The position numbers and the translations under genes were made by a program. A stretch of 64,000 nucleotides of DNA from Aminivibrio sp. GTDB lineage: Bacteria > Synergistota > Synergistia > Synergistales > Aminobacteriaceae. The stretch covers positions 62,001-126,000 of the forward strand of contig NZ_JAESIH010000055.1 in assembly GCF_016756745.1 (NCBI RefSeq), read 5' to 3'. Shown piece by piece: positions 1 to 64,000 of the stretch; positions within the stretch are counted from its first letter, which is position 1, and each line of letters begins with the position of its first letter. The notes beneath the pieces were generated by a model. The model did no database searches. It was not told the DNA's origin and saw only the letters and a list, made by a program, of their open reading frames with translations.

Positions 1-64
1 GGGTGCTCTCAAGACGGGGGGAGGGCAGGATCGTCAGAAAGCCCAGGGCGCGGAGAAAATCCAC
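1..64 (-). CDS. cobS: Adenosylcobinamide-GDP ribazoletransferase CobS, N-terminus only
   Basis: Only the first 21 codons are in the window. They read (V/M)DFLRALGFLTILPSPRLES, which matches the conserved N-terminus of cobalamin synthase, an integral membrane enzyme that joins adenosylcobinamide-GDP to alpha-ribazole. The start is a GTG 6 nt after the cobT stop. An in-frame stop, which is the cobT TAA itself, excludes any earlier start. A GGGAG sequence at the end of cobT can serve as ribosome site. Position after cobT and cobU fits the usual nucleotide-loop assembly order. The call rests on a short stretch plus context. Confidence 0.8.
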   Translation of the reverse strand, partial: MDFLRALGFLTILPSPRLEST

Positions 65-70
65 TTTTGT

Positions 71-1153
71 TTACGCTCCCGGGGCGCCCGTTCCGGGTTC
101 GACCGGCCCGGAGACGCCGGCGCTTTCGAAGGTGGCCATTTCATTGAGCACCTTCGCGGCTGCCTCGGCAAGGGACATAGCCAGAGCGGCTCCGGTTCCC
201 TCCCCGAGACGCATGTCCAGGTCGAGCAGCGGCTCCGCCTCGAGGAAACGAAGCAGGTGCTCGTGGCCTATTTCCACCGATTTGTGGGAACAGATCATGT
301 AGTCACGGCAAGCAGGGCACACCAGGTCGGCAATCACCGCAGCGGCCGTGGAGATGAAACCATCCACCGCCACGGGAATGCCCAGGGACGCCGCACCGAT
401 GATCGCGCCGGCGATGCCCCCGATCTCGAACCCGCCCACTTTTGACAGGATGTCTATCCCGTCCCGGGGATCGGGGGAATGGAGGGCCAGGGCCCCTTCG
501 ATGACGGCGATCTTCCGCCTCAGCCCTTCGTCGGTGAGTCCCGCCCCCCGGCCCGTGGCCAGCGGGACGGGTACCCCGGTGACGACACAGGCGATGGCCG
601 TGGACGGAGTGGTGTTGCCGATGCCCATCTCCCCGGTGCCGAGAATGTCCATGCCCTTCGCGGCTTCCTCCTCCACGGCGGCGATACCCTCTTCCAGAGA
701 ACGAATAGCCTGCTCCCTGGTCATGGCAGGGCCGCGGTACAGGTTCGCCGTTCCCCTGGCGATCTTCCGCACCTGGAGCCCTTCCCGGGGCTCGAAGTCG
801 TGGGCCACCCCCATGTCCACCAGGACGACCCTTGCGCCCACGTGTCGAGCCAGAACGTTCACCCCTCCGCCGCCGCCCAGGAAGTTGAGCACCTGCTGCA
901 CGGTGACCTCCCGGGGATAGAGGGCCACTCCCTCGTCCACCACCCCGTGATCCCCCGCCATGGTAATGATGACCTTGTGCCGGATGGTGGGGCGGGCGGT
1001 GCGCCGGATTCCCGCGAGCTGCACCGAAAGGTCCTCGAGCTTCCCGAGGCTCCCCCTCGGCTTGGTAAGAGAATCCTGCCGCCGTCTCGCCTCTTCCATG
1101 GAGCGGGCGCACAGCGGGCGGATCCGGGCGATTGCCTGTTCTAGTGTCGTCAT
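71..1153 (-). CDS. cobT: Nicotinate-nucleotide--dimethylbenzimidazole phosphoribosyltransferase
   Basis: This 360-aa enzyme activates the lower-ligand base by moving phosphoribose from nicotinate mononucleotide to dimethylbenzimidazole, giving alpha-ribazole phosphate. Family landmarks are visible: the AGDHGV segment, the glycine run LGGGGGVN, and the C-terminal MRLGEGTGAAL motif. The glutamate of that motif, about residue 318, corresponds to the catalytic base in Salmonella CobT. The ATG was chosen because an AGGAGG lies just upstream; a much longer open frame upstream is low-complexity antisense sequence. It lies between cobU and cobS in a minus-strand cobamide operon. The length is normal for the family. 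Confidence 0.95.
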   Translation of the reverse strand: MTTLEQAIARIRPLCARSMEEARRRQDSLTKPRGSLGKLEDLSVQLAGIRRTARPTIRHKVIITMAGDHGVVDEGVALYPREVTVQQVLNFLGGGGGVNVLARHVGARVVLVDMGVAHDFEPREGLQVRKIARGTANLYRGPAMTREQAIRSLEEGIAAVEEEAAKGMDILGTGEMGIGNTTPSTAIACVVTGVPVPLATGRGAGLTDEGLRRKIAVIEGALALHSPDPRDGIDILSKVGGFEIGGIAGAIIGAASLGIPVAVDGFISTAAAVIADLVCPACRDYMICSHKSVEIGHEHLLRFLEAEPLLDLDMRLGEGTGAALAMSLAEAAAKVLNEMATFESAGVSGPVEPGTGAPGA

Positions 1154-1221
1154 GATGCCTCCTGTTTTCCCGATGCAGGGCTGGATGAACGGTCGCCGTG
1201 GACCGTCTGTTACTTTTTTCG

Positions 1222-1767
1222 CTATTTCAGTTTCAGGGGCAGCCCGGCCACTACGAGCCAGGCTTCTTCCGCCGAGCGGGCTGCCTCCTGGTTGGTCAGT
1301 CCCAGGAGGTCCCGGTAGAGCCTTCCGAGAGGGGTGGGGGGAACCACCCCCATTCCCGTTTCGTCCGAGACGGCCACCACGTCGGCGGCGGAAACGGATA
1401 CGGCCCGGCAGAACGCCCTCACCCTCCGGAGGATCTCCTTCTCTTCCCCTCTCTGCTGTTCCCTCAGAGAAAAGAGAAGGTTCGAAACCCAGAGGCCGAG
1501 GCAGTCCACCAGGGCGACGGTATCGCCTTCCAGCTTCAGGACGGCCTCTTCGAGGGCCAGGGGTTCCTCCTCGGTCCTCCACGAGGAAGGCCGCCGCTTC
1601 CTGTGCCGGTCGATCCGGTCCGCCATCTCCAGGTCTTCGGGCCGGGATTCGCAGGTGGCGATGTAAACCGCTTTTTTCCCCGCACACGCGGCCTCCCGGA
1701 CCAGGTTCTCGGCAAATTCGCTCTTGCCGCTTCTGCTTCCGCCGAGGACAAGGGTCAGCCTACCCAT
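1222..1767 (-). CDS. cobU: Adenosylcobinamide kinase / adenosylcobinamide-phosphate guanylyltransferase
   Basis: This 181-aa bifunctional enzyme phosphorylates adenosylcobinamide and then transfers GMP to it, preparing the substrate for CobS. A P-loop, GGSRSGKS, sits at residues 9-16. The RHRKRRP region follows, where the family carries its guanylylated histidine. The start ATG overlaps the stop of the preceding decarboxylase gene by one base (TGATG), so the two are probably translationally coupled. A short gap of about 70 bp separates it from cobT. Length and domain layout are typical for CobU/CobP. Confidence 0.95.
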
Positions 1768-2864
1768 CAGGATGCCTCCTTCCGATACTGAGCCAGGCAC
1801 TCCACGAGCCGCCGGTTCTCCTCCCCGCTCTTCACGCCCACCCGGACAAATCCGGAGAGGCCGAAGGAGGAGCAGTCCCTCACCAGGATGCGCCGTTCCC
1901 AGAGAAACGCCTGGAGCTTTTCGACATCTCCGGCCCGGAAGAGAAGAAAGTTTCCCGCGGACGGAAGAGGGGGAAAACCGGCCTCCGCCAGGTCCAGGGC
2001 CAGGCCGGCGGCAAGCTTCCTGATGCCGGCCCACTGGGCCTCATAGTACCCCCTAGCGCGCAGCGCCGCACGGCCGGCGGCCTGGGCGCAGGCGTTCACG
2101 CTCCAGGGAGGCTGCAGGGATGCGAGAAGTCCCACATGCCGCGGGTCTCCCAGGACATAGCCCAGGCGCAGCCCCGTCAGGCCGTAGTCCTTGGTCATGG
2201 ACCGGAGAAGAAGAAGCCCCGGCCTCAGGAGCGGCAGGGCCGACGATCCCGGGGGGGCGAAGTTCACGTAGGCCTCGTCGAGAACGAGCAGGGTACCCTG
2301 GTCGTCGCAGGCGGAGAGCAGGCGGAGAAGTTCCTCTTTCGAGGGAAGGATCCCTGTGGGGTTATTGGGGGAACACACCCAGACCAGAGAGTGGCGCACC
2401 GTCCGGACACGGCCTTCCAGACCGAGCAGGGGAAAGGCGAATCCGTCCTTCTCCCGAGCCGGAACATCAAGGACATCCGCACCGGCGAACTCCGAGGCCG
2501 AACGGTATTCCCCGAAGGTCGGGGAAGTGATGAGGACTGTTTTCCCCCGGTCGGCGAAGGCAAAGGCGCAGAGGAAGATGGCCTGGGCGAGGCCGTTGGT
2601 CACCAGGACGGATTCAGGGGGCACACCGTGAAGTTCCGCCAGGGAGGAACGGAGCTCTCCGGAGGTGGAATCGGGGTAGCGGGTGAGAGCGGCTCCGGCC
2701 ACGGCTTCTGCGATTTCCGGGCAGGGAGGGAAGGGATTGGTGGAGACACTGAAGTCGAGGACCTCCTCGGGAGAGACTCCCTCCTGCCGAAGCCGTGCGT
2801 AGTCGAGGCCCCCGTGCCGGGCGGGCCGTCCGGCGAGCACCTCCTGCCTAACGAAACAGTCCAT
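1767..2864 (-). CDS. cobD: Threonine-phosphate decarboxylase (PLP-dependent)
   Basis: This 365-aa fold-type I PLP enzyme resembles histidinol-phosphate aminotransferase. In this setting it should decarboxylate L-threonine O-3-phosphate to (R)-1-amino-2-propanol phosphate, the linker of the nucleotide loop. CSPNNPTG (about 164-171), DEAYVNF (about 196) and the Schiff-base lysine in RSMTKDYGL (about K225) are present. The start at MDCFVRQEV is preferred because GGAGG lies 5 nt upstream; an ATG ten codons earlier is possible. It overlaps cbiB by 17 bp and lies two genes from pduX, which supplies its substrate. That context is the reason to choose cobD over hisC. Confidence 0.9.
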
Positions 2865-3771
2865 GAAGGCCTCCAAGAACAGCCGCCGCGGCAATCACGA
2901 GCCCCGAGGCTATCCGGACCACCCGGAGGGCTCTTCGGAGGACATCCTCGTCCAGCGTCCCGGTCCCGCCGGAAAGGATATAGACACCCCGCTTCTCCAG
3001 AGTCACCCCGAGCAGGCCTGCCATGACGGACATGGTCCACCCGGCGTTCGGGCTGGACGTGGACAGACGGTCCCGTTTCAGGACCTCGATCCCGGAGAGG
3101 ACATCCTCGCCGGCGATGGCCCCGGCCGCCAGCAGCAGGAAGGCAGAGACCCGGGCGGGGATCAGGTTGAGCACGTCGTCGCACCTGGCGGCGAACTTTC
3201 CGCCCCATTCCATGTCGCCGCCCCGGTAGCCGATCATGGAGTCGCAGGTGTTGCAGAACCGGTAAAAGAAGGCTCCCGGCAGCCCGAAGACACCGAAGAA
3301 GAAGAGGGGGGACGCCAGGCTGTCGGTGAGGTTTTCCGCCAGCGATTCCACGGCCGCTCCCGTCACTTCCTCTTTCGAGAGGTCTTCAGTCTCCCTGCTC
3401 ACCAAATCCCGGGAGAGCTTTTTCCGGGCTCCCGGAAGGTCGTTCCGCTCGAGGGAGTCGAGGACCCCTTTCCCCGCCTCGAGAAGGCCGGAAAGGGAGA
3501 AGGTGGTCTTGAGCAGCGGGACGGCGAGAATGGCAAAGAGAAAGTCGGGAAACATACCGAGAATCCTGGCCGGCCACGAAAAGAGAAAGCCGCCGGAAAG
3601 GACCAGGGCTCCGCCGAAACAGAGCAGCGCCCGCTCCCGCCCCGAGGGGCGGTACTTCCAGAAGGCGGTGATGTATTTTCCCATGTAGACCACGGGATGG
3701 TATCTCGACGGGGGCTCACCGATGAGGAGGTCCCACACCGTCGCCCCCAGGAGGATAAAAACAAGTGTCAT
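2848..3771 (-). CDS. cbiB: Adenosylcobinamide-phosphate synthase CbiB
   Basis: This 307-aa integral membrane protein attaches aminopropanol phosphate to adenosylcobyric acid. The family hallmark near the N-terminus, WDLLIGEPPSRYHPVVYMG, is clear, as is the later YRFCNTCDSMIGYRG segment. Several hydrophobic stretches match the expected polytopic topology. The start ATG has AAAGGAAG upstream and overlaps the end of pduX by 4 nt (ATGA). It sits between pduX and threonine-phosphate decarboxylase, so the three consecutive enzymes of linker synthesis and attachment are adjacent. Confidence 0.95.
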   Translation of the reverse strand: MTLVFILLGATVWDLLIGEPPSRYHPVVYMGKYITAFWKYRPSGRERALLCFGGALVLSGGFLFSWPARILGMFPDFLFAILAVPLLKTTFSLSGLLEAGKGVLDSLERNDLPGARKKLSRDLVSRETEDLSKEEVTGAAVESLAENLTDSLASPLFFFGVFGLPGAFFYRFCNTCDSMIGYRGGDMEWGGKFAARCDDVLNLIPARVSAFLLLAAGAIAGEDVLSGIEVLKRDRLSTSSPNAGWTMSVMAGLLGVTLEKRGVYILSGGTGTLDEDVLRRALRVVRIASGLVIAAAAVLGGLHGLFR

Positions 3772-4658
3772 GGCCTTTTCTTCCTTTCTTCCGTTCTCGG
3801 CCCGCCGGGAACGACAGAATGCATTCTTCCCCCCCACCCGGGAGAGAGCCGCCGAACGGCCGTTTCCAGAATGTCACCCTCCCTGTCCGCCGCTCCGGAG
3901 GGCAGAAGGATGCCGTAGAGGGTGCCGCTGTGGGCCACGCAGACTCCGTATCCCCCCAGCAGGGAGCAGAGGGCGAAGCATTCGTCGAGGTGAGGTTTTT
4001 CCAGAAGCCGGACAGCCGCCCGGGCGCTCAGGGACGCCCCTCTGCCCAGGGCCTCCGGGTCTCCATGCTCCACCCCCCTGAGGACCAGGGAGAAGGCCTC
4101 CCGGTGAAGGGGGACGAGGGGCTCCAGAACGGGACGGCTGTCCCTGCTGTTGAACTCCTCGGTGTCCACGGTGCCGCCCCAGTCGAGGAGGAGCACCGAG
4201 AGGGGCGGAGGGGGCCCGAGGAACCTCATGATCCTCCCGCCCCGATGATCGAGAAGGGCCAGTCCAGGCCAGGCGATGCTGTCGGTGGGCTCCACGGCCA
4301 GGGCGATGGAGGACGCTTCTTCCGGCGGGAGGGGTATCCCCGCAAGGGACGCCGTGCATGCCAAGGCCGAGAGGATATCGGCGGTGCTGCTGGCGTATCC
4401 CTTGCCTTCAGGAAGGGCCTCGAGCCGTTCCACCACAATATTCTTCCCCGCAAGGGACCGGCGTTCCAGAAACGTCTCCAGGGCCCTCCGGGTCTTGCTC
4501 ATCTCCCCGGGAAGGGACACCCCCGCTCCGGGACGGGCGGTGACCCGAATCCGGGCGTACTTGTCGATGGGACAGGACACCAGGCAGGGCACTCCGTCCA
4601 GCGTGCCCTGGAAAAACTCCCCGCAGGTTCCCGGACATGCGGCGGTGACGGTGGTCAT
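3768..4658 (-). CDS. pduX: L-threonine kinase PduX (GHMP family)
   Basis: This 296-aa GHMP-family kinase makes L-threonine O-3-phosphate, the substrate of the neighbouring decarboxylase. The N-terminus carries ACPGTCGEFFQGTLDG, typical of PduX, and the ATP-binding glycine/serine loop PEGKGYASSTADI lies at about 83-95. Its start overlaps the cobQ stop (ATGA), and its stop overlaps the cbiB start. The function assigned follows from the family plus this tight operon position; a homoserine-kinase-like role is the alternative but less likely here. Confidence 0.88.
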   Translation of the reverse strand: MTTVTAACPGTCGEFFQGTLDGVPCLVSCPIDKYARIRVTARPGAGVSLPGEMSKTRRALETFLERRSLAGKNIVVERLEALPEGKGYASSTADILSALACTASLAGIPLPPEEASSIALAVEPTDSIAWPGLALLDHRGGRIMRFLGPPPPLSVLLLDWGGTVDTEEFNSRDSRPVLEPLVPLHREAFSLVLRGVEHGDPEALGRGASLSARAAVRLLEKPHLDECFALCSLLGGYGVCVAHSGTLYGILLPSGAADREGDILETAVRRLSPGWGGRMHSVVPGGPRTEERKKRP

Positions 4659-6127
4659 AGGCCGATGATCCGCTCCAGCGCCTTCATGTCGAGAGCCGCC
4701 TCCACCTCGTCGGCGAGGCGGTTGAAGGCCTGCTCCCGGACCTCCCGGAAGGGAAGGGCCGTCCCGGTTCCCCGCCGGCCCAGAGAGCGGAGCCACTCCT
4801 CCCTGAACTCCCCGTTGTCGAAGATGCCATGGAGGTAGGTACCCCAGATCCGCCCACCGGCGGTAACGGCGCCGTCGGTTCTTCCCCCGGGAAGGGACAG
4901 GAGCGGCTTGGCCCCTTTGGGCAGGATCGTCCTTCCCATGTGGATCTGGTATCCTTCCACGGCAAGAGGCCGTGAGCCCGGGAACCCCTCCCCGGGGACG
5001 GTGGTGCCGGTTACCCTTGTGGTCTCCTTGGAGGGCTCGAAAAGAGTTTCGCCGGGGAGGAAGCCGAGCCCATCCCCGCCGCCGGAGGGTCCTTCCACCC
5101 CCAGGGGATCGGAGATCCGGCGTCCGAGCATCTGGTAGCCCCCGCAGATACCCGCGAGAGAGGCGCCTGATAGGACAAGGGCCGCCAGGAGACCGTCGAA
5201 GCCCGACCGGCGGAGCCATGCGAGATCTTCCATGGTTGTCTTGCTTCCGGGGAGGATTACGGCGGTGGGCTTTCCAAAGTCTTCGGGCCTGTCCACGAAC
5301 CGGAGGGAAACGCCTTCCTCGAGAGCAAGGGGGTCAAAGTCGTCGTAGTTGGAAATGCGGGGGAACTTGATCACGGCTATATCCACTCCCCCCGGAGCCC
5401 CGGCGGACCGGTTATCCTCCAGGTAGACCGAATCCTCCTGGGCCACGGCGAGGTTGTTCAGCCAGGGGATCACCCCCAGGACGGGGCGTCCGCCCGTCAG
5501 GCCGGAAAGCATTTCGAGCCCCGGCTCGAGGAGTTTCACGTCCCCCCGGAACTTGTTGATGAGGAACCCCTTCACCAGGGCTTTTTCCTCGTCGTCCAGG
5601 AGGGCCAGGGTTCCCGTGAGGGAAGCGAAGACGCCGCCCCTGTCGATGTCTCCGGCGAGGAGCACCGGGCAGCCAAAGGTCCGGGCGACCCGCATGTTCA
5701 CGATCTCGCTCTTTTTGAGATTGATCTCCGCCGGGCTGCCGGCTCCCTCCACGAGAAGGAGGTCGTTTTCCCCGGCGAGCTTTTCGAAGGATGCGGCCAC
5801 CGATGCCCACAGGGTCTCCCTGCAGGCGTAATAATCCCCGGCCGACAGGGTCTTCCACGGCCGCCCCATCAGGATGACCTGGGAGCGGGAGTTTCCCTCC
5901 GGCTTCAGGAGAACGGGGTTCATCTCCACCTCGGGTTCTCGCCCGGCGGCGTGGGCCTGCACAGCCTGGGCCCGTCCCATCTCCTCTCCTCCCGGGGTGA
6001 CGAAGGAATTCAGGGCCATGTTCTGGGCCTTGAAGGGAGCCACCCGAAGACCCCTGCGGACGAAAATGCGGCACAAGGCCGCCGTGAGGACGCTCTTCCC
6101 CACGGATGAGGATGTTCCCTGGATCAT
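4655..6127 (-). CDS. cobQ: Cobyric acid synthase (glutamine-hydrolysing)
   Basis: This 490-aa enzyme amidates four side chains of adenosylcobyrinic acid a,c-diamide. It has an N-terminal P-loop-type synthetase domain (QGTSSSVGKS at the very start, then FKAQNMALNS) and a C-terminal class I glutamine amidotransferase domain with the nucleophile in AGICGGYQMLG and the histidine in TYLHGIFDN. The ATG used is the only standard start in the open frame; family members usually have four to six more residues before the P-loop, and no good ribosome site is visible, so a non-AUG start just upstream is possible. It is the first gene of the minus-strand operon. Confidence 0.93.
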   Translation of the reverse strand: MIQGTSSSVGKSVLTAALCRIFVRRGLRVAPFKAQNMALNSFVTPGGEEMGRAQAVQAHAAGREPEVEMNPVLLKPEGNSRSQVILMGRPWKTLSAGDYYACRETLWASVAASFEKLAGENDLLLVEGAGSPAEINLKKSEIVNMRVARTFGCPVLLAGDIDRGGVFASLTGTLALLDDEEKALVKGFLINKFRGDVKLLEPGLEMLSGLTGGRPVLGVIPWLNNLAVAQEDSVYLEDNRSAGAPGGVDIAVIKFPRISNYDDFDPLALEEGVSLRFVDRPEDFGKPTAVILPGSKTTMEDLAWLRRSGFDGLLAALVLSGASLAGICGGYQMLGRRISDPLGVEGPSGGGDGLGFLPGETLFEPSKETTRVTGTTVPGEGFPGSRPLAVEGYQIHMGRTILPKGAKPLLSLPGGRTDGAVTAGGRIWGTYLHGIFDNGEFREEWLRSLGRRGTGTALPFREVREQAFNRLADEVEAALDMKALERIIGL

Positions 6128-6243
6128 CAGTGTCCGGGCGCGGATAGGCCATTCCCCCGATCGTGTCTATTCTGGACCGGTTCCATGCTACCTACGGAGC
6201 CTCTTTTTTGCAAGCGGAGAAAAGAGCCTGAATATCCCGACAG

Positions 6244-6293
6244 AAAAAAGGGCGCCCCGTTCCTCCGTCGGGAAGTTCGGGGTGCCTTTTCTG
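6244..6293 (-). terminator. Bidirectional Rho-independent terminator after dodecin
   Basis: A GGCGCCCCG / CGGGGTGCC stem with an 18-nt loop is bordered by A6 on the left and T4 on the right, so it reads as a terminator on either strand. It lies between the dodecin stop and the cobQ start and should stop dodecin transcripts. Confidence 0.75.
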
Positions 6294-6366
6294 CTGTTTT
6301 TTCATACAGGCTCGGGGCAGCGGGCACGGACAGAACCCTCTGCAGCCTCTACATCAGGAACGGCCG

Positions 6367-6573
6367 CTAGTTTTCATACTTGAAGGAGACCCTCACCTTC
6401 GCCCGGTAGGCCTTGATCATGCCGTTCTCCATGTGCATGTCCAGCGCTGCCACTTCCGCCACCCGGAGATCCCTCAGGGACTGGGAAGCCCTCTCCACAG
6501 CCGCCGCCGCGGCTTTCTCCCAGGACTCGGTGCTGGTTCCCACGAGCTCGATTACCTTATAAACGCTTTCCAT
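6367..6573 (-). CDS. Dodecin family flavin-binding protein
   Basis: A 68-aa protein with the dodecin signature: MESVYKVIELVGTS at the start, a central amphipathic helix (WEKAAAAAVERA), and a C-terminal strand that includes MENGMIKAYRAKVRVSFKYE. Dodecins assemble as dodecamers that store riboflavin or FMN in the cytoplasm. It is a single-gene unit inside the cobamide island with its own terminator. A functional tie to cobamides is possible, because dimethylbenzimidazole is made from FMN, but nothing in the sequence proves it. Confidence 0.92.
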   Translation of the reverse strand: MESVYKVIELVGTSTESWEKAAAAAVERASQSLRDLRVAEVAALDMHMENGMIKAYRAKVRVSFKYEN

Positions 6574-6637
6574 TCCGTCGCCTCCTTTTCCGGCTCCCCG
6601 GGAAAACGGTCCTTCCCGGCCTCTCTACTATCCCCGG

Positions 6638-6721
6638 ACGTTCGGGGATCCGCCTCCCTGCCGGGCGACGGCCCGGCTGACATGACAGAATTATTATACA
6701 TTATTTCAGGACGTGAAAACA
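6638..6721 (-). promoter_or_regulatory. Dodecin promoter and structured leader
   Basis: On the minus strand a perfect TATAAT (6698 down to 6693) is preceded at 17 bp by TGTTTT as a weak -35. The roughly 110-nt leader that follows contains two short hairpins, GCCGGGcgacgGCCCGGC near 6660-6677 and CCCCGgacgttCGGGG near 6636-6651, before the dodecin ribosome site. Promoter and hairpins are seen; regulation is not shown. Confidence 0.5.
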
Positions 6722-6744
6722 GGTTTTCCGCCGGCTGTTGCCCC

Positions 6745-6750
6745 TATAAT
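6745..6750 (+). promoter_or_regulatory. Likely -10 of the cobO-cobB promoter
   Basis: A perfect TATAAT lies 28 bp before the cobO ATG. No good -35 is seen at 16-18 bp (GGTTTT or a similar sequence), so an activator or an alternative element may be needed. The short leader leaves no room for a cobalamin riboswitch downstream of this start. Confidence 0.45.
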
Positions 6751-6777
6751 GAAGAAAAAACCACAGGGGAGTCTGCC

Positions 6778-7296
6778 ATGGATTATCAGGGATATGTTCA
6801 CGTGTACACCGGAAACGGGAAGGGGAAAACAACCGCGGCCCTGGGGCTTCTCCTCAGGGCCTCCGGGGCGGGCATGACGGTCTTTCTCGGCCAGTTCCTC
6901 AAGCGGGGGGTATACAGCGAGCACGCTGCCCTTGCCCTGCTTCCCGGGGTGACTGTTGAAACCTTCGGCGGGGAGCGCGGAGTAGGGACGCCGCCGACGG
7001 AACAGGACTCCGTCCTTGCCCGCCGGGGACTGGAGCGCCTCCGGGACGTGGTCTCGTCCGGAAACTGGGGAGCGGTCATCGCCGACGAGATTTTCGTGGC
7101 CGTTCATCTCGGCCTCCTCGCCGAAACGGACGTGCTGTATCTCCTGGAGGTGCGCCACACTTCCACGGAACTCGTGCTCACGGGCAGGTACGCCTTCCCG
7201 AAAATCCTGGAGAGGGCCGACCTGGTCACCGAGATGAAGGAGCTGCGCCATTATTTTTCCCGGGGCGTTCCCGCCAGGAAGGGGATTGAAAAATGA
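6778..7296 (+). CDS. cobO: Cob(I)yrinic acid a,c-diamide adenosyltransferase
   Basis: This 172-aa CobA/CobO-type enzyme transfers the 5'-deoxyadenosyl group of ATP to reduced corrinoid. The P-loop GNGKGKTTAALGL is at residues 12-24, and the family motif VIADEIFVAVHLGLL follows in the second half. GGGGAG upstream and a GCCATGG start context fix the start. It overlaps cobB by four bases (ATGA). It probably acts on both de novo and salvaged corrinoids before the CobQ step. Confidence 0.95.
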   Translation: MDYQGYVHVYTGNGKGKTTAALGLLLRASGAGMTVFLGQFLKRGVYSEHAALALLPGVTVETFGGERGVGTPPTEQDSVLARRGLERLRDVVSSGNWGAVIADEIFVAVHLGLLAETDVLYLLEVRHTSTELVLTGRYAFPKILERADLVTEMKELRHYFSRGVPARKGIEK

Positions 7297-8672
7297 TCTG
7301 CCCGAGGATCGTTCTTGCAGGGACAAACAGCGGCTCGGGCAAGACCACCGTCACCATGGGGCTTGCGGCCGCTCTCTCCGCCAGAGGACTGACGGTGCAG
7401 CCCTTCAAGGCCGGGCCGGACTATATCGATCCCGGGTTTCATTCCGCCGCGGCGGGACGCCCCTGCAGAAACCTGGATACCATGCTCCTGCCCCGGGGGC
7501 GGCTCCTGGAGCTCTTCTCCCGGAGCGCAGCCGCGGCCGACATGGCCGTCATCGAGGGGGTGATGGGCCTTTTCGACGGGGCGGGCGCCCTGGACGAGCG
7601 GGGGAGCACCGCCCACCTGGCGAAGATTCTGGCCGCGCCGGTGGTGCTCGTGGTGAACGGAAAAGCCATGGCCCGCAGCGCCGCCGCCCTTGTGGCGGGA
7701 TTCGCCGGGTTCGACCGGAGAGTGGCCGTGAAGGCCGTGATCTTTAACAACCTGGGCAGCGAGGGACATTATCGCATCCTCAGAGAAGCGGTGGAGACGG
7801 AAACGAACCTCCCTGTCCTCGGCTACCTTCCCCGGTGCGAATCCATCGCCCTCCCCGAGCGGCACCTCGGGCTCACACCGGCGGCGGAACACGGGGCGAT
7901 CGGAGAGCTGACGGAAACGGTCCGCAGGCTGACCGAGGAGCATATCGATGTTGACCGCCTGATCGCCCTGGCAGCGGCGGCGCCGGACCTACCCGCCTTC
8001 AGGCCCTCCCTCTTCTCCTCACCCCCGGCCGCGGAGGCGCGTATCGCCGTGGCCATGGACGAGGCCTTTCACTTCTACTACCAGGACAACCTGGACATCC
8101 TGGAGCACCTCGGAGCGGAGATCGTTCCCTTCAGCCCCCTGCGGGACAGAGACCTCCCGGCGGGAACGGAGGGGATCTACATCGGAGGAGGTTTCCCCGA
8201 GGAGTTCGCGGCCCCGTTGGCCGGAAACGTCTCCATTCGGGAAGGGATACGGTCGGCCGCGGAGGAGGGGGTCCCCGTCCTGGCGGAGTGCGGCGGACTG
8301 ATGTACCTTGCGGAACGGCTCGAGGACCGGCAGGGAGCGGTTCACCCCATGGCGGGGGTGTTCCCCGGCGTCACGAGGATGGGGAAACGCCTCCAGGCCC
8401 TGGGCTACCACACCGGAAGGCTGGAGCGGGCCGTCCTTCCGGGGGTGAAGGGCACGGCGCTGAAGGGGCACCTCTTCCACTGGTCACAGTACGACAGCGA
8501 GGGCAACGACCACCTTTTCTCCCTGCGTCTCGAGAAAAACGGGAAGCTCTTCCGGGACGGCTTGGCGAGGAAGAACACCTTCGCATCCTACCTCCACATC
8601 CACTTCGGCACGAACCCGGCCCCTGCGAAGCGGTTCCTCCGGACCGCCGCCCGGAGAGCGGGAAGAAAATAA
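7293..8672 (+). CDS. cobB: Cobyrinic acid a,c-diamide synthase
   Basis: This 459-aa glutamine-dependent amidase (CbiA/CobB) converts cobyrinic acid to its a,c-diamide. It has a P-loop in GTNSGSGKTTVTMG (about 8-21), the FKAGPDYIDPGFH segment, and a C-terminal amidotransferase domain with nucleophile cysteine in VLAECGGLMYL and a late histidine in SYLHIHFG. It is the second gene of the plus-strand cobO-cobB operon and ends at a strong terminator. Because corrin-ring genes are not present here, they must lie elsewhere or the cell salvages cobyrinate-level precursors. Confidence 0.93.
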   Translation: MICPRIVLAGTNSGSGKTTVTMGLAAALSARGLTVQPFKAGPDYIDPGFHSAAAGRPCRNLDTMLLPRGRLLELFSRSAAAADMAVIEGVMGLFDGAGALDERGSTAHLAKILAAPVVLVVNGKAMARSAAALVAGFAGFDRRVAVKAVIFNNLGSEGHYRILREAVETETNLPVLGYLPRCESIALPERHLGLTPAAEHGAIGELTETVRRLTEEHIDVDRLIALAAAAPDLPAFRPSLFSSPPAAEARIAVAMDEAFHFYYQDNLDILEHLGAEIVPFSPLRDRDLPAGTEGIYIGGGFPEEFAAPLAGNVSIREGIRSAAEEGVPVLAECGGLMYLAERLEDRQGAVHPMAGVFPGVTRMGKRLQALGYHTGRLERAVLPGVKGTALKGHLFHWSQYDSEGNDHLFSLRLEKNGKLFRDGLARKNTFASYLHIHFGTNPAPAKRFLRTAARRAGRK

Positions 8673-8675
8673 AAA

Positions 8676-8705
8676 AAGCCCCCGGACCGAAAATCCGGGG
8701 GCTTC
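8676..8705. terminator. Bidirectional terminator between cobB and rpoD
   Basis: An 11-bp stem AAGCCCCCGGA / TCCGGGGGCTT with an 8-nt loop is bordered by A-rich sequence on the left and a T-rich run on the right. It serves the convergent cobB and rpoD genes. Confidence 0.85.
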
Positions 8706-8715
8706 GTTTTCTTCG

Positions 8716-9915
8716 TCAATCGAGGAAATCCTTGAGCTTCTTGCTCCTGCTGGGGTGGCGGAGCTTCCTCAGGGCCTTGGCCTCGATCTGCCGGATGCGC
8801 TCCCTGGTGACGCCGAACCGCTTTCCCACTTCCTCGAGAGTGTAGGACCGGCCGTCCTCGAGGCCGAAGCGGAAGTGAAGCACTTCCCTCTCCCGCTCGG
8901 AGAGGGCGTCCAACATTTCCTCTATCTGCTCGTGGAGCATGTGCCCTGCGGCGGCCTCCTCGGGGCTGGGAAGATCCCTGTCCTCGATGAAGTCGCCGAG
9001 CTGGCTGTCCTCCTCCTCGCCTATGGGAGTCTCCAGGGAGACGGGAAGCTGGGCGATGCGCCGGATCTCCTCCACCTTGGAGGGCTCGATCTCCATTTCA
9101 CCGGCGATCTCCTCGTCGGTGGGCTCCCGGCCCAAACGCTGGACCAACTGGCGGGAAATGCGGACCATCTTGTTGATGGTCTCCACCATGTGGACGGGAA
9201 CACGGATCGTCCGGGCCTGGTCGGCGATGGCCCTCGTGATGGCCTGCCGGATCCACCAGGTGGCGTAGGTGCTGAACTTGAATCCCTTCCGGTAGTCGAA
9301 CTTCTCCACCGCCCGGATGAGCCCCAGGTTTCCCTCCTGGATGAGGTCGAGGAAGAGCATCCCCCGGCCGATGTATTTCTTGGCGATACTCACCACGAGA
9401 CGGAGGTTGGCGTCCACGATCTTCTTCTTCGCCGTCTCGTCTCCGGCCTCCACCCGCTTGGCCAGCTCGACCTCCTCCGCCGCGTCCAGAAGGGGGACCT
9501 TCCCGATCTCCCGAAGGTACATGCGAACGGGGTCGGTAAGGGGGATGTCGTCGAGCTTTCCGATCTCCATGTCGACGGTCGGCTGGGCGAGCATGTCGTC
9601 GTCCACCGCCACGGCGACGGGTGCTGCTGCCGCCGCCTCCTTTTCATCGCTCACCATTTCGATTCCCATGTCCTGGAGGCTGGTCATGACGTTGTCGAGA
9701 ATCTCCTCGCTCCAGTTTTCAAGAGGGAGGTGCCGCTCGATATCCTTCTGGGTGAGGAAGCCCTTGCCCTGGCCTTCGGAGATGAGATCCCGCACCTTAC
9801 CAAGGTATTCGGCCATGTCTTCCCGCGACAGCTCTTCCTTCTTGACGACCTTCTCGTCCAGGATATCTTCCTTCTCCGCCAGAATATCCTTCTCGTTCAG
9901 AATGTCATTCTCCAT
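8716..9915 (-). CDS. rpoD: RNA polymerase primary sigma factor RpoD
   Basis: A 399-aa sigma-70. A region 1.1-like N-terminus is followed by an Ala/Asp-rich linker, region 1.2 ([16 protein letters not shown]), region 2 with the -10-reading helix ([14 protein letters not shown]), region 3, and region 4 ending in the [19 protein letters not shown] helix-turn-helix. The first 22 residues contain three copies of a DIL-x-EK unit ([18 protein letters not shown]), which is not part of the usual fold. Unlike many bacteria, no dnaG lies upstream. The extended -10 promoters found elsewhere in this window fit a housekeeping sigma of this type. Confidence 0.97.
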
Positions 9916-9937
9916 CGAGCATCCAGTCCCCTTTTCA

Positions 9938-9988
9938 CTACGGCAAGAACGGTCCTGACTTCCCTTCCGGGAATCGGGGCCGTTTCAT
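9938..9988 (-). CDS. Possible 16-residue leader ORF of rpoD
   Basis: Between the rpoD promoter and rpoD there is a 17-codon frame (16 residues, beginning MKRPRFPEG and ending in TAG). Its ATG has a near-perfect ribosome site, CGGAGGAG, 5 nt away. It ends 22 bp before the rpoD ATG. It could be a translated leader that couples to rpoD, or a chance frame. The strong ribosome site and spacing are seen; function is inference. Confidence 0.35.
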
Positions 9989-10023
9989 AATTCTCCTCCG
10001 CCTGATTTTTTGAGCGGACAAAT

Positions 10024-10052
10024 ATTATACCATACTTCAGTCGACGGCAAGA
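10024..10052 (-). promoter_or_regulatory. rpoD promoter with extended -10
   Basis: The minus strand reads ATGGTATAATATT: a consensus TATAAT (10029 down to 10024) with an extended TGG in front. CTTGCC lies 16 bp upstream as a weak -35. The nearest repeat element begins 39 bp upstream of the -10. Confidence 0.6.
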
Positions 10053-10067
10053 TCAAGACGAAGGAAC

Positions 10068-10232
10068 CCTAAATCCGCAGGTTTTTCAGGCAGAGGGAAT
10101 GTCGCCGGGCACAGCGCCCGGGCCGAGAAACCGACACGGATGTCGGTTTCAGGTGCAGTTGTCAAGGACGACAATCTGCACCCCCCGCCCAAGCGAGCAC
10201 CGGTGACACTCCCCGCTGCCTGCGGATTTAGG
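10068..10232 (+). repeat. Short-form dispersed MITE-like repeat, copy R1 (165 bp)
   Basis: The ends are perfect 14-bp inverted repeats: CCTAAATCCGCAGG at the left and CCTGCGGATTTAGG at the right. Inside are two strong hairpins: GAAACCGACA / TGTCGGTTTC, and GGTGCAGTTGTC / GACAATCTGCACC. The flanking five bases are GGAAC and GAAAC, a one-mismatch direct duplication. It differs from copy R3 at about five positions. The right end supplies the stop codon of the neighbouring minus-strand gene. Confidence 0.9.
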
Positions 10233-10878
10233 GAAACGGCGGGAAGGAGACTTCCGGCGACGGCCCCACCCATTTCCTGGTTTCCTCGAACTCCATCTCG
10301 TACAGCAGGCGGCTGATTTCCAGGTCCACCGGGTTGTCGGTCTCGTAGGGAATGAAGAACCTCCTGTATCCGAACTTCTCGGCGAAGAAGGGCATGTTCG
10401 CCTGGGAGGACACGCTCTTTTCCAGGACGACGCCGAGCCTGTCCAGGAAGTCGTCCTCGCTGAAGAAAGGGTTGACGCTGACCAGGATAATGGCCTTGAA
10501 GCTCTCGAGAATGATGTCCCTGTCCCAGAGAGTACAGAAGGAGACTCCCCCTTCCACATCTCCATGGCCTTCGATGAGAGATCCGACCGCTTCCTCCATG
10601 GGGACGGAGTAGCCGAAGAGCATGGTGAAACCGAAATCTATCCGGCGCTGCTTCCCGGGGATGAACATACTGTCCCGGAGCAGGGTTCCGGCATAGCCGC
10701 TCTGAAGGCTCGTGAGGCAGAAGAATTCGCTGCTCAGGCACATGGACAGGGCGGCGATCCTGGAAAGGCGACCGCTGTGGTGGGAATTCACGGACACAGG
10801 CTCGTAATCCACCCCGAGAGGAAACCACGGGGCGATCTGCATGTCGACATTGGAGTCCCAGTAGGGAAGGGATGTCAT
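10228..10878 (-). CDS. Uncharacterised protein coupled to CheV
   Basis: I do not recognise this 216-aa soluble protein. It has no signal peptide or membrane segment. It is rich in aromatic and acidic residues and includes the segments VDYEPVSVNSHHSGRL, SMFIPGKQRRIDFGFTMLFGY and FFIPYETDNPVDLEI. Its ATG lies inside the last codons of cheV (4-nt overlap), so the two are co-translated and it may act in chemotaxis signalling. The last two residues and the TAA stop come from the terminal repeat of MITE copy R1. Removing that copy would let the frame run on for about nine codons (LRLDLAVD) to a TGA at 10037, so the native C-terminus was probably slightly longer. Confidence 0.75.
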   Translation of the reverse strand: MTSLPYWDSNVDMQIAPWFPLGVDYEPVSVNSHHSGRLSRIAALSMCLSSEFFCLTSLQSGYAGTLLRDSMFIPGKQRRIDFGFTMLFGYSVPMEEAVGSLIEGHGDVEGGVSFCTLWDRDIILESFKAIILVSVNPFFSEDDFLDRLGVVLEKSVSSQANMPFFAEKFGYRRFFIPYETDNPVDLEISRLLYEMEFEETRKWVGPSPEVSFPPFP

Positions 10879-11804
10879 CCGACTGAAACCTTCTTCTCCT
10901 TTTTCCTGCCGAGAAGGCCGCAGACATGGTCCACCAGCTCGGGAATCTCGGGCTTTGTGATCTGGGATTCGGCTCCGACGCTCGCCGCTTTGTTCTTGAT
11001 ATCCTTGGCCATGATGGACGAAAAGACGATAATGGGTATATTACGGAATTCCCCGTGCTCCTTCACCCGCCGCGTGAGGGCCAGGCCGTCCAGCCGGGGC
11101 ATCTCCACGTCGGTGATGAGAAGGTCGTATGTCTCGCCCGGGGTGGAGAGCCTGTCCCATGCCTCCTTGCCGTCGACGGTGAGGACCACGTTATGAAAGC
11201 CTCCCTGGCCGAGCACGTCCGCGATCTGCTTCCGGATGAGGGGCGAGTCCTCGGCGACGAGAATTCTGTAGTCATCAAGGTTGCCCAAGGGGGCGGTCAT
11301 GGCCTTCGTCCGGACCGGGTCTATGGTGTACCGCTCCGACAGGGTGGGGTTTACCTTCTGCACGATAGCCTCGTAGTCGAGCAGCAGCACGTTCCGGCTG
11401 TCCCTCTTGATAACGTAGAGGACATACTCGCCGAGAAAGGTCCCCGTGAGGGTGGAGTCCAGCTCTTCGGAGTTGATGCGGTATATCCGCTCCACGCCGT
11501 CCACCACGAATCCGAGCTTGACGTCGTTGAACTCGGCGATGATCACCTTGCTGTGCTCGAGGTCTATTTTGCCGGGAATGCCGAGGTGCACCCTCAGGTC
11601 GAGCAGGGGAAGCACCTCTCCCCTCACCGAGGTAATGCCGATCATGGACGGGTGGGATTCGGGGATGGTTCGGCAGCCGGGCCACCGGAGGATTTCACGG
11701 GTTTTGTCCACGTTGATGGCGAAGGTCTGGTCCCCCAGGTAAAAGACCACCACCTGCCATTCGTTGGTCCCCACTTCAGTTATAACTTTTTTGACTTCCT
11801 GCAT
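10875..11804 (-). CDS. cheV: Chemotaxis coupling protein CheV (CheW-receiver fusion)
   Basis: A 309-aa protein with an N-terminal CheW-like domain (about 15-165; GDQTFAINVDKTREI, GITSVRGEVLPLLDL) and a C-terminal response-regulator receiver domain. The receiver carries the acidic pair in VAEDS, the phospho-accepting aspartate in LLITDVEMPRLDG, and the switch residues around IVFSS and ITKPEIPE. CheV couples chemoreceptors to CheA and helps adaptation. The ATG was chosen for the GGAGGGAG upstream. A TATAGT -10 lies just beyond, divergent from the MATE gene. No other che gene is in the window. Confidence 0.95.
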   Translation of the reverse strand: MQEVKKVITEVGTNEWQVVVFYLGDQTFAINVDKTREILRWPGCRTIPESHPSMIGITSVRGEVLPLLDLRVHLGIPGKIDLEHSKVIIAEFNDVKLGFVVDGVERIYRINSEELDSTLTGTFLGEYVLYVIKRDSRNVLLLDYEAIVQKVNPTLSERYTIDPVRTKAMTAPLGNLDDYRILVAEDSPLIRKQIADVLGQGGFHNVVLTVDGKEAWDRLSTPGETYDLLITDVEMPRLDGLALTRRVKEHGEFRNIPIIVFSSIMAKDIKNKAASVGAESQITKPEIPELVDHVCGLLGRKKEKKVSVG

Positions 11805-11935
11805 TGGATCTCCCTCCTCCGGTCTTCCGGATGGTTCACCTGAAACTACTATAGCGGAAGGACTGCCCTCCCACAAGCCCCGCACCATCCCTTTCTGATA
11901 TACTTCTGAAAAGAAATGGGGAAGGGAGATGCGAC

Positions 11936-13321
11936 ATGGCAGACAACACCGAAGCACTGCGCTCCGGCCCCATGGGGGCCCTGCTCTTCCGCCTGTCCCT
12001 CCCGGCGGCCCTCGGGATGGCCGTCCAGGCATCCTACAGCCTCGTGGACGCCTTCTTCGTGGGTCAGGGAGTGGGTCCCGCCGGAATAGCCGCCGTCTCC
12101 ATGACCTTTCCCCTCCAGATGATCATCATGGCGGTGGCCCAGGTAGGGGGTGTCGGCGGTGCCTCCATCATCTCCAGGAGCCTCGGCGCGGGCAGGAGAA
12201 AACGGGCGGAAAAAACCGCGGGGACCATCTTTTTCGTCACCTGGGCCGCGGGGCTGCTGCTCTCGGTCATCTGGATTCTCCTTGCCCCCTTCCTCCTCAG
12301 GCTCATCGGGACCAGCGGGGACATCCTCCCCCTGGCGGAGGAATACGCCGCCGTGCTCTTCCTCGGAGCCCCCTTCTTCGCCTTTTCCATCACCGCCAAC
12401 AACTTCGTCCGGGCGGAGGGGAACGCCTCCTTCGCCATGATGACCATGATCATTTCCGCCGGAATAAACACTCTCCTCGACCCCCTGTTCATCCTCGGGT
12501 TCGGGTGGGGGGTGCGGGGCGCCGCCTGGGCCACGGTCATCTCCCAGGGGGGAACCGCCCTCTGGCTGGGGTGGTATTACCTGGCAGGGCGCAGCCTGGT
12601 GACCTTCCGATGGAAACACTTTCTGTTCCGGCCCTCCATCCTCGCCGAATGCCTTTCCGTGGGGGCGGCAGCCTTCGCCCGGCAGGGGGCCGCCAGCATC
12701 TCCCTGCTGGCGGTGAACCTGGCCCTGGCCTCCGCGGGAGGGGCCGACGCCGTGGCGGCCTACGGCATTGTCAACCGGGTCCTTCTCTTTGCCGTCATGC
12801 CGGTCTTCGGCATAGTCCAGGGACTCCTCCCCGTGGTGGGGTTCAACTACGGGGCAAAACAGTACTGCCGGGTGGCGTCCGCCCTCCGCATCTCCATAGG
12901 GGCTTCTACGGTTCTCTGCGCTGCCGGGGCCGTGCTGTTTTTCACCGTTCCGGAGAAAATGGCGGGGCTGTTCACATCCTCCCCAGCGGTCACGGCCCTC
13001 GGAGCCGATGCGGCCCGGATGCTCGCCCTCGGAATGCCCCTCACGGGCTTCCAGATCATGGCGTCGGGCCTTTTCCAGGCCATCGGGAAGGTCCGTCCCT
13101 CTCTCGTTCTCTCCCTGCTTCGGCAGGTCATCTTTCTCGTCCCCCTGGTGACGGTCCTCGCTCCCGTTTTCGGCACGGCGGGGGTGTGGGGCTCCTTTCC
13201 CGCGGCGGACCTCTCTGCCGCCCTGGTGACCTGGATGATGTACCGGAAAGAAATGCGCCGCCTCCGGCAAAGCTGCGAAGACGGCGGTGACGATTTCCCA
13301 GCGGGAACGGCCGGAAGCTAG
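11936..13321 (+). CDS. MATE family multidrug/toxin efflux protein
   Basis: A 461-aa membrane transporter of the MATE family (NorM/DinF superfamily), expected to expel cationic drugs or metabolites using a Na+ or H+ gradient. The two-fold repeat of six helices is visible. Characteristic segments are [23 protein letters not shown] near the start and the equivalent [19 protein letters not shown] near residue 245. GGGAAGGGAG provides the ribosome site, with TATACT upstream. Its stop overlaps the stop of the convergent next gene (CTAG). The substrate cannot be told from sequence. Confidence 0.92.
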
Positions 13322-15135
13322 AACATCAGGGCGGCCGTGAGAAGGTGGGCGTGGGAGAGGGGATATTTTGAAACGTGCCCCGAGAATGCTCCCCCGGTAC
13401 GCCGGGCGTGGTCCGGGAAGTCCTTCCTCCCCGCCGGATCCGCGAGACGGATGAAATTTGCCATTGCCACGGCGTTTCCGGAGAGTATGGCCCCATCGTA
13501 GGCTTCCTTCCTCCGGAGGAAGAGATTGGCGTCCTGCTCTCCGTTGAGAAAGAAGCCCCCCTTCTTCCCGTCGGCAAAGTCCTCCAGGAGGATGTCCATG
13601 AGTTTCACCGCTGAAAGGTAATGCTCTTTCTTCCCGGTTGCGGCACCGAGCTCCGACTCTCCCCAGGCAAGAAAGGCGTAATCGTCAAGGAATCCGGGAA
13701 TGGCGGCGTCCCTGTCCCGGTACCTGTGGAGCAGTCTGCCGGTCTTCTCCCTGAGCTTGAGGTCGATGAACCGGGCCGCCTTCTCTGCCGCCGTTACCCA
13801 TTCCTTCCGGCCGAACACGGTCCCCGCCAGGGCCAGGCCGGCGATCATGAGGCCGTTCCAGTCGGTGAGGATCTTGTCGTCCAGCAGGGGCGCTGGGCGA
13901 TTCCGGCGTTCGGCGAGCAGTTTTTCCCTGCAGGAGGCGAGCAGTCCGTCCAGCTCCTCCGGCTCCAGGGAGAACCGTGCCGCCGCCTCGGCGGGAGGAA
14001 CGGCCCCGTAGAGCACGTTGTCCCCCAGGATGCGTCCTGTAACTTCGTTTTTGAAGTTGCCTCCCCGGAGAACGCCGTAGGAGTGAAGAAACACGCCTGC
14101 CTCTTCCCTGGTGAGAACGTTCCGGATCTGCTCCTCCGTCCAGAGGTAGTATTTCCCCTCCTCCCCCTCGCTGTCGGCGTCAAAGGCGGAATAGAAGCCC
14201 CCCTCCGGCGAGGTCATCTCCCGGAGTACAAACCCGGCGAGGTCTTCGGCGAAGACTTCGAACAGGGGGTCCGGCTTCTCCTTGTGGAATTCCGCCAGGG
14301 TGTAGAGAAGCAGCGCCTGGTCGTAGAGCATTTTCTCGAAGTGGGGCAGAATCCACCGGCGGTCCGTGGCGTACCGGGCGATTCCTCCCCCCAGGTGATC
14401 GTGTATGCCCCCGGCCCAGATGTGAGCCAGGGTATTGCGGGCCATGGAGAACGCCCTCCCTTCGCCGAAGCGCTTCCAGTACCGGAACAGAAAGAGGAGC
14501 CACGAGGGCATGGGGAATTTCGGCTCCTTCGAGAAGCCGCCCCACTCGGAATCGTACCCCCGGGACAGCTCGTCGAAGGCGGCCTTCGCCTGGGCCTGCC
14601 CGGGGCATGGTCCCGCCGCGGGAAGGGCCTCTTTCAGCAGGGTCTCCCGAATGCTCCCGGCGGACTGCATTACCTGCTCCCTCCGGGTCTTCCAGAGCCA
14701 CTTCACCCTGGGGACCATGTCAACTATCCCGGGCCTTCCCGCCGCTCCCCTCTTGGGCAGGTAGGTGGCGGCGAAAAAGGGCAGTCCTTCGGGGGTGAGA
14801 AAGACGTTCAGGGGCCACCCCCCGCTGCCGTTCATCATCCGGCAGACCGCCATGAAGTTTCCGTCGATGTCGGGGCGCTCCTCCCGGTCCACCTTCACCG
14901 GCACGCAGGCATCGTTCAGGAGGTTCGCCACCTCGCTGTCGCTGAAGGATTCCCTTTCCATGACGTGGCACCAGTGGCACGTGGCGTAGCCTATGGAGAC
15001 GAAGAGGGGCTTGTCCTCCTCCCTGGCCTTCCGGAAGGCCTCGTCGCCCCAGGGATGCCAGTTCACAGGGTTGTCGGCGTGCTGCAGCAGGTAGGGCGAT
15101 TTCTCTCCGGCGAGCAGGTTTCTGTGCCCTGTCAT
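13318..15135 (-). CDS. YyaL/DUF255 thioredoxin-domain protein
   Basis: A 605-aa member of the YyaL / SPATA20 family. The N-terminal DUF255 thioredoxin-like domain has [18 protein letters not shown] and the CxxC in [13 protein letters not shown] (about 50-62). The rest is an (alpha/alpha)6-type domain with [14 protein letters not shown] and [14 protein letters not shown], resembling N-acylglucosamine 2-epimerases. The biochemical role of the family is not settled. The ATG overlaps the stop of the upstream HAD phosphatase (ATGA), so both are one operon. Confidence 0.93.
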
Positions 15136-15770
15136 GATACGGCCCCGTCCCACAGGGGGAGCAGTTCCTCGATGGTGCCCATCACTTTCCAGGCTCCAGC
15201 TCCGAAAAGGCCCTCCGGGGGGAAATTCCCGGTGGTGAGCCCTACGGACCGGACCCCTGCCGCAGCCGCAGCCGTCATGTCGTCCGCCGTGTCCCCCACG
15301 AAGAGGGTGTCGTCCTTCCCGAATCCCAGCTCGGCCATACTCTTCAGTATCATGTCCGGGGCCGGCTTGGCGTTCTCCACATCGCCCATACCCACCACGG
15401 AGCGGAAATACCCGGAGAGCCCGACGGCCTTCAGCGGATTGACCGGCGACTGGCGGTTGGAGGCTATTCCCAGGGCCACTCTTTTTTCCGTGAGAGCCTC
15501 GAGAACGGATACGGTTCCGGGGAAGGGAAAAATGCCCGCAAACTCCTGCTCGAGGAACAGGGCCCGGAATTCGGTGAGCCACTCCTCATCAAAACGGTTC
15601 CATATCTTCATCCATGATTCCCGGATGGGAAGCCCGATAACGGACAACACCTGCTCCCGGGTCACGAGAGGAAGCCCCTGCCGCTCCGCCACCATGTTCA
15701 TGGTGTCCATGATGGCGTAGCTGCTGTCCACGAGCGTCATGTCAAAGTCGAATATCACGCATCGAAACAC
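15132..15770 (-). CDS. HAD-superfamily hydrolase (phosphoglycolate phosphatase-like)
   Basis: A 212-aa HAD hydrolase with motif [10 protein letters not shown] (residues 8-16, the two catalytic aspartates), motif II in IASNRQSPV, the lysine in AKPAPDMI, and motif IV GDTADDM. The helical cap inserted after motif I is that of the Gph/PGP subfamily. It probably removes phosphate from a small phosphorylated metabolite; the substrate is not inferable. It leads the two-gene operon with the YyaL-like gene. Confidence 0.9.
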
Positions 15771-15845
15771 TCAAAACCACCTCTTTCTCACTTCTCCGTT
15801 CAATGGTACCCTGCGGCCGGGAAAAAGAAAAGGACCACCCCGGGG

Positions 15846-16010
15846 CCTAAATCCGCAGGCAGCGGGGAGCGTCACCGGTGCTCGCTTGGGCGGGGGGTGC
15901 AGATTGTCGTCCTTGACAACTGCACCTGAAACCGACATCCGTGTCGGTTTCTCGGCCCGGGCGCTGTGCCCGGCGACACTCCCTCTGCCTGAAAAATTAG
16001 CGGATTTAGG
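15846..16010 (-). repeat. Short-form dispersed MITE-like repeat, copy R2 (165 bp)
   Basis: It is inverted relative to R1 and R3 but has the same length and internal hairpins. The inner edge of one terminal repeat differs (CCTAAATCCGCTAA instead of CCTAAATCCGCAGG). It is flanked by a perfect 5-bp direct duplication, CGGGG at 15841-15845 and at 16011-16015, as expected for insertion by transposition. It lies between the HAD gene and the 3' end of the LVIVD gene. Confidence 0.92.
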
Positions 16011-16054
16011 CGGGGGGCGGTCCGGAAAATTGACGGGGGGTTTCCCGGGAAGCC

Positions 16055-17206
16055 TTATCTCGGTCCCGTGTACTCAAGCACATACATCGTGCCGTCGAAA
16101 CGATCCACGATGTAGATGAGCCCGTCGGCATCGACGAAAACGTCATTGGTCTGGACAGCCGCCTGCCCTTCGGGTTTCTCGGGAACAAAGTACCCAACTT
16201 CCTCTGGCCGGTAGGGATTGGAAATATCGGCAATCCGGAGACCGCCGTTGAAGTATGCGATGTACACGAGTTGGTCGTCGATGAGGCTGCCGGGCCTGTT
16301 TTCGTGGATGTTGTGGGGTCCGAAGCGCCCTCCCTTTTGGCAGAAGCCCGCAGATTCCGCCTGGACGGTGGAGATGGGAATGGGGTTCTTCTCGTTCCTG
16401 ACATCGAAAATCCAGACGAACTTTTCCGGTTCCTCGCAGAAGTCTGCATGAGCTTCGTCGGTGACCACAAGAAGGTTCCTCCGGGGAAGAGGAAGAACGG
16501 TGTGAGTCAGGCCGCCGTAGGGAGGATAGCAGTTGAACTTCGAGACCAGGCTGGGCTTCTTCAGATCGGAAATGTCCAGGATGGTCAGCCCCCCGTCCGT
16601 CCAGCCTATGTAGGCCCTGCCGCTCTGCACGTAAGCCGGCCCGTGGGCCCTGACCCTGGCCCCCTCAGGCCACGTGGGTGTTTCTCCGCCCGCCGTCCAC
16701 ATTCCGGGATACCACCACCGGGAATACTCCACCGGTTTTGCTGGGTTTCTCATGTCGAGGACCATGTAGATCTGATCCGTGTACCCTTCGACCGTGGGAG
16801 TGATGTGGGCGAACTCGCCGTCAACGAACCACATGCGGTGAACTCCCTTTCCCGGGGTCTCGAAAAACCCGATCTCCCTGGGGTTCTCCGGGGAAGAGAT
16901 GTCATAGACCCTCACTCCCGACAGCCACGGCTCGTACTTCCTGTACCGCTCGTTGTTCACGATCATGATGTCCCCGCTGACCTGGACCTTGTGGGAGTGA
17001 CCTTTGAGGGGCACGGGGGTTTTGCTGATCACCTTCGGGGCATAGGGATTCTTCACATCGACGAGGGTGACCCCGTCGCCGAAAAGATGGGCCACGAAAG
17101 CGGTACCTTTGTCCACCAGGATCTGTCCCGCTCCTGCTTCCGAAATGCGGGTTCTGCTGATGACCCGTATATTCTTCCTGTGTTCTTTGTGGTCGCTGGG
17201 CAACAT
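16055..17206 (-). CDS. LVIVD-repeat beta-propeller protein
   Basis: A 383-aa protein built of about seven repeats of roughly 50 residues. Each ends in a strand such as VTLVDVKNPYAPKVI, VRVYDISSPENPREI, LTILDISDLKKPSLV or LRIADISNPYRPEEV, the LVIVD-repeat pattern, so a beta-propeller fold is expected. There is no signal peptide. It is the last gene of the tctCBA operon, and similar proteins in such loci have no proven role. The call is by repeat pattern; a catalytic role cannot be inferred. Confidence 0.85.
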   Translation of the reverse strand: MLPSDHKEHRKNIRVISRTRISEAGAGQILVDKGTAFVAHLFGDGVTLVDVKNPYAPKVISKTPVPLKGHSHKVQVSGDIMIVNNERYRKYEPWLSGVRVYDISSPENPREIGFFETPGKGVHRMWFVDGEFAHITPTVEGYTDQIYMVLDMRNPAKPVEYSRWWYPGMWTAGGETPTWPEGARVRAHGPAYVQSGRAYIGWTDGGLTILDISDLKKPSLVSKFNCYPPYGGLTHTVLPLPRRNLLVVTDEAHADFCEEPEKFVWIFDVRNEKNPIPISTVQAESAGFCQKGGRFGPHNIHENRPGSLIDDQLVYIAYFNGGLRIADISNPYRPEEVGYFVPEKPEGQAAVQTNDVFVDADGLIYIVDRFDGTMYVLEYTGPR

Positions 17207-17240
17207 GTTTTTACCTCCGAAAATGGTTTCTGATGACGGC

Positions 17241-18740
17241 CTACAGGGCCGCCCCCTTTTTCCTGAAATGGGCCACGATGCCCGGCAGAACGATGGAGAC
17301 CGCGAGAAGGATCCAGAGGAAGTTCCCGAGAGGGCGGGAGAAAAGGATGGCCGGATTGCCGTTCCCCAGGAGAAGGGCTCTCAGGAAGTACTGTTCCGCC
17401 AAGGGGCCGAGAATGACCCCGAGGAGCACCGCGTGGGGAGAGTACCCCGTCCTCTTGAGGATATATCCGATGACCCCGAAGAAAAGGGCGATCCACATGT
17501 CGAAGAGGTAGCCCCGGGCCACGAAGGAGCCGATGAGGGTAAAGGAGATGATGGTGGGGGCGAGGATCTTCGTGGGGAAAAAGGACATTTTCGCCAGGGA
17601 CTTCGCCAGTGGAACCCCTATAAATATCATGACGATATACGCCAAGAGCATGGCAACCACCACGCCGTAGGCGAGCTGAGGCATGACCTGGAACAGCCTC
17701 GGGCCGATGGGCACTCCGTGGGCCTGGAGAACCACCATCATGACCGCCGCCGTACCTCCCCCCGGAATTCCGAGAGTGAGCAGGGGTATGAGGCTGCCGC
17801 TCGTGAGTCCGTTGTTCGCCGCTTCCGAGGCGATGACTCCTTCCGGCTCTCCCTTCCCGAACTGGTCTTTGTTCTTCGAGAAGGTCATGGCCTGCTGGTA
17901 ACTGACAAAGCTCCCGATAGTCGCTCCGGCGCCGGGTATAATTCCGACCACGAACCCGATGAGGGCGGAGCGGATGACAGCGCCGATCTTCCTGAAGGAG
18001 ACCACAATTCCCCTGACCGTTCCCTGCCACCCTTCCTTGAGGGCTGAGGCAAGCTGTGACGGATCGATGATGGTGTTCTTCTCGATCATGCTGAAGGCTT
18101 CAGAGATGGCGAAGAGACCCACTATGGCCGGAACCCGGGGCATGCCGTCGAAGAGGTACACCAGGCCGAAGGTGGCCCTGGGGACGCTGTAGACATGGTC
18201 ATAGCCTATGGCGCCGAGAAGCAGCCCGAACATCCCGGCGATCAGGCCCTTCAGAACGCTTCCGCCGGCTATTTGCCCGATGAGGACGATACCAAAGAGG
18301 ATGATGACGAAATTCTCGATGCTTCCGAAGTAGTAGACCATCTTTGAGAGATAGGGAAGAGCCCCGAGGGTGATAAGGGTGGTGAAGAGGCCGCCTATGG
18401 CCGAAGCGACAAAGGCTATGGCCAGGGCCTCCTGCCCCCTCCCCTGCTGCGTCATTGGATAACCGTCGAAGCAGGTGGCCGCAGCAGAGCCCGTTCCCGG
18501 CACGTTGAAGAGAATCGCCGGAATGGAACCTCCCATGTGGGATCCGGAATAGAGACTGGCCATGAAGGCCATACCGGCACCGGACTCCATGCCGAGGGTG
18601 AAGGGAAGGAGGATGATCAGCACGTTGGTTGAACTGAAGCCCGGCACGGCGCCGACAAAAATCCCCAGTCCCACGCCGAGCGGAATGAGCCACCAGTACC
18701 CCATGATTTCGTTCAGAGAGACAAGCGTCATTTCCCACAT
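17241..18740 (-). CDS. tctA: Tripartite tricarboxylate transporter, large permease TctA
   Basis: A 499-aa integral membrane protein with about 12 helices and the TctA signatures VGAVPGFSSTNVLIILLPFTLGM near the N-terminus and GIIPGAGATIGSFVSYQQA near residue 270. The asparagine-bearing segment ILFNVPGTGSAAATCFDGYP is also typical. It is the main channel of a Na+ or H+ driven carboxylate importer that depends on a periplasmic binding protein (TctC). Here the linked tctC is truncated, so the partner may come from elsewhere. Confidence 0.95.
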   Translation of the reverse strand: MWEMTLVSLNEIMGYWWLIPLGVGLGIFVGAVPGFSSTNVLIILLPFTLGMESGAGMAFMASLYSGSHMGGSIPAILFNVPGTGSAAATCFDGYPMTQQGRGQEALAIAFVASAIGGLFTTLITLGALPYLSKMVYYFGSIENFVIILFGIVLIGQIAGGSVLKGLIAGMFGLLLGAIGYDHVYSVPRATFGLVYLFDGMPRVPAIVGLFAISEAFSMIEKNTIIDPSQLASALKEGWQGTVRGIVVSFRKIGAVIRSALIGFVVGIIPGAGATIGSFVSYQQAMTFSKNKDQFGKGEPEGVIASEAANNGLTSGSLIPLLTLGIPGGGTAAVMMVVLQAHGVPIGPRLFQVMPQLAYGVVVAMLLAYIVMIFIGVPLAKSLAKMSFFPTKILAPTIISFTLIGSFVARGYLFDMWIALFFGVIGYILKRTGYSPHAVLLGVILGPLAEQYFLRALLLGNGNPAILFSRPLGNFLWILLAVSIVLPGIVAHFRKKGAAL

Positions 18741-18743
18741 GGC

Positions 18744-19232
18744 TCAGAGAACCCCCTTTATCTTTTCCGAAACTGCATCAAGGGGCAGATCCACCTTGAG
18801 AAACAGAATGAAAAGAACGAAACCCACCAGGGTCACGATGACGCTCACCTTGAGAATCCGGGGCAGACTTCCGTAATGCAAGAAGGCAGCCGTGGCAGCC
18901 ACGAAGAGAACGCTCGCCAAAGGATAGCCGGTCAGCGGAATGATCACGATAAACAGTCCCGTGAAAACCGCCATGACAACAAACCTGGAGTACTTCACCC
19001 CAAGGGCCTTCAGCCTGCCGGAAACCGGCTCCCTCCCCGCGTCCCTGTGGCGGAAGACCATCACTGCGGCCGCGAGAAACAGAAGGATGCACAGGATGCT
19101 CAGGGAACCTCCGTAGAGCTGCGCCGGAGGCGCGAGGCCCCAAACGGTGTAAAGGTAGTAGATCGCCAGGGCCATGCCGAGGCCGGGAATGAAAAGATCC
19201 CCCGGTGACCACCGCATTCCTTTATTTGCCAT
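18744..19232 (-). CDS. tctB: Tripartite tricarboxylate transporter, small subunit TctB
   Basis: A 162-aa protein with four predicted membrane segments, the size and topology of TctB. Clear helices are at DLFIPGLGMALAIYYLYTV, SLSILCILLFLAAAVMVF, VVMAVFTGLFIVIIPLTGYPL and VSVIVTLVGFVLFILF. It is three bases from tctA and follows a stem-loop that separates it from tctC. Sequence conservation in TctB is low, so the assignment leans on topology and position. Confidence 0.88.
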   Translation of the reverse strand: MANKGMRWSPGDLFIPGLGMALAIYYLYTVWGLAPPAQLYGGSLSILCILLFLAAAVMVFRHRDAGREPVSGRLKALGVKYSRFVVMAVFTGLFIVIIPLTGYPLASVLFVAATAAFLHYGSLPRILKVSVIVTLVGFVLFILFLKVDLPLDAVSEKIKGVL

Positions 19233-19267
19233 TCAATCTCCTTCTTTCTTCCATGCAAAGAGCACCT

Positions 19268-19322
19268 AAAAAGGCTCCGGAGCCGGAAAGGCGGTTCGTC
19301 ACCCTCTGTACCCCGGAGCCTT
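19268..19322 (-). terminator. Stem-loop between tctC and tctB
   Basis: AAGGCTCCGG and CCGGAGCCTT form a 10-bp stem around a 32-nt loop, followed on the minus strand by a T5 run. Such partial terminators after binding-protein genes reduce downstream permease expression relative to the binding protein. Confidence 0.7.
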
Positions 19323-19340
19323 CCGCTCCCGGTTTCCGTG

Positions 19341-20129
19341 CTATTTTTTCCCCTTGAGAATTTCCTTGTATTTCGTGGCTGTTTCTATCATGTCCTGGGC
19401 CATCTTCATGCTTTCAGCCTCGTCCTTGAACTCGAGGAACTGAGGGTCCATGCCGACTTTTTTCCATTCTTCCCTGAGTCGGGGGTCCTCGAAAGCCTTT
19501 TTGAAAGACTCCACGAGCTTTTCATAATCGGCGGGATTCTTATCCCTGAATTGCCGGGATACAGCCCATGCCCTGTTGCCTCCTAACTCAGGCATCTCGA
19601 CTCCAAGAGCTTCCTTCGGCGTGGGAGCGTTCTGGGAGATGTCCTTCCATTTGTTTTCGTTCTGGAACATCACGATAAATCTCACATCGGAAGCAAAATC
19701 GAGAGAGGAGGACAGGAAGGTGGTCACTGCGTCCACCTCTCCGGTCAAACCGGCTGTACGGGCAGGATTGCCGCCCCCGTAGGGTATGATATTGAACTGT
19801 GCTCCTGTGGCTTCGCCGAGCAGCAGGACCGCCAGGGTTGAAGGATGGGGGAACCGGCTGGTGGCGATGGTCACAGGCCGTTTCTTCCCCTCTTCCACGA
19901 GATCCTGTATGGTCTGGAACGGCCCGTCCTTCCGAACCCAGAGCACCGCCGGATCGGAATCCATGCAGGCGAAATAGACAAAGTCGTCGGGGAACTTGAA
20001 ATCCGTTTGGCCATGCTCTTCTTCGGCAGTCCCTGAACGGTGTTTCTTCCCTGCCCGGAACGGAGCGGTGGAACGACGACGGAACCATGAGAAGGGTGTA
20101 TATCGACCTGCAGGTGTCCGGCTTCGCAT
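19341..20129 (-). pseudogene. tctC: 5'-truncated tctC (periplasmic substrate-binding protein)
   Basis: The C-terminal three quarters of a TctC protein are intact: DSDPAVLWVRKDGPFQTIQDLVE, IIPYGGGNPARTAGLTGEVDAV, and the usual C-terminal helices. Homology fades upstream of about TPFSWF. The signal peptide and first 80 or so residues of a normal TctC of about 320 aa are missing. The remaining frame has only the unlikely start MRSRTPAG and begins some 20 bp after the iorB terminator. A deletion has probably fused the gene to the end of the ior operon and also removed its promoter. It is unlikely to yield a secreted binding protein. Confidence 0.8.
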
Positions 20130-20151
20130 TCCACCTCCGAACCTACCCCTG

Positions 20152-20181
20152 AAAAAACGGGAGGCCGTTCCCGGCCTCCCG
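20152..20181 (-). terminator. Rho-independent terminator of iorAB
   Basis: A 10-bp perfect stem CGGGAGGCCG / CGGCCTCCCG with a 4-nt loop is followed on the minus strand by T6. It lies just after the iorB stop. Confidence 0.88.
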
Positions 20182-20186
20182 TTCGT

Positions 20187-20750
20187 CTACCCCTCCAGCA
20201 CCTCCAGGTTTTCCGCCAGCACCCTTTCGGGCAGCAGGTCCTCAAGGGCCTTCCGGTAGTGTTCCATTTCCACGCCGGGAATGAGTCCCTCCTTCGCCGC
20301 CCTCGACAGCAGGGCCACGTTCTGCATCCGCACATCGGGAAGGTCCCTTTTTTCCGCCATATGCCGGACGTTCAGCCGGCGGCAGACCTCTTCCACGTCT
20401 TCGGCGGAGACGGCATCGGCCTTCCCGAGCCGTACGTCCAGGGGCTGCCAAAGGGTGTCGAAATAGAGCAGAACCCCTCCGGAGGCTGCATAGGCCTCCA
20501 CTGCGCGCAGGGCCTCGGTGCGCTCCAGGGCGAGGATCAGGGACGCGGAACCTTTTCGCACGAGCGGTGTGGTCACTTCCCCGCCGATCCGGACGAAGGA
20601 CTCCACCATGCCGCCCCTCTGGGCAAGGCCGTGGGTGTCCACACCGCAGACGGAAAGTCCCGCATGATCCGCGGCCCTTATGACCGCCTCGCTCAGGAGG
20701 CCGATCCCCTGGCCCCCCACGCCGGACATGTAGATATCGAACCGCTTCAT
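20187..20750 (-). CDS. iorB: Indolepyruvate:ferredoxin oxidoreductase, beta subunit
   Basis: A 187-aa gamma/beta-type 2-oxoacid:ferredoxin oxidoreductase subunit, starting MKRFDIYMSGVGGQGIGLLSE with the GGQG motif, then VDTHGLAQRGGMVESFVRIG. Together with IorA it oxidises aryl pyruvates from aromatic amino acid transamination to acyl-CoA and reduces ferredoxin. The ATG overlaps the end of iorA by four bases. The setting indicates amino acid fermentation. Confidence 0.94.
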   Translation of the reverse strand: MKRFDIYMSGVGGQGIGLLSEAVIRAADHAGLSVCGVDTHGLAQRGGMVESFVRIGGEVTTPLVRKGSASLILALERTEALRAVEAYAASGGVLLYFDTLWQPLDVRLGKADAVSAEDVEEVCRRLNVRHMAEKRDLPDVRMQNVALLSRAAKEGLIPGVEMEHYRKALEDLLPERVLAENLEVLEG

Positions 20751-22636
20751 GCCTTCTCCCCTCCCCTGTTCTCTTTCCGAAGGCCGATGGCCTTCACCGG
20801 GCAGGTCTGGACGCAGGACCCGTCGCCGATGCACAGTTCCCGGCTCACGTTCACCCCCCCGTCCTCATCCCTCTGGAAGGACGGGCACCCGAAGGACTCA
20901 ACGCACACGTGGAGGCGGTCGCACGTCTCCTGGTTGACTTCCACCGATTTCCGCACGTAGTCCGGGTTCCGCTGCTGCTCCCGGGTGTACTTGAGCATGC
21001 AGGGGTGCCGGGCGATCACCACGGAAAACCCCTCCTCGGCCATGGCTTCCTTCACAAGTTCAATAAGCTTGCCCTGGCTGTAGGCGTCCACCTCCCGGAT
21101 GCTCTTCACCCCCAGCCCCTCGAGCACCCCCCTGACGGGAATGGCCTCCGACGGTCCGTTGGCGTTTCGCCCCGCGCCGGGGTGGTCCTGGTGGCCCGTC
21201 ATGGCCGTGGTGCCGTTCTCCATGACGATGAGGGTCAGGTTGTGGTTGTTGAACACTGCGTTCACGATGCCCGGAAGGCCCGCGTGAAAGAAGGTGGAAT
21301 CCCCGATGAAGCTGACCACCTTCCTCGCGCCGTTGAACAGGGAGAGCCCGGCTCCCGTTCCGGTGGAGTGCCCCATGGACAGCAGCACCTCCCCCATCTC
21401 GTAGGGGGGCAGGTAGCCAAGGACATGGCATCCGATGTCCGCCACGGTGATGTCCTCTTTGGACAGGGCCTGCCGGATGGCGTGGAACGCCGAGCGGTGG
21501 CCGCATCCAGGGCACATCTGGGGCGGTCTTGGGGCCAGGGACGGCTGCCGCTTGGCTCCCCTCAGAGGAACCATGTCGGGCCATGTTTTGGCCAGCACTT
21601 CCGCCACTTTGTCGGGGGTGTACTCCCCGATCCGGTCGTCGTCGTCCGCCTTCCCGACGATGGTGACCCGGATGCCCCTGTCGAATGCCAGGGCCTTGAT
21701 GTCCTTTTCAAGCACGTCGTCAAGTTCCTCGAGAATTTTCACTTGGTCGTGGGCGCGGAGAAACTCCTCCACGGCCTTCTCCGGCAGTGGGTACACAACT
21801 CCCAGCTTCAGGATGTCCGGGGTCCGGCGTGAATCCTCCAGCACGTCCAGGAGGGACCGGAACGGCAGCCCCGCCGTGATGACGCCTCTCGAGGAGTCCG
21901 TCCCCTTCCTGACCTCGCAGAATGCGGGGGAATCCATCTCGCACCCCGCGAGGGAGAGTCTGGCCAGGGCCCGCCGCTTCATCTCCAGCGCGGCGGCCGT
22001 CAGGGGCACCATGGGGCCGCCCGACGTGTCGAAACGGGATTCAGTACTTACGGCGCCGCCCTTCCACGCCCCGAAGGCGACCTTCTCCTTGCCGTGGCAC
22101 ACGTGGGTGGTCATCCGGAGGATCACGGGCATCTTCTTCCGCCGTGAGAGGGCCATGGCCTCGAGGTAGTACCGGTAGGCCTCCGAAGGCGAGGACGGCT
22201 CCAGCACCGGGATGTAGGCCATCCGGGCGAAATGGCGGTTGTCCTGCTCGTTTTGGGACGAGTTGGCCCCGGGGTCGTCGCCCAGTACGGCCACGAGACC
22301 TCCCTCCAGTTCCAGGAGGGAAAGCTGCACGAAGGAGTCGGCGGCCACGTTGAGCCCCACGCTCTTGAAGAAGACACAGGAGGGGTGCCCGTTGAGGGAG
22401 GCTCCGCAAGCCACCTCCGTGGCCACTTTTTCGTTTGTTGAAAACTCGAAATAAAACGGGCGCTTCTCCCCGGGAACGGAGAGAAGCGCGGATGCGATTT
22501 CAGGAGTGGGCGATCCGGGGTACGACGTGACGACCTCCGTCCCCGACTCTATCATGGCCCGGGCCAGGGCCGTGTTTCCCAGGACGATCTCGGAAAAAGA
22601 ATCCTGCCGAAGCAGCATTTCGCCGAGATTTTTCAT
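20747..22636 (-). CDS. iorA: Indolepyruvate:ferredoxin oxidoreductase, alpha subunit
   Basis: A 629-aa subunit with an N-terminal pyrimidine-binding domain (VVTSYPGSPTPEI, FEFSTNEKVATEVA), a thiamine pyrophosphate domain (CPGCGHRSAFHAI, then IGDSTFFHAGLPGIVNAVFN with the asparagine ligand), and a C-terminal ferredoxin-like domain. The last domain ends CIGDGSCVQTCPVKAIG and has a less regular first cluster motif, CDRLHVCVESFGCP. A GGAGG ribosome site precedes the ATG. The gene follows a small secreted-protein gene by 22 bp. Confidence 0.95.
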   Translation of the reverse strand: MKNLGEMLLRQDSFSEIVLGNTALARAMIESGTEVVTSYPGSPTPEIASALLSVPGEKRPFYFEFSTNEKVATEVACGASLNGHPSCVFFKSVGLNVAADSFVQLSLLELEGGLVAVLGDDPGANSSQNEQDNRHFARMAYIPVLEPSSPSEAYRYYLEAMALSRRKKMPVILRMTTHVCHGKEKVAFGAWKGGAVSTESRFDTSGGPMVPLTAAALEMKRRALARLSLAGCEMDSPAFCEVRKGTDSSRGVITAGLPFRSLLDVLEDSRRTPDILKLGVVYPLPEKAVEEFLRAHDQVKILEELDDVLEKDIKALAFDRGIRVTIVGKADDDDRIGEYTPDKVAEVLAKTWPDMVPLRGAKRQPSLAPRPPQMCPGCGHRSAFHAIRQALSKEDITVADIGCHVLGYLPPYEMGEVLLSMGHSTGTGAGLSLFNGARKVVSFIGDSTFFHAGLPGIVNAVFNNHNLTLIVMENGTTAMTGHQDHPGAGRNANGPSEAIPVRGVLEGLGVKSIREVDAYSQGKLIELVKEAMAEEGFSVVIARHPCMLKYTREQQRNPDYVRKSVEVNQETCDRLHVCVESFGCPSFQRDEDGGVNVSRELCIGDGSCVQTCPVKAIGLRKENRGGEKA

Positions 22637-22658
22637 TATCCTGCCTCCTTTCGGGTAA

Positions 22659-23033
22659 TCAGTACTTCGCCGTCCGGCAGATGAAAATATCCCTTCCGCG
22701 GTAGGTGAAGTGCTCCACGAGGATGATGTTGTCCTTGAAGGCTATGGTCTTGTTGACGAGAATGGTCACCTTGCCTGTTTCATCCGTCACCGGGACATAG
22801 TGCTCCAGCCCGAGAAGCCTGCCGCTCTCAACGAGAGCCGAGGGTTCTTCCCCTCAGGTGTTCTTGTAGACGCCCCAGTCGAGGGACAGTTCCGGCCCCA
22901 GGGCCTCCAGCTTTTCCGCCACTCCCGGGGCCGGTTTCAGGACGAGAACGTCGGCGGCCGTTCCGGGGAGGGCCGAAAATGTGAGCACTAAAGCCAGGAC
23001 GGACAGAAACAGCGCGATTCTTCCTTTTCTCAT
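22659..23033 (-). pseudogene. Small secreted protein with an in-frame TGA
   Basis: GGAGG with 7-nt spacing leads into MRKGRIALFLSVLALVLTFSA, a clear signal peptide, then about 30 mature residues to DWGVYKNT. A TGA follows at 22856-22854. The same frame then continues without another stop for 64 codons (GEEPSALVESGRLLGLEHYV and on to RGRDIFICRTAKY) and ends in TGA 22 bp before iorA. Both halves look coding, so this is one gene of about 124 codons with one internal stop. A G-to-A change in a tryptophan codon is the simplest cause; selenocysteine or read-through are alternatives. I do not recognise the family. Confidence 0.7.
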
Positions 23034-23151
23034 GGTCATGCCTCCTCAAGGTATCATGGTGATTTCTGCATTGTACCATGACCGGAAGAACCCGCATTCA
23101 GTCCTTCGGCGGATAGGAAACCAGCCGGCCCTGCCTTCCGGAGGCCATCAA

Positions 23152-23181
23152 AAAAGCTGCATCCCAAGGGATGCGGCTTTT
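23152..23181. terminator. Bidirectional terminator after yoeB
   Basis: AAAAGCTGCATCCC / GGGATGCGGCTTTT forms a long stem with a 2-nt centre and one mismatch, bordered by A and T runs. It follows the minus-strand toxin gene. Confidence 0.8.
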
Positions 23182-23196
23182 CCATCGTTATTTCCG

Positions 23197-23463
23197 CTAT
23201 TCGTAATGACTCCAGGCGCCGACCACCTTGACCGCCCGGTCTTCCTCAAGTATCTGATAGACCACCCGATGCTGCCGGTTAATCCTCTTCGAGTAGGCCC
23301 CCTTAAACTCTCCCACCAGTTTCTTCCTGGGAGGCGCGTATGAATTCTCCCGGAGGGCACGCTCGATGGACCGGATCTTTTCGCCCCAGCCCCGTTCGAT
23401 GACCCTCTCTCTGTCCTTCAGGGCCTCCTTCGTGTAGAAGACCCGCCACGGCCCGTCATGCAT
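23197..23463 (-). CDS. yoeB: YoeB/Txe family mRNA interferase toxin
   Basis: An 88-aa RelE-superfamily toxin. WRVFYTKEALKDRERVIERG at the start, the KLVGEFKGAYSKRINRQHRVVYQI core and the C-terminal WSHYE match YoeB, whose C-terminal histidine is catalytic in ribosome-dependent mRNA cleavage. It overlaps the antitoxin gene by 8 nt and ends at a terminator. Active-site positions appear intact, so a functional toxin is expected. Confidence 0.92.
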   Translation of the reverse strand: MHDGPWRVFYTKEALKDRERVIERGWGEKIRSIERALRENSYAPPRKKLVGEFKGAYSKRINRQHRVVYQILEEDRAVKVVGAWSHYE

Positions 23464-23698
23464 CTTCGTCTATTTCGACACACTCGGACAGGGGAGCGGC
23501 CATGCCTGAGATAATTTTATCCCGCATTCCGGGTACCGCCGCAATAGCAAGGGTCTCCTGGATGTCCCGGTAGTCGTCCTCCGACAGGACCACTACATTA
23601 CCCCGCTTCCCGGTGATGTAGACCGGTTCTTCCGTCTCCGTGACGTGCTCTATCAGCCTGTACAGATTTGCCCGCGCCTTGCTCGCCGTGATGATCAC
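23456..23698 (-). CDS. yefM: YefM/Phd family antitoxin
   Basis: An 80-aa antitoxin starting (V/M)IITASKARANLYRLIEHV, the DNA-binding Phd/YefM fold, then PVYITGKRGNVVVLSEDDYRDIQETL and an acidic C-terminal toxin-neutralising tail. The GTG start was chosen because GGAGG lies 7 nt away; an ATG seven codons upstream would include this ribosome site in the coding sequence. The protein should bind YoeB and repress its own operon. Confidence 0.92.
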   Translation of the reverse strand: MIITASKARANLYRLIEHVTETEEPVYITGKRGNVVVLSEDDYRDIQETLAIAAVPGMRDKIISGMAAPLSECVEIDEDA

Positions 23699-23721
23699 GA
23701 CATCACCTCCCTGACGCATTC

Positions 23722-23750
23722 ATCATAGTACGTCATATCGTACGAGTCAA
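23722..23750 (-). promoter_or_regulatory. yefM-yoeB promoter with palindromic operator
   Basis: On the minus strand TTGACT and TATGAT are 17 bp apart. The spacer holds a perfect 8-bp palindrome TCGTACGA (23738-23745) and a second GTAC-centred half site (GACGTAC), which together also make a GTACG...CGTAC inverted repeat. YefM operators in other bacteria are paired palindromes with a GTAC core, so this is a likely autoregulatory site. Confidence 0.7.
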
Positions 23751-23921
23751 GCGCGTACTCCCTCCATTCCTCTCCTTGGGCGCAGGGATGATCCGTTTTC
23801 CGGGATTTCTGATGATCCCCCGTTGGTGCGGCTCCGCCGGCGATTGGCCAGCCCTTCCTCCGAAGCCGTACCCCGGTCGAAATGTGCTACACTTCTTCCG
23901 TAAAGTGAGGAGGCGATTGCC

Positions 23922-26834
23922 TTGTTGATGCACACCTACCGCAATCCTGCGGATATTTCCCGTCATCTGGCCGGACGGACCGGGGATCCCGAACGGGTTT
24001 TTCTTGTACCGTCAAACCGCGACAGGTCCCTACTTCTGGACATGCTTTCGGCCGAAGGGGATTCCCCTCCGGAGGGGCTCTTCGGAAGCAGGGTCCGGGA
24101 ACGGAACGTCTGGATCTGGGATGACCTCTATCGAGCTCTTCTTGAGGCGGGTGCGGGAGAGAAGCCCCGAGCGCAGATCGACCCTCCGGACCACCGGCTC
24201 CTGCTGCGGAACATCGTGAAGTCCCTCCGGGAGCGATTTGCTGAATCTCTGCCGCCGGGAGTCTTTTCGGAAGGATTCCTCGACATCGCCGGGGGGGCGG
24301 TCCGGGAGCTTCTGCGGGAGGACGTGTCCCCGGAGACCCTGGCCGGTTCGCTGGGGTGCGCGGGGTGTCCTCGGGACGGGGGATGCTCCCGGCTGGACGA
24401 CGAGTCGGGAATTCTCTGCCGGATTTACCGGGACTACACAACCCTCCTGGACGATCTGAACCTGGCGGACAGCGCCCAGATCCCGTCCCTCGGGCGGGAC
24501 CTTCTTGCGGCCTCGGAGACTGCCCGGGAACGGGCAAATTCTTTCCGGATCACCGCCGTGGGCTTCCTGAGCTTCGCCTCCGGACAGCTCCGTTTTCTGC
24601 GGCAGCTCCTCGAGGCCGGGGCTGAGATGGAGTTTTTCGTCCCCTGGTGCGGCCCGGGCGATTTTTACACGGCGGCGGACCAGTTCCCCGAGGCCTCGAA
24701 AACACAGGTGGAGGGAAGCGGCCCGGCCCTGTCCTTCTCCATGTCGGGAGGAGACCTCCGCCTGGCATCGGATACCCTGGCCAGGGAGCTTCTTCTCTGG
24801 TCCGCAGGTGAGGGAAAGATCGCGGAATCCACGGGGCTGCCCTTTCCGGGGTGGTCGTCCATCGGCGTCTGCGGCGACGGGGAGGAGACAGCCTCCGCAG
24901 CGGAGAGTTTTTCCCGGTACGGACTGCCCTTCTCGCTGAAAGACGGGGTGCTGGTCTCGGAGACGATCCTCTGGAAAAACGCCCTCAGGGCCCTGGACCT
25001 GGCCTCCGAGGGGTGGCCGGCAGGAGAGACGGCGGATTTCCTGTCCGGTCTTCTCTTCTCGCCCTTCGACTTTCCCCGGGATGACTTCGCCGCCGCCCTG
25101 CCCTGCGGGAGGAAGGGGTGGCTGGACTTCCTCGGGGAAGCGGCGATAAAAAGCCCGTCCCGGAATGCCCCGCTGCGCGCGTTCCGGAGGGCTCTCGCCT
25201 TCACCGACGCAGTAACTGCGGGAGGCCGTCCGGAAGACTTGCTTTCTGCCCTTGAAAAACTGGCCCCCGACCGGGAGGAGATGAAGGGGCTCATAACGGG
25301 AGCCCGGAATTTTCCTTTCCTGGACGGGATGCTCAGGACGGTGAACGTGGCCGTGCTGGAGGCCGGAGAAAAGGAACGGGCTCTCCGCGACCTGGCCCGG
25401 GACCTCGGGGAATCGGGCAGGGCAGTTCTTCGGGGCGGGGAGGCCGCAGCGTTCCTGGCCCGGTGGGCCGAGAGCGCCTCCACGAGGACCTCGCCGCCGA
25501 TCTCCCCCGCCATGGCGGTTTACCAGGGGACGCCCCCGGTGCTGACCTCGGCGGCGGTGTGGGTCTTCCTCGGCGCCGCAGCCTCCCGGTGGCCGGGGCA
25601 GGTGCGGGAGTCCGCGCTGCTGAACGACGACCGCAAAGGCATCCTCCACGACAGCCTCGGCCTGGGGCGGAGCCACCTTCCCCTGGTGCCGGAGAAGCGG
25701 AAGCAGCGGGAAGCCCTCTTCCGGAGGCTTGCCGCCTGCGCCCGGGAGCTGTGCCTTTTCGTTCGTCCCCTGGCCGACGGCGGGGGCCGACCTTTACCGC
25801 CGTCCCCCTTCGTGACTGAGGCGGAGGCCGGCCCCTCCCCCTGGCTTATCCCGGCGAAGACTTCCTATGAACGGTCCCTGGGGGATCTTCTCCCCCCGGC
25901 CGCCAGAGGAACAATCTTTGTCAGGAGGGTGGAGATTCCTGCCGAAAGCAGCCCCCTGAACGGCCTTTCCCGTGGTGATCCCCGGACCACCCCTCTCCCT
26001 CTGCCCGAGAGGGTCTTCCGCCTGAGCGGCCTGGACGATTACGCTGCCTGCCCCTTCTTTTACTACTGCCGGAGGATGGGCCTCGAACCTGCAAGAGAGG
26101 AGCTGTTCCGCCGCGATCTGGCGGGAAACGGATTCCATCGTCTCTGGGAGCTGGCGTGGAAGGAATACCTCTCCTCCGGGGGAAACCTTGAGGAATTGGC
26201 GGATCGCTTCTTCGACGACGCTTACAGGGACGGGTACCCCAGGCTGCTCTCGGATCCCAGGCTGGCGCGCCACAGGGCGGACCAGCGGGAGAAGAACCGC
26301 CGCCTCGGGGCGCTTCAGGACGCCATGGAGAGGAGCGGGCTCGGTGAGGCCCGGAGAGAACAGCGGAGGGAATTTTCCCTTCCTGAGCCGGAGATCGGGG
26401 GAGCGGTATTCCGTGGACGGTGCGACCGGATGGACATCCTCGGTGACGGCTCCGTCATCCTCTTCGACTACAAGAGCGGCAGGGCCGGGAAATACAAAAA
26501 AAGCCTCCAGCTCGCCGCCTACAGCATCGCCCTCCGGGAAGGCCCGGAACGGCAGGGCGCCTCCGCGGCGGTCTTCCTTGGGCTGAGCGACGGCTCGGCT
26601 GCGGCGGCCGGACATGACGGCGCACCCCTCTGGCTGGACGCCGGGAAAACGTCTCTCGCAGAACTGGAGGCCCAGGCAGGGGACATCATGAAGCGGGCGG
26701 CGGAATCCCTCGCTTCCGGGCTCTTTCCGCCGGAGTACGATTCGGACCGGTGCAGGTACTGCTCTTTCTCCTCCCTCTGCAGGCGCAGGGACTTCCGGGA
26801 GGAAGAAGAGGAAAACGGGGATGGGGAGGAATAG
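23922..26834 (+). CDS. addB: AddB-like helicase-nuclease subunit
   Basis: A 970-aa AddB/RexB-type protein. The N-terminal half is a degenerate UvrD-like domain (FLVPSNRDRSLLLDML). The C-terminal half is a PD-(D/E)XK RecB-type nuclease: YAACPFFYYCRRMGL, then GRCDRMDILGDGSVILFDYKSG (catalytic D and K), then CRYCSFSSLC. The cysteine at CPF plus the final C-x2-C-x5-C fit the iron-sulfur staple seen in AddB. The start is TTG, supported by GAGGAGG 8 nt upstream; an ATG two codons later is less well spaced. It is four bases from addA, and together they process double-strand breaks. Confidence 0.9.
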   Translation: MLMHTYRNPADISRHLAGRTGDPERVFLVPSNRDRSLLLDMLSAEGDSPPEGLFGSRVRERNVWIWDDLYRALLEAGAGEKPRAQIDPPDHRLLLRNIVKSLRERFAESLPPGVFSEGFLDIAGGAVRELLREDVSPETLAGSLGCAGCPRDGGCSRLDDESGILCRIYRDYTTLLDDLNLADSAQIPSLGRDLLAASETARERANSFRITAVGFLSFASGQLRFLRQLLEAGAEMEFFVPWCGPGDFYTAADQFPEASKTQVEGSGPALSFSMSGGDLRLASDTLARELLLWSAGEGKIAESTGLPFPGWSSIGVCGDGEETASAAESFSRYGLPFSLKDGVLVSETILWKNALRALDLASEGWPAGETADFLSGLLFSPFDFPRDDFAAALPCGRKGWLDFLGEAAIKSPSRNAPLRAFRRALAFTDAVTAGGRPEDLLSALEKLAPDREEMKGLITGARNFPFLDGMLRTVNVAVLEAGEKERALRDLARDLGESGRAVLRGGEAAAFLARWAESASTRTSPPISPAMAVYQGTPPVLTSAAVWVFLGAAASRWPGQVRESALLNDDRKGILHDSLGLGRSHLPLVPEKRKQREALFRRLAACARELCLFVRPLADGGGRPLPPSPFVTEAEAGPSPWLIPAKTSYERSLGDLLPPAARGTIFVRRVEIPAESSPLNGLSRGDPRTTPLPLPERVFRLSGLDDYAACPFFYYCRRMGLEPAREELFRRDLAGNGFHRLWELAWKEYLSSGGNLEELADRFFDDAYRDGYPRLLSDPRLARHRADQREKNRRLGALQDAMERSGLGEARREQRREFSLPEPEIGGAVFRGRCDRMDILGDGSVILFDYKSGRAGKYKKSLQLAAYSIALREGPERQGASAAVFLGLSDGSAAAAGHDGAPLWLDAGKTSLAELEAQAGDIMKRAAESLASGLFPPEYDSDRCRYCSFSSLCRRRDFREEEEENGDGEE

Positions 26835-26837
26835 GCC

Positions 26838-29800
26838 ATGACGGACGGCGACATCCTGACCGAACGGCTCAGGGACAGCATTGCGGCGAAAGGAAGCCTG
26901 CTTCCCGCCCAGGAAGAAGCGGTGTTCTCCGATGCCCCGCTCACCCTGGTGGGGGCAGGTGCCGGTACGGGAAAGACCCACACTCTTTCGTGGCGTTTTC
27001 TCCGGGCCCTTCTCCGGGAGGGGATGAGGCCCAGGGACATCCTGACCCTGACCTTCACCGAGAAGGCCGCCCGGGAAATGGCGGACCGCATTGCGGCCCG
27101 TTTCAACGACATGAGACCCCTTCTGGACCCCGACGGGACGCTGCTGGCGAGGGCGGCGGGGGAGCTGTCCGAGGCTCCCGTCTCCACCATCCACTCCTTC
27201 GCGCTGAATATCCTGAGGGAAGAGGCCCTCTTCCTTTCTTCAGGCCTGTCGGCCCGCCCCATCTCCCCTCCCGAGGAAAGGCAGTTTACCGGCCGGGCCA
27301 CGGCGGCCCTGGACGCCCTCGACCTCCAGTGGTTCCGGAACGCCCTCCCCGGGGGGCGGACGCCTGAAGAATTTCTCGGCGAAAGCCTGGAGGATCTTCC
27401 CCCTCTGCTGAACGCCTATACTCCGGACACAACGGCGGGATTCGCCTTTTCCCTGGCGAATATCCTGGAAAGCCGGGGCATGGATCCCGACGGCCTGCTC
27501 GCGTCGGCAGGGGACCGGGAGTATTTCGCCCCTGTCATCGAACGGCTGAAGGCCGTCTGCCTTCCGCAGGCGAGGGAGACCGCCGAAATCTGGCTCGGCC
27601 GGGTCCTCCCGGGACTGCCCGCCGAATTGCCCGGCGGAGGAGCCTACAAAGAAAAGCTCGCCGCGTTCAGGAACTCCTGGAGAGGAGCGTCTCCCGAAGC
27701 TCTTGACGCCGAGGGAACTCTCGCTTTCGCATCAGAGCTTTACGGGCGTCTTCTGAAGAATCTCTCAGGGGCGACGGGAAACGCGGCGAAGAAAGCGGCG
27801 GAACTGGCGGGGTGCCTGTCCCTGAAAGAGCACAGGGATCGGTTTGCCTTCCTCTGGAAGGGACTCGGCTTCCTCGACGTGGGGGAGGAGCCCCTTCACT
27901 TCCGCCTTCGGAACAGCCTCCTCAGCCTGACGGCCCTGCTGTGGTGCTGCTGCCGGGAGTTCCGCCGCAGACGGGGCCTTCTCTCCTTCGACGATATGAT
28001 CCGCCTCGCCGCCGAAGCGGCGGCTGCGGGACAAGGCGGGCGGCGGATACGGACCTACCGGGAAATCCTGGTTGACGAGTTCCAGGACACCAACCCCCTC
28101 CAGGACGCCCTCATCCGGTCCGTGGCCGGCGAGGAATGCAGGATGTTCCTGGTGGGGGACCTGAAGCAGTCCGTCTACCGCTTCCGCCACGCCGACCCCA
28201 CCCTCTTCGGCAGCCTGATTCTGCGTCGGGGCGGGGGAGACAGGTACATCCCCCTCCAGGCGAGCTTCCGCACCCGATCCTCCCTGCTGGAAAGGATCAA
28301 CGGGATCTTCGCCCATGTCTGGCGGAACGGCCTTTCCTCCTCTCTGCCCCAGGAGTACGAGGCCCTTGTCTTTCCCGGCGATCCTGAGCAGGCGAAACTG
28401 CGGGAAAATACCCCTCTCCCCCCCCTGGACACCGTCATCCGGTATGCCCGCCCCCTGGAGAACGGTGAAGGGAAGAAGACGGAATCGACGGGCGAGGTGC
28501 GGGTGAGGGTGGCCCGTGGCCTCGCGGCAAAGCTGGCCGGGTTTCGCGGGATGGACGTGTGGGACAAGAAAGACGGGCGAAGGCCCGCCCGGTGGAAGGA
28601 CATGGCGGTCCTCGTGCCGGCCAGGACGTCCTTTCCCGCCCTGGAGAAGGTGTTCCGGTCCGAGGCGGCCATCCCGGTGGCCTTCGAGAAGGGGAAAGAA
28701 TACTTCAACCGGGGGGAGATCGGGGACCTTGCCGCCGCCATCCGGACGATTGCCTTTCCGGAGGATCGGGGAGCCCTGTCGGCCTTTCTCTGCACTCCAT
28801 TCTCCGGTCTTTCCCTGGAGGAGGCCTACGCCCTCCTTCCCGCAGGGGAAGACTTCCCGGTGCGGCATCCCGAGGCGGCGAACCGGCTGGAAGCGCTCCG
28901 GGCGGAGGCGAGATACAGCGGGCTTTTCTCCGCCCTCTGCTCCCTTCTCCGGGACCAGTCGTATCTTCGCGCCTATCCTGCGTGGAACCGCCGGAACGTC
29001 CTGGCCAACCTCCGGCAGGCCCTGGACATGGTACGGGAGTACGAGGCCGTCTTCGGACCAGACCCGGCCGGGTGCGACGGCTATTTCGCCTCCCTGCGGT
29101 CCGGGCAGGGGACCGTGACGGAAACATCGCCCCCGGGGGACGAGGAGGACGTGGTGCGGGTGATGACCGTCCACAGCGCCAAGGGACTGGAGTTCCCCAT
29201 CGTGGCCGTGGTGGACCTGAACAAGGCCCCCGGTGGAAGGGGCGGAAAGGGTGAACCTCTTGTTGCGTCCCCCCTTCTCGGGGCGGGTGCGTCTTCCTAT
29301 CCCCGGGAATGGACGGACAGCGGAGAGGAATGCGAATCCGCCACGGGGAAGCTGGCTTCCTTCCTCGAAAAGACGGAAGTGGAGGAAGAGTGGCAGCGCC
29401 TCTTCTACGTGGCCTGCACCCGGGCCATGGACTGCCTGGTCCTGTGCTCGCCCTGCGGGCTGGACAAAGACGGCTCCCCCTCCCCCCAAGAAGGATCGTG
29501 GCTCTCCATGCTCGGAGAAGAGTTCCTCCCCGGTCCATGCGCCGCTGAAGACGACCCCCGGAAAATCCGGAGAAAGACAGAGGACACATCCGGCGAGATT
29601 CCATCCGTTCGGTGGATCCCGTCGCCGTCCGCTGCTGACCTGCGGTACGAACGGCTCAGCGCCACGTCCTACGCCCTCTTCTCGTGGTGCCCCGCGGCGT
29701 GGCGCATGAAATTCCGCCAGGGTCTCGAACTCGCCTGGGAGCTGCCTTCATCGGAGGAGTTCGGCGGGGCCGACCTCGGCTCCCTCGCCCACTGGGTCCT

Positions 29801-30407
29801 CGCCCGGTGGAACTTCACGGTCCCCGGCCTGGACCGGTTTCTCGGCCCGACCATCCCTTCCCGTCTTCCCCCCCGCCTTCGCGCCGCCTGGAACGACGAG
29901 GGCGGGCGGGCGGCCCTCCGGGAATGGCTCACCATCACGGCCGAAGGAGCGGCGGGCAGGAAACTTGCCGCCCTCGCAGCCGACGGCGGCCTGCAGCGAG
30001 AAATCCCTTTCCGGGTGCCCCTCAGGGACGGCCCGCTGCTCACCGGCGCCATGGACGTCCTCTGGAGGGAAGGAGACCGGCTATTCATCCGGGACTACAA
30101 AATCACGGCGGGTGACGAAAGCCTGAATGCCCGGGAAGAGCCGTCGTGGAAGTTCCTCTACGATTCCCAGCTTCTTTTCTACGCCTGCGCCGCCCGGGCC
30201 GTCTTCGGGGAGGCGGAAACGGACATCCGCCTGATCCGGCTGCGGACGGGGGAAGAAGGCGAACCCGTGGTGCCGGAAGGCTCATGGCAGACGGTGGAAG
30301 AGGACATCCGCTCCACGGCCCTCACGGCCGCCCAGGGCCCCTTCCCTCCCAGGACCGACCGGTGCCGGAGGTGCTTCTACCGCCTGGACTGCCCTTTCAG
30401 GGGATAG
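26838..30407 (+). CDS. addA: AddA-like UvrD-family helicase-nuclease
   Basis: A 1189-aa superfamily 1A helicase with a C-terminal nuclease. Walker A VGAGAGTGKTHTLSW lies at about 38-52, then LTFTEKAAREM, the Walker B box ILVDEFQDTNPLQD (about 410), GDLKQSVYRFRHA, VMTVHSAKGLEFP and LFYVACTRAMD. The nuclease has GAMDVLWREGDRLFIRDYKIT (about 1070-1090) and QLLFYACA. Unusually for AddA it also has a cysteine in SWCPAAWRM and a final C-x2-C-x5-C, the pattern of an iron-sulfur nuclease. Partner of AddB for RecA loading and end resection. Confidence 0.93.
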   Translation: MTDGDILTERLRDSIAAKGSLLPAQEEAVFSDAPLTLVGAGAGTGKTHTLSWRFLRALLREGMRPRDILTLTFTEKAAREMADRIAARFNDMRPLLDPDGTLLARAAGELSEAPVSTIHSFALNILREEALFLSSGLSARPISPPEERQFTGRATAALDALDLQWFRNALPGGRTPEEFLGESLEDLPPLLNAYTPDTTAGFAFSLANILESRGMDPDGLLASAGDREYFAPVIERLKAVCLPQARETAEIWLGRVLPGLPAELPGGGAYKEKLAAFRNSWRGASPEALDAEGTLAFASELYGRLLKNLSGATGNAAKKAAELAGCLSLKEHRDRFAFLWKGLGFLDVGEEPLHFRLRNSLLSLTALLWCCCREFRRRRGLLSFDDMIRLAAEAAAAGQGGRRIRTYREILVDEFQDTNPLQDALIRSVAGEECRMFLVGDLKQSVYRFRHADPTLFGSLILRRGGGDRYIPLQASFRTRSSLLERINGIFAHVWRNGLSSSLPQEYEALVFPGDPEQAKLRENTPLPPLDTVIRYARPLENGEGKKTESTGEVRVRVARGLAAKLAGFRGMDVWDKKDGRRPARWKDMAVLVPARTSFPALEKVFRSEAAIPVAFEKGKEYFNRGEIGDLAAAIRTIAFPEDRGALSAFLCTPFSGLSLEEAYALLPAGEDFPVRHPEAANRLEALRAEARYSGLFSALCSLLRDQSYLRAYPAWNRRNVLANLRQALDMVREYEAVFGPDPAGCDGYFASLRSGQGTVTETSPPGDEEDVVRVMTVHSAKGLEFPIVAVVDLNKAPGGRGGKGEPLVASPLLGAGASSYPREWTDSGEECESATGKLASFLEKTEVEEEWQRLFYVACTRAMDCLVLCSPCGLDKDGSPSPQEGSWLSMLGEEFLPGPCAAEDDPRKIRRKTEDTSGEIPSVRWIPSPSAADLRYERLSATSYALFSWCPAAWRMKFRQGLELAWELPSSEEFGGADLGSLAHWVLARWNFTVPGLDRFLGPTIPSRLPPRLRAAWNDEGGRAALREWLTITAEGAAGRKLAALAADGGLQREIPFRVPLRDGPLLTGAMDVLWREGDRLFIRDYKITAGDESLNAREEPSWKFLYDSQLLFYACAARAVFGEAETDIRLIRLRTGEEGEPVVPEGSWQTVEEDIRSTALTAAQGPFPPRTDRCRRCFYRLDCPFRG

Positions 30408-30795
30408 AACGTCTCTTTCAGGGCATTCAGAGAGCGATGTTGCCCCATGTTCGACGAACCGGGCCGCAAGCCTGCGGACATTGTCCGTATAAAGGTGGGC
30501 ACTGGTTGAACCCTATTATTTCCGACGAGGGAGTTCTTCTCTATGAAGCCCGGCCATCCCGAGTCGGCCGGCAATCTGCCCTGAAAAAAACAGGGAGACG
30601 CTCGCATCCCCGGAGCACGCCTTGAAAATGGCTGAGTGAAACGAGTTCGAGACCATGGGAATCGGCGTGCTCCTTTCCGATGTTGACCAGGGTGTGGAAC
30701 GGATTCTTGTGCTGCTGATCGAGAAAGTACACTCAATGAAATCGCCAAGAGACGAATCCCGGCATGACAACCTTCTTTCAGCCCCCGGCCGTTTC
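30408..30795. other. 388-bp gap after addA with no confident gene
   Basis: No ribosome site followed by a convincing coding frame is seen. A 63-codon minus-strand frame at 30541-30732 (starting MYFLDQQHKNPFHTLV) has no family I recognise and no clear ribosome site; it may be a gene remnant. Base composition is lower in GC than the surroundings. Confidence 0.5.
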
Positions 30796-31662
30796 CTATC
30801 TCTTTCGTCCGAGCGGAAGCAGGGCCAGGGGCGCTTCCCCCCCGGAGCCCGCCGCCATCCCGTACAGGATGGCGGCGTAGCTCGTTCCCGACTCCACCCT
30901 GCGGCCAAGGATGGACGACGAATCGGTGTGCTCGAGGACGGTTCCTTTTTCGATCCCGCACTCGCGGAAGAGCATCAGCACGAGGGCCGCGGCAGGCCGG
31001 GCATCCACGTCGATGGTCTTCGTTCCGGCAGGCCGGACATTGGCCAGGACCTCCAGAGTCTTTCGGTCCTCGGCGGCCATGAGCTCCGGTGTTTTGTAAT
31101 GGGACAGGTCCATGCTCAGGATGACGGCATCGCCGTCACGGAGCAGATCCCTGACGGCGTTCTTCAGGATGATCAGTGCCAGGTCCGGAGTTCGTGCACC
31201 GATGACCAGGGGAACCACCGATGCGTTGGGAAAGTGCCGGGCAATGAAGGGGATGTGGATCGTTATGCCGTGCTCCCGCCGGAACAGGACCCTGTCAGCC
31301 CCCGCCACGGACAGGGACGGGAGCGTTTCGCAGGCTTCCCGGTCTGCCCTGAGAATCCGCTCCGGGGTCCGCCAGTCGTCGGGTGACAGAACCGCGAAGG
31401 TCCGGGCCCGGCGGAAGTGGTCGGGGGAAAGCAGCCATACCCGCCGGACGTCCGGCGACCCCAGGTGATCGTAAAACCGCCCTATCATGCCGAGGGCAAG
31501 ATCATGGTGGGGAACGATGCCGCCGATGATGCGGGCAGGCATCTCCCTTTCCCCGCCGCCGTTTCCCGCCCCGCCTTCCGCCTTCCGCAGAATACCGCTC
31601 CCTGCCGCAATGACGCAGAGGAGCAGCACTGCCTGAAAGAGCTTATTTCCGAAGCTCTTCAT
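30796..31662 (-). CDS. Secreted MEMO1-family protein (AmmeMemoRadiSam protein B-like)
   Basis: A 288-aa protein with an N-terminal signal or anchor segment (about 9-26) and a MEMO1 domain. GGIVPHHDLALGMIGRFYDHL gives the His-His motif, followed by VWLLSPDHFRRA, FRREHGITIHIPFIARHF and VILSMDLSHYKT. MEMO1 proteins resemble extradiol dioxygenases and bind metal. Bacterial members often sit with AMMECR1 and a radical SAM gene; here neither is present and the domain is predicted outside the cytoplasm. It overlaps the upstream DUF3160 gene by 20 bp, so the two are probably co-expressed. Confidence 0.85.
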   Translation of the reverse strand: MKSFGNKLFQAVLLLCVIAAGSGILRKAEGGAGNGGGEREMPARIIGGIVPHHDLALGMIGRFYDHLGSPDVRRVWLLSPDHFRRARTFAVLSPDDWRTPERILRADREACETLPSLSVAGADRVLFRREHGITIHIPFIARHFPNASVVPLVIGARTPDLALIILKNAVRDLLRDGDAVILSMDLSHYKTPELMAAEDRKTLEVLANVRPAGTKTIDVDARPAAALVLMLFRECGIEKGTVLEHTDSSSILGRRVESGTSYAAILYGMAAGSGGEAPLALLPLGRKR

Positions 31663-34384
31663 ACCACGCAGGATGGTGTTTTTTCAGTTCCCCTGACCGG
31701 GCCTGGTCGTAGACCAGCGCTTTCCACTCTTCGTCGGTCATGCGGCCGCCGCCCAGGGAGCGGACGAACTCGTAGTAGGAGAAAATGAACCCTCTCGTTA
31801 CCCGGGGACCGCCCGATGCGTCGTTGACGAAGACATGGATTCTCTGGGGCCTTCCGGAGGCGATGTGCAGCACCCGGCCTTCGAAGTAGTCCGTCGCGAT
31901 ATCTGTGACCAGTGCCATTCTGAGCTGTTCTGTGTTTTCCACCATTTCTCCCGGCAGCAACAGCCGGGCGTTGAACGCCCGGGCCAGGTACTTGATATTC
32001 CCGTAGTCTTCCGCCGTCAGGAGCTTGCCGCCGGTTTCCTTTGCCGCGATGTCCCGGGCGATGGTCAGCAGTTCGGCCAGGGTGTCCAGCCTGGAGGTAT
32101 AGGGTATACCCTCCTTCTCGAACTCCTCGTCCTCCGGCTCCATGCCGAATTCGCGGATGAAGGACTGCATCCGGGAGACCGCCGACAGAAGAATATCAAA
32201 GGTCCGGGGATCGGGCTCCACGTACCCCTTGGGCTGCGGAGGGGCGAAAGGTCCCGCTTCGGTGCCGCCGCCGTCGCCCATCTCGGCGCCGGACTGCTCG
32301 GCGTAGAGCACGGTGTCGTGCTTCAGCTCGGCCCAGGAGGCGGAAAACGTGGACAGCTTCTTCCAATTCCACGCGGGAGACCGATAAAAAAACTGGTCCG
32401 AGCCGGAATCCCGGAACCCCTCATGGAAGGCTTTTATCCACAGGGAATAGACGGTCTCCTCCCCCGCGAGGTGCTCGTCCATCCAGGCTTTCAGCTTCTT
32501 CAACGCCTCGGCGTAGCCCTTGACGCGGTTGTTTTTCGCCGCAAGGCCGTCGGCGGCCGGCGACCCCAAGGCGGCCATGACGTCCGCCCCTTCCGGGAGG
32601 TTGCGTGGGTTAGCGCCGGTCCCCACCCTGGGGGAGGTGAGCATGTTCATCACGTAGGCGTCCGGGGTGAACCGCTTGCCGGACATGCGGAAGACCGGAA
32701 GCCGGGAGGCGAAGTCCTTCGTGCCGTCGTCCCCGCCCGGGGTGCTCCGGATCAGAGGGCCGGGGACCGTCTTTTTGATCTCCCCGGCCAGGGCAGAGAG
32801 AATCTTGCCGTCGGTCAGCCGTTGAGCGGCTCCCGAAAGGGCGCCTACGCGCTCCTTTGCCAGTTTCCGGTAGATGCGGGTTCCCCCCGTGTTCGACGCG
32901 CCCACCAGGAAATCGATGGGAGCTTCAAAAGCGTTCCACTGTTCCTCCTGCTCTCCGAGGACCAGGGACACCAGGGCCGCCGCGGCGACGTTTCCGGGCT
33001 CCGGCGTGCCGTCGTCTGAGAAGAGAGCAAGTTCAGCGGAGCCGAGCCAGCTCATGGCCCGAAAATACCGTTCCAGTTCCGGCCTGAGGGTGTAATGCCC
33101 CCGGGGCCTGAAGGAGGTGTAGTCTATTTTCGCCCCTGTGACTGCGGAATCCGTCACGTCCTTCGCGGCCAGGATCCGGGCGACTTCTTCGGAAGCGTTC
33201 TTCGACAGTTTTATCCGTTTTCCCGGTTTTTCTTCCAGGAGGGCCAGCGGTACGGAGAACATGTCCCGGGCCGTTTTCCAGGTCTCCCCCGCTCCCGCGG
33301 AGGCGCAGGCCTCCTCAATGCCGCCGAGGACCGCCAGGGCCGTTTTCATGCTTTCCCCGAGCGCCGGGGCCAGGTAGGTGCGCTCGAATTTCTGCAGCAT
33401 CCGGTCGAACACCAGGTGGAAGGCGTGGAGGAAAAGGTCCGCGGTGATGAAGTCCGCCTGGTAATCGGTAGTGTACCTGTAGTAATCCGCCAGGTCGTCC
33501 ACCTGGAGGGCATATTCGTCCATGGTCCACGGATCGTCGATGTAAAAGCCCTTCCTGAGAAGGGAGGCGGCCATGTCCTTCGTCACGGGAAGGAATTCCG
33601 TCATTTTTTCCGGGGTGTCCGCACCCAGGAAGCCGTCCCCGTAAAGGGAGGACATGGCGGAGTACCGCATCTTCGACGGCAGAAGACCCTTGTCCACCCT
33701 GGAATTGTCGGGCCTGTAGCCTTCCAGGGAGCCGAAATCGGCCTTTTTGCCCCAAGCGTACCGGGATCCCACGCCGCCGTCGCCGAACCTGGTGTCGGTG
33801 GAAAACTCGAACAGCAGCCAGCCTTCCTTTCCTTCCGAAAATTCACCCACCGCCGTCACCGTTTCCCCCCGGGCGAGGGAAAATCCCTCGGCGGAGAGGC
33901 TTCGGGCCGAGCCGCCTTTCCCGGGCTGCAGCCGCAATTCCGTGCCGTCTTTTTTCACCATGAAGGAACGAGGTTTGAAGCTTGTGTGTTCCGGAACTTT
34001 TTCAATGCCCTCCTTCCGGATGTAGCAGAGCGCCTTCCCGTCCTCCGGCGAAAGAAGGACGTACCATTCGCCCGCGAACTGCCTGAGCTTGCTGTCCGTT
34101 ATGGCGCGCAGTTTCAGATGATTTCCGTAGACGGCGACTCCGTAGAAATTCGGGAGATCCCACAGGTCATCCGCCGCGGGCACTTTCGCTACGGGTTTTC
34201 CGAACAGGGGCACCTCATCCGCCGTGACGACGTACAGTCCGTCTCCGCCCGCAGGGCCGGAAGCGCTCTTTCCCTGCGCCGCCGGGGCAAGAATGCACAA
34301 CGCAAGAATAAGGACGGCGCAGAGCGGAACAACCCCCGGCAACGAAACGCCCCACCCGGTTCTCATGGTTTTTCTTCTCTTCAT
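31643..34384 (-). CDS. DUF3160 domain secreted protein
   Basis: A 913-aa protein with a signal peptide (hydrophobic core about 16-32, ending PAAQGKSA). An N-terminal SH3-like region is followed by a large DUF3160 domain, recognisable by ADLFLHAFHLVFDRMLQKFE, SWLGSAELALFSDDG and the C-terminal YIKYLARAFNARLLLPGEM-like segment. The start ATG was chosen for the GGGGGT ribosome site and the signal peptide; upstream in-frame residues are not protein-like. The family has no proven function. It is paired with the secreted MEMO1-family gene. Confidence 0.82.
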   Translation of the reverse strand: MKRRKTMRTGWGVSLPGVVPLCAVLILALCILAPAAQGKSASGPAGGDGLYVVTADEVPLFGKPVAKVPAADDLWDLPNFYGVAVYGNHLKLRAITDSKLRQFAGEWYVLLSPEDGKALCYIRKEGIEKVPEHTSFKPRSFMVKKDGTELRLQPGKGGSARSLSAEGFSLARGETVTAVGEFSEGKEGWLLFEFSTDTRFGDGGVGSRYAWGKKADFGSLEGYRPDNSRVDKGLLPSKMRYSAMSSLYGDGFLGADTPEKMTEFLPVTKDMAASLLRKGFYIDDPWTMDEYALQVDDLADYYRYTTDYQADFITADLFLHAFHLVFDRMLQKFERTYLAPALGESMKTALAVLGGIEEACASAGAGETWKTARDMFSVPLALLEEKPGKRIKLSKNASEEVARILAAKDVTDSAVTGAKIDYTSFRPRGHYTLRPELERYFRAMSWLGSAELALFSDDGTPEPGNVAAAALVSLVLGEQEEQWNAFEAPIDFLVGASNTGGTRIYRKLAKERVGALSGAAQRLTDGKILSALAGEIKKTVPGPLIRSTPGGDDGTKDFASRLPVFRMSGKRFTPDAYVMNMLTSPRVGTGANPRNLPEGADVMAALGSPAADGLAAKNNRVKGYAEALKKLKAWMDEHLAGEETVYSLWIKAFHEGFRDSGSDQFFYRSPAWNWKKLSTFSASWAELKHDTVLYAEQSGAEMGDGGGTEAGPFAPPQPKGYVEPDPRTFDILLSAVSRMQSFIREFGMEPEDEEFEKEGIPYTSRLDTLAELLTIARDIAAKETGGKLLTAEDYGNIKYLARAFNARLLLPGEMVENTEQLRMALVTDIATDYFEGRVLHIASGRPQRIHVFVNDASGGPRVTRGFIFSYYEFVRSLGGGRMTDEEWKALVYDQARSGELKKHHPAWYEELRK

Positions 34385-34967
34385 CCCTATGACCCCCTTC
34401 TTCGTGCCGGCGTGGCCCTGTCCGGACCTTTCGCCGCTCTCTTCCCGGCGCCCGTTTCCAAAACCGCCGGGAAACATCAAAGGATCCTGTTTTCCTAAAA
34501 ACAATACCATGAAGGCGGCATTTCCGGTCAAAAATCTTCAGGCTATTTCACCATGTCAGGCAGAACACCCTCCTACCCTGCCGCCGGAGCGGTGAGCACG
34601 AACGCCTGGACCAGAAAAAACGCGGATGCACAGAGCGGAAACCTCTTCATTTTTCACGACTCCTCTCCGATCGCCCGCCGCGGCACGACGGCGGCGGGGC
34701 TATGTCGCAAGAATGTTTCCGGGCTCACTGCCGGAGACGCGATGCAGCAGCACCCTTCCGGTTTCGCTTGGAAAATCACCCCTTCGGGCCGGACCCGAGG
34801 GGGATTTTTCCTACCCGGACGGAGAAAGGATTCAGTAGGGAGGGCGGATTTTCGTTCAGAATGTCATTCCCGCGGGGAGAAGGCGCTCAGGAAAGCAGGC
34901 TATGCCTTCGGAACGGACTTTTTTTCGCATATCCTTTTTCATGTTCTTTCGGGTCGTAGCGGGTACG
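34385..34967. other. 583-bp gap between DUF3160 and yitT-like genes
   Basis: Apart from one short minus-strand frame encoding a bare signal-peptide-like sequence (34573-34650), I see no gene, repeat element or terminator. The stretch must hold the promoter of the DUF3160-MEMO unit, but no consensus promoter stands out. Confidence 0.5.
34573..34650 (-). pseudogene. Orphan signal-peptide mini-ORF
   Basis: GGAGAGGAG followed at 9 nt by ATG opens a 25-residue frame, MKRFPLCASAFFLVQAFVLTAPAAG, then TAG. This is an n-h-c signal peptide with a potential cleavage site and nothing after it. It may be the remnant of a secreted-protein gene whose body has been lost, or a real short secreted peptide. 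Confidence 0.4.
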
Positions 34968-35870
34968 TCAGAGACTCTTCCAGCTTTTGAATCCCTTGCC
35001 CAGCACTTCGGACGCTTCGACCACGGACATGAAGGCCCTGGGATCACGCTCCGCGAGAAACCTCTTCAGCTGCATGGTCTGTCGGGGTTCAAGAAGGGTG
35101 AGGAGGACGGGCCTGGGCTGCTTGGAGTATCCTCCCATGCCGTCCAGCCTGGTGACTCCCCGGTGAAGAGTGAGGTTGATGTATTCTGACACCTCGTCGG
35201 GGATGTTGGTGATGATGATGGCCTGCTTCCTGCGGTCGAAGGAGCGGGTAGTGTTGTCCAGCACAATGCCGAAAACGTAGAGCCCCACGGCGCCGTAGAT
35301 GGCCGAATCGAGCCCCACCACGAAGAAGGAGAGGGCCAGGATCCCCATGTTGATGTAGATTGAGAACTGCCCCATTTCGATGCCGTACCGTTTTCTCATG
35401 GCCATGCCGGGGATGTCGAGGCCTCCCGTGGATCCCCCCACCCGAAAGACCAGGCCTGCACCGAGCCCCCGTATGGCCCCGGACACCATCGCCGCCATGA
35501 ATTTGTCACCGATGACGGGCACCGGAACGAACTCGAAGGCCTTCAACAGAAGGGAAAAAAGCACCACCGCCCAGGCCGTCCACAGGACAAACCTGGGGGA
35601 CAGCTCCTTCCAGGCCCAGATCATGAGCAGCGTGTTGGCGGCAAGGATAACCCACGCCGGAGAAATGCCGAACACGTAATTCGACAGCACGGCAATTCCG
35701 GACACTCCAAGGTCCGGGAAACGGTTCGGAAGCACGAAAATCACCACCGCCAGGGCTTGGAGGGACACCCCCGCAGTCACGGCGAGGAAAGTCCCCCACT
35801 CTTCCCTGACCTCCTTCGCGAACCGCTCTGCGGCTGAACGGAGACCGGCTTTCAGCGTCGTGAATTTCAC
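34968..35870 (-). CDS. YitT family membrane protein (DUF161/DUF2179)
   Basis: A 300-aa protein with five or six N-terminal helices (about 25-205) and a C-terminal soluble DUF2179 domain (from KQAIIITNIPDEVSEYI). The segments LPNRFPDLGVSGIAVLS, RVGGSTGGLDIPGMAMRKRYG and FGIVLDNTTRSFDRRKQAI are typical. The GTG start is supported by GGAGGAGAGG upstream. The YitT family is of unknown function, possibly a transporter. A degenerate repeat element lies 36 bp upstream. Confidence 0.9.
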   Translation of the reverse strand: MKFTTLKAGLRSAAERFAKEVREEWGTFLAVTAGVSLQALAVVIFVLPNRFPDLGVSGIAVLSNYVFGISPAWVILAANTLLMIWAWKELSPRFVLWTAWAVVLFSLLLKAFEFVPVPVIGDKFMAAMVSGAIRGLGAGLVFRVGGSTGGLDIPGMAMRKRYGIEMGQFSIYINMGILALSFFVVGLDSAIYGAVGLYVFGIVLDNTTRSFDRRKQAIIITNIPDEVSEYINLTLHRGVTRLDGMGGYSKQPRPVLLTLLEPRQTMQLKRFLAERDPRAFMSVVEASEVLGKGFKSWKSL

Positions 35871-35905
35871 TTTGCCTCTCCTCCTCTGAAATGCGAATCA
35901 AAGCA

Positions 35906-36140
35906 CCAAATCAACAGTTTTTCCAGGCAGAAGAAGTGTCGCCGGGCATGAGGCAAATTCGCCCTCCCCGGGGAGGCGCTGGAGCAGGGGAACCGACACG
36001 GATGTCGGTTTCACAGGCAGGCAACCGGCGAACGCAGGGAGCCGCGGGACGCGCCCGGGCAGTTGTCATGGACGACAACCCACTCTACCCGCACCCCAGG
36101 CGTTCCCCGGTGACGCGCCCCGCTGGGGTGCGGATTGAGG
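35906..36140 (+). repeat. Long-form dispersed repeat, copy R4 (235 bp, degenerate ends)
   Basis: It begins with a decayed terminal repeat, CCAAATCAACAGTTTTTCC, and ends GCGGATTGAGG. The core hairpin ACCGACACGGATGTCGGT and the CAGTTGTC...GACAAC hairpin of the short form are kept. Extra modules are present: a CCTCCCCGGGGAGG hairpin before the core and a GGCAACCGGCGAACGCAGGGAG segment after it. It abuts copy R3, which looks younger. Confidence 0.82.
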
Positions 36141-36144
36141 ATGC

Positions 36145-36309
36145 CCTAAATCCGCAGGTTTTTCAGGCAGAGGGAGTGTCGCCGGGCACAGCGCCCGGGC
36201 CGAGAAACCGACACGGATGTCGGTTTCAGGTGCAGTTGTCAAGGACGACAATCTGCACCGGCGGCCCAAGCGAGCACTGGTGACACTCCCCGCTGCCTGC
36301 GGATTTAGG
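36145..36309 (+). repeat. Short-form dispersed MITE-like repeat, copy R3 (165 bp)
   Basis: The 14-bp terminal inverted repeats are perfect and identical to those of R1. It is flanked by a perfect 5-bp direct duplication, GATGC at 36140-36144 and at 36310-36314. The left duplicate starts on the last base of copy R4, so R3 inserted at the edge of an older element. It differs from R1 at about five of 165 positions. Confidence 0.93.
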
Positions 36310-36343
36310 GATGCCCTCTTTGCCCGAATTCCCGCTCCCGGTC

Positions 36344-36352
36344 TGGTATAAT
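36344..36352 (+). promoter_or_regulatory. Extended -10 promoter of the remB-like / gyrB unit
   Basis: TGGTATAAT, a consensus -10 with an extended TG, lies 37 bp before the first ATG. No -35 stands out at normal spacing. The MITE copy R3 ends 35 bp upstream. Confidence 0.65.
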
Positions 36353-36388
36353 ATATTGGTTGCAGACCTATGGAGCGGAGTGGAAAAC

Positions 36389-38514
<2,126 letters not shown>

Positions 38515-38534
38515 GGACGGAATCAGCATCTCGA

Positions 38535-38566
38535 AGGGGCCTCCGGCAATCCCGGAGGCCCCTTTT
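38535..38566 (+). terminator. gyrB terminator
   Basis: An 11-bp stem GGGGCCTCCGG / CCGGAGGCCCC with a short loop is followed by T5. It lies 20 bp after the gyrB stop. Confidence 0.9.
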
Positions 38567-38575
38567 TACTTGTCT

Positions 38576-39736
38576 CTAGTAGGCCATCTCCAGGATCCGG
38601 AGGATGTCCTCCCTCTCGATCTTCCGCACCGCCCCGAGGGGGGCGAGCTTCGCCGCGTTGTCGGCGATCCTGGGCAGATCCGCCTTGGCCACTCCGACTT
38701 CCCGGAGAGTCACGGGAGACCCGAGGGAGCGGAAGTACTCCCTTAGCGCGCGGATACCTCTCAGGGCCCGGTCTTCACCGTCCCTGATGCCGAAAACATG
38801 TGCGGCGAGCCGTTCGAACACGGGTTCCGCGTCCCTGTACACATATTCCATCCAGGCGGGCATGATGATGGCCAACCCCATGCCGTGGGGGACGTCAAAG
38901 ATGGCGCTCAGGGAGTGCTCGATGCGGTGGGAGGCGAAATCCCCCCGGGTGGGACGGCCCACGTTGCTCATGCCGTTGTGGGCCAGGGTGCAGCACCAGG
39001 CGAGTTCCGCCCGGGCCTCGTAGTCCGCCGGATCCTTCACGAGCTGGGGAATCCGGCGCATCATGGCCCGGATGAGGGTTTCACAGTAGTCCTGGACAAA
39101 GTCGAGCCCCGGGCAGGAGACCACGTAGGCCTCGAGGACATGGGTGACGGCGTCGATTCCGCCGCTCACCGTCTGGCCCTCCGGGAGGCTCGCCTGGACC
39201 GACGGGTCGATGACGGACACTTTTGGGACGAGGACGGGGGACGCTATCGACCACTTGCTCTCGTCCTCTTCCCTGGTGACCACGGCGGTGTTGTTCATCT
39301 CCGAGGAAGTGCCCGACGCGGTCAGCACGCCGTAGACGGGCAGGGCTTCCTTCACGGCCGCCCTGCCGCAGAAGAAGTCCCAGACGTCGCCGTCGTAGAG
39401 AGCCCCCATGGCAGCCGCCTTCGCCGTGTCGAAGACGCTTCCCCCGCCCACGGCCAGCACGGCTTGGGCTTTCTCACTCTTCAGCAGGGCGACGACGTCC
39501 CGGAGCTTGGACAGCCTGGGGTTCGACCGGACGCCCCCCATTTCGGCATAATGGATGCCGTGTTTCTTCAGGGATTCCGTCACGGCCTCGTGGACGCCGT
39601 TTTTGAAGATGGAACCTCCTCCCGCCACAAGGACCACCTTGGAAATCCCGTCCGCCGCAAGGGCATCTCCGATCTGCGGAATGGTTCCCCTGCCGAAAAT
39701 GATTTTTGTCGGCGCGTAAAATGTAAAATTCTGCAT
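38576..39736 (-). CDS. Iron-containing alcohol dehydrogenase (butanol dehydrogenase-like)
   Basis: A 386-aa group III dehydrogenase starting MQNFTFYAPTKIIFGRGTI. It has the NAD(P) loop AVGGGSVFDTAKAAA (about 94-108), GTSSEMNNTAVVT, and metal-ligand histidines in VSGGIDAVTHVLEAY, DFASHRIEHSLSAIFDVPHGMGLA. It is closest in style to YqhD/BDH NADPH-dependent aldehyde reductases. The start is backed by AAAGGAG. It is a single-gene unit, and its fermentation substrate is not inferable. Confidence 0.93.
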   Translation of the reverse strand: MQNFTFYAPTKIIFGRGTIPQIGDALAADGISKVVLVAGGGSIFKNGVHEAVTESLKKHGIHYAEMGGVRSNPRLSKLRDVVALLKSEKAQAVLAVGGGSVFDTAKAAAMGALYDGDVWDFFCGRAAVKEALPVYGVLTASGTSSEMNNTAVVTREEDESKWSIASPVLVPKVSVIDPSVQASLPEGQTVSGGIDAVTHVLEAYVVSCPGLDFVQDYCETLIRAMMRRIPQLVKDPADYEARAELAWCCTLAHNGMSNVGRPTRGDFASHRIEHSLSAIFDVPHGMGLAIIMPAWMEYVYRDAEPVFERLAAHVFGIRDGEDRALRGIRALREYFRSLGSPVTLREVGVAKADLPRIADNAAKLAPLGAVRKIEREDILRILEMAY

Positions 39737-39836
39737 GTTTTTCTCCTTTCGCCGAGGAACTCCCGGCATGAACAGTATTGTACCCCCGGAAGCCGGAGGA
39801 TGTATAATGGCGGCGAAGAACAAAGGAGATGATACC

Positions 39837-40055
39837 ATGGGAACGGAAACCAAAAAGAATCCGCGGAAAACGGGGCAACCCTCACCCCTTGCCAGGCAGA
39901 TCCGTATCATCTTTTACACTGTTTTCATCTGCATCACCATAGTGCTTCTCGCCGTCTCCCTCGATCTCATGATCAATCCGTCGAAAAACTGGACGGATTC
40001 CCTCGCCATCCGCTGGATATCGGAACGGCGGAACATGCTGCCCTTTTTCAGGTAA
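39837..40055 (+). CDS. Small single-pass membrane protein
   Basis: A 72-aa protein with a basic N-terminus (MGTETKKNPRKTGQPSPL), one transmembrane segment (about 24-45, RIIFYTVFICITIVLLAVSLDLM) and a short tail. AAAGGAGA with 7-nt spacing sets the start, and a TATAAT lies at 39803-39808. I know no family for it. It stands alone with its own terminator-like hairpin. Confidence 0.7.
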   Translation: MGTETKKNPRKTGQPSPLARQIRIIFYTVFICITIVLLAVSLDLMINPSKNWTDSLAIRWISERRNMLPFFR

Positions 40056-40082
40056 ATCCCTTTCCCGCATAAGCCTCCCGGG

Positions 40083-40137
40083 CGGCAGCGCGGCGAACGT
40101 GGTTCCGCCGTGCCTGCGCCGGCTGCTTTTTTCCCCC
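40083..40137 (+). terminator. Probable terminator of the small membrane-protein gene
   Basis: An imperfect hairpin with outer arms CAGC / GCTG and inner arms GCGGCG / CGCCG is followed by T6. It lies 27 bp after the stop. Confidence 0.55.
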
Positions 40138-40294
40138 TTTACCCTTTTCCAGCCGGGCTTCCCTGAACATTCTTTTGAAGAAGAAGACAGATTTTGATCG
40201 GCCGTTCTCCGCCGTGATATTGTATGCTATCATTGCATTCAATCCGGAAATCCGGAGAAGTATAACGGTCAATGCGACCAGGGAGGCAATACCA

Positions 40295-41200
40295 GTGTAT
40301 CTCGCAGGAGTTTTGTACTGTTGCGCAGCGGCTGTCTTCTGGGCTCTCGGCCCCGTATTCCTGAAAAAGGGGCTCGCCTTCCTGGACCATACCGAAATGG
40401 CCGCCTCCCGTACCATCGGGTTTGTGGCGGCTTCGCTGATTTTCTGTATTCTCGACCCGAACGCCTTCATTATCTGGCGCTTTCCTTCCCGGCTGCTTCT
40501 CTTCGTCTTCCTGAACATCCTCGTGGGAAACGTTCTCGGAGACCTCTGCTATTTCAAGTCCCTCGAACTCATCGGTGTGAGCAGGGCGGTGGGAACCACC
40601 TGCTGCTATCCCCTCTTCGTCGCCGCCATCTCCTTCTTCTGGCTCGGGGAGTCAATTACCCTTCCCCTCGTCCTGGGCACGGGCGTCATGATCGCAGGGC
40701 TTTTGATGCTGAAATCCGGAGGCCGGAAGACCGCCGACGCCGGGGCGGAAACTGCATCGTGGAAGGGCTTCCTTCTCGCCCTGGCGGCCGCCTTCAGCTG
40801 GGCCGCCGTCATGGTGCTCCAGAAATGGCTGCTGTCCGTCCACGACCTCCCCGCCGCATCCGTCACCCTGTGGCGTGCCCTGTTCCTCTTCGCGGTGTCC
40901 TGGGGCATCTGGGCCTGGCGGACGAGAAAAAATCCTGAAAAGCGGCTCCACCTGCTGACGGCGCCCAGGGCAATCCGGGCTTACGCCATCGCCGCCGGAA
41001 TCTTCGGCCTCGCCGCCGGTGGGTACGTTTTCGCCCTGGCCATCAGGATCATCCCGGTATCGGTGGCAACACCGATCACGGCAACGAGCCCCCTGATCGC
41101 GGCGGGCATGGCGGTGGTTCTGTTCCACGAGTCCATGCGGCCCGTGCAGTGGGCGGGCATTCTCTGCATCCTCGGGGGAGTGCTTACCGTCAGCACCTGA
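40295..41200 (+). CDS. EamA/DMT family transporter
   Basis: A 301-aa transporter with ten predicted helices arranged as two EamA repeats (about 5-145 and 160-300). The GTG start (VYLAGVLYCCAAAVFWALGP) is preferred because GGGAGG lies 9 nt upstream and it begins directly with the first helix; an upstream extension is not membrane-like. Drug/metabolite exporters of this family move amino acids, sugars or other small molecules; the substrate is not inferable. Confidence 0.88.
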   Translation: MYLAGVLYCCAAAVFWALGPVFLKKGLAFLDHTEMAASRTIGFVAASLIFCILDPNAFIIWRFPSRLLLFVFLNILVGNVLGDLCYFKSLELIGVSRAVGTTCCYPLFVAAISFFWLGESITLPLVLGTGVMIAGLLMLKSGGRKTADAGAETASWKGFLLALAAAFSWAAVMVLQKWLLSVHDLPAASVTLWRALFLFAVSWGIWAWRTRKNPEKRLHLLTAPRAIRAYAIAAGIFGLAAGGYVFALAIRIIPVSVATPITATSPLIAAGMAVVLFHESMRPVQWAGILCILGGVLTVST

Positions 41201-41216
41201 TGCCCTTCGGTAATCT

Positions 41217-41256
41217 CCGCGCCCCTGCGCCTTTTTCGCGCGGGGGCGCGGCTTTT
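41217..41256 (+). terminator. Terminator after the EamA gene
   Basis: CCGCGCCCCTGCGC and the matching GCGCGGGGGCGCGG form a GC-rich stem around a T5 loop, followed by CTTTT. It separates convergent genes. Confidence 0.75.
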
Positions 41257-41268
41257 CCTGCCCGTCGT

Positions 41269-42282
41269 CTAGAACTCCAGGATGACCTTGCACACCTCCG
41301 AGGGGTTTTCCTCGATGAACTTCATTACCTCCCGGACCTGTTCGAAGGGGAACCTGTGGGACACGAGGAGTTCCGGATGTACCGAACCGTCGGAAAACCA
41401 CGAGATGACCTCGGGGAACTTGTTCCGGTTGAGCCGGGAGCCGAAAATGGAGAGCTCTTTCTTCACCGCCTCGAGCTGGACGAAAGACGAAGGCTCCTTC
41501 GAGAACCCGAGCAGGCCTATCCGGCCCGCAGGGGATGCCATGCGGAGAAGGGAGGGGAACAGGTCGGGGTTGCCTACGGCGTCGATGATGAGCGGAACCC
41601 CTGCCCCTCCGGTCCATTCAGCCATGGTATCCTCCAGGGAAGCCTCCCGGGTGTTGACCGCGAGCTCCGCCCCGAGGGAGCGGGCTTTCTCAAGCCGCAC
41701 GTCCACGATGTCGGCCACGGCGCAGGCCGTTCCGAGCCTCCGGGCCGCCTGCAGGATCACCCGGCCTATGGGGCCGGCGCCCAGGACAAGCAACCGGTCG
41801 CTTCCCGAGCACTCCGTCCTGGAGAGGACGTTCGCCGCGATGGTGAACGGCTCGACGAGGGCCCCCTTTTCGAAGGACCAGTCGAAGGGAATTTTGTGAA
41901 GGTTTTTTTCGGGGAGGGCAATATATTCCGCAAACCCCCCATCCCTGTGGACACCGAAGACTTCCAGCCGCTCGCACACGTTGGGGCGGCCTATGGAGCA
42001 GGGATAGCAGGTTCCGCAGCCGACGACAGGATCCACCGCCACGTGATCCCCCCGGGCGTATTCAGTCACACCGTCCCCTACAGCCGCAATTTCTCCGGCA
42101 AACTCGTGGCCTATGACCCTCGGGTATTTCGCGAGAGGGTTGGTGCCGTGGTAGATATGCATGTCCGAGCCGCAGATGCCCCCGGCACGAACCCGGACGA
42201 GCACTTCTCCCCTTCCCGGCTCGGGGACGGGAACTTCCCGGATTTCAAGACTGTGGGGCTCCGCTACATACACGACTTTCAT
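41269..42282 (-). CDS. Zinc-binding alcohol/polyol dehydrogenase (MDR family)
   Basis: A 337-aa medium-chain dehydrogenase. Catalytic zinc motifs GICGSDMHIYHG and GHEFAGEI, the four-cysteine structural zinc lobe (CGTCYPCSIGRPNVC), and the Rossmann loop VLGAGPIGRVIL are intact. It resembles sugar-acid dehydrogenases such as L-galactonate or L-idonate 5-dehydrogenases. It is the gene after kduD, and a paralogous C-terminal fragment lies upstream of kduD. That context suggests hexonate or hexuronate catabolism; the exact substrate is inference. Confidence 0.88.
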   Translation of the reverse strand: MKVVYVAEPHSLEIREVPVPEPGRGEVLVRVRAGGICGSDMHIYHGTNPLAKYPRVIGHEFAGEIAAVGDGVTEYARGDHVAVDPVVGCGTCYPCSIGRPNVCERLEVFGVHRDGGFAEYIALPEKNLHKIPFDWSFEKGALVEPFTIAANVLSRTECSGSDRLLVLGAGPIGRVILQAARRLGTACAVADIVDVRLEKARSLGAELAVNTREASLEDTMAEWTGGAGVPLIIDAVGNPDLFPSLLRMASPAGRIGLLGFSKEPSSFVQLEAVKKELSIFGSRLNRNKFPEVISWFSDGSVHPELLVSHRFPFEQVREVMKFIEENPSEVCKVILEF

Positions 42283-42293
42283 GGTCCGCTTTC

Positions 42294-43055
42294 CTACCTG
42301 GAGAGCCAGCCGCCGTCCACGGCGACGATGTAGCCCGTTACGTAGTCGGAAGCGGCGGACGAAAGGAAGACCGCCGCGCCCTTGAGGTCGTCGGGGGTAC
42401 CCCACCTGCCCGCGGGGATCCTGGCAAGGATCTCCTCGTGCCTGACGGGATCTTTCCGGAGGGGCTCCGTATTGTCCGTGGCCATGTAGCCGGGGGCAAT
42501 GGCGTTCACCTGGATCCCGTGCTTCGCCAGTTCGTTGGCCAGGAGCTTCGTCAGTCCTGCAACGGCGCTTTTGCTCGCCGTGTAGGAGGGAACCCTGATG
42601 CCCCCCTGGAAGGAGAGCATGGAGGCGATGTTCACGATCTTACCGCCCCTGCCCTGTTTCTCCATCTGCCGGGCCGCCTCCTGGGAGAGAAAGAACAGGC
42701 TCTTGAGGTTCACGTTCATCACGTCGTCCCAGTCCTTCTCCGAAAACTCCAGGACGTCCGCCCGGCGGATGATGCCCGCGTTGTTCACAAGGATATCCAG
42801 CGAGCCGAGGCCGGCAACGGTCTCCGCCACGATATCCGGGATCCTTTTCTGGGAGGTCAGATCGGCCTCCACGTAGAGAAATTTCCTGCCGAGGGATGTC
42901 ACCGCCTTTTCCGTCTCCGGCATGGGAAGAGGTCCCACGCCCACAATGTCCGCCCCCGCTTCGGCGAGGCCTTCGGCAATGCCGAAGCCAAGGCCTTTCC
43001 GCGCGCCCGTTACGACCGCCACCTTGCCGTCGAGCCTGAACGAATCGAGTATCAT
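42294..43055 (-). CDS. kduD: 2-dehydro-3-deoxy-D-gluconate 5-dehydrogenase-like SDR
   Basis: A 253-aa short-chain dehydrogenase starting MILDSFRLDGKVAVVTGARKGL. It has the TGxxxGxG cofactor loop (TGARKGLGFGIA), NNAG, the catalytic Ser and YxxxK (YTASKSAV), and the C-terminal GYIVAVDGGWLSR, all typical of KduD. KduD interconverts diketo-deoxygluconate and KDG in pectin and uronate degradation. It lies 11 bp before the MDR dehydrogenase. Close relatives act on other sugar acids, so the substrate is likely but not proven. Confidence 0.85.
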   Translation of the reverse strand: MILDSFRLDGKVAVVTGARKGLGFGIAEGLAEAGADIVGVGPLPMPETEKAVTSLGRKFLYVEADLTSQKRIPDIVAETVAGLGSLDILVNNAGIIRRADVLEFSEKDWDDVMNVNLKSLFFLSQEAARQMEKQGRGGKIVNIASMLSFQGGIRVPSYTASKSAVAGLTKLLANELAKHGIQVNAIAPGYMATDNTEPLRKDPVRHEEILARIPAGRWGTPDDLKGAAVFLSSAASDYVTGYIVAVDGGWLSR

Positions 43056-43085
43056 TTCTTTTCGCCTTCCTTTCGCATATTGCCG

Positions 43086-43290
43086 TCAATAGGTAATGAG
43101 CACCTTGAGGTACTTTTCCGGATCCTCCAGGATATCCCTGAAGGCCGTGTTGATCTTCTCGAAGGGGTAGACCGCCGAGATCAGGGGGTCGGGGTTCACC
43201 AGGCCCTTTTCGAACCATTCAATGACCTGGGGGAACCGGCGGCAGTTCATCCTGGAGCCGACAATCTTGAGTTCCTCCTCGTATAATAAA
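43086..43290 (-). pseudogene. C-terminal remnant of a second MDR dehydrogenase
   Basis: About 63 residues from EEELKIVGSRMNCRRFPQVIE to LEDPEKYLKVLITY align with the last residues of the intact neighbour (KKELSIFGSRLNRNKFPEVIS and on). The zinc and nucleotide-binding domains are missing. Upstream in-frame residues (MYAVTCFPSLF) are unrelated. This is the tail of a former tandem paralogue cut off by a deletion that brought it next to the IclR gene. Confidence 0.85.
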
Positions 43291-43374
43291 TTCGCGGTGG
43301 GGAAAAGTGAAGGAAAGCAGGTCACCGCATACACCTGCGTCCTTTTGTCTGTTTTTCCTTCCTCGCTGCTCCGG

Positions 43375-44238
43375 TTATCCCCGGTATCCCAGTTCCCTGG
43401 AAATGGCCAGGGCCGTCTCCCGGATTTTTGCGCCGAAGGCGAGAGACTGGCTGTCGCTGAAACGGTAGGCCGGGGCGCTTATGCTCACCGCCCCCACAGG
43501 GCAGCCCCTGAGGTCGAGAATGGCGGCGCCCACGCACCGGATGCCCTCCTCGTTCTCCTCCACTTCCTCGCAGAAACCCCTTTTTCTTCCGGCCGCAAGC
43601 AGCGCCTTGATCTCCTCCTTGTCCGTTACGGTGTTTTCCGTCCGGGGAAGCAGCTCCGTCCTGTCGAGGTAAGCGTCCACCTCCGCTTCGGGAAGGGCCG
43701 CGAGGATTGCCCTGCCTCCGGACGTGCTGTACAGGTCCCGCTTGGCTCCTATGCGGGAACGCATCCCCACGGGATGGGGACTGTCGAGTTTGTCCAGGTA
43801 ATAAGCCTCCCCCCCCTCGTAAATAAAGAGGTGGACCGTTTCATGGCTCTCCTCCCACAGGCGCCGGAGCCACGGGCGGGAAATCTCCGCGAGACCGGCG
43901 CGGTGGCGGTACGCGTCCGCCCAGAACAGGACGGAAGGCCCCATCTGGTACCGTCCGCTATCGTCCTTCAGGACCACCGAGTACTCCCGGAGGGTGGAGA
44001 GAATGCGGTGGACCGTGGCCTTGGAGAGGCCGACGGCATCGGCGATCTCCGTAATGCCGACCTGCCTCCGGGTCTCGGCCAGGAAGCCGAGGACACCTAT
44101 CGCCCTGTCGAGAACCCGGATGGAACCGCCGGACTCCTTCCCGGCGGCCTCGTCGTCTTTCTTCTTCCAGGTTACCGCGACGTTCAAAACTTCCGCTGTT
44201 TCGGTGCTGTTTCCGTCTGTCCTTGCTTTCTTTGCCAT
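43375..44238 (-). CDS. IclR family transcriptional regulator
   Basis: A 287-aa regulator with a charged N-terminal extension of about 40 residues, an IclR winged helix (SIRVLDRAIGVLGFLAE, then VGITEIADAVGLSKATVHRIL) and a ligand-binding IclR domain (HLFIYEGGEAYYLDKLDSPHPVGMRS, AILDLRGCPVGAVSISAP). The ATG was taken at MAKKARTDG with GGTGG upstream. It probably controls the adjacent kduD/dehydrogenase genes, in the manner of KdgR; that is inference from position. Confidence 0.9.
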   Translation of the reverse strand: MAKKARTDGNSTETAEVLNVAVTWKKKDDEAAGKESGGSIRVLDRAIGVLGFLAETRRQVGITEIADAVGLSKATVHRILSTLREYSVVLKDDSGRYQMGPSVLFWADAYRHRAGLAEISRPWLRRLWEESHETVHLFIYEGGEAYYLDKLDSPHPVGMRSRIGAKRDLYSTSGGRAILAALPEAEVDAYLDRTELLPRTENTVTDKEEIKALLAAGRKRGFCEEVEENEEGIRCVGAAILDLRGCPVGAVSISAPAYRFSDSQSLAFGAKIRETALAISRELGYRG

Positions 44239-44289
44239 AAAAATTCCACCTGCCAAAATGACGATTCTTTGGATGAAACAACCACCACT

Positions 44290-44318
44290 ACGTTACGACA
44301 GGGGGCGGGACCTGTCAA
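44290..44318 (-). promoter_or_regulatory. IclR-gene promoter with inverted-repeat operator
   Basis: A consensus TTGACA (44318 down to 44313) begins the likely promoter; the -10 is weak (TAACGT at 17 bp). GACAGG and CCTGTC form an inverted repeat with an 8-bp centre (44297-44316) that overlaps the -35 and spacer, a likely autoregulatory site. Confidence 0.5.
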
Positions 44319-44365
44319 CTTTATTTTTCCCAATCCATGAAACAAAAAATCAACCCATAAAACAA

Positions 44366-44398
44366 ATCCGGCCCGGATGGAGCTCCGGGCCGGATCGG
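44366..44398 (-). terminator. Terminator of the pst-pho operon
   Basis: ATCCGGCCCGG / CCGGGCCGGAT forms an 11-bp stem with an 8-nt loop, and the minus strand continues TTGTTTTAT. It lies 15 bp after the phoR stop. Confidence 0.8.
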
Positions 44399-44413
44399 CA
44401 CCTGCGGATTTTT

Positions 44414-46189
44414 TCAGGCGTGTTTCACGGGAACACGGGCCTCGAAGAGGGCTCCTGTCTCCGACGGGCGGAAGAGAAGATCCCCTCCCGCCCGGATCAA
44501 TATCCTCTTCGCTATGGCGAGGCCGAGGCCGTAACCTCCCTTGCCCCACTCGCCCCTGGACCGGGAGGCATCTCCCCGCCGGAACCGTTCGAAGAGCACG
44601 GGGGCGGTCTCCGGAGAAATGCCGGGACCGTTGTCGGCAACAAGAATACTCCAGAAATCCCCGTCCTCCCGGAGGGTCAGGGTCACCCGGCCTCCCTCGC
44701 TGGTCCCGAACTTCTCCCGGACATACTTCAGGCTGTTTTCCACGAGATTCGAAAGGGCTCTCGTCAGGTCCGCCGGCCTGACAACAGCCGGCGCCTGTGG
44801 AGGCACATCCGTTTCGACGGCGATCAGGGATGCGAAGGGGTGGCTCCGGCACTGGTCGGCCACCCCGGTGACGAGGAGGGAAAGGTCAGCCTCCTCCTCA
44901 TCCCGGAGGGGCGGTTCCGATTCCATCCTCGAGAGCAAAAGAAGATCGTCCACCAGCCTGCTCATTCGTTCCTGCTGGGTGATGATGGAGGTAAGGAATT
45001 TTTTCCGCTGCTCCGCCGTCTCCTCCTCCTGCGCTTCAAGAAGGTACTCGGCCGCCGCCCGGATGGCGGTCAGAGGTGTCTGAAACTCGTGCCCGGCGTC
45101 GGCGACAAAATCCCTCCGGGACTGCTCGATCCGCCGCTCCTCTGTAAGGTCCGTAACCACGAGAAGCACCCCCGTCGCCGTCTTCCTGGAGGTTATTCCG
45201 AGGCATCTTCCGTCAAGTTCGGGCAGGTCGAACACCCTGCTCTGCTCCCCGCCTTCCTGGGGCGCCTCGATAAGTCCGTACATTTCGCCGGAAGGGAGTA
45301 TCCTCTCCACCGGGGTCCCGGGCGATACGTCCCCCCGCACGGCAAGCAGCCGGGTGGCGACCCCGTTCATGTACCGGACCCTTCTGCCGTCGTCAAGCAG
45401 GACAACGCCCACCGGGAGCGCCGTGACGATCCGGGAGAGGTCCTCCCGTTCGGACCGGAGCTCCTCCATGGTGCCCCTGAGCTGGGCGGACATGCCGTCC
45501 AGGGCGTTGGAAAGCCGCTGCAGTTCCGGTTCGGCCATGATGGGGAAGCGGACTTCCTCTCCCTGGGCAATTTTGCCCGCGGACTCGACGACCCGGTCGA
45601 GCGGACGGAAAAAGAGACGGACCATGCCGGCGCCGAAGGCTACGATCAGCGCCACGGCGACGAAGAGGTAGAGAAGGAACCTGTTCCGGGTCTCGGCAAA
45701 CGCCGCAGAAAGGTACTCCAGAGGGTAGGCGGACCGGATGACCGCTGTCCGCCCCCCGTCAAGGGAAACTCTCCGGGCGAAATAGAGATAGTACATGTTC
45801 GTGGTGGCGCTGTACCGCAGGGCCTTCCCCTCGCCCCCGGACAGGGCTTCCCTGACCTCGGGCCGGGAAAGGTGGTTGTCCATGCCGGAGGGGTCTCTTT
45901 CCGTATCGGCGAGAACGGCGCCCCCCGCATCCACGAGGGTGACCCTCCCCCGCAGAATCCCCTCCCAGCGGGCGAGATCCTTCAGAAAGCCGGGGAGTCC
46001 CTCCTTCGACAGGGAGACGGAGAGCAGAGCCGTCTGGCGGGAAAGCTCCAGGGCGCTCTGCCTGACGATCCCGTCCCGCACCACGCCGTACAGCAGGGCC
46101 CAGCTGATGCCGAAGGCACAGAAAACCACGGCGGCTACCAGGAAAATCACTTTTTTCTTCAGGGTCAGCAAGGCCGTCATTCCTCCCAT
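44414..46189 (-). CDS. phoR: Phosphate-regulon sensor histidine kinase PhoR
   Basis: A 591-aa sensor kinase. Two membrane segments (about 13-34 and 172-193) flank a periplasmic domain of about 135 residues. A HAMP region, a PAS-like region (LPVGVVLLDDGRRVRYMNGVATRLL), the H box FVADAGHEFQTPLTAIRA and the N, G1 and G2 boxes (NLVENSLKY, VADNGPGIS, GGYGLGLAIAK) follow. The start is uncertain: the ATG at 46189 has AAGAGG upstream, while one at 46180 overlaps the phoB stop (ATGA) but has GGAGG only one base away. It phosphorylates PhoB when phosphate is scarce. Confidence 0.92.
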   Translation of the reverse strand: MGGMTALLTLKKKVIFLVAAVVFCAFGISWALLYGVVRDGIVRQSALELSRQTALLSVSLSKEGLPGFLKDLARWEGILRGRVTLVDAGGAVLADTERDPSGMDNHLSRPEVREALSGGEGKALRYSATTNMYYLYFARRVSLDGGRTAVIRSAYPLEYLSAAFAETRNRFLLYLFVAVALIVAFGAGMVRLFFRPLDRVVESAGKIAQGEEVRFPIMAEPELQRLSNALDGMSAQLRGTMEELRSEREDLSRIVTALPVGVVLLDDGRRVRYMNGVATRLLAVRGDVSPGTPVERILPSGEMYGLIEAPQEGGEQSRVFDLPELDGRCLGITSRKTATGVLLVVTDLTEERRIEQSRRDFVADAGHEFQTPLTAIRAAAEYLLEAQEEETAEQRKKFLTSIITQQERMSRLVDDLLLLSRMESEPPLRDEEEADLSLLVTGVADQCRSHPFASLIAVETDVPPQAPAVVRPADLTRALSNLVENSLKYVREKFGTSEGGRVTLTLREDGDFWSILVADNGPGISPETAPVLFERFRRGDASRSRGEWGKGGYGLGLAIAKRILIRAGGDLLFRPSETGALFEARVPVKHA

Positions 46190-46869
46190 ACCAGGCGGTA
46201 GCCTCTTCCCCGGAGGGAATTGACCGCCAGGGCGGGGCGTTTTCCGTCGTCAAGCTTCTTCCGGAGGCGGGAAATGTGGACGTCCACCGTCCTGGTGTCG
46301 CCGCCGTAGAAGCTCCAGATTTTCGACAGCAGCTCCTCCCTGGGAACGGTGCGCCCCATTCTCCTGGCCAGTGCTTCGAGGAGGCGGAATTCCGTGGGGC
46401 TGAGGTCCAGGGGCGTCCCCCGGAGCAGGGCCGTTTCCCCGTCGACTTCTATGCGGAGGTCGCCGTCCTCCACGATTTTGCCTCCTTCGCCGGGATCGGC
46501 CCTCCGGAGAAGGGCCTTGACCCGGGCAGCCAGCTCCGCCAGGGAGAAGGGTTTTTTCATGTAGTCATCGGCGCCGATTTCCAGTCCCTCCACCACGTCC
46601 CGCTCTTCTCTCCGGGCGGTGAGCATAAGGACGGGGACGGAAGCGGTCTGCCGGTCCGCCTTGAGCCTGCGGCAGACCTCCCACCCGTCCATCTTCGGCA
46701 GCATAAGGTCCAGGATCACCAGGTCGGGCCTCAGGGAGAACGCCATTTCAAGGGCGCTGTCTCCGTCCGCGGCGGCGGCCGTTTCATAGCCGTGCCGCCG
46801 CAAGGTCTGGGACACGACCTCCACGATGGCCTCCTCGTCCTCGACGATAAGTATTCTCTGCCCCGGCAC
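46177..46869 (-). CDS. phoB: Phosphate-regulon response regulator PhoB
   Basis: A 230-aa OmpR/PhoB-family regulator. The receiver domain has LIVEDEEAIVEVV, the phospho-accepting aspartate in LVILDLMLPKMDGW, the conserved Thr in MLTAR and Lys in YMKKPFS. The C-terminal winged helix has PTEFRLLEAL and TVDVHISRLRKKL. It lies between phoU and phoR. It should activate pstS through sites in the pstS promoter region. Confidence 0.94.
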   Translation of the reverse strand: MPGQRILIVEDEEAIVEVVSQTLRRHGYETAAAADGDSALEMAFSLRPDLVILDLMLPKMDGWEVCRRLKADRQTASVPVLMLTARREERDVVEGLEIGADDYMKKPFSLAELAARVKALLRRADPGEGGKIVEDGDLRIEVDGETALLRGTPLDLSPTEFRLLEALARRMGRTVPREELLSKIWSFYGGDTRTVDVHISRLRKKLDDGKRPALAVNSLRGRGYRLVWEE

Positions 46870-46872
46870 GGC

Positions 46873-47562
46873 TCACCGCTCCTTCGGCCGCCGGAAAGCG
46901 GAGGCCTTCACGGGTTTGCCGGTGTAAATATACACCACCCGTTCCGCCACGTTGGTGATGTGGTCACCCGCCCGTTCCAGGGTTCTCGCCACGTTCAGGA
47001 GCAGGGTTGCCTGCCCGATTCGCTGGGGGTTTTCCATCATCAGGAGCAACAGTTCCCTCATGATCTGCTTTTCCAGGTCGTCAAGAAGATCGTCCATGGG
47101 GAATACGGCCTTCGCGGCCTCCGCGTCTTCCGTATCGAAGGCGGCAAGCGCCTTTTCCACCATGGCGGCGAGGGCATCCACCATGCGGGGAATGTCGATG
47201 AGGGGCTTGATGAGTTCCTGCCCGGCCAGGTCCAGGGCTACCTTGGCGATGTTGCCGCCGTAGTCGCCGACCCGCTCAAGGTCTATGGCCATATGCATAA
47301 TGGAGGTCACGGCCCGAAGATCCTCGCCGAGGGGCTGGTATCGGGCGGTGAAATGCATGCAGGCGCTGTCCACTCCTTCGGCCAGTTCGTCGAGTTCGTC
47401 GTCCTTTTCGATGACAGAACGGGCGACGTCCGTATCTTGGTTCTTCAGCGCCCAGACCGCCCTGGAGATGGCTTCTTCCGCCATCCTCCCGAGCCGGAGG
47501 ATCATCCGTTTCAGCTCCCCGAGGTCCTCTTCGAGCTGCTTTCTCAGGTTGACTTCGTTCAT
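46873..47562 (-). CDS. phoU: Phosphate signalling protein PhoU
   Basis: A 229-aa all-helical protein with two PhoU repeats, each carrying the metal-cluster motif: a central MAIDLERVGDYGGNIAK and a C-terminal VARTLERAGDHITNVAERV. PhoU links the PstSCAB transporter to PhoR and represses the regulon when phosphate is plentiful. It is 3 bp from phoB and 23 bp after pstB. Confidence 0.95.
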   Translation of the reverse strand: MNEVNLRKQLEEDLGELKRMILRLGRMAEEAISRAVWALKNQDTDVARSVIEKDDELDELAEGVDSACMHFTARYQPLGEDLRAVTSIMHMAIDLERVGDYGGNIAKVALDLAGQELIKPLIDIPRMVDALAAMVEKALAAFDTEDAEAAKAVFPMDDLLDDLEKQIMRELLLLMMENPQRIGQATLLLNVARTLERAGDHITNVAERVVYIYTGKPVKASAFRRPKER

Positions 47563-47585
47563 TGCCTCTTCCTCCCCCTCGGCCC

Positions 47586-48344
47586 CTAGCCGAACCTTCC
47601 GGTGATATAATCTTCCGTCCGCTTGTCCCCGGGCGACGTGAACATCTTCGGCGTGCTGTCGTATTCCACGAGGTCGCCCAGAAGAAAGAATGCCGTTTTG
47701 TCGGAAATACGGGCGGCCTGCTGCATGTTGTGGGTCACGATGACCACAGTATAGTTCTTCTTGAGCTCTCTCACCAGCTCTTCGATGCGGGCGGTCGCCA
47801 GGGGATCCAGGGCGCTCGTGGGCTCATCCATGAGCAGTACGGCCGGTTCCGTGGCAATGGCCCGGGCGATGCAGAGCCGCTGCTGCTGCCCTCCCGAGAG
47901 GCCCGTGCCGGGGCTTTTGAGTTTGTCCTTCACCTCGTCCCACAGGGCGGCGCCGGCGAGGCTGCTCCGGACGATTTCGTCGAGCTTTTCCCTGTTCCGG
48001 ATGCCGTGAAGGCGCGGACCGTAGGCCACGTTGTCGTAGATGGACATGGGGAACGGGTTGGGCTTCTGGAACACCATGCCCACCTTCCGCCGCAGGGCGA
48101 TCACGTCCGTTCCCCTGTCGTAGATGTCGATGCCGTCGATGCGGATTTCTCCCTCGAACCGGGCGGAGGGGATGAAATCGTTCATCCTGTTGATGCACCT
48201 CAGGAAGGTGCTTTTCCCGCAGCCTGAAGGGCCGATGAGGGCCGTCACGTTTTTTTCCAGGATGTCCACTGAGACATCCTTCAGCACCCGGGCGGCCCCG
48301 TAATAGAGATTCACGTTTTTCGCGCTGATCTGTACTTTTTCCAT
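47586..48344 (-). CDS. pstB: Phosphate ABC transporter ATP-binding protein PstB
   Basis: A 252-aa ABC ATPase with Walker [20 protein letters not shown], the PstB-type loop [26 protein letters not shown], signature [16 protein letters not shown], Walker [14 protein letters not shown] and the switch histidine in [15 protein letters not shown]. It energises phosphate uptake with PstA and PstC. Length is standard. Confidence 0.97.
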
Positions 48345-48357
48345 TGTTCTCCCCCTC

Positions 48358-49212
48358 TTATCGGCGCATCCTCCGGCGAAGCCGGGACCGCATGTATATC
48401 CCCACGGAGCAGATTCCCAGGACGAGAAGAAGAAGAACGAGAACCGTTCCGTACTGTATGGGGAGGGTTTCCTCGATGAAGGTTCCCGCCGTGGCGAGAA
48501 CGTAGATGTGGTACGGCAGGGCCATCACCTCGGAAAAGAGGCTCTTCGCGATATGGGGAGCGAAAAAGGCCGCGCCGGTGAACATGATGGGCGCCGTCTC
48601 CCCAGCCACCCGGCCGATGCTGAGGATGATCCCGGTAATGACCGTCGGTGCCGCCGAAGGAAGCACCACCCGCCGGATGGTCTGCCATTTCGAGGCCCCG
48701 AGGGCGTAGGACCCGTCCCGGTAATCCTGGGGCACGGCGAGAAAAGCCTGCTCCGATGCGGTGACCATGAGCGGAAGAGTCAGACATGCCAGGGTCAGCG
48801 CGGCTGAAAGAAGGCTTGGCCCGAACTGGAACAGGATAACGAAGAGGGAGAGTCCGAAAAGCCCGAAGACCACCGAGGGCACCCCGGCAAGGGACCGGAT
48901 GGCCAGCCTAAGGATGCGGGTGAACAGATCGTCCCGGGCGTACTCGGCGAAGTAGAGTCCCGTGGCCACCCCGACGGGAATGGCGAAAGCCATGGCCACC
49001 GCCACGAGCTGAATGGTTCCCACGAGGGGGGTCAGTATGCCTCCCTTGGTCATGCTGTCCCGGGGCGGCTCCAGGAGGAAGTCCAGGGAAAGAACGGAAT
49101 ACCCGCGAACGAAGACGAAGGCCAGGATAGAAAAGACCAAGGCTGTCAGGATGAGCCCGGAGGCCCAGCAGAGGAAGGTCATGATTTTGTCCGCTATTTG
49201 CCGGCGATCCAT
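48358..49212 (-). CDS. pstA: Phosphate ABC transporter permease PstA
   Basis: A 284-aa permease with six helices and the EAA-type loop [27 protein letters not shown]. The segments [34 protein letters not shown] and [23 protein letters not shown] are typical of PstA. It is one base from pstC and 13 bp from pstB. Confidence 0.95.
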
Positions 49213-49213
49213 A

Positions 49214-50077
49214 CTACTTCACCATCTTTCCCTTTTTCTCGATCCAGGCCGAGAGCAGGTTCACCGTCAGGGTCATGACCAAGAGAATCATGCCTCCGAA
49301 GAAAAGAGCGGAGTAGTGGGGAGAGCCCACCGGGGTCTCCCCCATTTCAGCGGCTATGGTAGAGGTGAGCGGCCGGACGGGGTCGAAGACGGACTTGGGG
49401 ATGATAGCCGCTCCGCCGGCGGCCATGAGGACCACCATGGTCTCTCCCATCGCCCGCATGACCCCAAGGAGGGATGCGCTCAGTATTCCCGGAAGGGCCG
49501 AGGGGATGACCACTTTCCGGGTAGTCTCCCAGCGGGTGGCACCCAGGGCGTAGGAAGCGTCCCGAAGGTCCTGGGGGACTGCACCCAGGGCTTCCTCGGC
49601 AAGGGAGCTCACCACCGGAATGGTAAGAATGCCCAGCAGGAGGGACGCGTTGAGGAGGTTCAGTCCCGAAAGCATGTCGAAGGTTTCCTGCAGCCAGGGG
49701 GCAAGGGCCGCCATGCCGATGAAACCGAGAACGATGGACGGAAAGAAGCCGAGAAGCTCGAGGATCGGCTTCAGAAATTCCCTGATCGGACGGGGAGCCA
49801 TTTCAGACACGAAAACGGCGATGAGAAGGCTGAAAGGAACCGCCAGGAGGGAAGAAAGCCCCGTCACAGCCAAGGTGCCGGCGATGAGGGGGAACATGCC
49901 CAATATGGGGGGGGATTCGGCGGGGTACCACAAGTCGCCCCAAAACAGTTCTTTCAGCGTGACGCTCCTGAGCACGGGAAGCCCCTCCCGGAAAAGGAAG
50001 TACAGAATGAAGAGCATAACAAGTATCCCCGCACTTGAAATTCCCTTCACGATGGTTCCCGGCAGCCTGTCTTTCAT
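49214..50077 (-). CDS. pstC: Phosphate ABC transporter permease PstC
   Basis: A 287-aa permease with six helices and the EAA-type loop SYALGATRWETTRKVVIPSALPGILS. The segments FPLIAGTLAVTGLSSLLAVPFSLLIAVFVSEMA and LGFFPSIVLGFIGMAALAPWL are typical of PstC. The ATG was chosen with AGAGGG upstream. A stem-loop separates it from pstS. Confidence 0.95.
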   Translation of the reverse strand: MKDRLPGTIVKGISSAGILVMLFILYFLFREGLPVLRSVTLKELFWGDLWYPAESPPILGMFPLIAGTLAVTGLSSLLAVPFSLLIAVFVSEMAPRPIREFLKPILELLGFFPSIVLGFIGMAALAPWLQETFDMLSGLNLLNASLLLGILTIPVVSSLAEEALGAVPQDLRDASYALGATRWETTRKVVIPSALPGILSASLLGVMRAMGETMVVLMAAGGAAIIPKSVFDPVRPLTSTIAAEMGETPVGSPHYSALFFGGMILLVMTLTVNLLSAWIEKKGKMVK

Positions 50078-50102
50078 GACAATCCCTCTTTCATCATTAA
50101 AA

Positions 50103-50139
50103 CGGCGCTCCCGCCCCCGGCCGGGGGAGGGAGCGCCGG
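50103..50139 (-). terminator. Attenuator-like stem-loop between pstS and pstC
   Basis: A perfect 9-bp outer stem GGCGCTCCC / GGGAGCGCC encloses an inner CCCCGG / CCGGGG stem; the minus strand continues GTTTTAA. Such partial terminators let pstS be made in excess of the permease. Confidence 0.75.
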
Positions 50140-50164
50140 ATCCGCTCTCCGATTCCGGCATCCG

Positions 50165-50983
50165 CTACTTCAGGATCCTCATGGGTACGAACCCCGTGGA
50201 AGCGACCACTTTCTGCCCTTCGTCACCGAGCATGTAGTTAATGAACTTCATGATCTCGCCGGTCGGCCAACCTTTCGTGAACATGTAGAGGAAGCGGGCG
50301 ATGGGGTAGGAACCGTCAAGGACAGTCTCGACTGAACCTTTCTTTCCGTTCACCATGAGGGGCTTCACCGTGTTGTTGATGTAGCCGATACCGTCGTAGC
50401 CGATGGCGTACTTGTTCTTGGCCACGGTGGTGAGCATGGCTCCCGAGGAGGCCACGATCAGGGCCCTGGGGGACACTCTTTCCTTCTTGAGAACGATCTC
50501 CTGCCAGGTCTCGTAGGTGCCGGAACTGGTGTCCCGTCCGACCACGGCGATGGGTTTGTCCTCTCCGCCCACGTCCTTCCAGCTGGTGATCTTACCGGAA
50601 TAAATCGCCTGGAGCTGGTCGATGGAAAGATCCCGGACCGGGTTGTCGGGGTGGATGATGGGGAGCAGGGCATCCATGGCCACCGCGAAGGGAACGGGAT
50701 AGGTCCCTTTCTCAACCGCCGTCTTGACCTCCTCCAGCTTGATGAACCTGGAGGAATTGGCGATGTCGGTGGTTCCGTCGATGATGGCCTTGATGCCGTT
50801 GCCGCTGCCGCCACCGGAGACGCTGATCTTCACGCCTTCGTTGGCCGCCATGTACTTCTCCGCCGCCGCCTGGGCGATGGGGAGAACCGTGGTGGAACCG
50901 TTCATGACGATTTCAGCCCCGAAGGCCATGCCCGAAAGGGAGAGGATCGCTATTCCCGCGAGAATCGCTGCCGTTTTTCTCAT
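50165..50983 (-). CDS. pstS: Phosphate-binding periplasmic protein PstS
   Basis: A 272-aa exported protein with signal peptide (MRKTAAILAGIAILSLSGMAFGA) and the phosphate-site loops GSTTVLPIAQAAAE, SGGGSGNGIKAIIDGTTDIANSSR and VGRDTSSGTYETW. The ATG follows AGGAGG at 11 nt. It is the first gene of pstSCAB-phoU-phoB-phoR and should be the most strongly expressed. Confidence 0.96.
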   Translation of the reverse strand: MRKTAAILAGIAILSLSGMAFGAEIVMNGSTTVLPIAQAAAEKYMAANEGVKISVSGGGSGNGIKAIIDGTTDIANSSRFIKLEEVKTAVEKGTYPVPFAVAMDALLPIIHPDNPVRDLSIDQLQAIYSGKITSWKDVGGEDKPIAVVGRDTSSGTYETWQEIVLKKERVSPRALIVASSGAMLTTVAKNKYAIGYDGIGYINNTVKPLMVNGKKGSVETVLDGSYPIARFLYMFTKGWPTGEIMKFINYMLGDEGQKVVASTGFVPMRILK

Positions 50984-51048
50984 TGCCGAAAGAACCTCCT
51001 TGATTTTTTCTGTCTGTTCGCCGGAGACCATCCCCGACCGATGAGGAC

Positions 51049-51101
51049 AGTATAGGCCGGATAGGTAACAGATGCCGCACGGTAATGTAACGGTTGTGAA
51101 A
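51049..51101 (-). promoter_or_regulatory. pstS promoter with possible PhoB site
   Basis: On the minus strand TATACT (51054 down to 51049) is a likely -10 with no good -35. About 25 bp upstream the sequence TTTCACAACCGTTACATTACC contains TTCACA and TTACAT ten bases apart, like the direct hexamers bound by PhoB/PhoP. The site is suggestive only. Confidence 0.45.
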
Positions 51102-51168
51102 CATCTTCGCCCCTCTCCTCCCGTGCATGATATATAATGTAGAGACAAAACTCTCCGGAGGTGTTTTC

Positions 51169-51873
51169 ATGGTGAACAAGAAACAGCCCGATAAAATTCT
51201 CGGTGTGCTCGGCGGCATGGGACCGGCGGCGGCGGCGGAGTTTCTCCGGCTCCTGGCGGAACGGGCACCCGTCTCCCGGGACCAGGAGCACGCCGTGACC
51301 TACCTGCTCTCCGACCCCCAGGTGCCCGACCGGAGCAGTGCCATTCTCGGCACGGGGGAGGACCCCACGGAGCGGCTGAAGAAGAACCTCCTCACCCTCG
51401 CGGGATGGGGAGCCGATTTCCTCGCGGTGCCCTGCAACACGGCCCACTTCTTCATCGACCGCTTCCGGGACGAACTGCCCGTACCCCTCGTCCACATCAT
51501 CGACGAGACCGTGGCCGCGGCGGAGCGGATGAGCCCTAAAGGGGCCTGGCTCCTTGCCACGAGGGGGACCATGGACAGCGGGCTCTACCAGGGATATGCG
51601 GAAAAGAGGAATTACCCCTTCTTTGTCCCCTCCATGGAAGTTCAGCGGAAGGTGCAGAAAAGCATCGAACTGGTAAAGTCGAACAGGAAGACGGAGGGGG
51701 GGGAGCTGCTGAAAGGCGTGGTGCTGGCGCTGTGGGAGGAACGGGATCTTCCCATATGCGCGGCCTGCACGGAGCTTCCCCTGGCCTACGACGCATCGGG
51801 CCTTCCACAGGAGAAGACCGTATCCAGCCTGGGAGCCCTCTGCGAAGCCTGCCTCCGGGTTCTCTACCCCTGA
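51169..51873 (+). CDS. Aspartate/glutamate racemase family protein
   Basis: A 234-aa protein starting with KILGVLGGMGPAAAAEFLRLL, the family opening. The two catalytic cysteines are seen in LAVPCNTAHFF and CAACTELPLAY. The enzyme should racemise aspartate or glutamate without cofactor. CGGAGGTG supplies the ribosome site, and a TATAAT lies at 51133-51138. It is divergent from pstS. Substrate choice between aspartate and glutamate, or a hydantoin-type role, cannot be settled. Confidence 0.9.
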   Translation: MVNKKQPDKILGVLGGMGPAAAAEFLRLLAERAPVSRDQEHAVTYLLSDPQVPDRSSAILGTGEDPTERLKKNLLTLAGWGADFLAVPCNTAHFFIDRFRDELPVPLVHIIDETVAAAERMSPKGAWLLATRGTMDSGLYQGYAEKRNYPFFVPSMEVQRKVQKSIELVKSNRKTEGGELLKGVVLALWEERDLPICAACTELPLAYDASGLPQEKTVSSLGALCEACLRVLYP

Positions 51874-51883
51874 CGGGGAATAA

Positions 51884-51922
51884 AAAGGGCCTCCTCGGAA
51901 ATGCCGGTGAGCCCCTTTTTTC
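51884..51922. terminator. Bidirectional terminator
   Basis: AAAAAGGGC and GCCCCTTTTTT bracket an imperfect stem with an internal GG/CC pairing. It lies between the convergent racemase and phosphoesterase genes. Confidence 0.7.
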
Positions 51923-51926
51923 TCTC

Positions 51927-53111
51927 CTATTCCCTCACGATGTCAATGATCGTCACTTCGGGAGGGGTGAGGAACCGTATGGGAGGACCCCATGTTCCAG
52001 CGCCGTTGTTCACGTAGATCCGGCTCTGCCTCTTCAGGGGAGCCGCATGGGCCTGCCCGCTCCTCTCCGGGGGGGCGATGGCCCGAAGGCCCGGCCGGTA
52101 ATCGTAGACCGCCCTGGTCACCCAGTAGAACGGCCAGATCTGGCCGCCGTGGGTGTGCCCGGAGAGTTGGAGATCAAACAGTCCCACCGCATCATGGTCG
52201 ATGAGCGGCTGGTGCTTGAGGAGCACCACGAAGCGGTTCGGCGGCATCCCCGCCAGGACGGATGCGTCCTGCGCGGCAGGGCGGCCGTACCGGTTGCCTG
52301 TCTTGTCGTCCACGCCGGCGAGAATGACGCCCCCGGCACGAACAGCCTCGTTCCGCAGAACCCTCAGGCCGGCATGTTCCATGAAGGCCAGGGACTGGTC
52401 GATGCCCGCATAGTATTCGTGATTTCCCGTTACGGCGTAGATGCCGTGGGGCAGCTTCAGGGACCGGAAAAGGGCGACCTCGGGCCGGCGCTCCTCCATT
52501 CCGCCGTCCACAAGATCCCCCGTGACGACGAGCATGTCGGGTTCCGCCTTCCTCACCGCATCGAGCATGGCTGCCAGCCGTTCCTCCTGGATAATCCCCC
52601 CGAGGTGCACGTCGGAGAGCTGGGCGATACGGACACGGTCCGCTCCTCTCGACAGCTTCGATGTGGGGATGGTGATGGTGACCGTCCTGACGTTCAGCGC
52701 CTCGAACCAGCCGTACAGGCAGATGGAAAGAGCGGCGGAGACGGCTACGGCCGCCCGCAGCTTCGGCGAACCGAGCAGGTCACCAAACCTGGTGGAGACG
52801 ATGCTGTCGAGAATATAGAAGAGCAGCCTCGCCAGGTCGATGAGGACAAACCAGGCGAAGGTCATGAACATGAAGGCCATCCACACGTACCCCGAGTAGG
52901 AAAGAACCTTCCGAAGGGTGCGGGCATCCCCGAAGTCGAAGAGCCACAGGGCCCTGGCGCCGACGATCATGGCCAAAGACACCATGATGAAAAGGGCGGT
53001 CCATTTCCAGCCTCTTCCTATGGCGCTTCTCAGCTTGAAGTAAACATAGACGTGCATGCTTCCGTAAACCAGCACGTAGAGCGAAAAAAACACGGCAAAA
53101 CTCCGGCTCAT
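51927..53111 (-). CDS. Membrane-bound metallophosphoesterase
   Basis: A 394-aa protein with about four N-terminal helices (to about residue 140) and a calcineurin-like phosphoesterase domain. Metal motifs are present: LSDVHLGG, VTGDLVDGG, GNHEYY, LKHQP and the C-terminal SGHTHGGQIWPF. The layout resembles YaeI/YkuE-type phosphodiesterases, which act near the membrane on lipid or nucleotide substrates. It stands just downstream of the polysaccharide-type cluster on the same strand, with a 105-bp gap. Confidence 0.9.
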   Translation of the reverse strand: MSRSFAVFFSLYVLVYGSMHVYVYFKLRSAIGRGWKWTALFIMVSLAMIVGARALWLFDFGDARTLRKVLSYSGYVWMAFMFMTFAWFVLIDLARLLFYILDSIVSTRFGDLLGSPKLRAAVAVSAALSICLYGWFEALNVRTVTITIPTSKLSRGADRVRIAQLSDVHLGGIIQEERLAAMLDAVRKAEPDMLVVTGDLVDGGMEERRPEVALFRSLKLPHGIYAVTGNHEYYAGIDQSLAFMEHAGLRVLRNEAVRAGGVILAGVDDKTGNRYGRPAAQDASVLAGMPPNRFVVLLKHQPLIDHDAVGLFDLQLSGHTHGGQIWPFYWVTRAVYDYRPGLRAIAPPERSGQAHAAPLKRQSRIYVNNGAGTWGPPIRFLTPPEVTIIDIVRE

Positions 53112-53216
53112 TCTCCGTTCCTCCCTTCACTTCCGGCGGAAAATCAGAGGAGCATTATAGCAGTATCTCCCCTCTCCCCGAATCGGCAGGAGGGCGGATC
53201 ATTCCGCTTCCGCTGG

Positions 53217-54554
53217 TCAGAATTTCGTTTTCCTGAGCACCCACCAGGGAGCCATGTCGGTGTCAAGATGGCCCCGTCCGGTCATTTCCCAGAGGATCGC
53301 AAAGGCGGACCAGATCCGGGTCACGAAGGTGAAAACGGGCATGAGCGGAAGGAGGGGAATGAGCATGCCGTCTTCCCGCGGGCGCTCGGAGAGGAAAAAG
53401 AGCGTTACGAGGAAGAAAAAGGTCTCCACAGTGAAATAGAAAAGATAAACGAGCCCCATTATGACACCGATGACGGACATGGGAACGGTCGCCAGAAGGA
53501 ATACGGTGTAGAGGAACAGAAGCAGGGGCGTGACGATCTGGAAGAGCAGCCCGCCCACCGTGGAAACGATGAGGTTCGGCCACCCCATGAGCCTCGGGGA
53601 GAAAGACCGGAAATGTTTGAGAAAGTAGAGGTAGAAAAGATCCCCGTCCCACCGGAGCCTTTGCCTGAAGAAACCGCGGAAAGTGTCCGGAGCGTCCGTA
53701 TGCCCCATCACCTCTGGGTCGAAGACGATGCGCAGGTTCCGGTGCCTGCCGAAATAGTTCTTCACCCTGAGGGTGAGATCCAGGTCTTCTGCGGTCCCGG
53801 CATCCCACCCGCCGATGAGGGTAAGAACGTCTCTCCTGAAGATGCCGAAAGCTCCGGAAATGTTGTTGACCGCGTTGAATTCGCTGAGCCCCGTCTTGCT
53901 CGCGAGGATGGACACGAGGTACTCTACGGCCTGAAGTGCGGCCGCCGGTGAATCCCTCCAGTTACGCACCCGGAGGCACCCCGAAACGCACATCACGTCG
54001 GGGTCGCTGAAGTGGCGGACGGCATTTTCCACCATGTCGTTGTCGAAGGAAGTATCGCCGTCCATGGCCATGACCACGTCTCCCGTGGAGAGGGCGAAAC
54101 CGGAGTTAAGGGAGGAAACCCTCCCTCCTCTTTTCCACTTGGGAAGGCATTTCAGCACCCTTCCCGGGAGGGAGGCCACCTCTTTCTCCATCTCATAGGC
54201 GGCGTCGTAGGTGGGCTTGTTGTCCGAAGCGCCGTCCAGGACCGGGATGATCTCTATCTTTCCGGGATAAAGCTGCGCGGCCAGGCTCCTGATAGTCTTC
54301 CGGATATCCTTTCCCTCCGAGTAGCATGTGACGATGCAGGATACGGGCGGAAAGACGTTACACCGCAAAGGCTCCGAATGTCTCTTTCTGATGAGATACC
54401 TGAGAATACCGGAGAAAACAAAGAGATAGTAAGGCAGCTCCAGAGCAAGGATGAAGGGGACGAACCTGAAGACGACCACCCAGAACTCGGAGGCGAGGGG
54501 ATCATCGACAAAGGCCCGCAGACCCCGGAAAAGGAAAAGAAGCCAATCATCCAT
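53217..54554 (-). CDS. Processive family 2 glycosyltransferase (BcsA/PgaC-like)
   Basis: A 445-aa membrane glycosyltransferase. An N-terminal helix pair (about 24-55) precedes a GT-A domain with the UDP-binding DGAS (about 107), the metal-binding DGD at about 165-167, the ED catalytic pair at about 257-258, and Q-R-L-R-W at 298-302, the acceptor motif of processive beta-glycan synthases. Four or five C-terminal helices follow. It is the last gene of a four-gene unit and lies 6 bp after the TackOD1 gene. It probably polymerises and extrudes an exopolysaccharide; the sugar is unknown. No PilZ domain is present. Confidence 0.9.
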   Translation of the reverse strand: MDDWLLFLFRGLRAFVDDPLASEFWVVVFRFVPFILALELPYYLFVFSGILRYLIRKRHSEPLRCNVFPPVSCIVTCYSEGKDIRKTIRSLAAQLYPGKIEIIPVLDGASDNKPTYDAAYEMEKEVASLPGRVLKCLPKWKRGGRVSSLNSGFALSTGDVVMAMDGDTSFDNDMVENAVRHFSDPDVMCVSGCLRVRNWRDSPAAALQAVEYLVSILASKTGLSEFNAVNNISGAFGIFRRDVLTLIGGWDAGTAEDLDLTLRVKNYFGRHRNLRIVFDPEVMGHTDAPDTFRGFFRQRLRWDGDLFYLYFLKHFRSFSPRLMGWPNLIVSTVGGLLFQIVTPLLLFLYTVFLLATVPMSVIGVIMGLVYLFYFTVETFFFLVTLFFLSERPREDGMLIPLLPLMPVFTFVTRIWSAFAILWEMTGRGHLDTDMAPWWVLRKTKF

Positions 54555-54560
54555 GAACGG

Positions 54561-55928
54561 TCAGCCCTTCAGCCGTTCCATAAGAAGCACGGCGTCTTCT
54601 CCCTCCACCCTGTCCCTGGGAAAGACCATCGTTTTCACGGAAATTTCCAGGACGAGGCCGTCGGGCTGCCGGGTCTCCTTTTCAAGCGCCCTCACTTTTG
54701 ACGCCAGAACGGTACAGCCCTTTTCTCCCGTCTTGGGAAGAAGAAGGAGAAGATCGTTTTCCGCCGTCCTTGTGCTGATATCTGTTTTTCTGATGTTCTC
54801 CCGAAGACGCTTCGCCACGCTCTCCATTATCTCCGTCACCTTTTTCCGGCCGACCGTTTCCCTGACCTTTTCGGCGTTGGGGAAGGAAATGACCATAAGG
54901 CTGAAGGGCTCCGCAGGTGGTCTCTCGGAGAGCTGGAGCTGCCAGTCGAGGATATAGCGGAACGGTTCCGGCTTGGTATAGTTCAGGGCATCGAAGACAG
55001 AATACAAATCATCCGTGTTTCCGCTCCTGACGGCAATTATTCCCTTGTCGGAGAGGGAATACTCCCTGAAAGAGCGCACCGACAGCCCATCCACCGGGCT
55101 CCATGTACCGCAGAGGAAACACCTGCACGAGACATCCGGTTCCGCAAAAGTCTGGGAACAGGAGGTGCAGAGGTAATTATCCATGGGCCTGTCATAATCC
55201 GAACCGATATGGCGGAGCCTTGCGCCGCAGAAGGGGCACTGCATGGACCCCTCCCTTACAAAGGCCTCCTGGGGGCCTACCCTTCCGCATGTGAAACAGT
55301 GAACGAATGGAACCCGGCGGATGTCCATGCTTCTGCAGAAGGGACAGACATCCACGTAATTCAGGTGGGCACCGTCGCATTTCGGACACGCCCGGATCCT
55401 GTCGGTAAGGGTCTCTTCTTCCAGGTAACCTTTCTCGAGCAGCTCGGACAGCCACCTGGACGAATCCATCAGCCCGCCCGAGAGATAATCCGCGAGAGGA
55501 TAGGAATAAAGCTCCCTGGAAAATGGGTCGAGAACAGGTCTGAGTTTTTTCCCCTCCCGGGAATAGAGAAAGGCCAGGAGCCTGAGATCGAGGCTTTTTC
55601 GGAGAGCCTGTTCATCCACATCCCGCAGCCTGTTTCCTATCTTGAGGGCAAGCTTTTCCATCTCATCTCTCGTCCTGGCCGGTCCGTCCGCCGCCTCCTG
55701 CTCCCTGTCCGACGAGAAATCCTTCAGAAAAACAGGCAGAAGGGCCGTTTCGTCTCCCTTCCGGAGCTCCCTGAGCATATGGCCGCATTCGCTGCCGGAT
55801 CCGCACCTGCCGAGGATAAAGCCGTCGGGGAGCCCCTCACCCGAGGAGAGGGCTGCGGGAAGGTCCCCGGGACCCGTGAGAAAGAAAAGATTCATTTCTG
55901 AGACATGTTCGCTTCCCTGGTCTTTCAT
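54561..55928 (-). CDS. TackOD1 zinc-domain protein with degenerate GGDEF domain
   Basis: A 455-aa cytoplasmic protein. The first ~110 residues look like a decayed receiver-type domain. Residues 181-273 hold four CxxC pairs, in CPKCDGAHLNYVDVCPFC, HCFTCGRVGPQ, CPFCGARLRHIGSDYDRP and later CTSC and CRCFLC, matching the TackOD1 output domain. Residues about 315-455 resemble a GGDEF domain, but the signature position reads AENDL (389-393), so it should not make cyclic di-GMP. GGAGGG supplies the ribosome site. It lies between the HlyD-like and glycosyltransferase genes and probably regulates the synthase. Confidence 0.82.
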   Translation of the reverse strand: MKDQGSEHVSEMNLFFLTGPGDLPAALSSGEGLPDGFILGRCGSGSECGHMLRELRKGDETALLPVFLKDFSSDREQEAADGPARTRDEMEKLALKIGNRLRDVDEQALRKSLDLRLLAFLYSREGKKLRPVLDPFSRELYSYPLADYLSGGLMDSSRWLSELLEKGYLEEETLTDRIRACPKCDGAHLNYVDVCPFCRSMDIRRVPFVHCFTCGRVGPQEAFVREGSMQCPFCGARLRHIGSDYDRPMDNYLCTSCSQTFAEPDVSCRCFLCGTWSPVDGLSVRSFREYSLSDKGIIAVRSGNTDDLYSVFDALNYTKPEPFRYILDWQLQLSERPPAEPFSLMVISFPNAEKVRETVGRKKVTEIMESVAKRLRENIRKTDISTRTAENDLLLLLPKTGEKGCTVLASKVRALEKETRQPDGLVLEISVKTMVFPRDRVEGEDAVLLMERLKG

Positions 55929-55941
55929 GCTTTCCCTCCTG

Positions 55942-57039
55942 TCATGGTTCCCCGGAGAGAAGCTGCAGGCTTTTCCGGAGAGAAAAACCGAAATGGACGG
56001 ACACCGGCAGTCCCTCGACGCGAAGGTGACCGGCAAGGGGTTCATCGAGATCGATCCTGACGAGCAGTGCCTGCTTTCCCTCCGCCAGTACGCCGGCAAG
56101 TTCCGCCGGAATGCGGGCGGCGATTTCCGGCGCCGCAGAAACCTTGCCGGAAACCGAAAGGCTTCCCGGCAGGCGCACGATAACCTTCTCGCCCTCCTTC
56201 GCATAGGAAATGTGCCTTGGCTGCAGGTAGGCCATCACCTTCATGGACTGGGGTCGCCCCAGGAGAACCAGGGGGGCTCCCCCGGCGACGGATTGTCCCT
56301 CGGTGGGAAAAACGTCCAGCACCCGTCCTTCGCCGGGGCTGACCACGGAGAAAAATCCCTTCCGTTCTTCCAGCCCTTTCAATTCCGCCTCAATCTGGGC
56401 GATCCTTGTATTTCTCTGGGCCGCTGACTCCAGCCTGGACAGATCCGGCACCTGGAGAAGGGCCCTTGCAGCCCTGGCCTCAGCCAGGGCTGCAAGGGCC
56501 TGCCTGTACCTGTCCTCGGCGGCGTCGGCTTCAGCCCTTGTGGCGGCTCCCTGCCTGAAGAGATACTGTACCGAATCCCTGTATCCTTTCTGGTACCTTA
56601 CGCTCTCCTCCGCTATGCGGACTCCGGCAAATACGGCCCTGGGAGGGAAGTTCCCCGCCGCACCGGGCACTCCGACCTTCAGTGCCTCCAGTTCCGCCTG
56701 CAGGACGTAGATCCTCTGGGTCACCACAGGGTCTTCCAGGCGTATGAGCAGGTCGCCGAGAGCCGTCCTGGCGCCGGGGGACACGTAAATTTTCTCCACC
56801 ACCGCGGGGAAGGGGCTGTTGATGCTGACCTTCTCCAGGGAAATGACTCCCGGGGCATTTATTAAAAACATGGCGGCCCCGACCCGCCAGAGAAGGAAGA
56901 GAAGGGGGGACGAAATGACCAGGACGAGGATGTACCACCTCCATTTCGGTACCGCCCGCTTCGCAGGACCATACCTGACGAGAAGACCTCCATCTTCATC
57001 GGGATTCTGCTTTTTCGGTGAATCAAACCTGACTTTCAT
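55942..57039 (-). CDS. HlyD-type membrane fusion protein
   Basis: A 365-aa inner-membrane adaptor with a cytoplasmic N-terminus, one helix (about 35-60), a split lipoyl/barrel-sandwich domain (ISLEKVSINSPFPAVVEKIYVSPGA and FSVVSPGEGRVLDVFPTEGQSV), a long coiled-coil hairpin between them, and a C-terminal beta-barrel. It resembles the Alg44/HlyD adaptors of polysaccharide exporters but has no PilZ domain. Its ATG overlaps the stop of the TolC-like gene (ATGA), and AAGGAGA precedes it. It should bridge the synthase to the outer-membrane tube. Confidence 0.85.
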   Translation of the reverse strand: MKVRFDSPKKQNPDEDGGLLVRYGPAKRAVPKWRWYILVLVISSPLLFLLWRVGAAMFLINAPGVISLEKVSINSPFPAVVEKIYVSPGARTALGDLLIRLEDPVVTQRIYVLQAELEALKVGVPGAAGNFPPRAVFAGVRIAEESVRYQKGYRDSVQYLFRQGAATRAEADAAEDRYRQALAALAEARAARALLQVPDLSRLESAAQRNTRIAQIEAELKGLEERKGFFSVVSPGEGRVLDVFPTEGQSVAGGAPLVLLGRPQSMKVMAYLQPRHISYAKEGEKVIVRLPGSLSVSGKVSAAPEIAARIPAELAGVLAEGKQALLVRIDLDEPLAGHLRVEGLPVSVHFGFSLRKSLQLLSGEP

Positions 57040-59197
57040 CGGGCCATCTCCTTGTAGTTTTCCCATGACTGCACTACCGTACCGGCAAAGGAGGAAGAAG
57101 CCAGCTCCCCCTGAAGAAAATCGACAGCCTCAAGGAAACTCTTCTTTCCTCCCTTGAAAAAACTTTCCGAGGGGGGCAGCTCCCTTTCCACGGAAAGGGC
57201 GAGCCGGAAACGCAGCCCCGGCCAGGAGGAGAGAATGGCTTTCATCCTCGAGGCAACGGAGTCAACCTTCGTGGAATAGATCATAACGGCAATTTCATCC
57301 ACTCCAGCGGCTCCGAAGCCCTTTGCAGCAACGGGGCCGAGACTTCCCTCAAGATAGCGGGGATGGACGGAAAGAGAAACGGGCAGCCTGGCGGCTCTCT
57401 TCACCTCGCGGACGGTCTCCGTGAGGGACAGAAGCAGTTCCATGCGGCGTGCTTCGGCGTCCGGCAGCTGATCCGGCTCAAGGTCAAGGTGGATTCCCGA
57501 AAAGGCAAATCCGCCCAGTTCCCTTACGAGATCCGTAAGTTCCTTTCTGTGGGCGGCAAGGATCCACGAAGGATCCCCAAGAAGAAGCTCTGCCCTGACG
57601 CCGGCCCTGCGTGCAGCTTCTAGGGCCTCATCCAGGCGGGCCTTCCCCCCTGCGGTTCTCAGGAAGGCGATGCCCCGGGGTGAAAAGGAGACAAGTATCC
57701 CCGAGACACCCTCTTTGGCTGCCTGTTCGAAAAAGGCCCTCCCCTTTCCCGGATACAGCAGATCGTCTCCCTTCCAGAAATAAAACATCTGTCCCTTAGG
57801 GGAAAGGACCGGCTTGCCGACGGCAGGTGCTGAGGGAGACTCCGATGGAAAGGCAAGCCACGAAGGGGCCAGGAGACGATGCCGTTCGGGCTCTTCAGGG
57901 AAAAAGGAGGCGATTTCCTTTCCCTCTCCGCGGTCCCCGGTCTCAGGCAGCATTCCAAGGAGTTCGCAGTGGGCTTGGAGTAGTGCCCCTTCACTGTCGA
58001 CAAAATCCAGGGCAGACGAAAAGTAGATGAACAGGCTCCTGAAGAGCTGCTCCAGCACATCTCCGGGGAGAAGGCTATACCGGAGCCTGTCCGCCCGTAC
58101 AGCCTCCGCCGCCGACCGGGCATTGGCCATGGCAAAGGCTCGCTGGGCCGCGGCGGAGTCGAAGCGGAGAATTCCCCCCCGAATGTCCCCTACGATAGCA
58201 AGGCGCCGCGCCTCCATTTCGTGCCCGGCCTTCTCTGCACCTGCCCTGGCGGCCCGTCCCGCTGCGGAAGCAGTCCGGCCTTCCCTGAAAGGCACATCGA
58301 AAGCTATGGAAAGAAATGCCTCCGTGCCGTTCCTCCCCGGAAACTCGGAGGAAAAACCGTAGCCCGCCCTGAGGTAGGCGTCGTACTGGGCCTTGGGAAC
58401 CCGGCGCGCTATCTCCCGTTTCGTCTCAGCGGCCTCGGTGAGAATCTGCAGTTCCCTGTTTTCCTCCCCGGCGGCGCGGGCAAGGACATCTTCGGAAAAG
58501 AAACGGGGTTCAAGGTGCGGGAAGAGGACCTCCAGATCGGAAAGACCACCCCGGCCGGTCGCCTTCCGTATAAGGGCAAGACACTCCTCTTTCAGGGAGG
58601 CATCCGCTGCAGCTTCTCTGCGGGCAAAGGCAAACCAGCTCTCCATCTCGAGGCGGTCCCGTTCGAGAAGAAACCCCTCCTCCGCCCTCTTCGCGAGGAG
58701 CGGCATTATCCGCTCCTCAAGGGCAAGAAAGCGCTCGAGGAGCGACTTCCTCTCCTGTATCGTCCACAGCAGAGCATAGGCCTTCCTGAGGGCTGTGAGA
58801 TTCGCTTTCCGTACCGCGAGGAGACGAAGCTCCTCCTCGAGGGACAGAATCCGGCTTTCCAGTTCCCTTATCCGTTCTTTTCGCCAGGTACCGAAGAGAG
58901 GAATGGAGACGCCGCCTCTGACCCACAGCTTCGAATAGCCTTCCAGGACCGAGGTATCGCTCCTGGAAGCGGGCTCATTGAGACCGCTTAGGGAGAGTTC
59001 GCCGAAAAACCTGGACCCACCGGTCATCTTCTGGCGCTCTTCGATGGCCCTGCTCTCCGATAGTGATGCCGCTGCCGCCAGTACCTCGGGAGAGGCGGTC
59101 AGTTCACTTTCGAGGTCACGAAGAGCAATCCGAGGTTCAGCAAAGCTGTATTCCCGGAGAAAAAAAGCACAAACAAGGCAAGCAGTATTCGTTTCAT
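57036..59197 (-). CDS. TolC-like outer-membrane protein fused to a TIM-barrel glycosidase-like domain, with frameshift in the signal peptide
   Basis: The well-placed start (GGGAG, 7-nt spacing, ATG at 59197) opens MKRILLALFVLFF, a signal peptide, but that frame stops after 32 codons. The main frame, shifted by -1, takes over at the T7 tract (59166-59160) and reads LREYSFAEPRIALRDLESEL to the end. Joined, the product is about 720 aa. Residues up to about 440 form TolC-like long helices (many AAETKREIARR-type coils, one GVSIPLFGT strand segment). From about 470 a TIM-barrel-like domain follows with GIHLDLEPDQLP (about 568-579), whose acidic residues look catalytic. It leads the unit, with a possible AGGACA / TATGAT promoter near 59255-59290. 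Confidence 0.75.
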
Positions 59198-59361
59198 GTG
59201 ACAACTCCCTGTAAAAAACACATTCTTTGTCATTGAATATGGATTCGAAACAAAACCATGGAATCATACAATTTGAAAGAAAGCCTGTCCTGAATAGGCT
59301 AAAATTTTTATGTATTCTACCATCGGACATCATTCCTTGTCTATTATGGGTGAACCTAAAT

Positions 59362-59626
59362 CCTAAATCCGCACCTCAGCGGGGAGCGACACCGGGGACC
59401 GCTTGGACGGGGGGTGCGGATTGTCGCCTTTGACAACTGCCAAGGCGAGTCCCGAGGCTCCCCGCGTTCGCCTGCTGCCTGCCTGAAAAACCGACATCCG
59501 TGTCGGTTTCTCTCCCCTCAGGGGATTCATCCGCAAAGAGCGCGGAGCGAAATGGTTTCGCCCCCGGGGAGGGCAAATCCTTATACCCGGCGGCACTCCC
59601 TCTGCCTGGAAATTAGCGGATTTAGG
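59362..59626 (-). repeat. Long-form dispersed repeat, copy R5 (265 bp)
   Basis: It is inverted relative to R4 and R6, with ends CCTAAATCCGC and GCGGATTTAGG. It keeps the core hairpin AAACCGACA / TGTCGGTTT. It has a longer module with CCCCTCAGGGG and a GCGAAATGGTTTCGC hairpin, and the GGCTCCCCGCGTTCGCC segment shared with R4 and R6. No clean target duplication is seen. Confidence 0.85.
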
Positions 59627-59737
59627 AACTGGAACTTCCGCTCTTACCCGTCCGGATCGCCGAATACCTTCCCCCGGGAGAATACGCGCTTTCCCTTAAA
59701 AAAGATCCCGGGAAGTCCGTGTTTCCCCTACAGTGGC

Positions 59738-61120
59738 CTATCGTTCCGGGAGACCGGTCTGCCTTCTTCCTGCAAGAAGACCGGCGAGAGCCGCCAGTCC
59801 CGAAAGAGCCAGCCCCGGCAGCAGGGGATCCGTGTCCTTGAAGAACGCCGCCCCGATAAAAACCCCCGCAAGGCCGCATGTTCCGGAAAGAAGGCTCCAG
59901 ACGGCCGGCAGCCTTCCGGGCAGAAAGACCGCAGCAATGAGAGGAATGATGATGCCCGCCCCCTTGATGCCCATGCCGAGGTAGGCCCACTGGAGGATCA
60001 TGCTTTTCCCCGCCGCGAGGGCGATCAGCCCGGCGGCGGTTACCGTTCCGAGGACGGTAATCCTGCTGGCGAAAAGAATTTTCGCGTCGTCGTAGGCCGC
60101 AGCCCGTTTCGTCTTCAGGTACATGTCCCGGGTGAGGTTAGTGGCCACGCCGAAGGTGATCCCCACCGACGTCCCCAGGACGGTGATCATGATGCCCGAC
60201 CACAGCAGCCCGGCGACGACGGGATGGAAGTAGGTCCGTATGAAGAAGGGAAGGGCTTGGGATGCTTCCACTGGCACACCGGAGTTCCGGAGAGCCAGGC
60301 CGATCCAGACGCCGAGAAGCCCCAAGGGAGGAGTGATCATGGAGGCCAGGAGGCACCCCTTCCGGGCGGTGGCGTCGGAAGAGGCTGCGTAGACCGCCTG
60401 GATGTAGATCTGGCCGCACAGGACACCGCAGAGCAGCGAGGTGAAGGCGCCAAGGTCCCTGGCCACGCCTCGGGCGAATAAGTTGAAGAAGGGGTCGGCG
60501 GGGAGAGACCGGACGAGCATCGAAGGGGTCTGTCCCGCGAGGAACGCGGCCCCGACGCAGAGGATCATGACCCCGTAGAGAAAGATGATCTTCGCCTTTC
60601 CCAGCCTGCTGAAACTCTTGATCCCTCCGCCGTAGGCAAAGGCCAGAATGAGCACCGCCATGAAAACGGCGGACACCCACGAGGGGAAGGGGAAGACCGA
60701 GCCCAGCAGCGCTGTCCCGGCAAGGAACTGGGCAATGAGGGCGATGAAGGATCCCAGGGCGGTGGTCACGGCGGAGAGAAACGCCGATCCCTGCCCGAAA
60801 TGGCGGCCGAGGAACTGGGGAAGGGTGATAAGCTCCGTTGCTCTCAGAGGCTTGACGAACCACAGCCCCATGATGAGACAGCCGATGCCGCCCCCCAGGG
60901 TGAACCACCAGGCGGACAGGCCGTAATGGTAGGCCATCTGCACAGTGCCGACGGTGGAAGAGCCTCCAACGAGGCTGCCGAGGATGATGCCGGAAACGCC
61001 TCCGGCAGTCGCTTTTCTGCCGGCTACAGAATACTCCGATGAAGAGCTCGCTTTTCCGGAGGACAAAATGCCGAAAAAGAAAAAAACAGCCAGAATGCCG
61101 AGGGCTGACGCGGCGAACAT
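59738..61120 (-). CDS. Sodium:solute symporter family protein
   Basis: A 460-aa transporter of the SSS family with about 13 helices. Landmarks are SEYSVAGRKATAGGVSGIILGSLVGGSSTVGT near the N-terminus, GFGQGSAFLSAV-type loops and GTVQMAYHYGLSAWWFTLGGGIG. It should couple Na+ entry to uptake of an organic solute. It lies 33 bp upstream-to-downstream of the class II aldolase on the same strand, so a shared sugar or sugar-acid pathway is possible. The substrate is not inferable. Confidence 0.88.
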   Translation of the reverse strand: MFAASALGILAVFFFFGILSSGKASSSSEYSVAGRKATAGGVSGIILGSLVGGSSTVGTVQMAYHYGLSAWWFTLGGGIGCLIMGLWFVKPLRATELITLPQFLGRHFGQGSAFLSAVTTALGSFIALIAQFLAGTALLGSVFPFPSWVSAVFMAVLILAFAYGGGIKSFSRLGKAKIIFLYGVMILCVGAAFLAGQTPSMLVRSLPADPFFNLFARGVARDLGAFTSLLCGVLCGQIYIQAVYAASSDATARKGCLLASMITPPLGLLGVWIGLALRNSGVPVEASQALPFFIRTYFHPVVAGLLWSGIMITVLGTSVGITFGVATNLTRDMYLKTKRAAAYDDAKILFASRITVLGTVTAAGLIALAAGKSMILQWAYLGMGIKGAGIIIPLIAAVFLPGRLPAVWSLLSGTCGLAGVFIGAAFFKDTDPLLPGLALSGLAALAGLLAGRRQTGLPER

Positions 61121-61153
61121 AAGAACACCTTCTTCAATTATTGTGCACGGCGG

Positions 61154-61792
61154 TCATTTCCGCCTGCCGTATACCTCTTCGATTTCCTTTATCCTGGCTT
61201 CCGACAGGGGCCGGGGCGATCCCATGGTGTGGGTGATCCAGGTCATTTTCGCGGCGGCCTCGAGGAGTTCCATCCTGTCGAAGGCCTGGAAGAGAGTTTC
61301 CCCTGCTGTAAGAGCGCCGTGGTTTTCCATGATCACCACGTTTCCCTTCCTGACCGCCTGCCCGACCACGCGGGCGAGTTCCTTCGTCCCCATAAGGGCG
61401 TAGACTGCCCTCACCGGCTTCCCCAGGACATGCCGGGTCTCGGCGGTGAGCCGGGTTTCGATGTCCCTGTCAAGGGCCGCAAAGGCGGAGGCCGTTACCG
61501 GGTGAGCATGGACGACTCCGTTCACGTCGGGGCGGTTCCGGTAGACTTCCAGGTGCATCTCCGTTTCGATGCTGAGCTTCAGCCCCGGAAGGAGATTTTC
61601 TCCGTCCGGAGTCACGGCCCCGATCTCGCCGGCGGTGATTTCCCCCTTGTCCGTTCCGGAGGGCGTTATGAGCACAACATCGCCGCACCGGAGGCTCACG
61701 TTGCCCCCGGAGCAGGTTGTCAGTCCCCGGCGGTACAGCCGCCTCATGACGGAGGCGACTTGCTCCCTTTCTGCTTCTCGGCCGATCACCAT
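61154..61792 (-). CDS. Class II aldolase/adducin family protein (fuculose-phosphate aldolase-like)
   Basis: A 212-aa enzyme with the class II aldolase layout: GLTTCSGGNVSLR phosphate loop, LITPSGTDKGEI, the acid in SIETEMHLEVYRNRPDV, the zinc histidines in GVVHAHPVTASAFA, and MENHGAL. It should cleave or form a ketose-1-phosphate. The ATG has AGGGAG 10 nt upstream; a TTG two codons earlier is an alternative. It is the first gene of a pair with the symporter. L-fuculose, L-rhamnulose or methylthioribulose phosphate are all possible substrates. Confidence 0.87.
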   Translation of the reverse strand: MVIGREAEREQVASVMRRLYRRGLTTCSGGNVSLRCGDVVLITPSGTDKGEITAGEIGAVTPDGENLLPGLKLSIETEMHLEVYRNRPDVNGVVHAHPVTASAFAALDRDIETRLTAETRHVLGKPVRAVYALMGTKELARVVGQAVRKGNVVIMENHGALTAGETLFQAFDRMELLEAAAKMTWITHTMGSPRPLSEARIKEIEEVYGRRK

Positions 61793-61869
61793 GAGCAATC
61801 ATCTCCCTGAACGATCATCGTACTGTATACTACCATAAAAAGAAGAGGGTCGGGAATCGTCCCGAAAAC

Positions 61870-62152
61870 CCTAAATCCGCTAATTTTTCAGGCAGAGGGA
61901 GTGTCGCCGGGCATACGATCTCTTCACCCTCTCCGGGGGCGAAGAGATCCCGCTCCGCGCTCTTTGCGGATGAATCCCCTGAGGGGAGGGCGCCTGAGGG
62001 GAGAGAAACCGACGCGGATGTCGCTTTCACAGGCAGGCAGCCGGCGAACGCAGGGAGCCGCGGGGCTCGCCCGGGCAGTTGTCAGGGACGACAATCCGCA
62101 CCCCTCCCCAAGGGGCCCCCGGTGACGCTCCCCGCTGGGGTGCGGATTCAGG
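61870..62152 (+). repeat. Long-form dispersed repeat, copy R6 (283 bp)
   Basis: It begins CCTAAATCCGCTAATTTTTC and ends GCGGATTCAGG, with one decayed terminal base. An inserted module carries the hairpins GATCTCTTC...GAAGAGATC and CCCCTGAGGGG. The core reads GAAACCGACGCGGATGTCGCTTTC. The GGCAGCCGGCGAACGCAGGGAGCC segment and CAGTTGTC/GACAA hairpin match R4 and R5. No target duplication is visible. Confidence 0.85.
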
Positions 62153-62231
62153 AGCCGGGCACTGAAACCCGTTCTCGCCCATTATCTCTTTTCCGGCCAC
62201 CCCCCCAAAAAATAAATTTTATTTTTTACTA

Positions 62232-62260
62232 TTGACGTTTATAAAACCTAGGTTTAAAAT
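62232..62260 (+). promoter_or_regulatory. lysW operon promoter with a 12-bp palindrome in the spacer
   Basis: TTGACG and TAAAAT are 17 bp apart. The spacer holds the perfect palindrome AAACCTAGGTTT (62244-62255), which overlaps the first base of the -10. The region is strikingly AT-rich compared with the genome. A repressor binding here would block transcription. Confidence 0.7.
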
Positions 62261-62301
62261 CTCTCCTGTTTTTATAAAATTTTATTCGGGAGGAATGTGA
62301 T

Positions 62302-62475
62302 ATGGCAACAAAAGTTCAGTGCATCGTCTGTGAAGGAGATGTCCCTCTGCCCGCCGAAGTTATGGAGGGTGAGCTTCTGATATGCCCGGACTGCGGCACG
62401 GAGCTCGAGGTCGTTTCCCTGAACCCGGTCGTCGTGGCCGAGGCCCCTGAAGTGCAGGAAGACTGGGGAGAATAA
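62302..62475 (+). CDS. lysW: LysW amino-group carrier protein
   Basis: A 57-aa carrier protein. Two CxxC zinc pairs (Cys 7, 10, 28, 31), an acidic body and the C-terminal EDWGE are diagnostic: the terminal glutamate is joined through its gamma-carboxyl to the amino group of 2-aminoadipate or glutamate during lysine or ornithine synthesis. GGGAGG precedes the ATG. The next gene starts directly at the base after its stop. Confidence 0.95.
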   Translation: MATKVQCIVCEGDVPLPAEVMEGELLICPDCGTELEVVSLNPVVVAEAPEVQEDWGE

Positions 62476-63336
62476 ATGTCCCGCCTTTTTATTTTTTATA
62501 CAAGGCTAAGGACTGAAGAAAAGCTGCTCTTCCGGGCTGCGGAAGAGAGGGGTATTCCCTTTTCGGCGGTGAACGTCTCCGACGGACTCTGGCCCAACGT
62601 GCCAGGAGAAGCCGGGGACGCCGCCCTGTGCCGTTGCGTGAGCCAGACCCAGAACTCGGCCCTGGCGGTCCTCCTGGAGTCCCGGGGGGTCCTGACGATC
62701 AATTCTTCGGACGTCATGGCCCGCTGCGGCGACAAGATCGTCACCGCTGCGAAGCTCTCCGCCGCAGGAATACCGCAGCCGGAGTATGCGGTGGCCTTCT
62801 CTCCCGAGGGGGCGATCCAGGGTGCGGAGCGCCTCGGCTATCCGCTGGTGATCAAGCCGGCGACAGGCAGCTGGGGCAGGCTCCTGGCGAAGATCAACGA
62901 CAGGGACGCCCTCGAGGCGGTAGCGGAACACAAGGTCCACATGGGGGCCGCCCACTCTGTCCTTTTTATGCAGCAATACGTCGAGAAGAAGGGGTTTGAC
63001 CTCCGGGCGACCCTTCTCGGGGGAGAGGCGCTCACGGTCATCAAGCGGTGCAGCGACCACTGGATCACGAACACCGCTCGCGGCGCGACTCCCGCCAACT
63101 ACCCTCTCTCGCCCGAGATCAAGGCGCTTCTCGGCAGGGTGCAGAACGCCATCGGCGGAGAGGTCCTAGCGGTCGACCTTTTCGAGAAACCGGAAGGCGG
63201 CTGGATGGTGAACGAAGTGAACGGACAGCCCGAGTTCCGCAGCTCCGACGGTGAACTGACGGGCGTGGACATCGCGGGGCGGCTCGTGGAACATGCCTGG
63301 TCCCTCGTGTCCGGGGCCGGCAAGGCGAAGGGATGA
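62476..63336 (+). CDS. lysX: LysX/ArgX-type amino acid--LysW ligase
   Basis: A 286-aa ATP-grasp ligase of the RimK/LysX family. ATP-grasp landmarks are GDKIVTAAKLSAAGIPQPEY, YPLVIKPATGSWGRLLAKI, LFMQQYVEKKGFDLRATLLGGE and the metal-binding GGWMVNEVNGQPEF. It attaches 2-aminoadipate or glutamate to the LysW tail. The residues after NEVN (GQPEF) differ from the HTMEF of Thermus LysX, so the substrate is open. It overlaps the next gene by four bases (ATGA). Confidence 0.9.
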   Translation: MSRLFIFYTRLRTEEKLLFRAAEERGIPFSAVNVSDGLWPNVPGEAGDAALCRCVSQTQNSALAVLLESRGVLTINSSDVMARCGDKIVTAAKLSAAGIPQPEYAVAFSPEGAIQGAERLGYPLVIKPATGSWGRLLAKINDRDALEAVAEHKVHMGAAHSVLFMQQYVEKKGFDLRATLLGGEALTVIKRCSDHWITNTARGATPANYPLSPEIKALLGRVQNAIGGEVLAVDLFEKPEGGWMVNEVNGQPEFRSSDGELTGVDIAGRLVEHAWSLVSGAGKAKG

Positions 63337-64000
63337 GCGCCTTGATCCGGGCAGTCGTCTGGGGTGCCAACGGCATGGCTGGAGGGGAGGTCCTGAGGAT
63401 TCTCGCGGGACATCCTTTCATACAAGTGGAAGGGGCAGTTTCGCGGAGCCGGTCCGGCCAGCCGGTCCGGCATACCCACCCCCATCTCCGTGGGAGTTTT
63501 CCGGAACTGGCTTTCTGCAGCCCCGAGGAAGGAAAGGCCATTGCCGCGGATATTGCCTTCCTGGCTCTTCCCCACGGGACATCCGCCCCCCTGATCCGGG
63601 AATGCCTCGACAGGGGAATGAAGGTGGCCGACCTTTCCGGGGACGTCCGCCTCAGGAATCCGGTGGATTTTGAAAAATGGTACGGTTCGGCTCCTCCCTT
63701 TCCCGAGCTGCTGGATAAAGCGGTCTACGGCCTTCCGGAACTGTACCGGGAGAAGCTGAAGGGAGCGGACCTGGCCAGCGGCGTAGGATGCAACGCGTCC
63801 TGCTCCATCCTCGGACTGTACCCCCTGGCCCGGGCCGGGCTGATCGGCGACGTGAGGATCGAGGTCCGGGTGGGCTCCTCCGAGGCAGGGGCAACGCCCA
63901 CCGCCGGGAGTCACCATCCCTTCCGGAGCCGGGCCCTGAGGGTGTACGAACCCTTCCGCCACAGGCACCTTGCGGAGATCCTCCAGGAACTGAACCTCTC
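63333..64000 (+). CDS. lysY: LysY-type LysW-aminoadipyl/glutamyl-phosphate reductase, 5' part
   Basis: The first 222 residues of an ArgC/LysY-type reductase, cut by the window end. The NADP loop GANGMAGGEVLRIL is at 11-24. The catalytic cysteine (about C153) lies in GVGCNASCSILGLYPL, where GCNA is the LysY form and ArgC enzymes usually have GCYPT. The HHPFR region near the end fits the active-site histidine segment. It reduces the LysW-linked acyl phosphate to a semialdehyde. The rest of the operon (kinase, aminotransferase, hydrolase) should lie downstream. Confidence 0.9.
   Translation, partial: MSALIRAVVWGANGMAGGEVLRILAGHPFIQVEGAVSRSRSGQPVRHTHPHLRGSFPELAFCSPEEGKAIAADIAFLALPHGTSAPLIRECLDRGMKVADLSGDVRLRNPVDFEKWYGSAPPFPELLDKAVYGLPELYREKLKGADLASGVGCNASCSILGLYPLARAGLIGDVRIEVRVGSSEAGATPTAGSHHPFRSRALRVYEPFRHRHLAEILQELNL

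Follow-up and report, generated by a model that had tools for sequence, protein, structure and literature searches.

The window, the whole stretch of 64,000 nucleotides analysed here (G000:C55:62001-126000), is part of a draft genome of 2.94 Mb in 100 contigs (G000), taken to belong to the family Synergistaceae. It contains three copies of a 165-bp repeat, termed R1, R2 and R3, each flanked by short duplications, as well as longer relatives of the repeat and a conserved gene that overlaps the end of R1. The features are as follows.

10063..10067: left target duplication of R1, GGAAC
10068..10232, plus strand: R1, 165-bp MITE copy; the site is empty in the sister species G001 and G002
10228..10878, minus strand: conserved gene of unknown function with its 3' end lost; last 8 residues missing relative to the sister species
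10233..10237: right target duplication of R1, GAAAC by mutation
15841..15845: left target duplication of R2, CGGGG
15846..16010, minus strand: R2, 165-bp MITE copy in the opposite orientation to R1 and R3
16011..16015: right target duplication of R2, CGGGG
about 35906..36140, plus strand: degenerate, longer and older relative, directly adjoining R3 upstream
36140..36144: left target duplication of R3, GATGC; the older adjoining element ends on the first G
36145..36309, plus strand: R3, 165-bp MITE copy with perfect 14-bp terminal inverted repeats
36310..36314: right target duplication of R3, GATGC
59362..59626, minus strand: long-form relative of about 265 bp
61870..62152, plus strand: long-form relative of 283 bp with an extra CTCCGCGCTCTTTGCGGA hairpin

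The coordinates and lengths confirm a preliminary description of this DNA in that all three copies are exactly 165 bp long. The identity is 97% between R1 and R3 as well as between R2 and R1, but R2 and R3 are 95% identical, with about 8 differences instead of the five or so given there. The termini of R1 and R3 read CCTAAATCCGCAGG...CCTGCGGATTTAGG and form the perfect 14-bp inverted repeat that had been reported for two copies; one terminus of R2 reads TTAGCGGATTTAGG, and 11 bp match in its inverted repeat. The 5-bp flanks of the three copies also read as claimed. The inversion of R2, the degenerate relative adjoining R3 and the relatives at 59362-59626 and 61870-62152 had gone unmentioned.

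A TATAAT-like promoter sequence is situated just downstream of R3. Genes for a sodium:solute symporter and a class II aldolase lie between the two inverted long-form elements (59362-62152), and no shared outer duplication was seen around this pair.

Genome-wide copies, target duplications and empty sites

A search of G000 using R3 as the query returned 28 full-length 165-bp copies with 92-100% identity, and two copies besides R3 are 100% identical to it. The genome additionally holds many partial or longer relatives. An exact search of 2.9 million viral contigs with a 25-base stretch from the element gave no match. Copies were then compiled with their flanking 5-mers from G000 and from the two sister species used for comparison, G001 and G002 (a further sister species, G003, was used for comparison of the IS). 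Within the 165-bp class, 28 of 38 copies are flanked by a perfect 5-bp duplication, whereas none of the 38 has one in control flanks taken 6-10 and 11-15 bases out. In the longer class, 34/55 copies are perfect, and the control flanks next to them give none. Of the 95 elements taken together, 64 are perfectly duplicated at 5 bp, compared with no more than 8 at each of the other lengths between 2 and 10. The number of full-length copies in the genome and the absence of the duplications from the control flanks indicate that the repeats are not a product of chance.

The site of R1 is empty in G001 (contig C2) and G002 (contig C39), with both flanks aligning, and contains a single GGAAC (...GGAAC|GGCGG...). 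Because both empty sites read GGAAC, the GAAAC to the right of R1 arose by mutation after the duplication. R3 and its older upstream neighbour (about 35906-36140) are both missing in G001 and G002, and R2 is located at a synteny break in the sister species. Precise empty sites in relatives are therefore present for R1 and R3, next to a consistent flanking duplication. The preliminary description had held that a lack of both would favor a non-mobile structured element, and the outcome favors mobility.

The insertion of R1 has truncated the conserved gene at 10228..10878. The stop codon TAA of this gene is supplied by the MITE end CCTAA, and the encoded protein ends in SFPPFP*, where the sisters have SFPPFLTLDLA[A/V]D*.

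Two further pairs of loci were observed in the sister comparison. The same MITE is present at G000:C9:2300-2900 (L042) and on contig C2 of G002 (L113), with 100% identity along flanks of 154 and 192 bp, unlike other regions of the two genomes, which are about 89-93% identical; contig C9 may be a contaminating contig or the result of a recent transfer. In G001 (L158) and G000 (L012), 165-bp copies with different duplications lie a few bases apart in the same intergenic region, and these neighboring insertions may reflect an insertion hot spot or chain insertion.

The proposed IS1380-family partner

The 165-bp element encodes no transposase, and it had been proposed that the mobilizing enzyme must lie elsewhere, with IS1380 or Tn3-like elements as candidates. 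An IS1380-family IS with the same 14-bp ends is indeed present in G000. The PF13701 gene of this genome is an ORF of 533 amino acids on contig C76, which scores 67.8 bits against PF13701 (cut-off 34.7) and 174.1 bits (E 3.6e-51) against the IS1380 transposase model NF033539, just under its curated cut-off of 180. The gene is contained in an intact IS of 1912 bp (L031:223-2134), with ends CCTAAATCCACACC.../...CCTGCGGATTTGGG and CGGTC on both sides. It thus combines an IS1380-type DDE transposase with bounding inverted repeats and a 5-bp duplication.

A second type of IS is present in multiple copies, inside which contigs C6, C7, C10, C11, C24, C35 and C45 begin or end; it is broken up by the assembly and known from these contig-end fragments. 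Its left end, CCTAAATCCGCACC, and its right end, CCTAAATCCGCAGG, are the two variants seen at the MITE ends, and each differs from the corresponding end of the C76 IS at one base in 14. The end of its gene, read in part as TVMKRLEMLQSMPD*, is similar to the transposase of C76. The check that had been suggested, a search for a transposase gene between terminal repeats like those of the MITE, thus found one in the C76 IS, and the multi-copy IS has ends identical to those of the MITE. A related IS in G003 has ends of this kind and is flanked by CAAAT on each side, and the end pair recurs in related ISs from other Synergistaceae. Relatives of the transposase occur in G079 and G016, two genomes of the family, and the same hits are carried by the records JALHFZ010000088.1 (Synergistaceae bacterium) and JAKJGK010000003.1 (Synergistetes bacterium). 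No relative of the C76 transposase was detected in the sister species G001, despite the many MITE copies there; the mobilizing enzyme of G001 may have been lost, may be unassembled or may be a different one.

The partner resembles other IS1380-family members such as ISEcp1 in its DDE transposase (PF13701, NF033539) and its 5-bp target duplications. The right end of ISEcp1 is close to CCTAAATTCCACGT. Target duplications of 5 bp have been shown for ISEcp1 (PMC2887853). The MITE differs from these ISs in having no transposase, and local alignment with the ISs of G000 finds only 12-16 terminal bases in common at each end. With so little shared sequence, the MITE interior being IS-derived, or the MITE being a deletion derivative of the present ISs, was ruled out.

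The 5-bp duplications, the precise empty sites in two sister species and the IS1380-family partner with the same ends together support the preliminary description of a non-autonomous transposon, and the MITE family is genuine and probably recently active. It is very likely that the 165-bp repeats are MITE copies moved in trans by an IS1380-family transposase with 5-bp target duplication, and, judging from ends and duplications, the IS1380-family transposase of G000 is almost certainly the mobilizer. The transposase, encoded elsewhere in G000, would recognize the terminal CCTAAATCCGCAGG/CACC repeats and move the MITE in trans, leaving the 5-bp target duplication behind. In the parts of the literature searched, no MITE tied to IS1380 was found.

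An enzyme of another family with 5-bp duplications is a highly improbable mobilizer. The Tn3 family would be the example, since the Tn3-derived TIMEs are likewise reported to make 5-bp duplications (PMC4133298). TIMEs of about 260 bp also share with the MITE their non-autonomous nature, inverted repeats and a folded core, but those listed in that source have 38-bp Tn3-type inverted repeats, and they are usually present in a single copy per genome (PMC4133298). The MITE has ends of 14 bp, not of the Tn3 type, that match those of an IS1380-family IS of the same genome with the same duplication size, and it is present in dozens of copies. Of the two candidates proposed, IS1380 is the one with a likely partner in the genome, and the Tn3-like one does not fit the length of the ends.

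A structured host element under selection, such as a regulatory RNA, a terminator or a protein-binding site, for which mobility would be secondary, was weighed against movement by an IS1380-family transposase. The predicted fold of the whole element is very strong (DNA z -9.6, RNA z -11.7; inner 75 nt RNA z -4.7), the central hairpins are nearly invariant across 33 copies of three species, and R3 is placed just upstream of the TATAAT-like sequence. A strong fold is as expected of a palindromic MITE. Covariation is weak in the 165-bp class (term -0.27, 3/56 pairs) and in the 256-bp class, where 4 compensatory pair types were found against 2.1 expected, a number reached by 16 of 200 shuffles; the latter run was made with orientation corrected, and alignment A3, with its misoriented row L139, was excluded from the conclusions. 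Rfam yielded no match better than chance for the MITE, whether at its gathering thresholds or at permissive ones, and the idea of a degenerate riboswitch within the long form was abandoned. Since the covariation is not clearly above that of shuffles, a conserved host RNA function is not supported. Copies that occupy different sites with fresh duplications, empty sites in the sisters and the truncation of a conserved gene by R1 also argue against selection for a host role, which we consider quite improbable.

Hairpin modules and chains of elements

The elements of G000, G001 and G002 fall into size classes of about 50, 165, 207-213, 256, 282 and 446 bp, so that the family spans 50-446 bp. Compared with the 256-bp form, the 165-bp form has two inner blocks missing and one stem replaced, and the 282-bp form has an additional nested hairpin. 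In the 446-bp element of G001 (L175:973-1418), which is flanked by TGACC on either side, the same ends enclose a 48-bp hairpin unit repeated seven times in tandem; this unit occurs in 0, 1 or 7 copies. At one orthologous site, with both flanks aligned, G002 has 166 bp and G000 has 280 bp, and the two elements start from the same base, preceded by TTGAT. At another, G001 has 211 bp and G000 has 256 bp at the same position and in the same orientation.

Because sister species carry different size classes at orthologous sites, the simplest account is that module content changes in place. The size classes could instead be independent MITE families that share only their ends. The 165-bp class is indeed no simple deletion of the 256-bp class, as it carries a GGTGCAG...CTGCACC stem in place of the GCTTGGGC...GCCCAAGC stem. 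All remaining modules are nevertheless common to the classes at high identity, and the orthologous sites hold different classes at the same base and in the same orientation, flanked by duplications that are identical or almost so, which makes independent families unlikely. The interior consists of hairpin modules: the unit of the 48-bp array, several palindromic hairpins and a 51-nt hairpin that is specific to the long form within the family. These modules are probably gained or lost at the insertion site, the likely route being slippage, deletion or gene conversion between copies.

The elements also lie in chains. Among the sampled loci, 13 pairs of ends face each other within 30 bp, and in 10 of these the separation is exactly 5 bp. 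In readable chains (e.g. L048, L176 and L180) the first element is flanked by a perfect duplication of its own, directly after which comes the second. Two ISs are also 5 bp from another end (L031, L049). Exact 5-bp separation with one target duplication reused was observed at L031:2135-2149, L048, L049, L176, L180, L209 and L026. A reversed control of the spacing carries no information, since GGATTTAGG and CCTAAATCC are unchanged on reversal, and the spacing evidence consists of the facing-end counts in the sampled loci. It seems that new insertions target the duplication next to an end that is already in place.

The 51-nt hairpin of the long-form MITE (L043:732-782) recurs outside the MITE in other genera (loci L241-L264), with a consensus like ATAAGCAGGCGACCGGCGAGCGAAGCGAGCCGTGTCGATCGCTTAGTTT, and is arranged in tandem in G016. 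A covariance model built from seven examples shows compensatory changes at 5 of 13 pairs and has matches in 28 of the 83 Synergistaceae genomes, which represent 14 of the 20 genera; these counts are rough, as the filters were strict and MITE copies are among the seven examples used for training. The hairpin matches no Rfam family. It is similar to REP/RAYT sequences in being a dispersed imperfect palindrome with bulges, found alone and in tandem in other genera. In contrast to these, no Y1 transposase (PF01797) is present in the hairpin carriers G000-G003, G016, G017 and G072, and a RAYT/Y1 origin is unsupported.

The make-up of the MITE is like that of the BOX elements of Streptococcus pneumoniae, which have fixed end modules and an inner boxB that is absent or tandemly repeated (PMC3049150). 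BOX elements vary in size at the same site between strains, fold strongly, have ends similar to those of a host IS, and cluster by inserting into one another (PMC3049150). The MITE shares the end modules around a variable tandem inner module, the same-site size variation, the strong fold, the IS-like ends and the clustering. It differs from BOX in a 14/14 match of its ends to the partner IS, in the IS1380 family of that partner, in being GC-rich, and in a long form whose hairpin is found in other genera outside the element as well. By analogy, the MITE would work like BOX; the likeness is one of make-up, and membership is not claimed.

A more specific reading, which we put forward tentatively, is that the family is a chassis of IS1380 ends around hairpin modules of separate origin, the 51-nt hairpin among them. 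These modules would be swapped in place by gene conversion, and a transposase preferring sites one 5-bp duplication away from an existing element end would build the chains of element, 5 bp and element.

The element is of a familiar kind of genomic parasite and is unusual mainly in its exchangeable hairpin modules. The 51-nt hairpin, spread across the family, is itself a repeat that calls for an explanation. The pairs of different size at the same site make module change in modular MITEs such as BOX directly testable. A MITE family can be seen here together with its likely IS1380-family mobilizer, empty sites and in-place module changes, all in a single genus of a phylum that has received little study.

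Follow-up and report, generated by a model that had tools for sequence, protein, structure and literature searches.

A conserved TackOD1–GT2–HlyD–TolC gene cassette in Synergistota, a candidate polysaccharide synthesis and export system

Results

Layout of the locus

Near one end of a 64,000-nt stretch of Aminivibrio sp. DNA (the window), four abutting genes occupy the minus strand from 59197 to 53217 in the order TolC-GH, HlyD, TackOD1-GGDEF* (the asterisk marks a degenerate domain) and GT2. A preliminary description of the window had listed four closely spaced or overlapping genes, and all are present in the order it gave. The features are:

57036..59197, minus strand: TolC-GH gene, TolC-like outer-membrane protein with a C-terminal GH18-like domain; the ATG at 59197 is its homologous start
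from 59333, minus strand: mechanical open frame of TolC-GH, without the homologous start 59197
57795..59197, minus strand: signal peptide and TolC/OEP part of TolC-GH
57039..57794, minus strand: GH-like domain of TolC-GH, predicted (beta/alpha)8 barrel; invariant H102, D104, E106 and D108 (domain numbering)
55942..57039, minus strand: HlyD-type periplasmic adaptor; by eye, a single membrane segment at the N-terminus
54561..55928, minus strand: TackOD1-GGDEF* regulator; ~107 N-terminal residues without a domain match, then TackOD1, then a degenerate GGDEF
55053..55607, minus strand: TackOD1 domain of the regulator (Pfam match); 11 cysteine columns in all 36 aligned homologues
54663..54941, minus strand: degenerate GGDEF domain of the regulator, with AENDL where GGDEF is expected
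54780..54791, minus strand: RKTD of the regulator, equivalent of the RxxD c-di-GMP I-site; kept in 28/28
53217..54554, minus strand: GT2 membrane synthase; DG, DxD, ED and QxxRW invariant across 19 homologues

The HlyD start (57039) overlaps the stop codon of TolC-GH, which ends at 57036. The regulator starts at 55928, 13 bases past the end of HlyD; this start, which has AGGAGG upstream and agrees with the relatives L018 and L019, replaces the mechanical ORF start at 56204. Six bases separate the end of the regulator from the start of GT2. The TolC-GH start proposed earlier, 59197, is correct by homology. In this assembly, however, the remainder of the gene is in another frame, because the signal-peptide region contains a run of 7 T here versus 8 T in the closest relative. 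Either an assembly error or slippage could account for the T7 run. The frameshift may also silence TolC-GH in this very genome, which would count against an exporter here.

Pfam searches bear out the protein types named in the preliminary description: OEP in TolC-GH (7.1e-10), HlyD_3 in the adaptor (5.6e-8), TackOD1 (6.8e-66) and GGDEF (6.5e-9) in the regulator, and Glyco_tranf_2_3 in GT2 (7.2e-22). The TackOD1 match (PF18551) scores 221.8 bits against a curated cut-off of 32. For the glycosidase-like part of TolC-GH, no convincing Pfam match was found, and none of 12 GH-domain members checked matched the GH18 Pfam family. AlphaFold2 predicts this part confidently (pLDDT 84) as a barrel of eight alternating strands and helices, in line with the glycosidase-like domain first proposed. 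The best structural matches of the model are GH18 enzymes, Cwp19 and the hydrolase (C-terminal) domain of PgaB; GH18 and its relatives fill the top rows (Z 17.8 down to 15.7), with many other barrel families close behind, and the first is a GH18 chitinase (Z 17.8, rmsd 3.9, 231 residues). Strand 4 ends with the sequence SGIHLDLEPD. Relative to the GH18 motif DxxDxDxE, it keeps the last D (D104) and the E (E106), with the first two D replaced (SGIHLDLE). Both termini of TolC are periplasmic, so a barrel on the TolC C-terminus should sit in the periplasm.

The cassette is conserved as a block in Synergistota

Among 185 Synergistota genomes, TackOD1 scores above its cut-off in 32 (and in 0 of 14 control genomes) and the GH-domain profile also matches in 32. 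Both are present in 31 genomes, TackOD1 alone in one, GH alone in one and neither in 152 (Fisher p 6e-33, treating genomes as independent and ignoring shared ancestry). The TackOD1-only genome, G120, is 66% complete. The GH-only genome, G039, has just short fragments, ~90% identical to its congener G056, and these are a decayed scar of the cassette. Wherever both occur (31 of 31 genomes), the domains share a contig and lie 1.4–2.9 kb apart. This co-occurrence and linkage rule out a chance neighbourhood.

Gene order is identical in the 27 genomes opened, the window included, although the loci L019 and L061 end at contig ends, TackOD1 is split in L049 and L055, and an assembly gap interrupts the TolC-GH frame in G056. 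At the Synergistota loci opened, the HlyD and OEP families are thus encoded in one operon with the synthase. The four proteins have diverged in parallel: their pairwise identities co-vary across 22 loci, with r between 0.85 and 0.93. Distribution is patchy within genera (G002 and G003 have the cassette, G001 and G004 do not), which means that it is gained or lost as a block. A search of genome contigs with a single window protein matched only 3 close Synergistaceae, and no GH relatives were found in viral contigs.

Related loci on proteobacterial plasmids

The search beyond Synergistota covered plasmid records. GT2 relatives with 43–53% identity are found on plasmids of Aeromonas, Photobacterium, Plesiomonas and Alisedimentitalea, with remoter relatives on plasmids of Hyphomicrobiales and Rhodobacterales; TackOD1 matches occur on 15 bacterial plasmids and one archaeal plasmid. 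At all 11 bacterial plasmid loci opened, in Alpha- and Gammaproteobacteria, TackOD1, GT2 and HlyD occur together. Co-occurrence of the families, which the preliminary description had proposed as its check, thus extends from 31 Synergistota genomes to proteobacterial plasmids. The plasmid order is TackOD1, GT2, HlyD-type gene, with the exception of Aeromonas, in which TolC-GH lies between GT2 and HlyD. No TolC or GH gene lies next door at the two Photobacterium loci, at Plesiomonas, at Alisedimentitalea or at most alphaproteobacterial loci, and no GT2 was found near TackOD1 at the one archaeal plasmid locus.

The Aeromonas TolC protein carries the GH domain fused at its C-terminus (172 bits), so that the fusion is found in two phyla. 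In Methylocystis the run consists of TackOD1, GT2, an HlyD-type gene, a free-standing GH relative (25 bits, E 3e-7, motif FDGLHFDVEP, a signal sequence by eye) and a TolC gene. The earlier statement that the system has no separate hydrolase therefore holds for the fused version and fails for Methylocystis, where GH and TolC are separate genes of the same run. Fusion in two phyla and a split version beside the same trio are the strongest sign that channel and hydrolase probably serve the synthase.

GT2 resembles processive synthases

GT2 carries QRLRW, and the aspartate (DG), DxD, ED and QxxRW are invariant columns across 19 homologues. QxxRW is the mark of processive GT2 synthases, which agrees with the processive-type enzyme proposed in the preliminary description. 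Among NCBIfam models, that of the PNAG synthase PgaC (TIGR03937) scores best, at 129.2 bits against a cut-off of 422.3; PgaC/IcaA membership is thus rejected. Cellulose synthase (BcsA/CelA) is rejected likewise, with TIGR03030 at 18.2 bits against 699.1 and no PilZ on the synthase. Hyaluronan and cellulose synthases are among the best solved relatives of the GT2 profile. A tree sets the TackOD1-linked GT2 enzymes apart from PgaC, BcsA and BgsA, with long branches that leave the deep part unsure.

With 445 aa, GT2 is a short enzyme, and its best NCBIfam models also include NodC. Both features would suit a transferase that attaches one or a few sugars to a lipid, or one that produces a NodC-like oligomer; the adaptor and TolC would then export a glycolipid or short oligosaccharide, with the GH domain binding or editing it. 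Short chitooligosaccharides are also acted on by GH18-like domains. The invariant QxxRW, the lead of PgaC among the models and the hyaluronan and cellulose synthases among the PDB kin argue against such a product, and a hydrolase at the exit fits a long chain. We therefore regard a short-oligosaccharide system as unlikely.

The regulator has lost GGDEF and kept RxxD

In 28 regulators from Synergistota and Gammaproteobacteria, the GGDEF motif is kept in none and the RxxD c-di-GMP site in all. A third basic residue is likewise kept in 28/28, while all five catalytic letters drift. Of the 12 cysteine columns in the CxxC motifs of TackOD1, 11 are kept in 36/36 homologues and the remaining one in 30/36. 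The N-terminal and TackOD1 part is modelled by AlphaFold2 with a pLDDT of 39; by impression, the first ~100 residues of the regulator look receiver-like.

Active cyclases frequently have the RxxD residues too, so their retention alone is no proof of binding. Degenerate GGDEF proteins with RxxD can nevertheless act as c-di-GMP receptors, as PelD and BcsE illustrate. The source genome has 17 GGDEF matches, so a supply of c-di-GMP is likely; in a few relatives, genes next to the cassette encode PAS-GGDEF-HD proteins. Alternatively, the export machine may be as proposed but with the GGDEF remnant as a scaffold and the TackOD1 zinc ribbons answering to redox, metal or a receiver. This would suit the near-complete cysteine conservation and the alphaproteobacterial homologues, in which the GGDEF remnant is absent or the aligned region has no RxxD; those of Palleronia and Roseibium carry a true receiver domain. 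Retention of RxxD and the third basic residue against drift of the catalytic letters, together with the flanking PAS-GGDEF-HD proteins, makes it quite improbable that the regulator is no c-di-GMP sensor.

The adaptor keeps company with GT2, not with a pump

The preliminary description had treated pairing of the TolC-like protein with a drug pump as evidence against its proposal. No ABC, MFS or RND gene recurs beside the cassette across 24 loci or in the annotated plasmid neighbourhoods, no flanking gene family is widely shared across the 24 loci, and the unit itself contains no pump gene. Of the transporter-like partners in the inner membrane, GT2 alone is present at every locus. HlyD remains with GT2 and TackOD1 even at loci without TolC, which identifies GT2, not a pump, as its constant partner. 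The source genome has several further OEP genes.

Drug efflux or type I secretion of a protein through HlyD–TolC, with GT2 and TackOD1 performing a separate glycosylation in a shared operon, is thus very improbable: most TolC and HlyD family members do serve pumps, the best solved kin of the HlyD profile are ZneB, EmrA and MacA, and other OEP genes are at hand, but the lack of a recurring pump, the bond of HlyD to GT2 and TackOD1 and the fusion of GH to TolC in two phyla all speak against it.

Discussion

Synthase, adaptor, outer-membrane channel and periplasmic hydrolase are the usual set of a synthase-dependent exporter. We consider it probable that the cassette is such a polysaccharide exporter, as the preliminary description proposed in outline, with an HlyD–TolC conduit and TackOD1-GGDEF* as its gate; the co-occurrence of the families elsewhere and the missing pump support that interpretation, from which we infer a polymer and its export. 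In this model, c-di-GMP would bind the kept RxxD site of the cytoplasmic TackOD1-GGDEF* protein, and the bound regulator would then activate GT2, in the way PelD and BcsE act on their own machines; TackOD1 may instead take its input from a receiver domain in some Alphaproteobacteria. GT2 would polymerise a sugar nucleotide and thread the chain across the inner membrane. The HlyD-type collar would span the periplasm to the TolC-type trimer and enclose the chain, the trimer would be its outer-membrane exit, and the GH18-like barrel at the periplasmic C-terminus of TolC would trim or release the chain where it enters the exit duct. The GH18-like motif, together with a GT2 that leans towards PgaC, leads us to guess at an N-acetylhexosamine polymer.

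More tentatively, the cassettes may form a distinct class of secretion machine with a TackOD1–GT2–HlyD core, in which TackOD1 would gate the synthase via c-di-GMP (GGDEF*) or a phosphorelay (receiver), the TolC–hydrolase would act as a self-trimming channel, and polysaccharide export via HlyD–TolC would be encoded in a single operon; we see this as possible, if somewhat doubtful.

TackOD1 is a cysteine-rich output domain whose function has been called "obscure" (PMC5847659). The cassette places it in a defined bacterial setting, genetically tied to a predicted membrane synthase of sugar polymers. Whether polysaccharides leave via an HlyD–TolC conduit is an open question (PMC12430437), for which the cassette offers a compact operon to test; the TolC–hydrolase fusion and its unfused Methylocystis version tie the hydrolase to the exit channel. 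These genes are currently annotated as "diguanylate cyclase", "glycosyltransferase", "TolC family protein" and "HlyD". If the model is confirmed, matrix production would become predictable in many genomes that carry them.

Comparison with known systems

The Xcs, Bgs, Pel, Bcs and Pga systems follow the same logic; judged by the membership features tested, the cassette belongs to none of them. In the cyanobacterial XcsA–XcsB–TolC cellulose pathway, a GT2, an HlyD-type adaptor, a TolC channel and an endoglucanase are proposed to form a tripartite secretion system; XcsA carries PilZ, the genes are scattered in Thermosynechococcus, and the model is described as without experimental validation (PMC12430437). 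Here, in contrast, all parts lie in one operon, the hydrolase is fused to TolC, and TackOD1-GGDEF* is the predicted control. In agreement with the earlier statement that the set has no PilZ, GT2 and the adaptor have no Pfam match to it, and the single PilZ match of the source genome is on another contig. The adaptor without a fused PilZ also sets the cassette apart from alginate Alg8/Alg44.

The rhizobial mixed-linkage glucan system BgsA/BgsB is a two-gene operon of a GT2 and an HlyD-type adaptor activated by c-di-GMP (PMC9495663). Unlike the cassette GT2, BgsA senses c-di-GMP through its own C-terminal domain. The two enzymes share 25% identity over 314 residues and differ in length (664 versus 445 aa), no TackOD1 lies next to the R. 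etli Bgs pair, and Bgs membership is rejected on a tree in which BgsA joins BcsA at 100/100, though on long branches.

Pel membership is rejected on the transferase: Pel relies on PelF, a polymerase outside GT2, and the cassette enzyme is a GT2. PelD, a cytoplasmic c-di-GMP receptor with a degenerate GGDEF and an intact RxxD (PMC7112168), resembles TackOD1-GGDEF* in what it lost and kept; no TackOD1 has been described in it. E. coli BcsE, a cytosolic regulator of the synthase, binds c-di-GMP through the RxxD of a degenerate GGDEF (PMC7439463); it is a degenerate receiver–GGDEF tandem without TackOD1, and its synthase has PilZ. PgaABCD provides the best GT2 model (PgaC) and, in the C-terminal barrel of PgaB, one of the best GH fold matches, but the cassette hydrolase is fused to TolC and no PgaA or PgaD counterpart was seen, consistent with the PgaA-type porin having been reported absent at the outset. 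Archaeal REC-TackOD1 response regulators, in which a receiver feeds TackOD1 (PMC5847659), share that domain; the one archaeal plasmid locus has no adjoining GT2.

In the literature searched, mostly without subscription papers, we found no description of a TolC/HlyD/degenerate-GGDEF exopolysaccharide operon, no system that joins TackOD1 control, a GT2–HlyD pair and a TolC–hydrolase fusion, and no experimental work on a cassette member; TackOD1 itself is named there in a single paper. Since its logic is that of known synthase-dependent exporters, the cassette looks like an apparently undescribed variant of them rather than a new kind.

Homopolymer tracts at the start of TolC-GH

The homologous start of the gene for TolC-GH, the TolC-like outer-membrane protein with a C-terminal GH18-like barrel, is out of frame in the window, where the signal-peptide region carries T7 versus T8 in the closest relative.

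Window 59160-59166, minus strand: T7 run in the TolC-GH signal peptide
L017 (closest relative), near 7990: signal-peptide region with T8

Because relatives also have homopolymer runs (G8 immediately 3' of the start codon in loci L025 and L056; A7 in L018), on/off switching of TolC-GH by slippage is possible. Assembly error is a possible alternative source of the window's T7.

Variation in the cassette and its surroundings

Two genomes have a split TackOD1 gene; in one (G139) it appears to be interrupted by ~1.2 kb of additional sequence. In a third genome (G039), short fragments ~90% identical to congener G056 are left and the remainder of the cassette is absent.

L103 7639-7964 (G039): cassette scar with short TolC, GH and HlyD fragments
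L049 5674-8246 (G139): split TackOD1 gene
L055 6473-7876 (G175): split TackOD1 gene, two ORFs side by side

Cassette genes are also plasmid-borne. The Aeromonas caviae plasmid (29 kb, mobilizable; two records) has the order TackOD1, GT2, TolC-GH, HlyD. The Alisedimentitalea TackOD1 protein lacks the GGDEF part, and its gene run also holds galE and a separate 113-residue ORF.

L062 8605-14427: complete four-gene module, Aeromonas caviae plasmid
L063 8668-13322: Alisedimentitalea TackOD1 gene run

Among the loci opened, a metallophosphoesterase gene beside GT2 was found in the same genus only. A convergent gene similar to the cysteate racemase CuyB scores below the CuyB cut-off of 190 bits.

Window 51927-53111: metallophosphoesterase gene, directly downstream of GT2
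Window 51127-51873: convergent CuyB-like (cysteate racemase) gene, 180.6 bits

PAS-GGDEF-HD type proteins adjoin the cassette in three loci, where they could plausibly form a local c-di-GMP source and sink.

L023 346-2859: PAS-GGDEF-HD type protein
L054 2199-4526: PAS-GGDEF-HD type protein
L055 10245-12572: PAS-GGDEF-HD type protein

By profile, the GH domain (window 57039-57794) matches PDB 10yv collinearly, though weakly (E 0.02); this is a solved Cellulomonas fimi protein titled a putative GH97, with LDVEP common to both; this match may aid placing of the GH family.

Follow-up and report, generated by a model that had tools for sequence, protein, structure and literature searches.

The window, a stretch of 64,000 nucleotides from a contig of Aminivibrio sp., carries on its minus strand a conserved block of genes that opens with an exporter gene and continues with intact genes for a membrane fusion protein, a TackOD1-GGDEF protein, a glycosyltransferase and a phosphoesterase (Table 1). 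The same gene order, with the same lengths of 374, 547, 445 and 394 codons for the genes that follow the exporter, is found in a metagenome assembly of Synergistaceae (L028). Judging from this gene content, the block resembles a synthase-dependent polysaccharide export operon, and its function is proposed on that basis. The TackOD1 domain was described from archaeal response regulators and is found in some bacteria as well (PMC5847659). In the fusion protein encoded here, the signature motif of the GGDEF-family domain looks degenerate by eye.

Table 1. Features of the exporter gene and of the genes downstream of it (window coordinates).
Feature	Position	Strand	Remarks
Start codon ATG of the exporter gene	59195..59197	-	aligned with the ATG of three relatives
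Short ORF in the 0 frame	59102..59197	-	32 sense codons; TGA at 59099-59101
T7 tract (A7 on the plus strand)	59160..59166	-	T8 at the homologous position in G002/L003/L028
Exporter body: TolC-like OEP region, then an alpha/beta barrel-like region at the C-terminus	57036..59138	-	700 codons and stop; PF02321; orthologues in 13 other genomes; dN/dS 0.11 against G002
C-terminal region, predicted TIM-barrel-like	57036..57860	-	low-confidence model; in the PDB, closest in fold to a GH18 chitinase
HlyD-family membrane fusion protein, intact	55942..57066	-	PF13437, E=6e-8
TackOD1 and GGDEF-domain protein, intact	54561..56204	-	PF18551, E=7e-66; PF00990, E=7e-9
Family 2 glycosyltransferase, PgaC/NodC-like, intact	53217..54554	-	PF13641, E=7e-22; best NCBIfam match TIGR03937, below its cut-off
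Metallophosphoesterase, intact; the conserved block ends with this gene	51927..53111	-	PF00149, E=1e-15; order kept in L028

The body of the first gene matches the outer membrane efflux protein (OEP) family PF02321 above its gathering cut-off (E=7e-10; 39.4 bits, with the cut-off at 22), and the label of exporter given to it in the earlier note, which had been made from the letters alone, holds for this TolC-like domain. No further stop or frame break lies within the 700 body codons. The last ~270 residues of the body found no match in NCBIfam and Pfam searches. The AlphaFold model of the exporter is poor (mean pLDDT 47, with two sequences in the alignment), and only its barrel-like C-terminus was taken, cautiously, from it. 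The gene product is a TolC-like channel that carries a predicted TIM-barrel domain at its C-terminus; that this barrel might be a glycoside-hydrolase-like domain attached to an outer-membrane channel is only a suggestion from the model. A GH18-like stretch, GIHLDLEP, is present in the C-terminal domain, and the domain itself occurs in the full-length orthologues. Several other OEP loci are found elsewhere in the genome, and the exporter is not its sole TolC-type gene.

The beginning of this gene is split between two reading frames. A ribosome-site-like GGGAG stands 7 nt 5' of the ATG at 59197, and the short frame opened by this ATG translates as MKRILLALFVLFFSGNTALLNLGLLFVTSKVN before it reaches its stop, as had been described from the letters; the description of a 700-residue body in the -1 frame is likewise borne out, that frame running to a stop at 57036-57038. 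The run inside the 32-codon ORF is exactly T7, and the 0-frame codons across it, CTT-TTT-TTC, form U-UUU-UUC, a heptamer of the X-XXY-YYZ form. The body frame, in addition, stays open over the 79 codons that precede the body, and the two frames overlap over the entire 32-codon ORF. Because of this overlap, the ends of the frames are insufficient to place the join at the T7 tract, where the earlier note had put it exactly; the position nevertheless stands by homology, through the comparison with the closest relative, G002, which carries T8 there.

An open frame upstream also permits a reading in which the body is translated from an ATG at 59333, in the same frame and hence with no break at all, and an AAGGA just upstream of that codon would suit it. 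The leader that would result is, however, unlike a signal peptide and not conserved in G002, the best promoter-like site (59343-59314, a weak one) would start transcription downstream of this ATG, and the competing ATG at 59197 is the one aligned in relatives. We therefore rejected ATG 59333 as the start, and a gene beginning there is scarcely credible.

Orthologues were searched for in 61 genomes, the window's own and 60 relatives, of which 18 gave a match to the exporter. The closest relative, G002, belongs to the same genus but to a different species, and its body is 87% identical; going by the length of 182,835 bases, L003 and L028 stand for the same contig as this one. Its sequence at the tract, ...GATGCTTTTTTTTCTCCGG..., contains T8, and signal peptide and body form one continuous frame, reading MKKLLLAFLMLFFLRGNSRAEPRIGL; the -1 reading of the window, ...LFFLREYSFAEPRIAL, matches this peptide residue by residue. 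The suggestion in the earlier note that a T8 would fuse the frames is thus realized in this relative. In G021 and G003, with bodies 67-69% identical, the protein is read in a single frame from a hydrophobic leader, and the same is true of the body in ten more distant genomes, so that all 13 orthologues (from 13 genomes) are single-frame and show no break. Tract length, whose comparison among relatives the earlier note had proposed, is T8 in G002, and a run of at least seven T's is present at the homologous position in none of the twelve other orthologues. Given the in-frame T8 of G002 and the single frame of the twelve others, the frame break is private to the window's genome and its assembly, and a difference of one base in run length accounts for it.

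The same comparison bears on programmed -1 ribosomal frameshifting, which had been offered as a way to link the signal peptide to the body at U-UUU-UUC. The heptamer has the appropriate form in the 0 frame at the junction, as in dnaX-type frameshifting, and a hairpin follows it. The likeness to the dnaX type goes little further, as there is no conserved break (0 of 13 orthologues), no correctly spaced stimulator, and a sister sequence that is in frame already: with the T8 of G002, the 0 frame holds the body and a -1 shift would exit it. The only hairpin begins 0 nt past the heptamer, against about 5-9 nt expected. In a test of hairpin folding against shuffled sequences, the window's sequence does barely better than the shuffles (z of -1.6 to -1.8), and a z of -0.04 was obtained for the homologous stretch in G002. 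Orthologues without the homopolymer, which the earlier note had named as evidence against its own proposal, number twelve, and we regard programmed frameshifting at this site as extremely unlikely.

Slippage of RNA polymerase on the T7 tract could in principle restore the frame in a useful share of transcripts, and homopolymer slippage has been reported to mend broken frames in bacteria (PMC1088944). A run of seven T's is, however, below both published run lengths: selection against A/T runs was found in many genomes at about nine bases (PMC1088944), and T runs of >8 are cited for programmed realignment (PMC3711429). A substantial contribution of this kind is very unlikely.

A third possibility, following the slipped-strand phase variation raised earlier, is that T7 and T8 are two states of a contingency tract that toggles export by slipped-strand mispairing, T8 being on and T7 off. 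What stands of this proposal is that the run length differs between two congeneric genomes exactly so as to toggle the frame, and that the tract sits in the signal peptide of a surface-export gene; in these respects it is similar to phase-variable surface genes of Helicobacter and Neisseria (PMC2715451, PMC5084427), in which a homopolymer whose length toggles the frame lies close to the 5' end of a surface-related gene. In contrast to these genes, the tract here has only 7-8 bases, which is short for a contingency tract, and is missing in the more distant orthologues, while long runs are not in excess in the genome. The 507 kb analysed of the window's genome hold 39 runs of 8 bases where 68 are expected from a first-order Markov model of the same sequence, 2 runs of 9 bases against 20 expected under such a model, and no run of at least 10 bases. 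This depletion looks like avoidance of long runs, and no sign of a contingency-locus system was seen. Moreover, T7 and T8 come from different species, with one genome compared per species. Evolved phase variation is accordingly weakly supported at best. Toggling of the tract between T7 and T8 is very unlikely, and we consider it equally unlikely that such toggling serves an environmental Synergistaceae bacterium to remove and restore the signal peptide of the channel of a polysaccharide-export operon.

Selection on the gene can be compared with that on its neighbors. Against G002, dN/dS is 0.11 for the exporter body, 0.13 for the HlyD protein, 0.15 for the TackOD1-GGDEF protein, 0.08 for the glycosyltransferase, 0.20 for the phosphoesterase and 0.10 for a neighboring symporter; the exporter thus falls within the range of its intact neighbors (0.08-0.20), a pairwise value being an average over the whole divergence that is silent on present function. 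Taken with the lesion-free body, this ratio would fit a gene whose function was lost only very recently or is still retained. The dS of the exporter against G002 (0.65) is about twice that of the operon neighbors (0.33-0.38) and reaches its highest value, 0.73, in the OEP part; recombination might be the cause.

We contend that this is very probably a gene of the usual kind, with a single frame, and that the loss of one T from the T8 run seen in its sister has put its signal peptide out of frame. This loss would be either a consensus error in the assembly or a recent deletion by replication slippage in the sequenced population, and the two are about evenly balanced. If the deletion is real, translation would yield mainly the 32-residue peptide, with ribosomal or polymerase slippage supplying no more than traces of the outer-membrane channel. 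The earlier note had listed a sequencing error as the plain alternative; an error or a recent one-base deletion is indeed what fits best, with neither of the two favored over the other. The break occurs in one genome only, its homologues are intact and there is no other lesion, as is characteristic of singletons that result from indels or sequencing errors. Where homologues and Pfam both confirm a singleton frameshift, it has been attributed to one or the other of these causes (PMC3711429), and the present case is similar to the singleton frameshifted genes of GeneTack described there in being confined to a single genome, in its support from homologues and Pfam and in its break at a homopolymer, with no notable difference.

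As a guide to whether error or mutation was at work, ~298 kb of the window's genome, comprising the 133-kb contig and parts of other contigs, was aligned to G002, an alignment that took in 119 runs of at least 7 bases in the window's genome. Indels were screened through the codon phase of the mismatches on either side, and the main isolated ones with a change of phase were translated; scanning all ORFs automatically for frameshifts gave too much noise, owing to antisense ORFs. With the exception of the T7 site and a gene for an S9-type peptidase, the translated phase-changing indels are intergenic or located at gene ends. No comparable simple coding frameshift was thus seen among the candidates examined in the ~298 kb aligned to G002, which argues that the assembly is not broadly damaged at homopolymers. 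The peptidase gene (contig C43, ~39602-40646, L068-L069) is frameshifted and lacks ~300 internal residues, and it is intact in G002. As these internal residues have been lost as well, it is a genuine decaying gene and no plain homopolymer error, and real gene decay does occur in the window's genome.

The reading as recoding finds no support, and the case is an ordinary one-base homopolymer deletion, true or artefactual. Its mechanistic weight is small: once a single relative settles the reading frame, a heptamer that looks slippery at the junction of two frames does not count as evidence for recoding. Annotators should enter the gene as frameshifted within an export operon that is intact in its other genes, as a pipeline may otherwise lose the signal peptide or call a 765-codon ORF from the wrong start.

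Rfam searches of the 5' region of the exporter gene and of a ~260-bp intergenic repeat just upstream of it (window 59361-59627) gave no match. This repeat is bounded by perfect inverted repeats of 12 bp, TCCTAAATCCGC/GCGGATTTAGGA, and 38 matching pieces were found in ~507 kb of the window's genome versus 4 in the part of G002 that was searched. It represents a MITE-like family that seems to have expanded in the window's species. Copies of it also flank the S9-type peptidase gene on contig C43, at 38808-39079 and 41991-42241.
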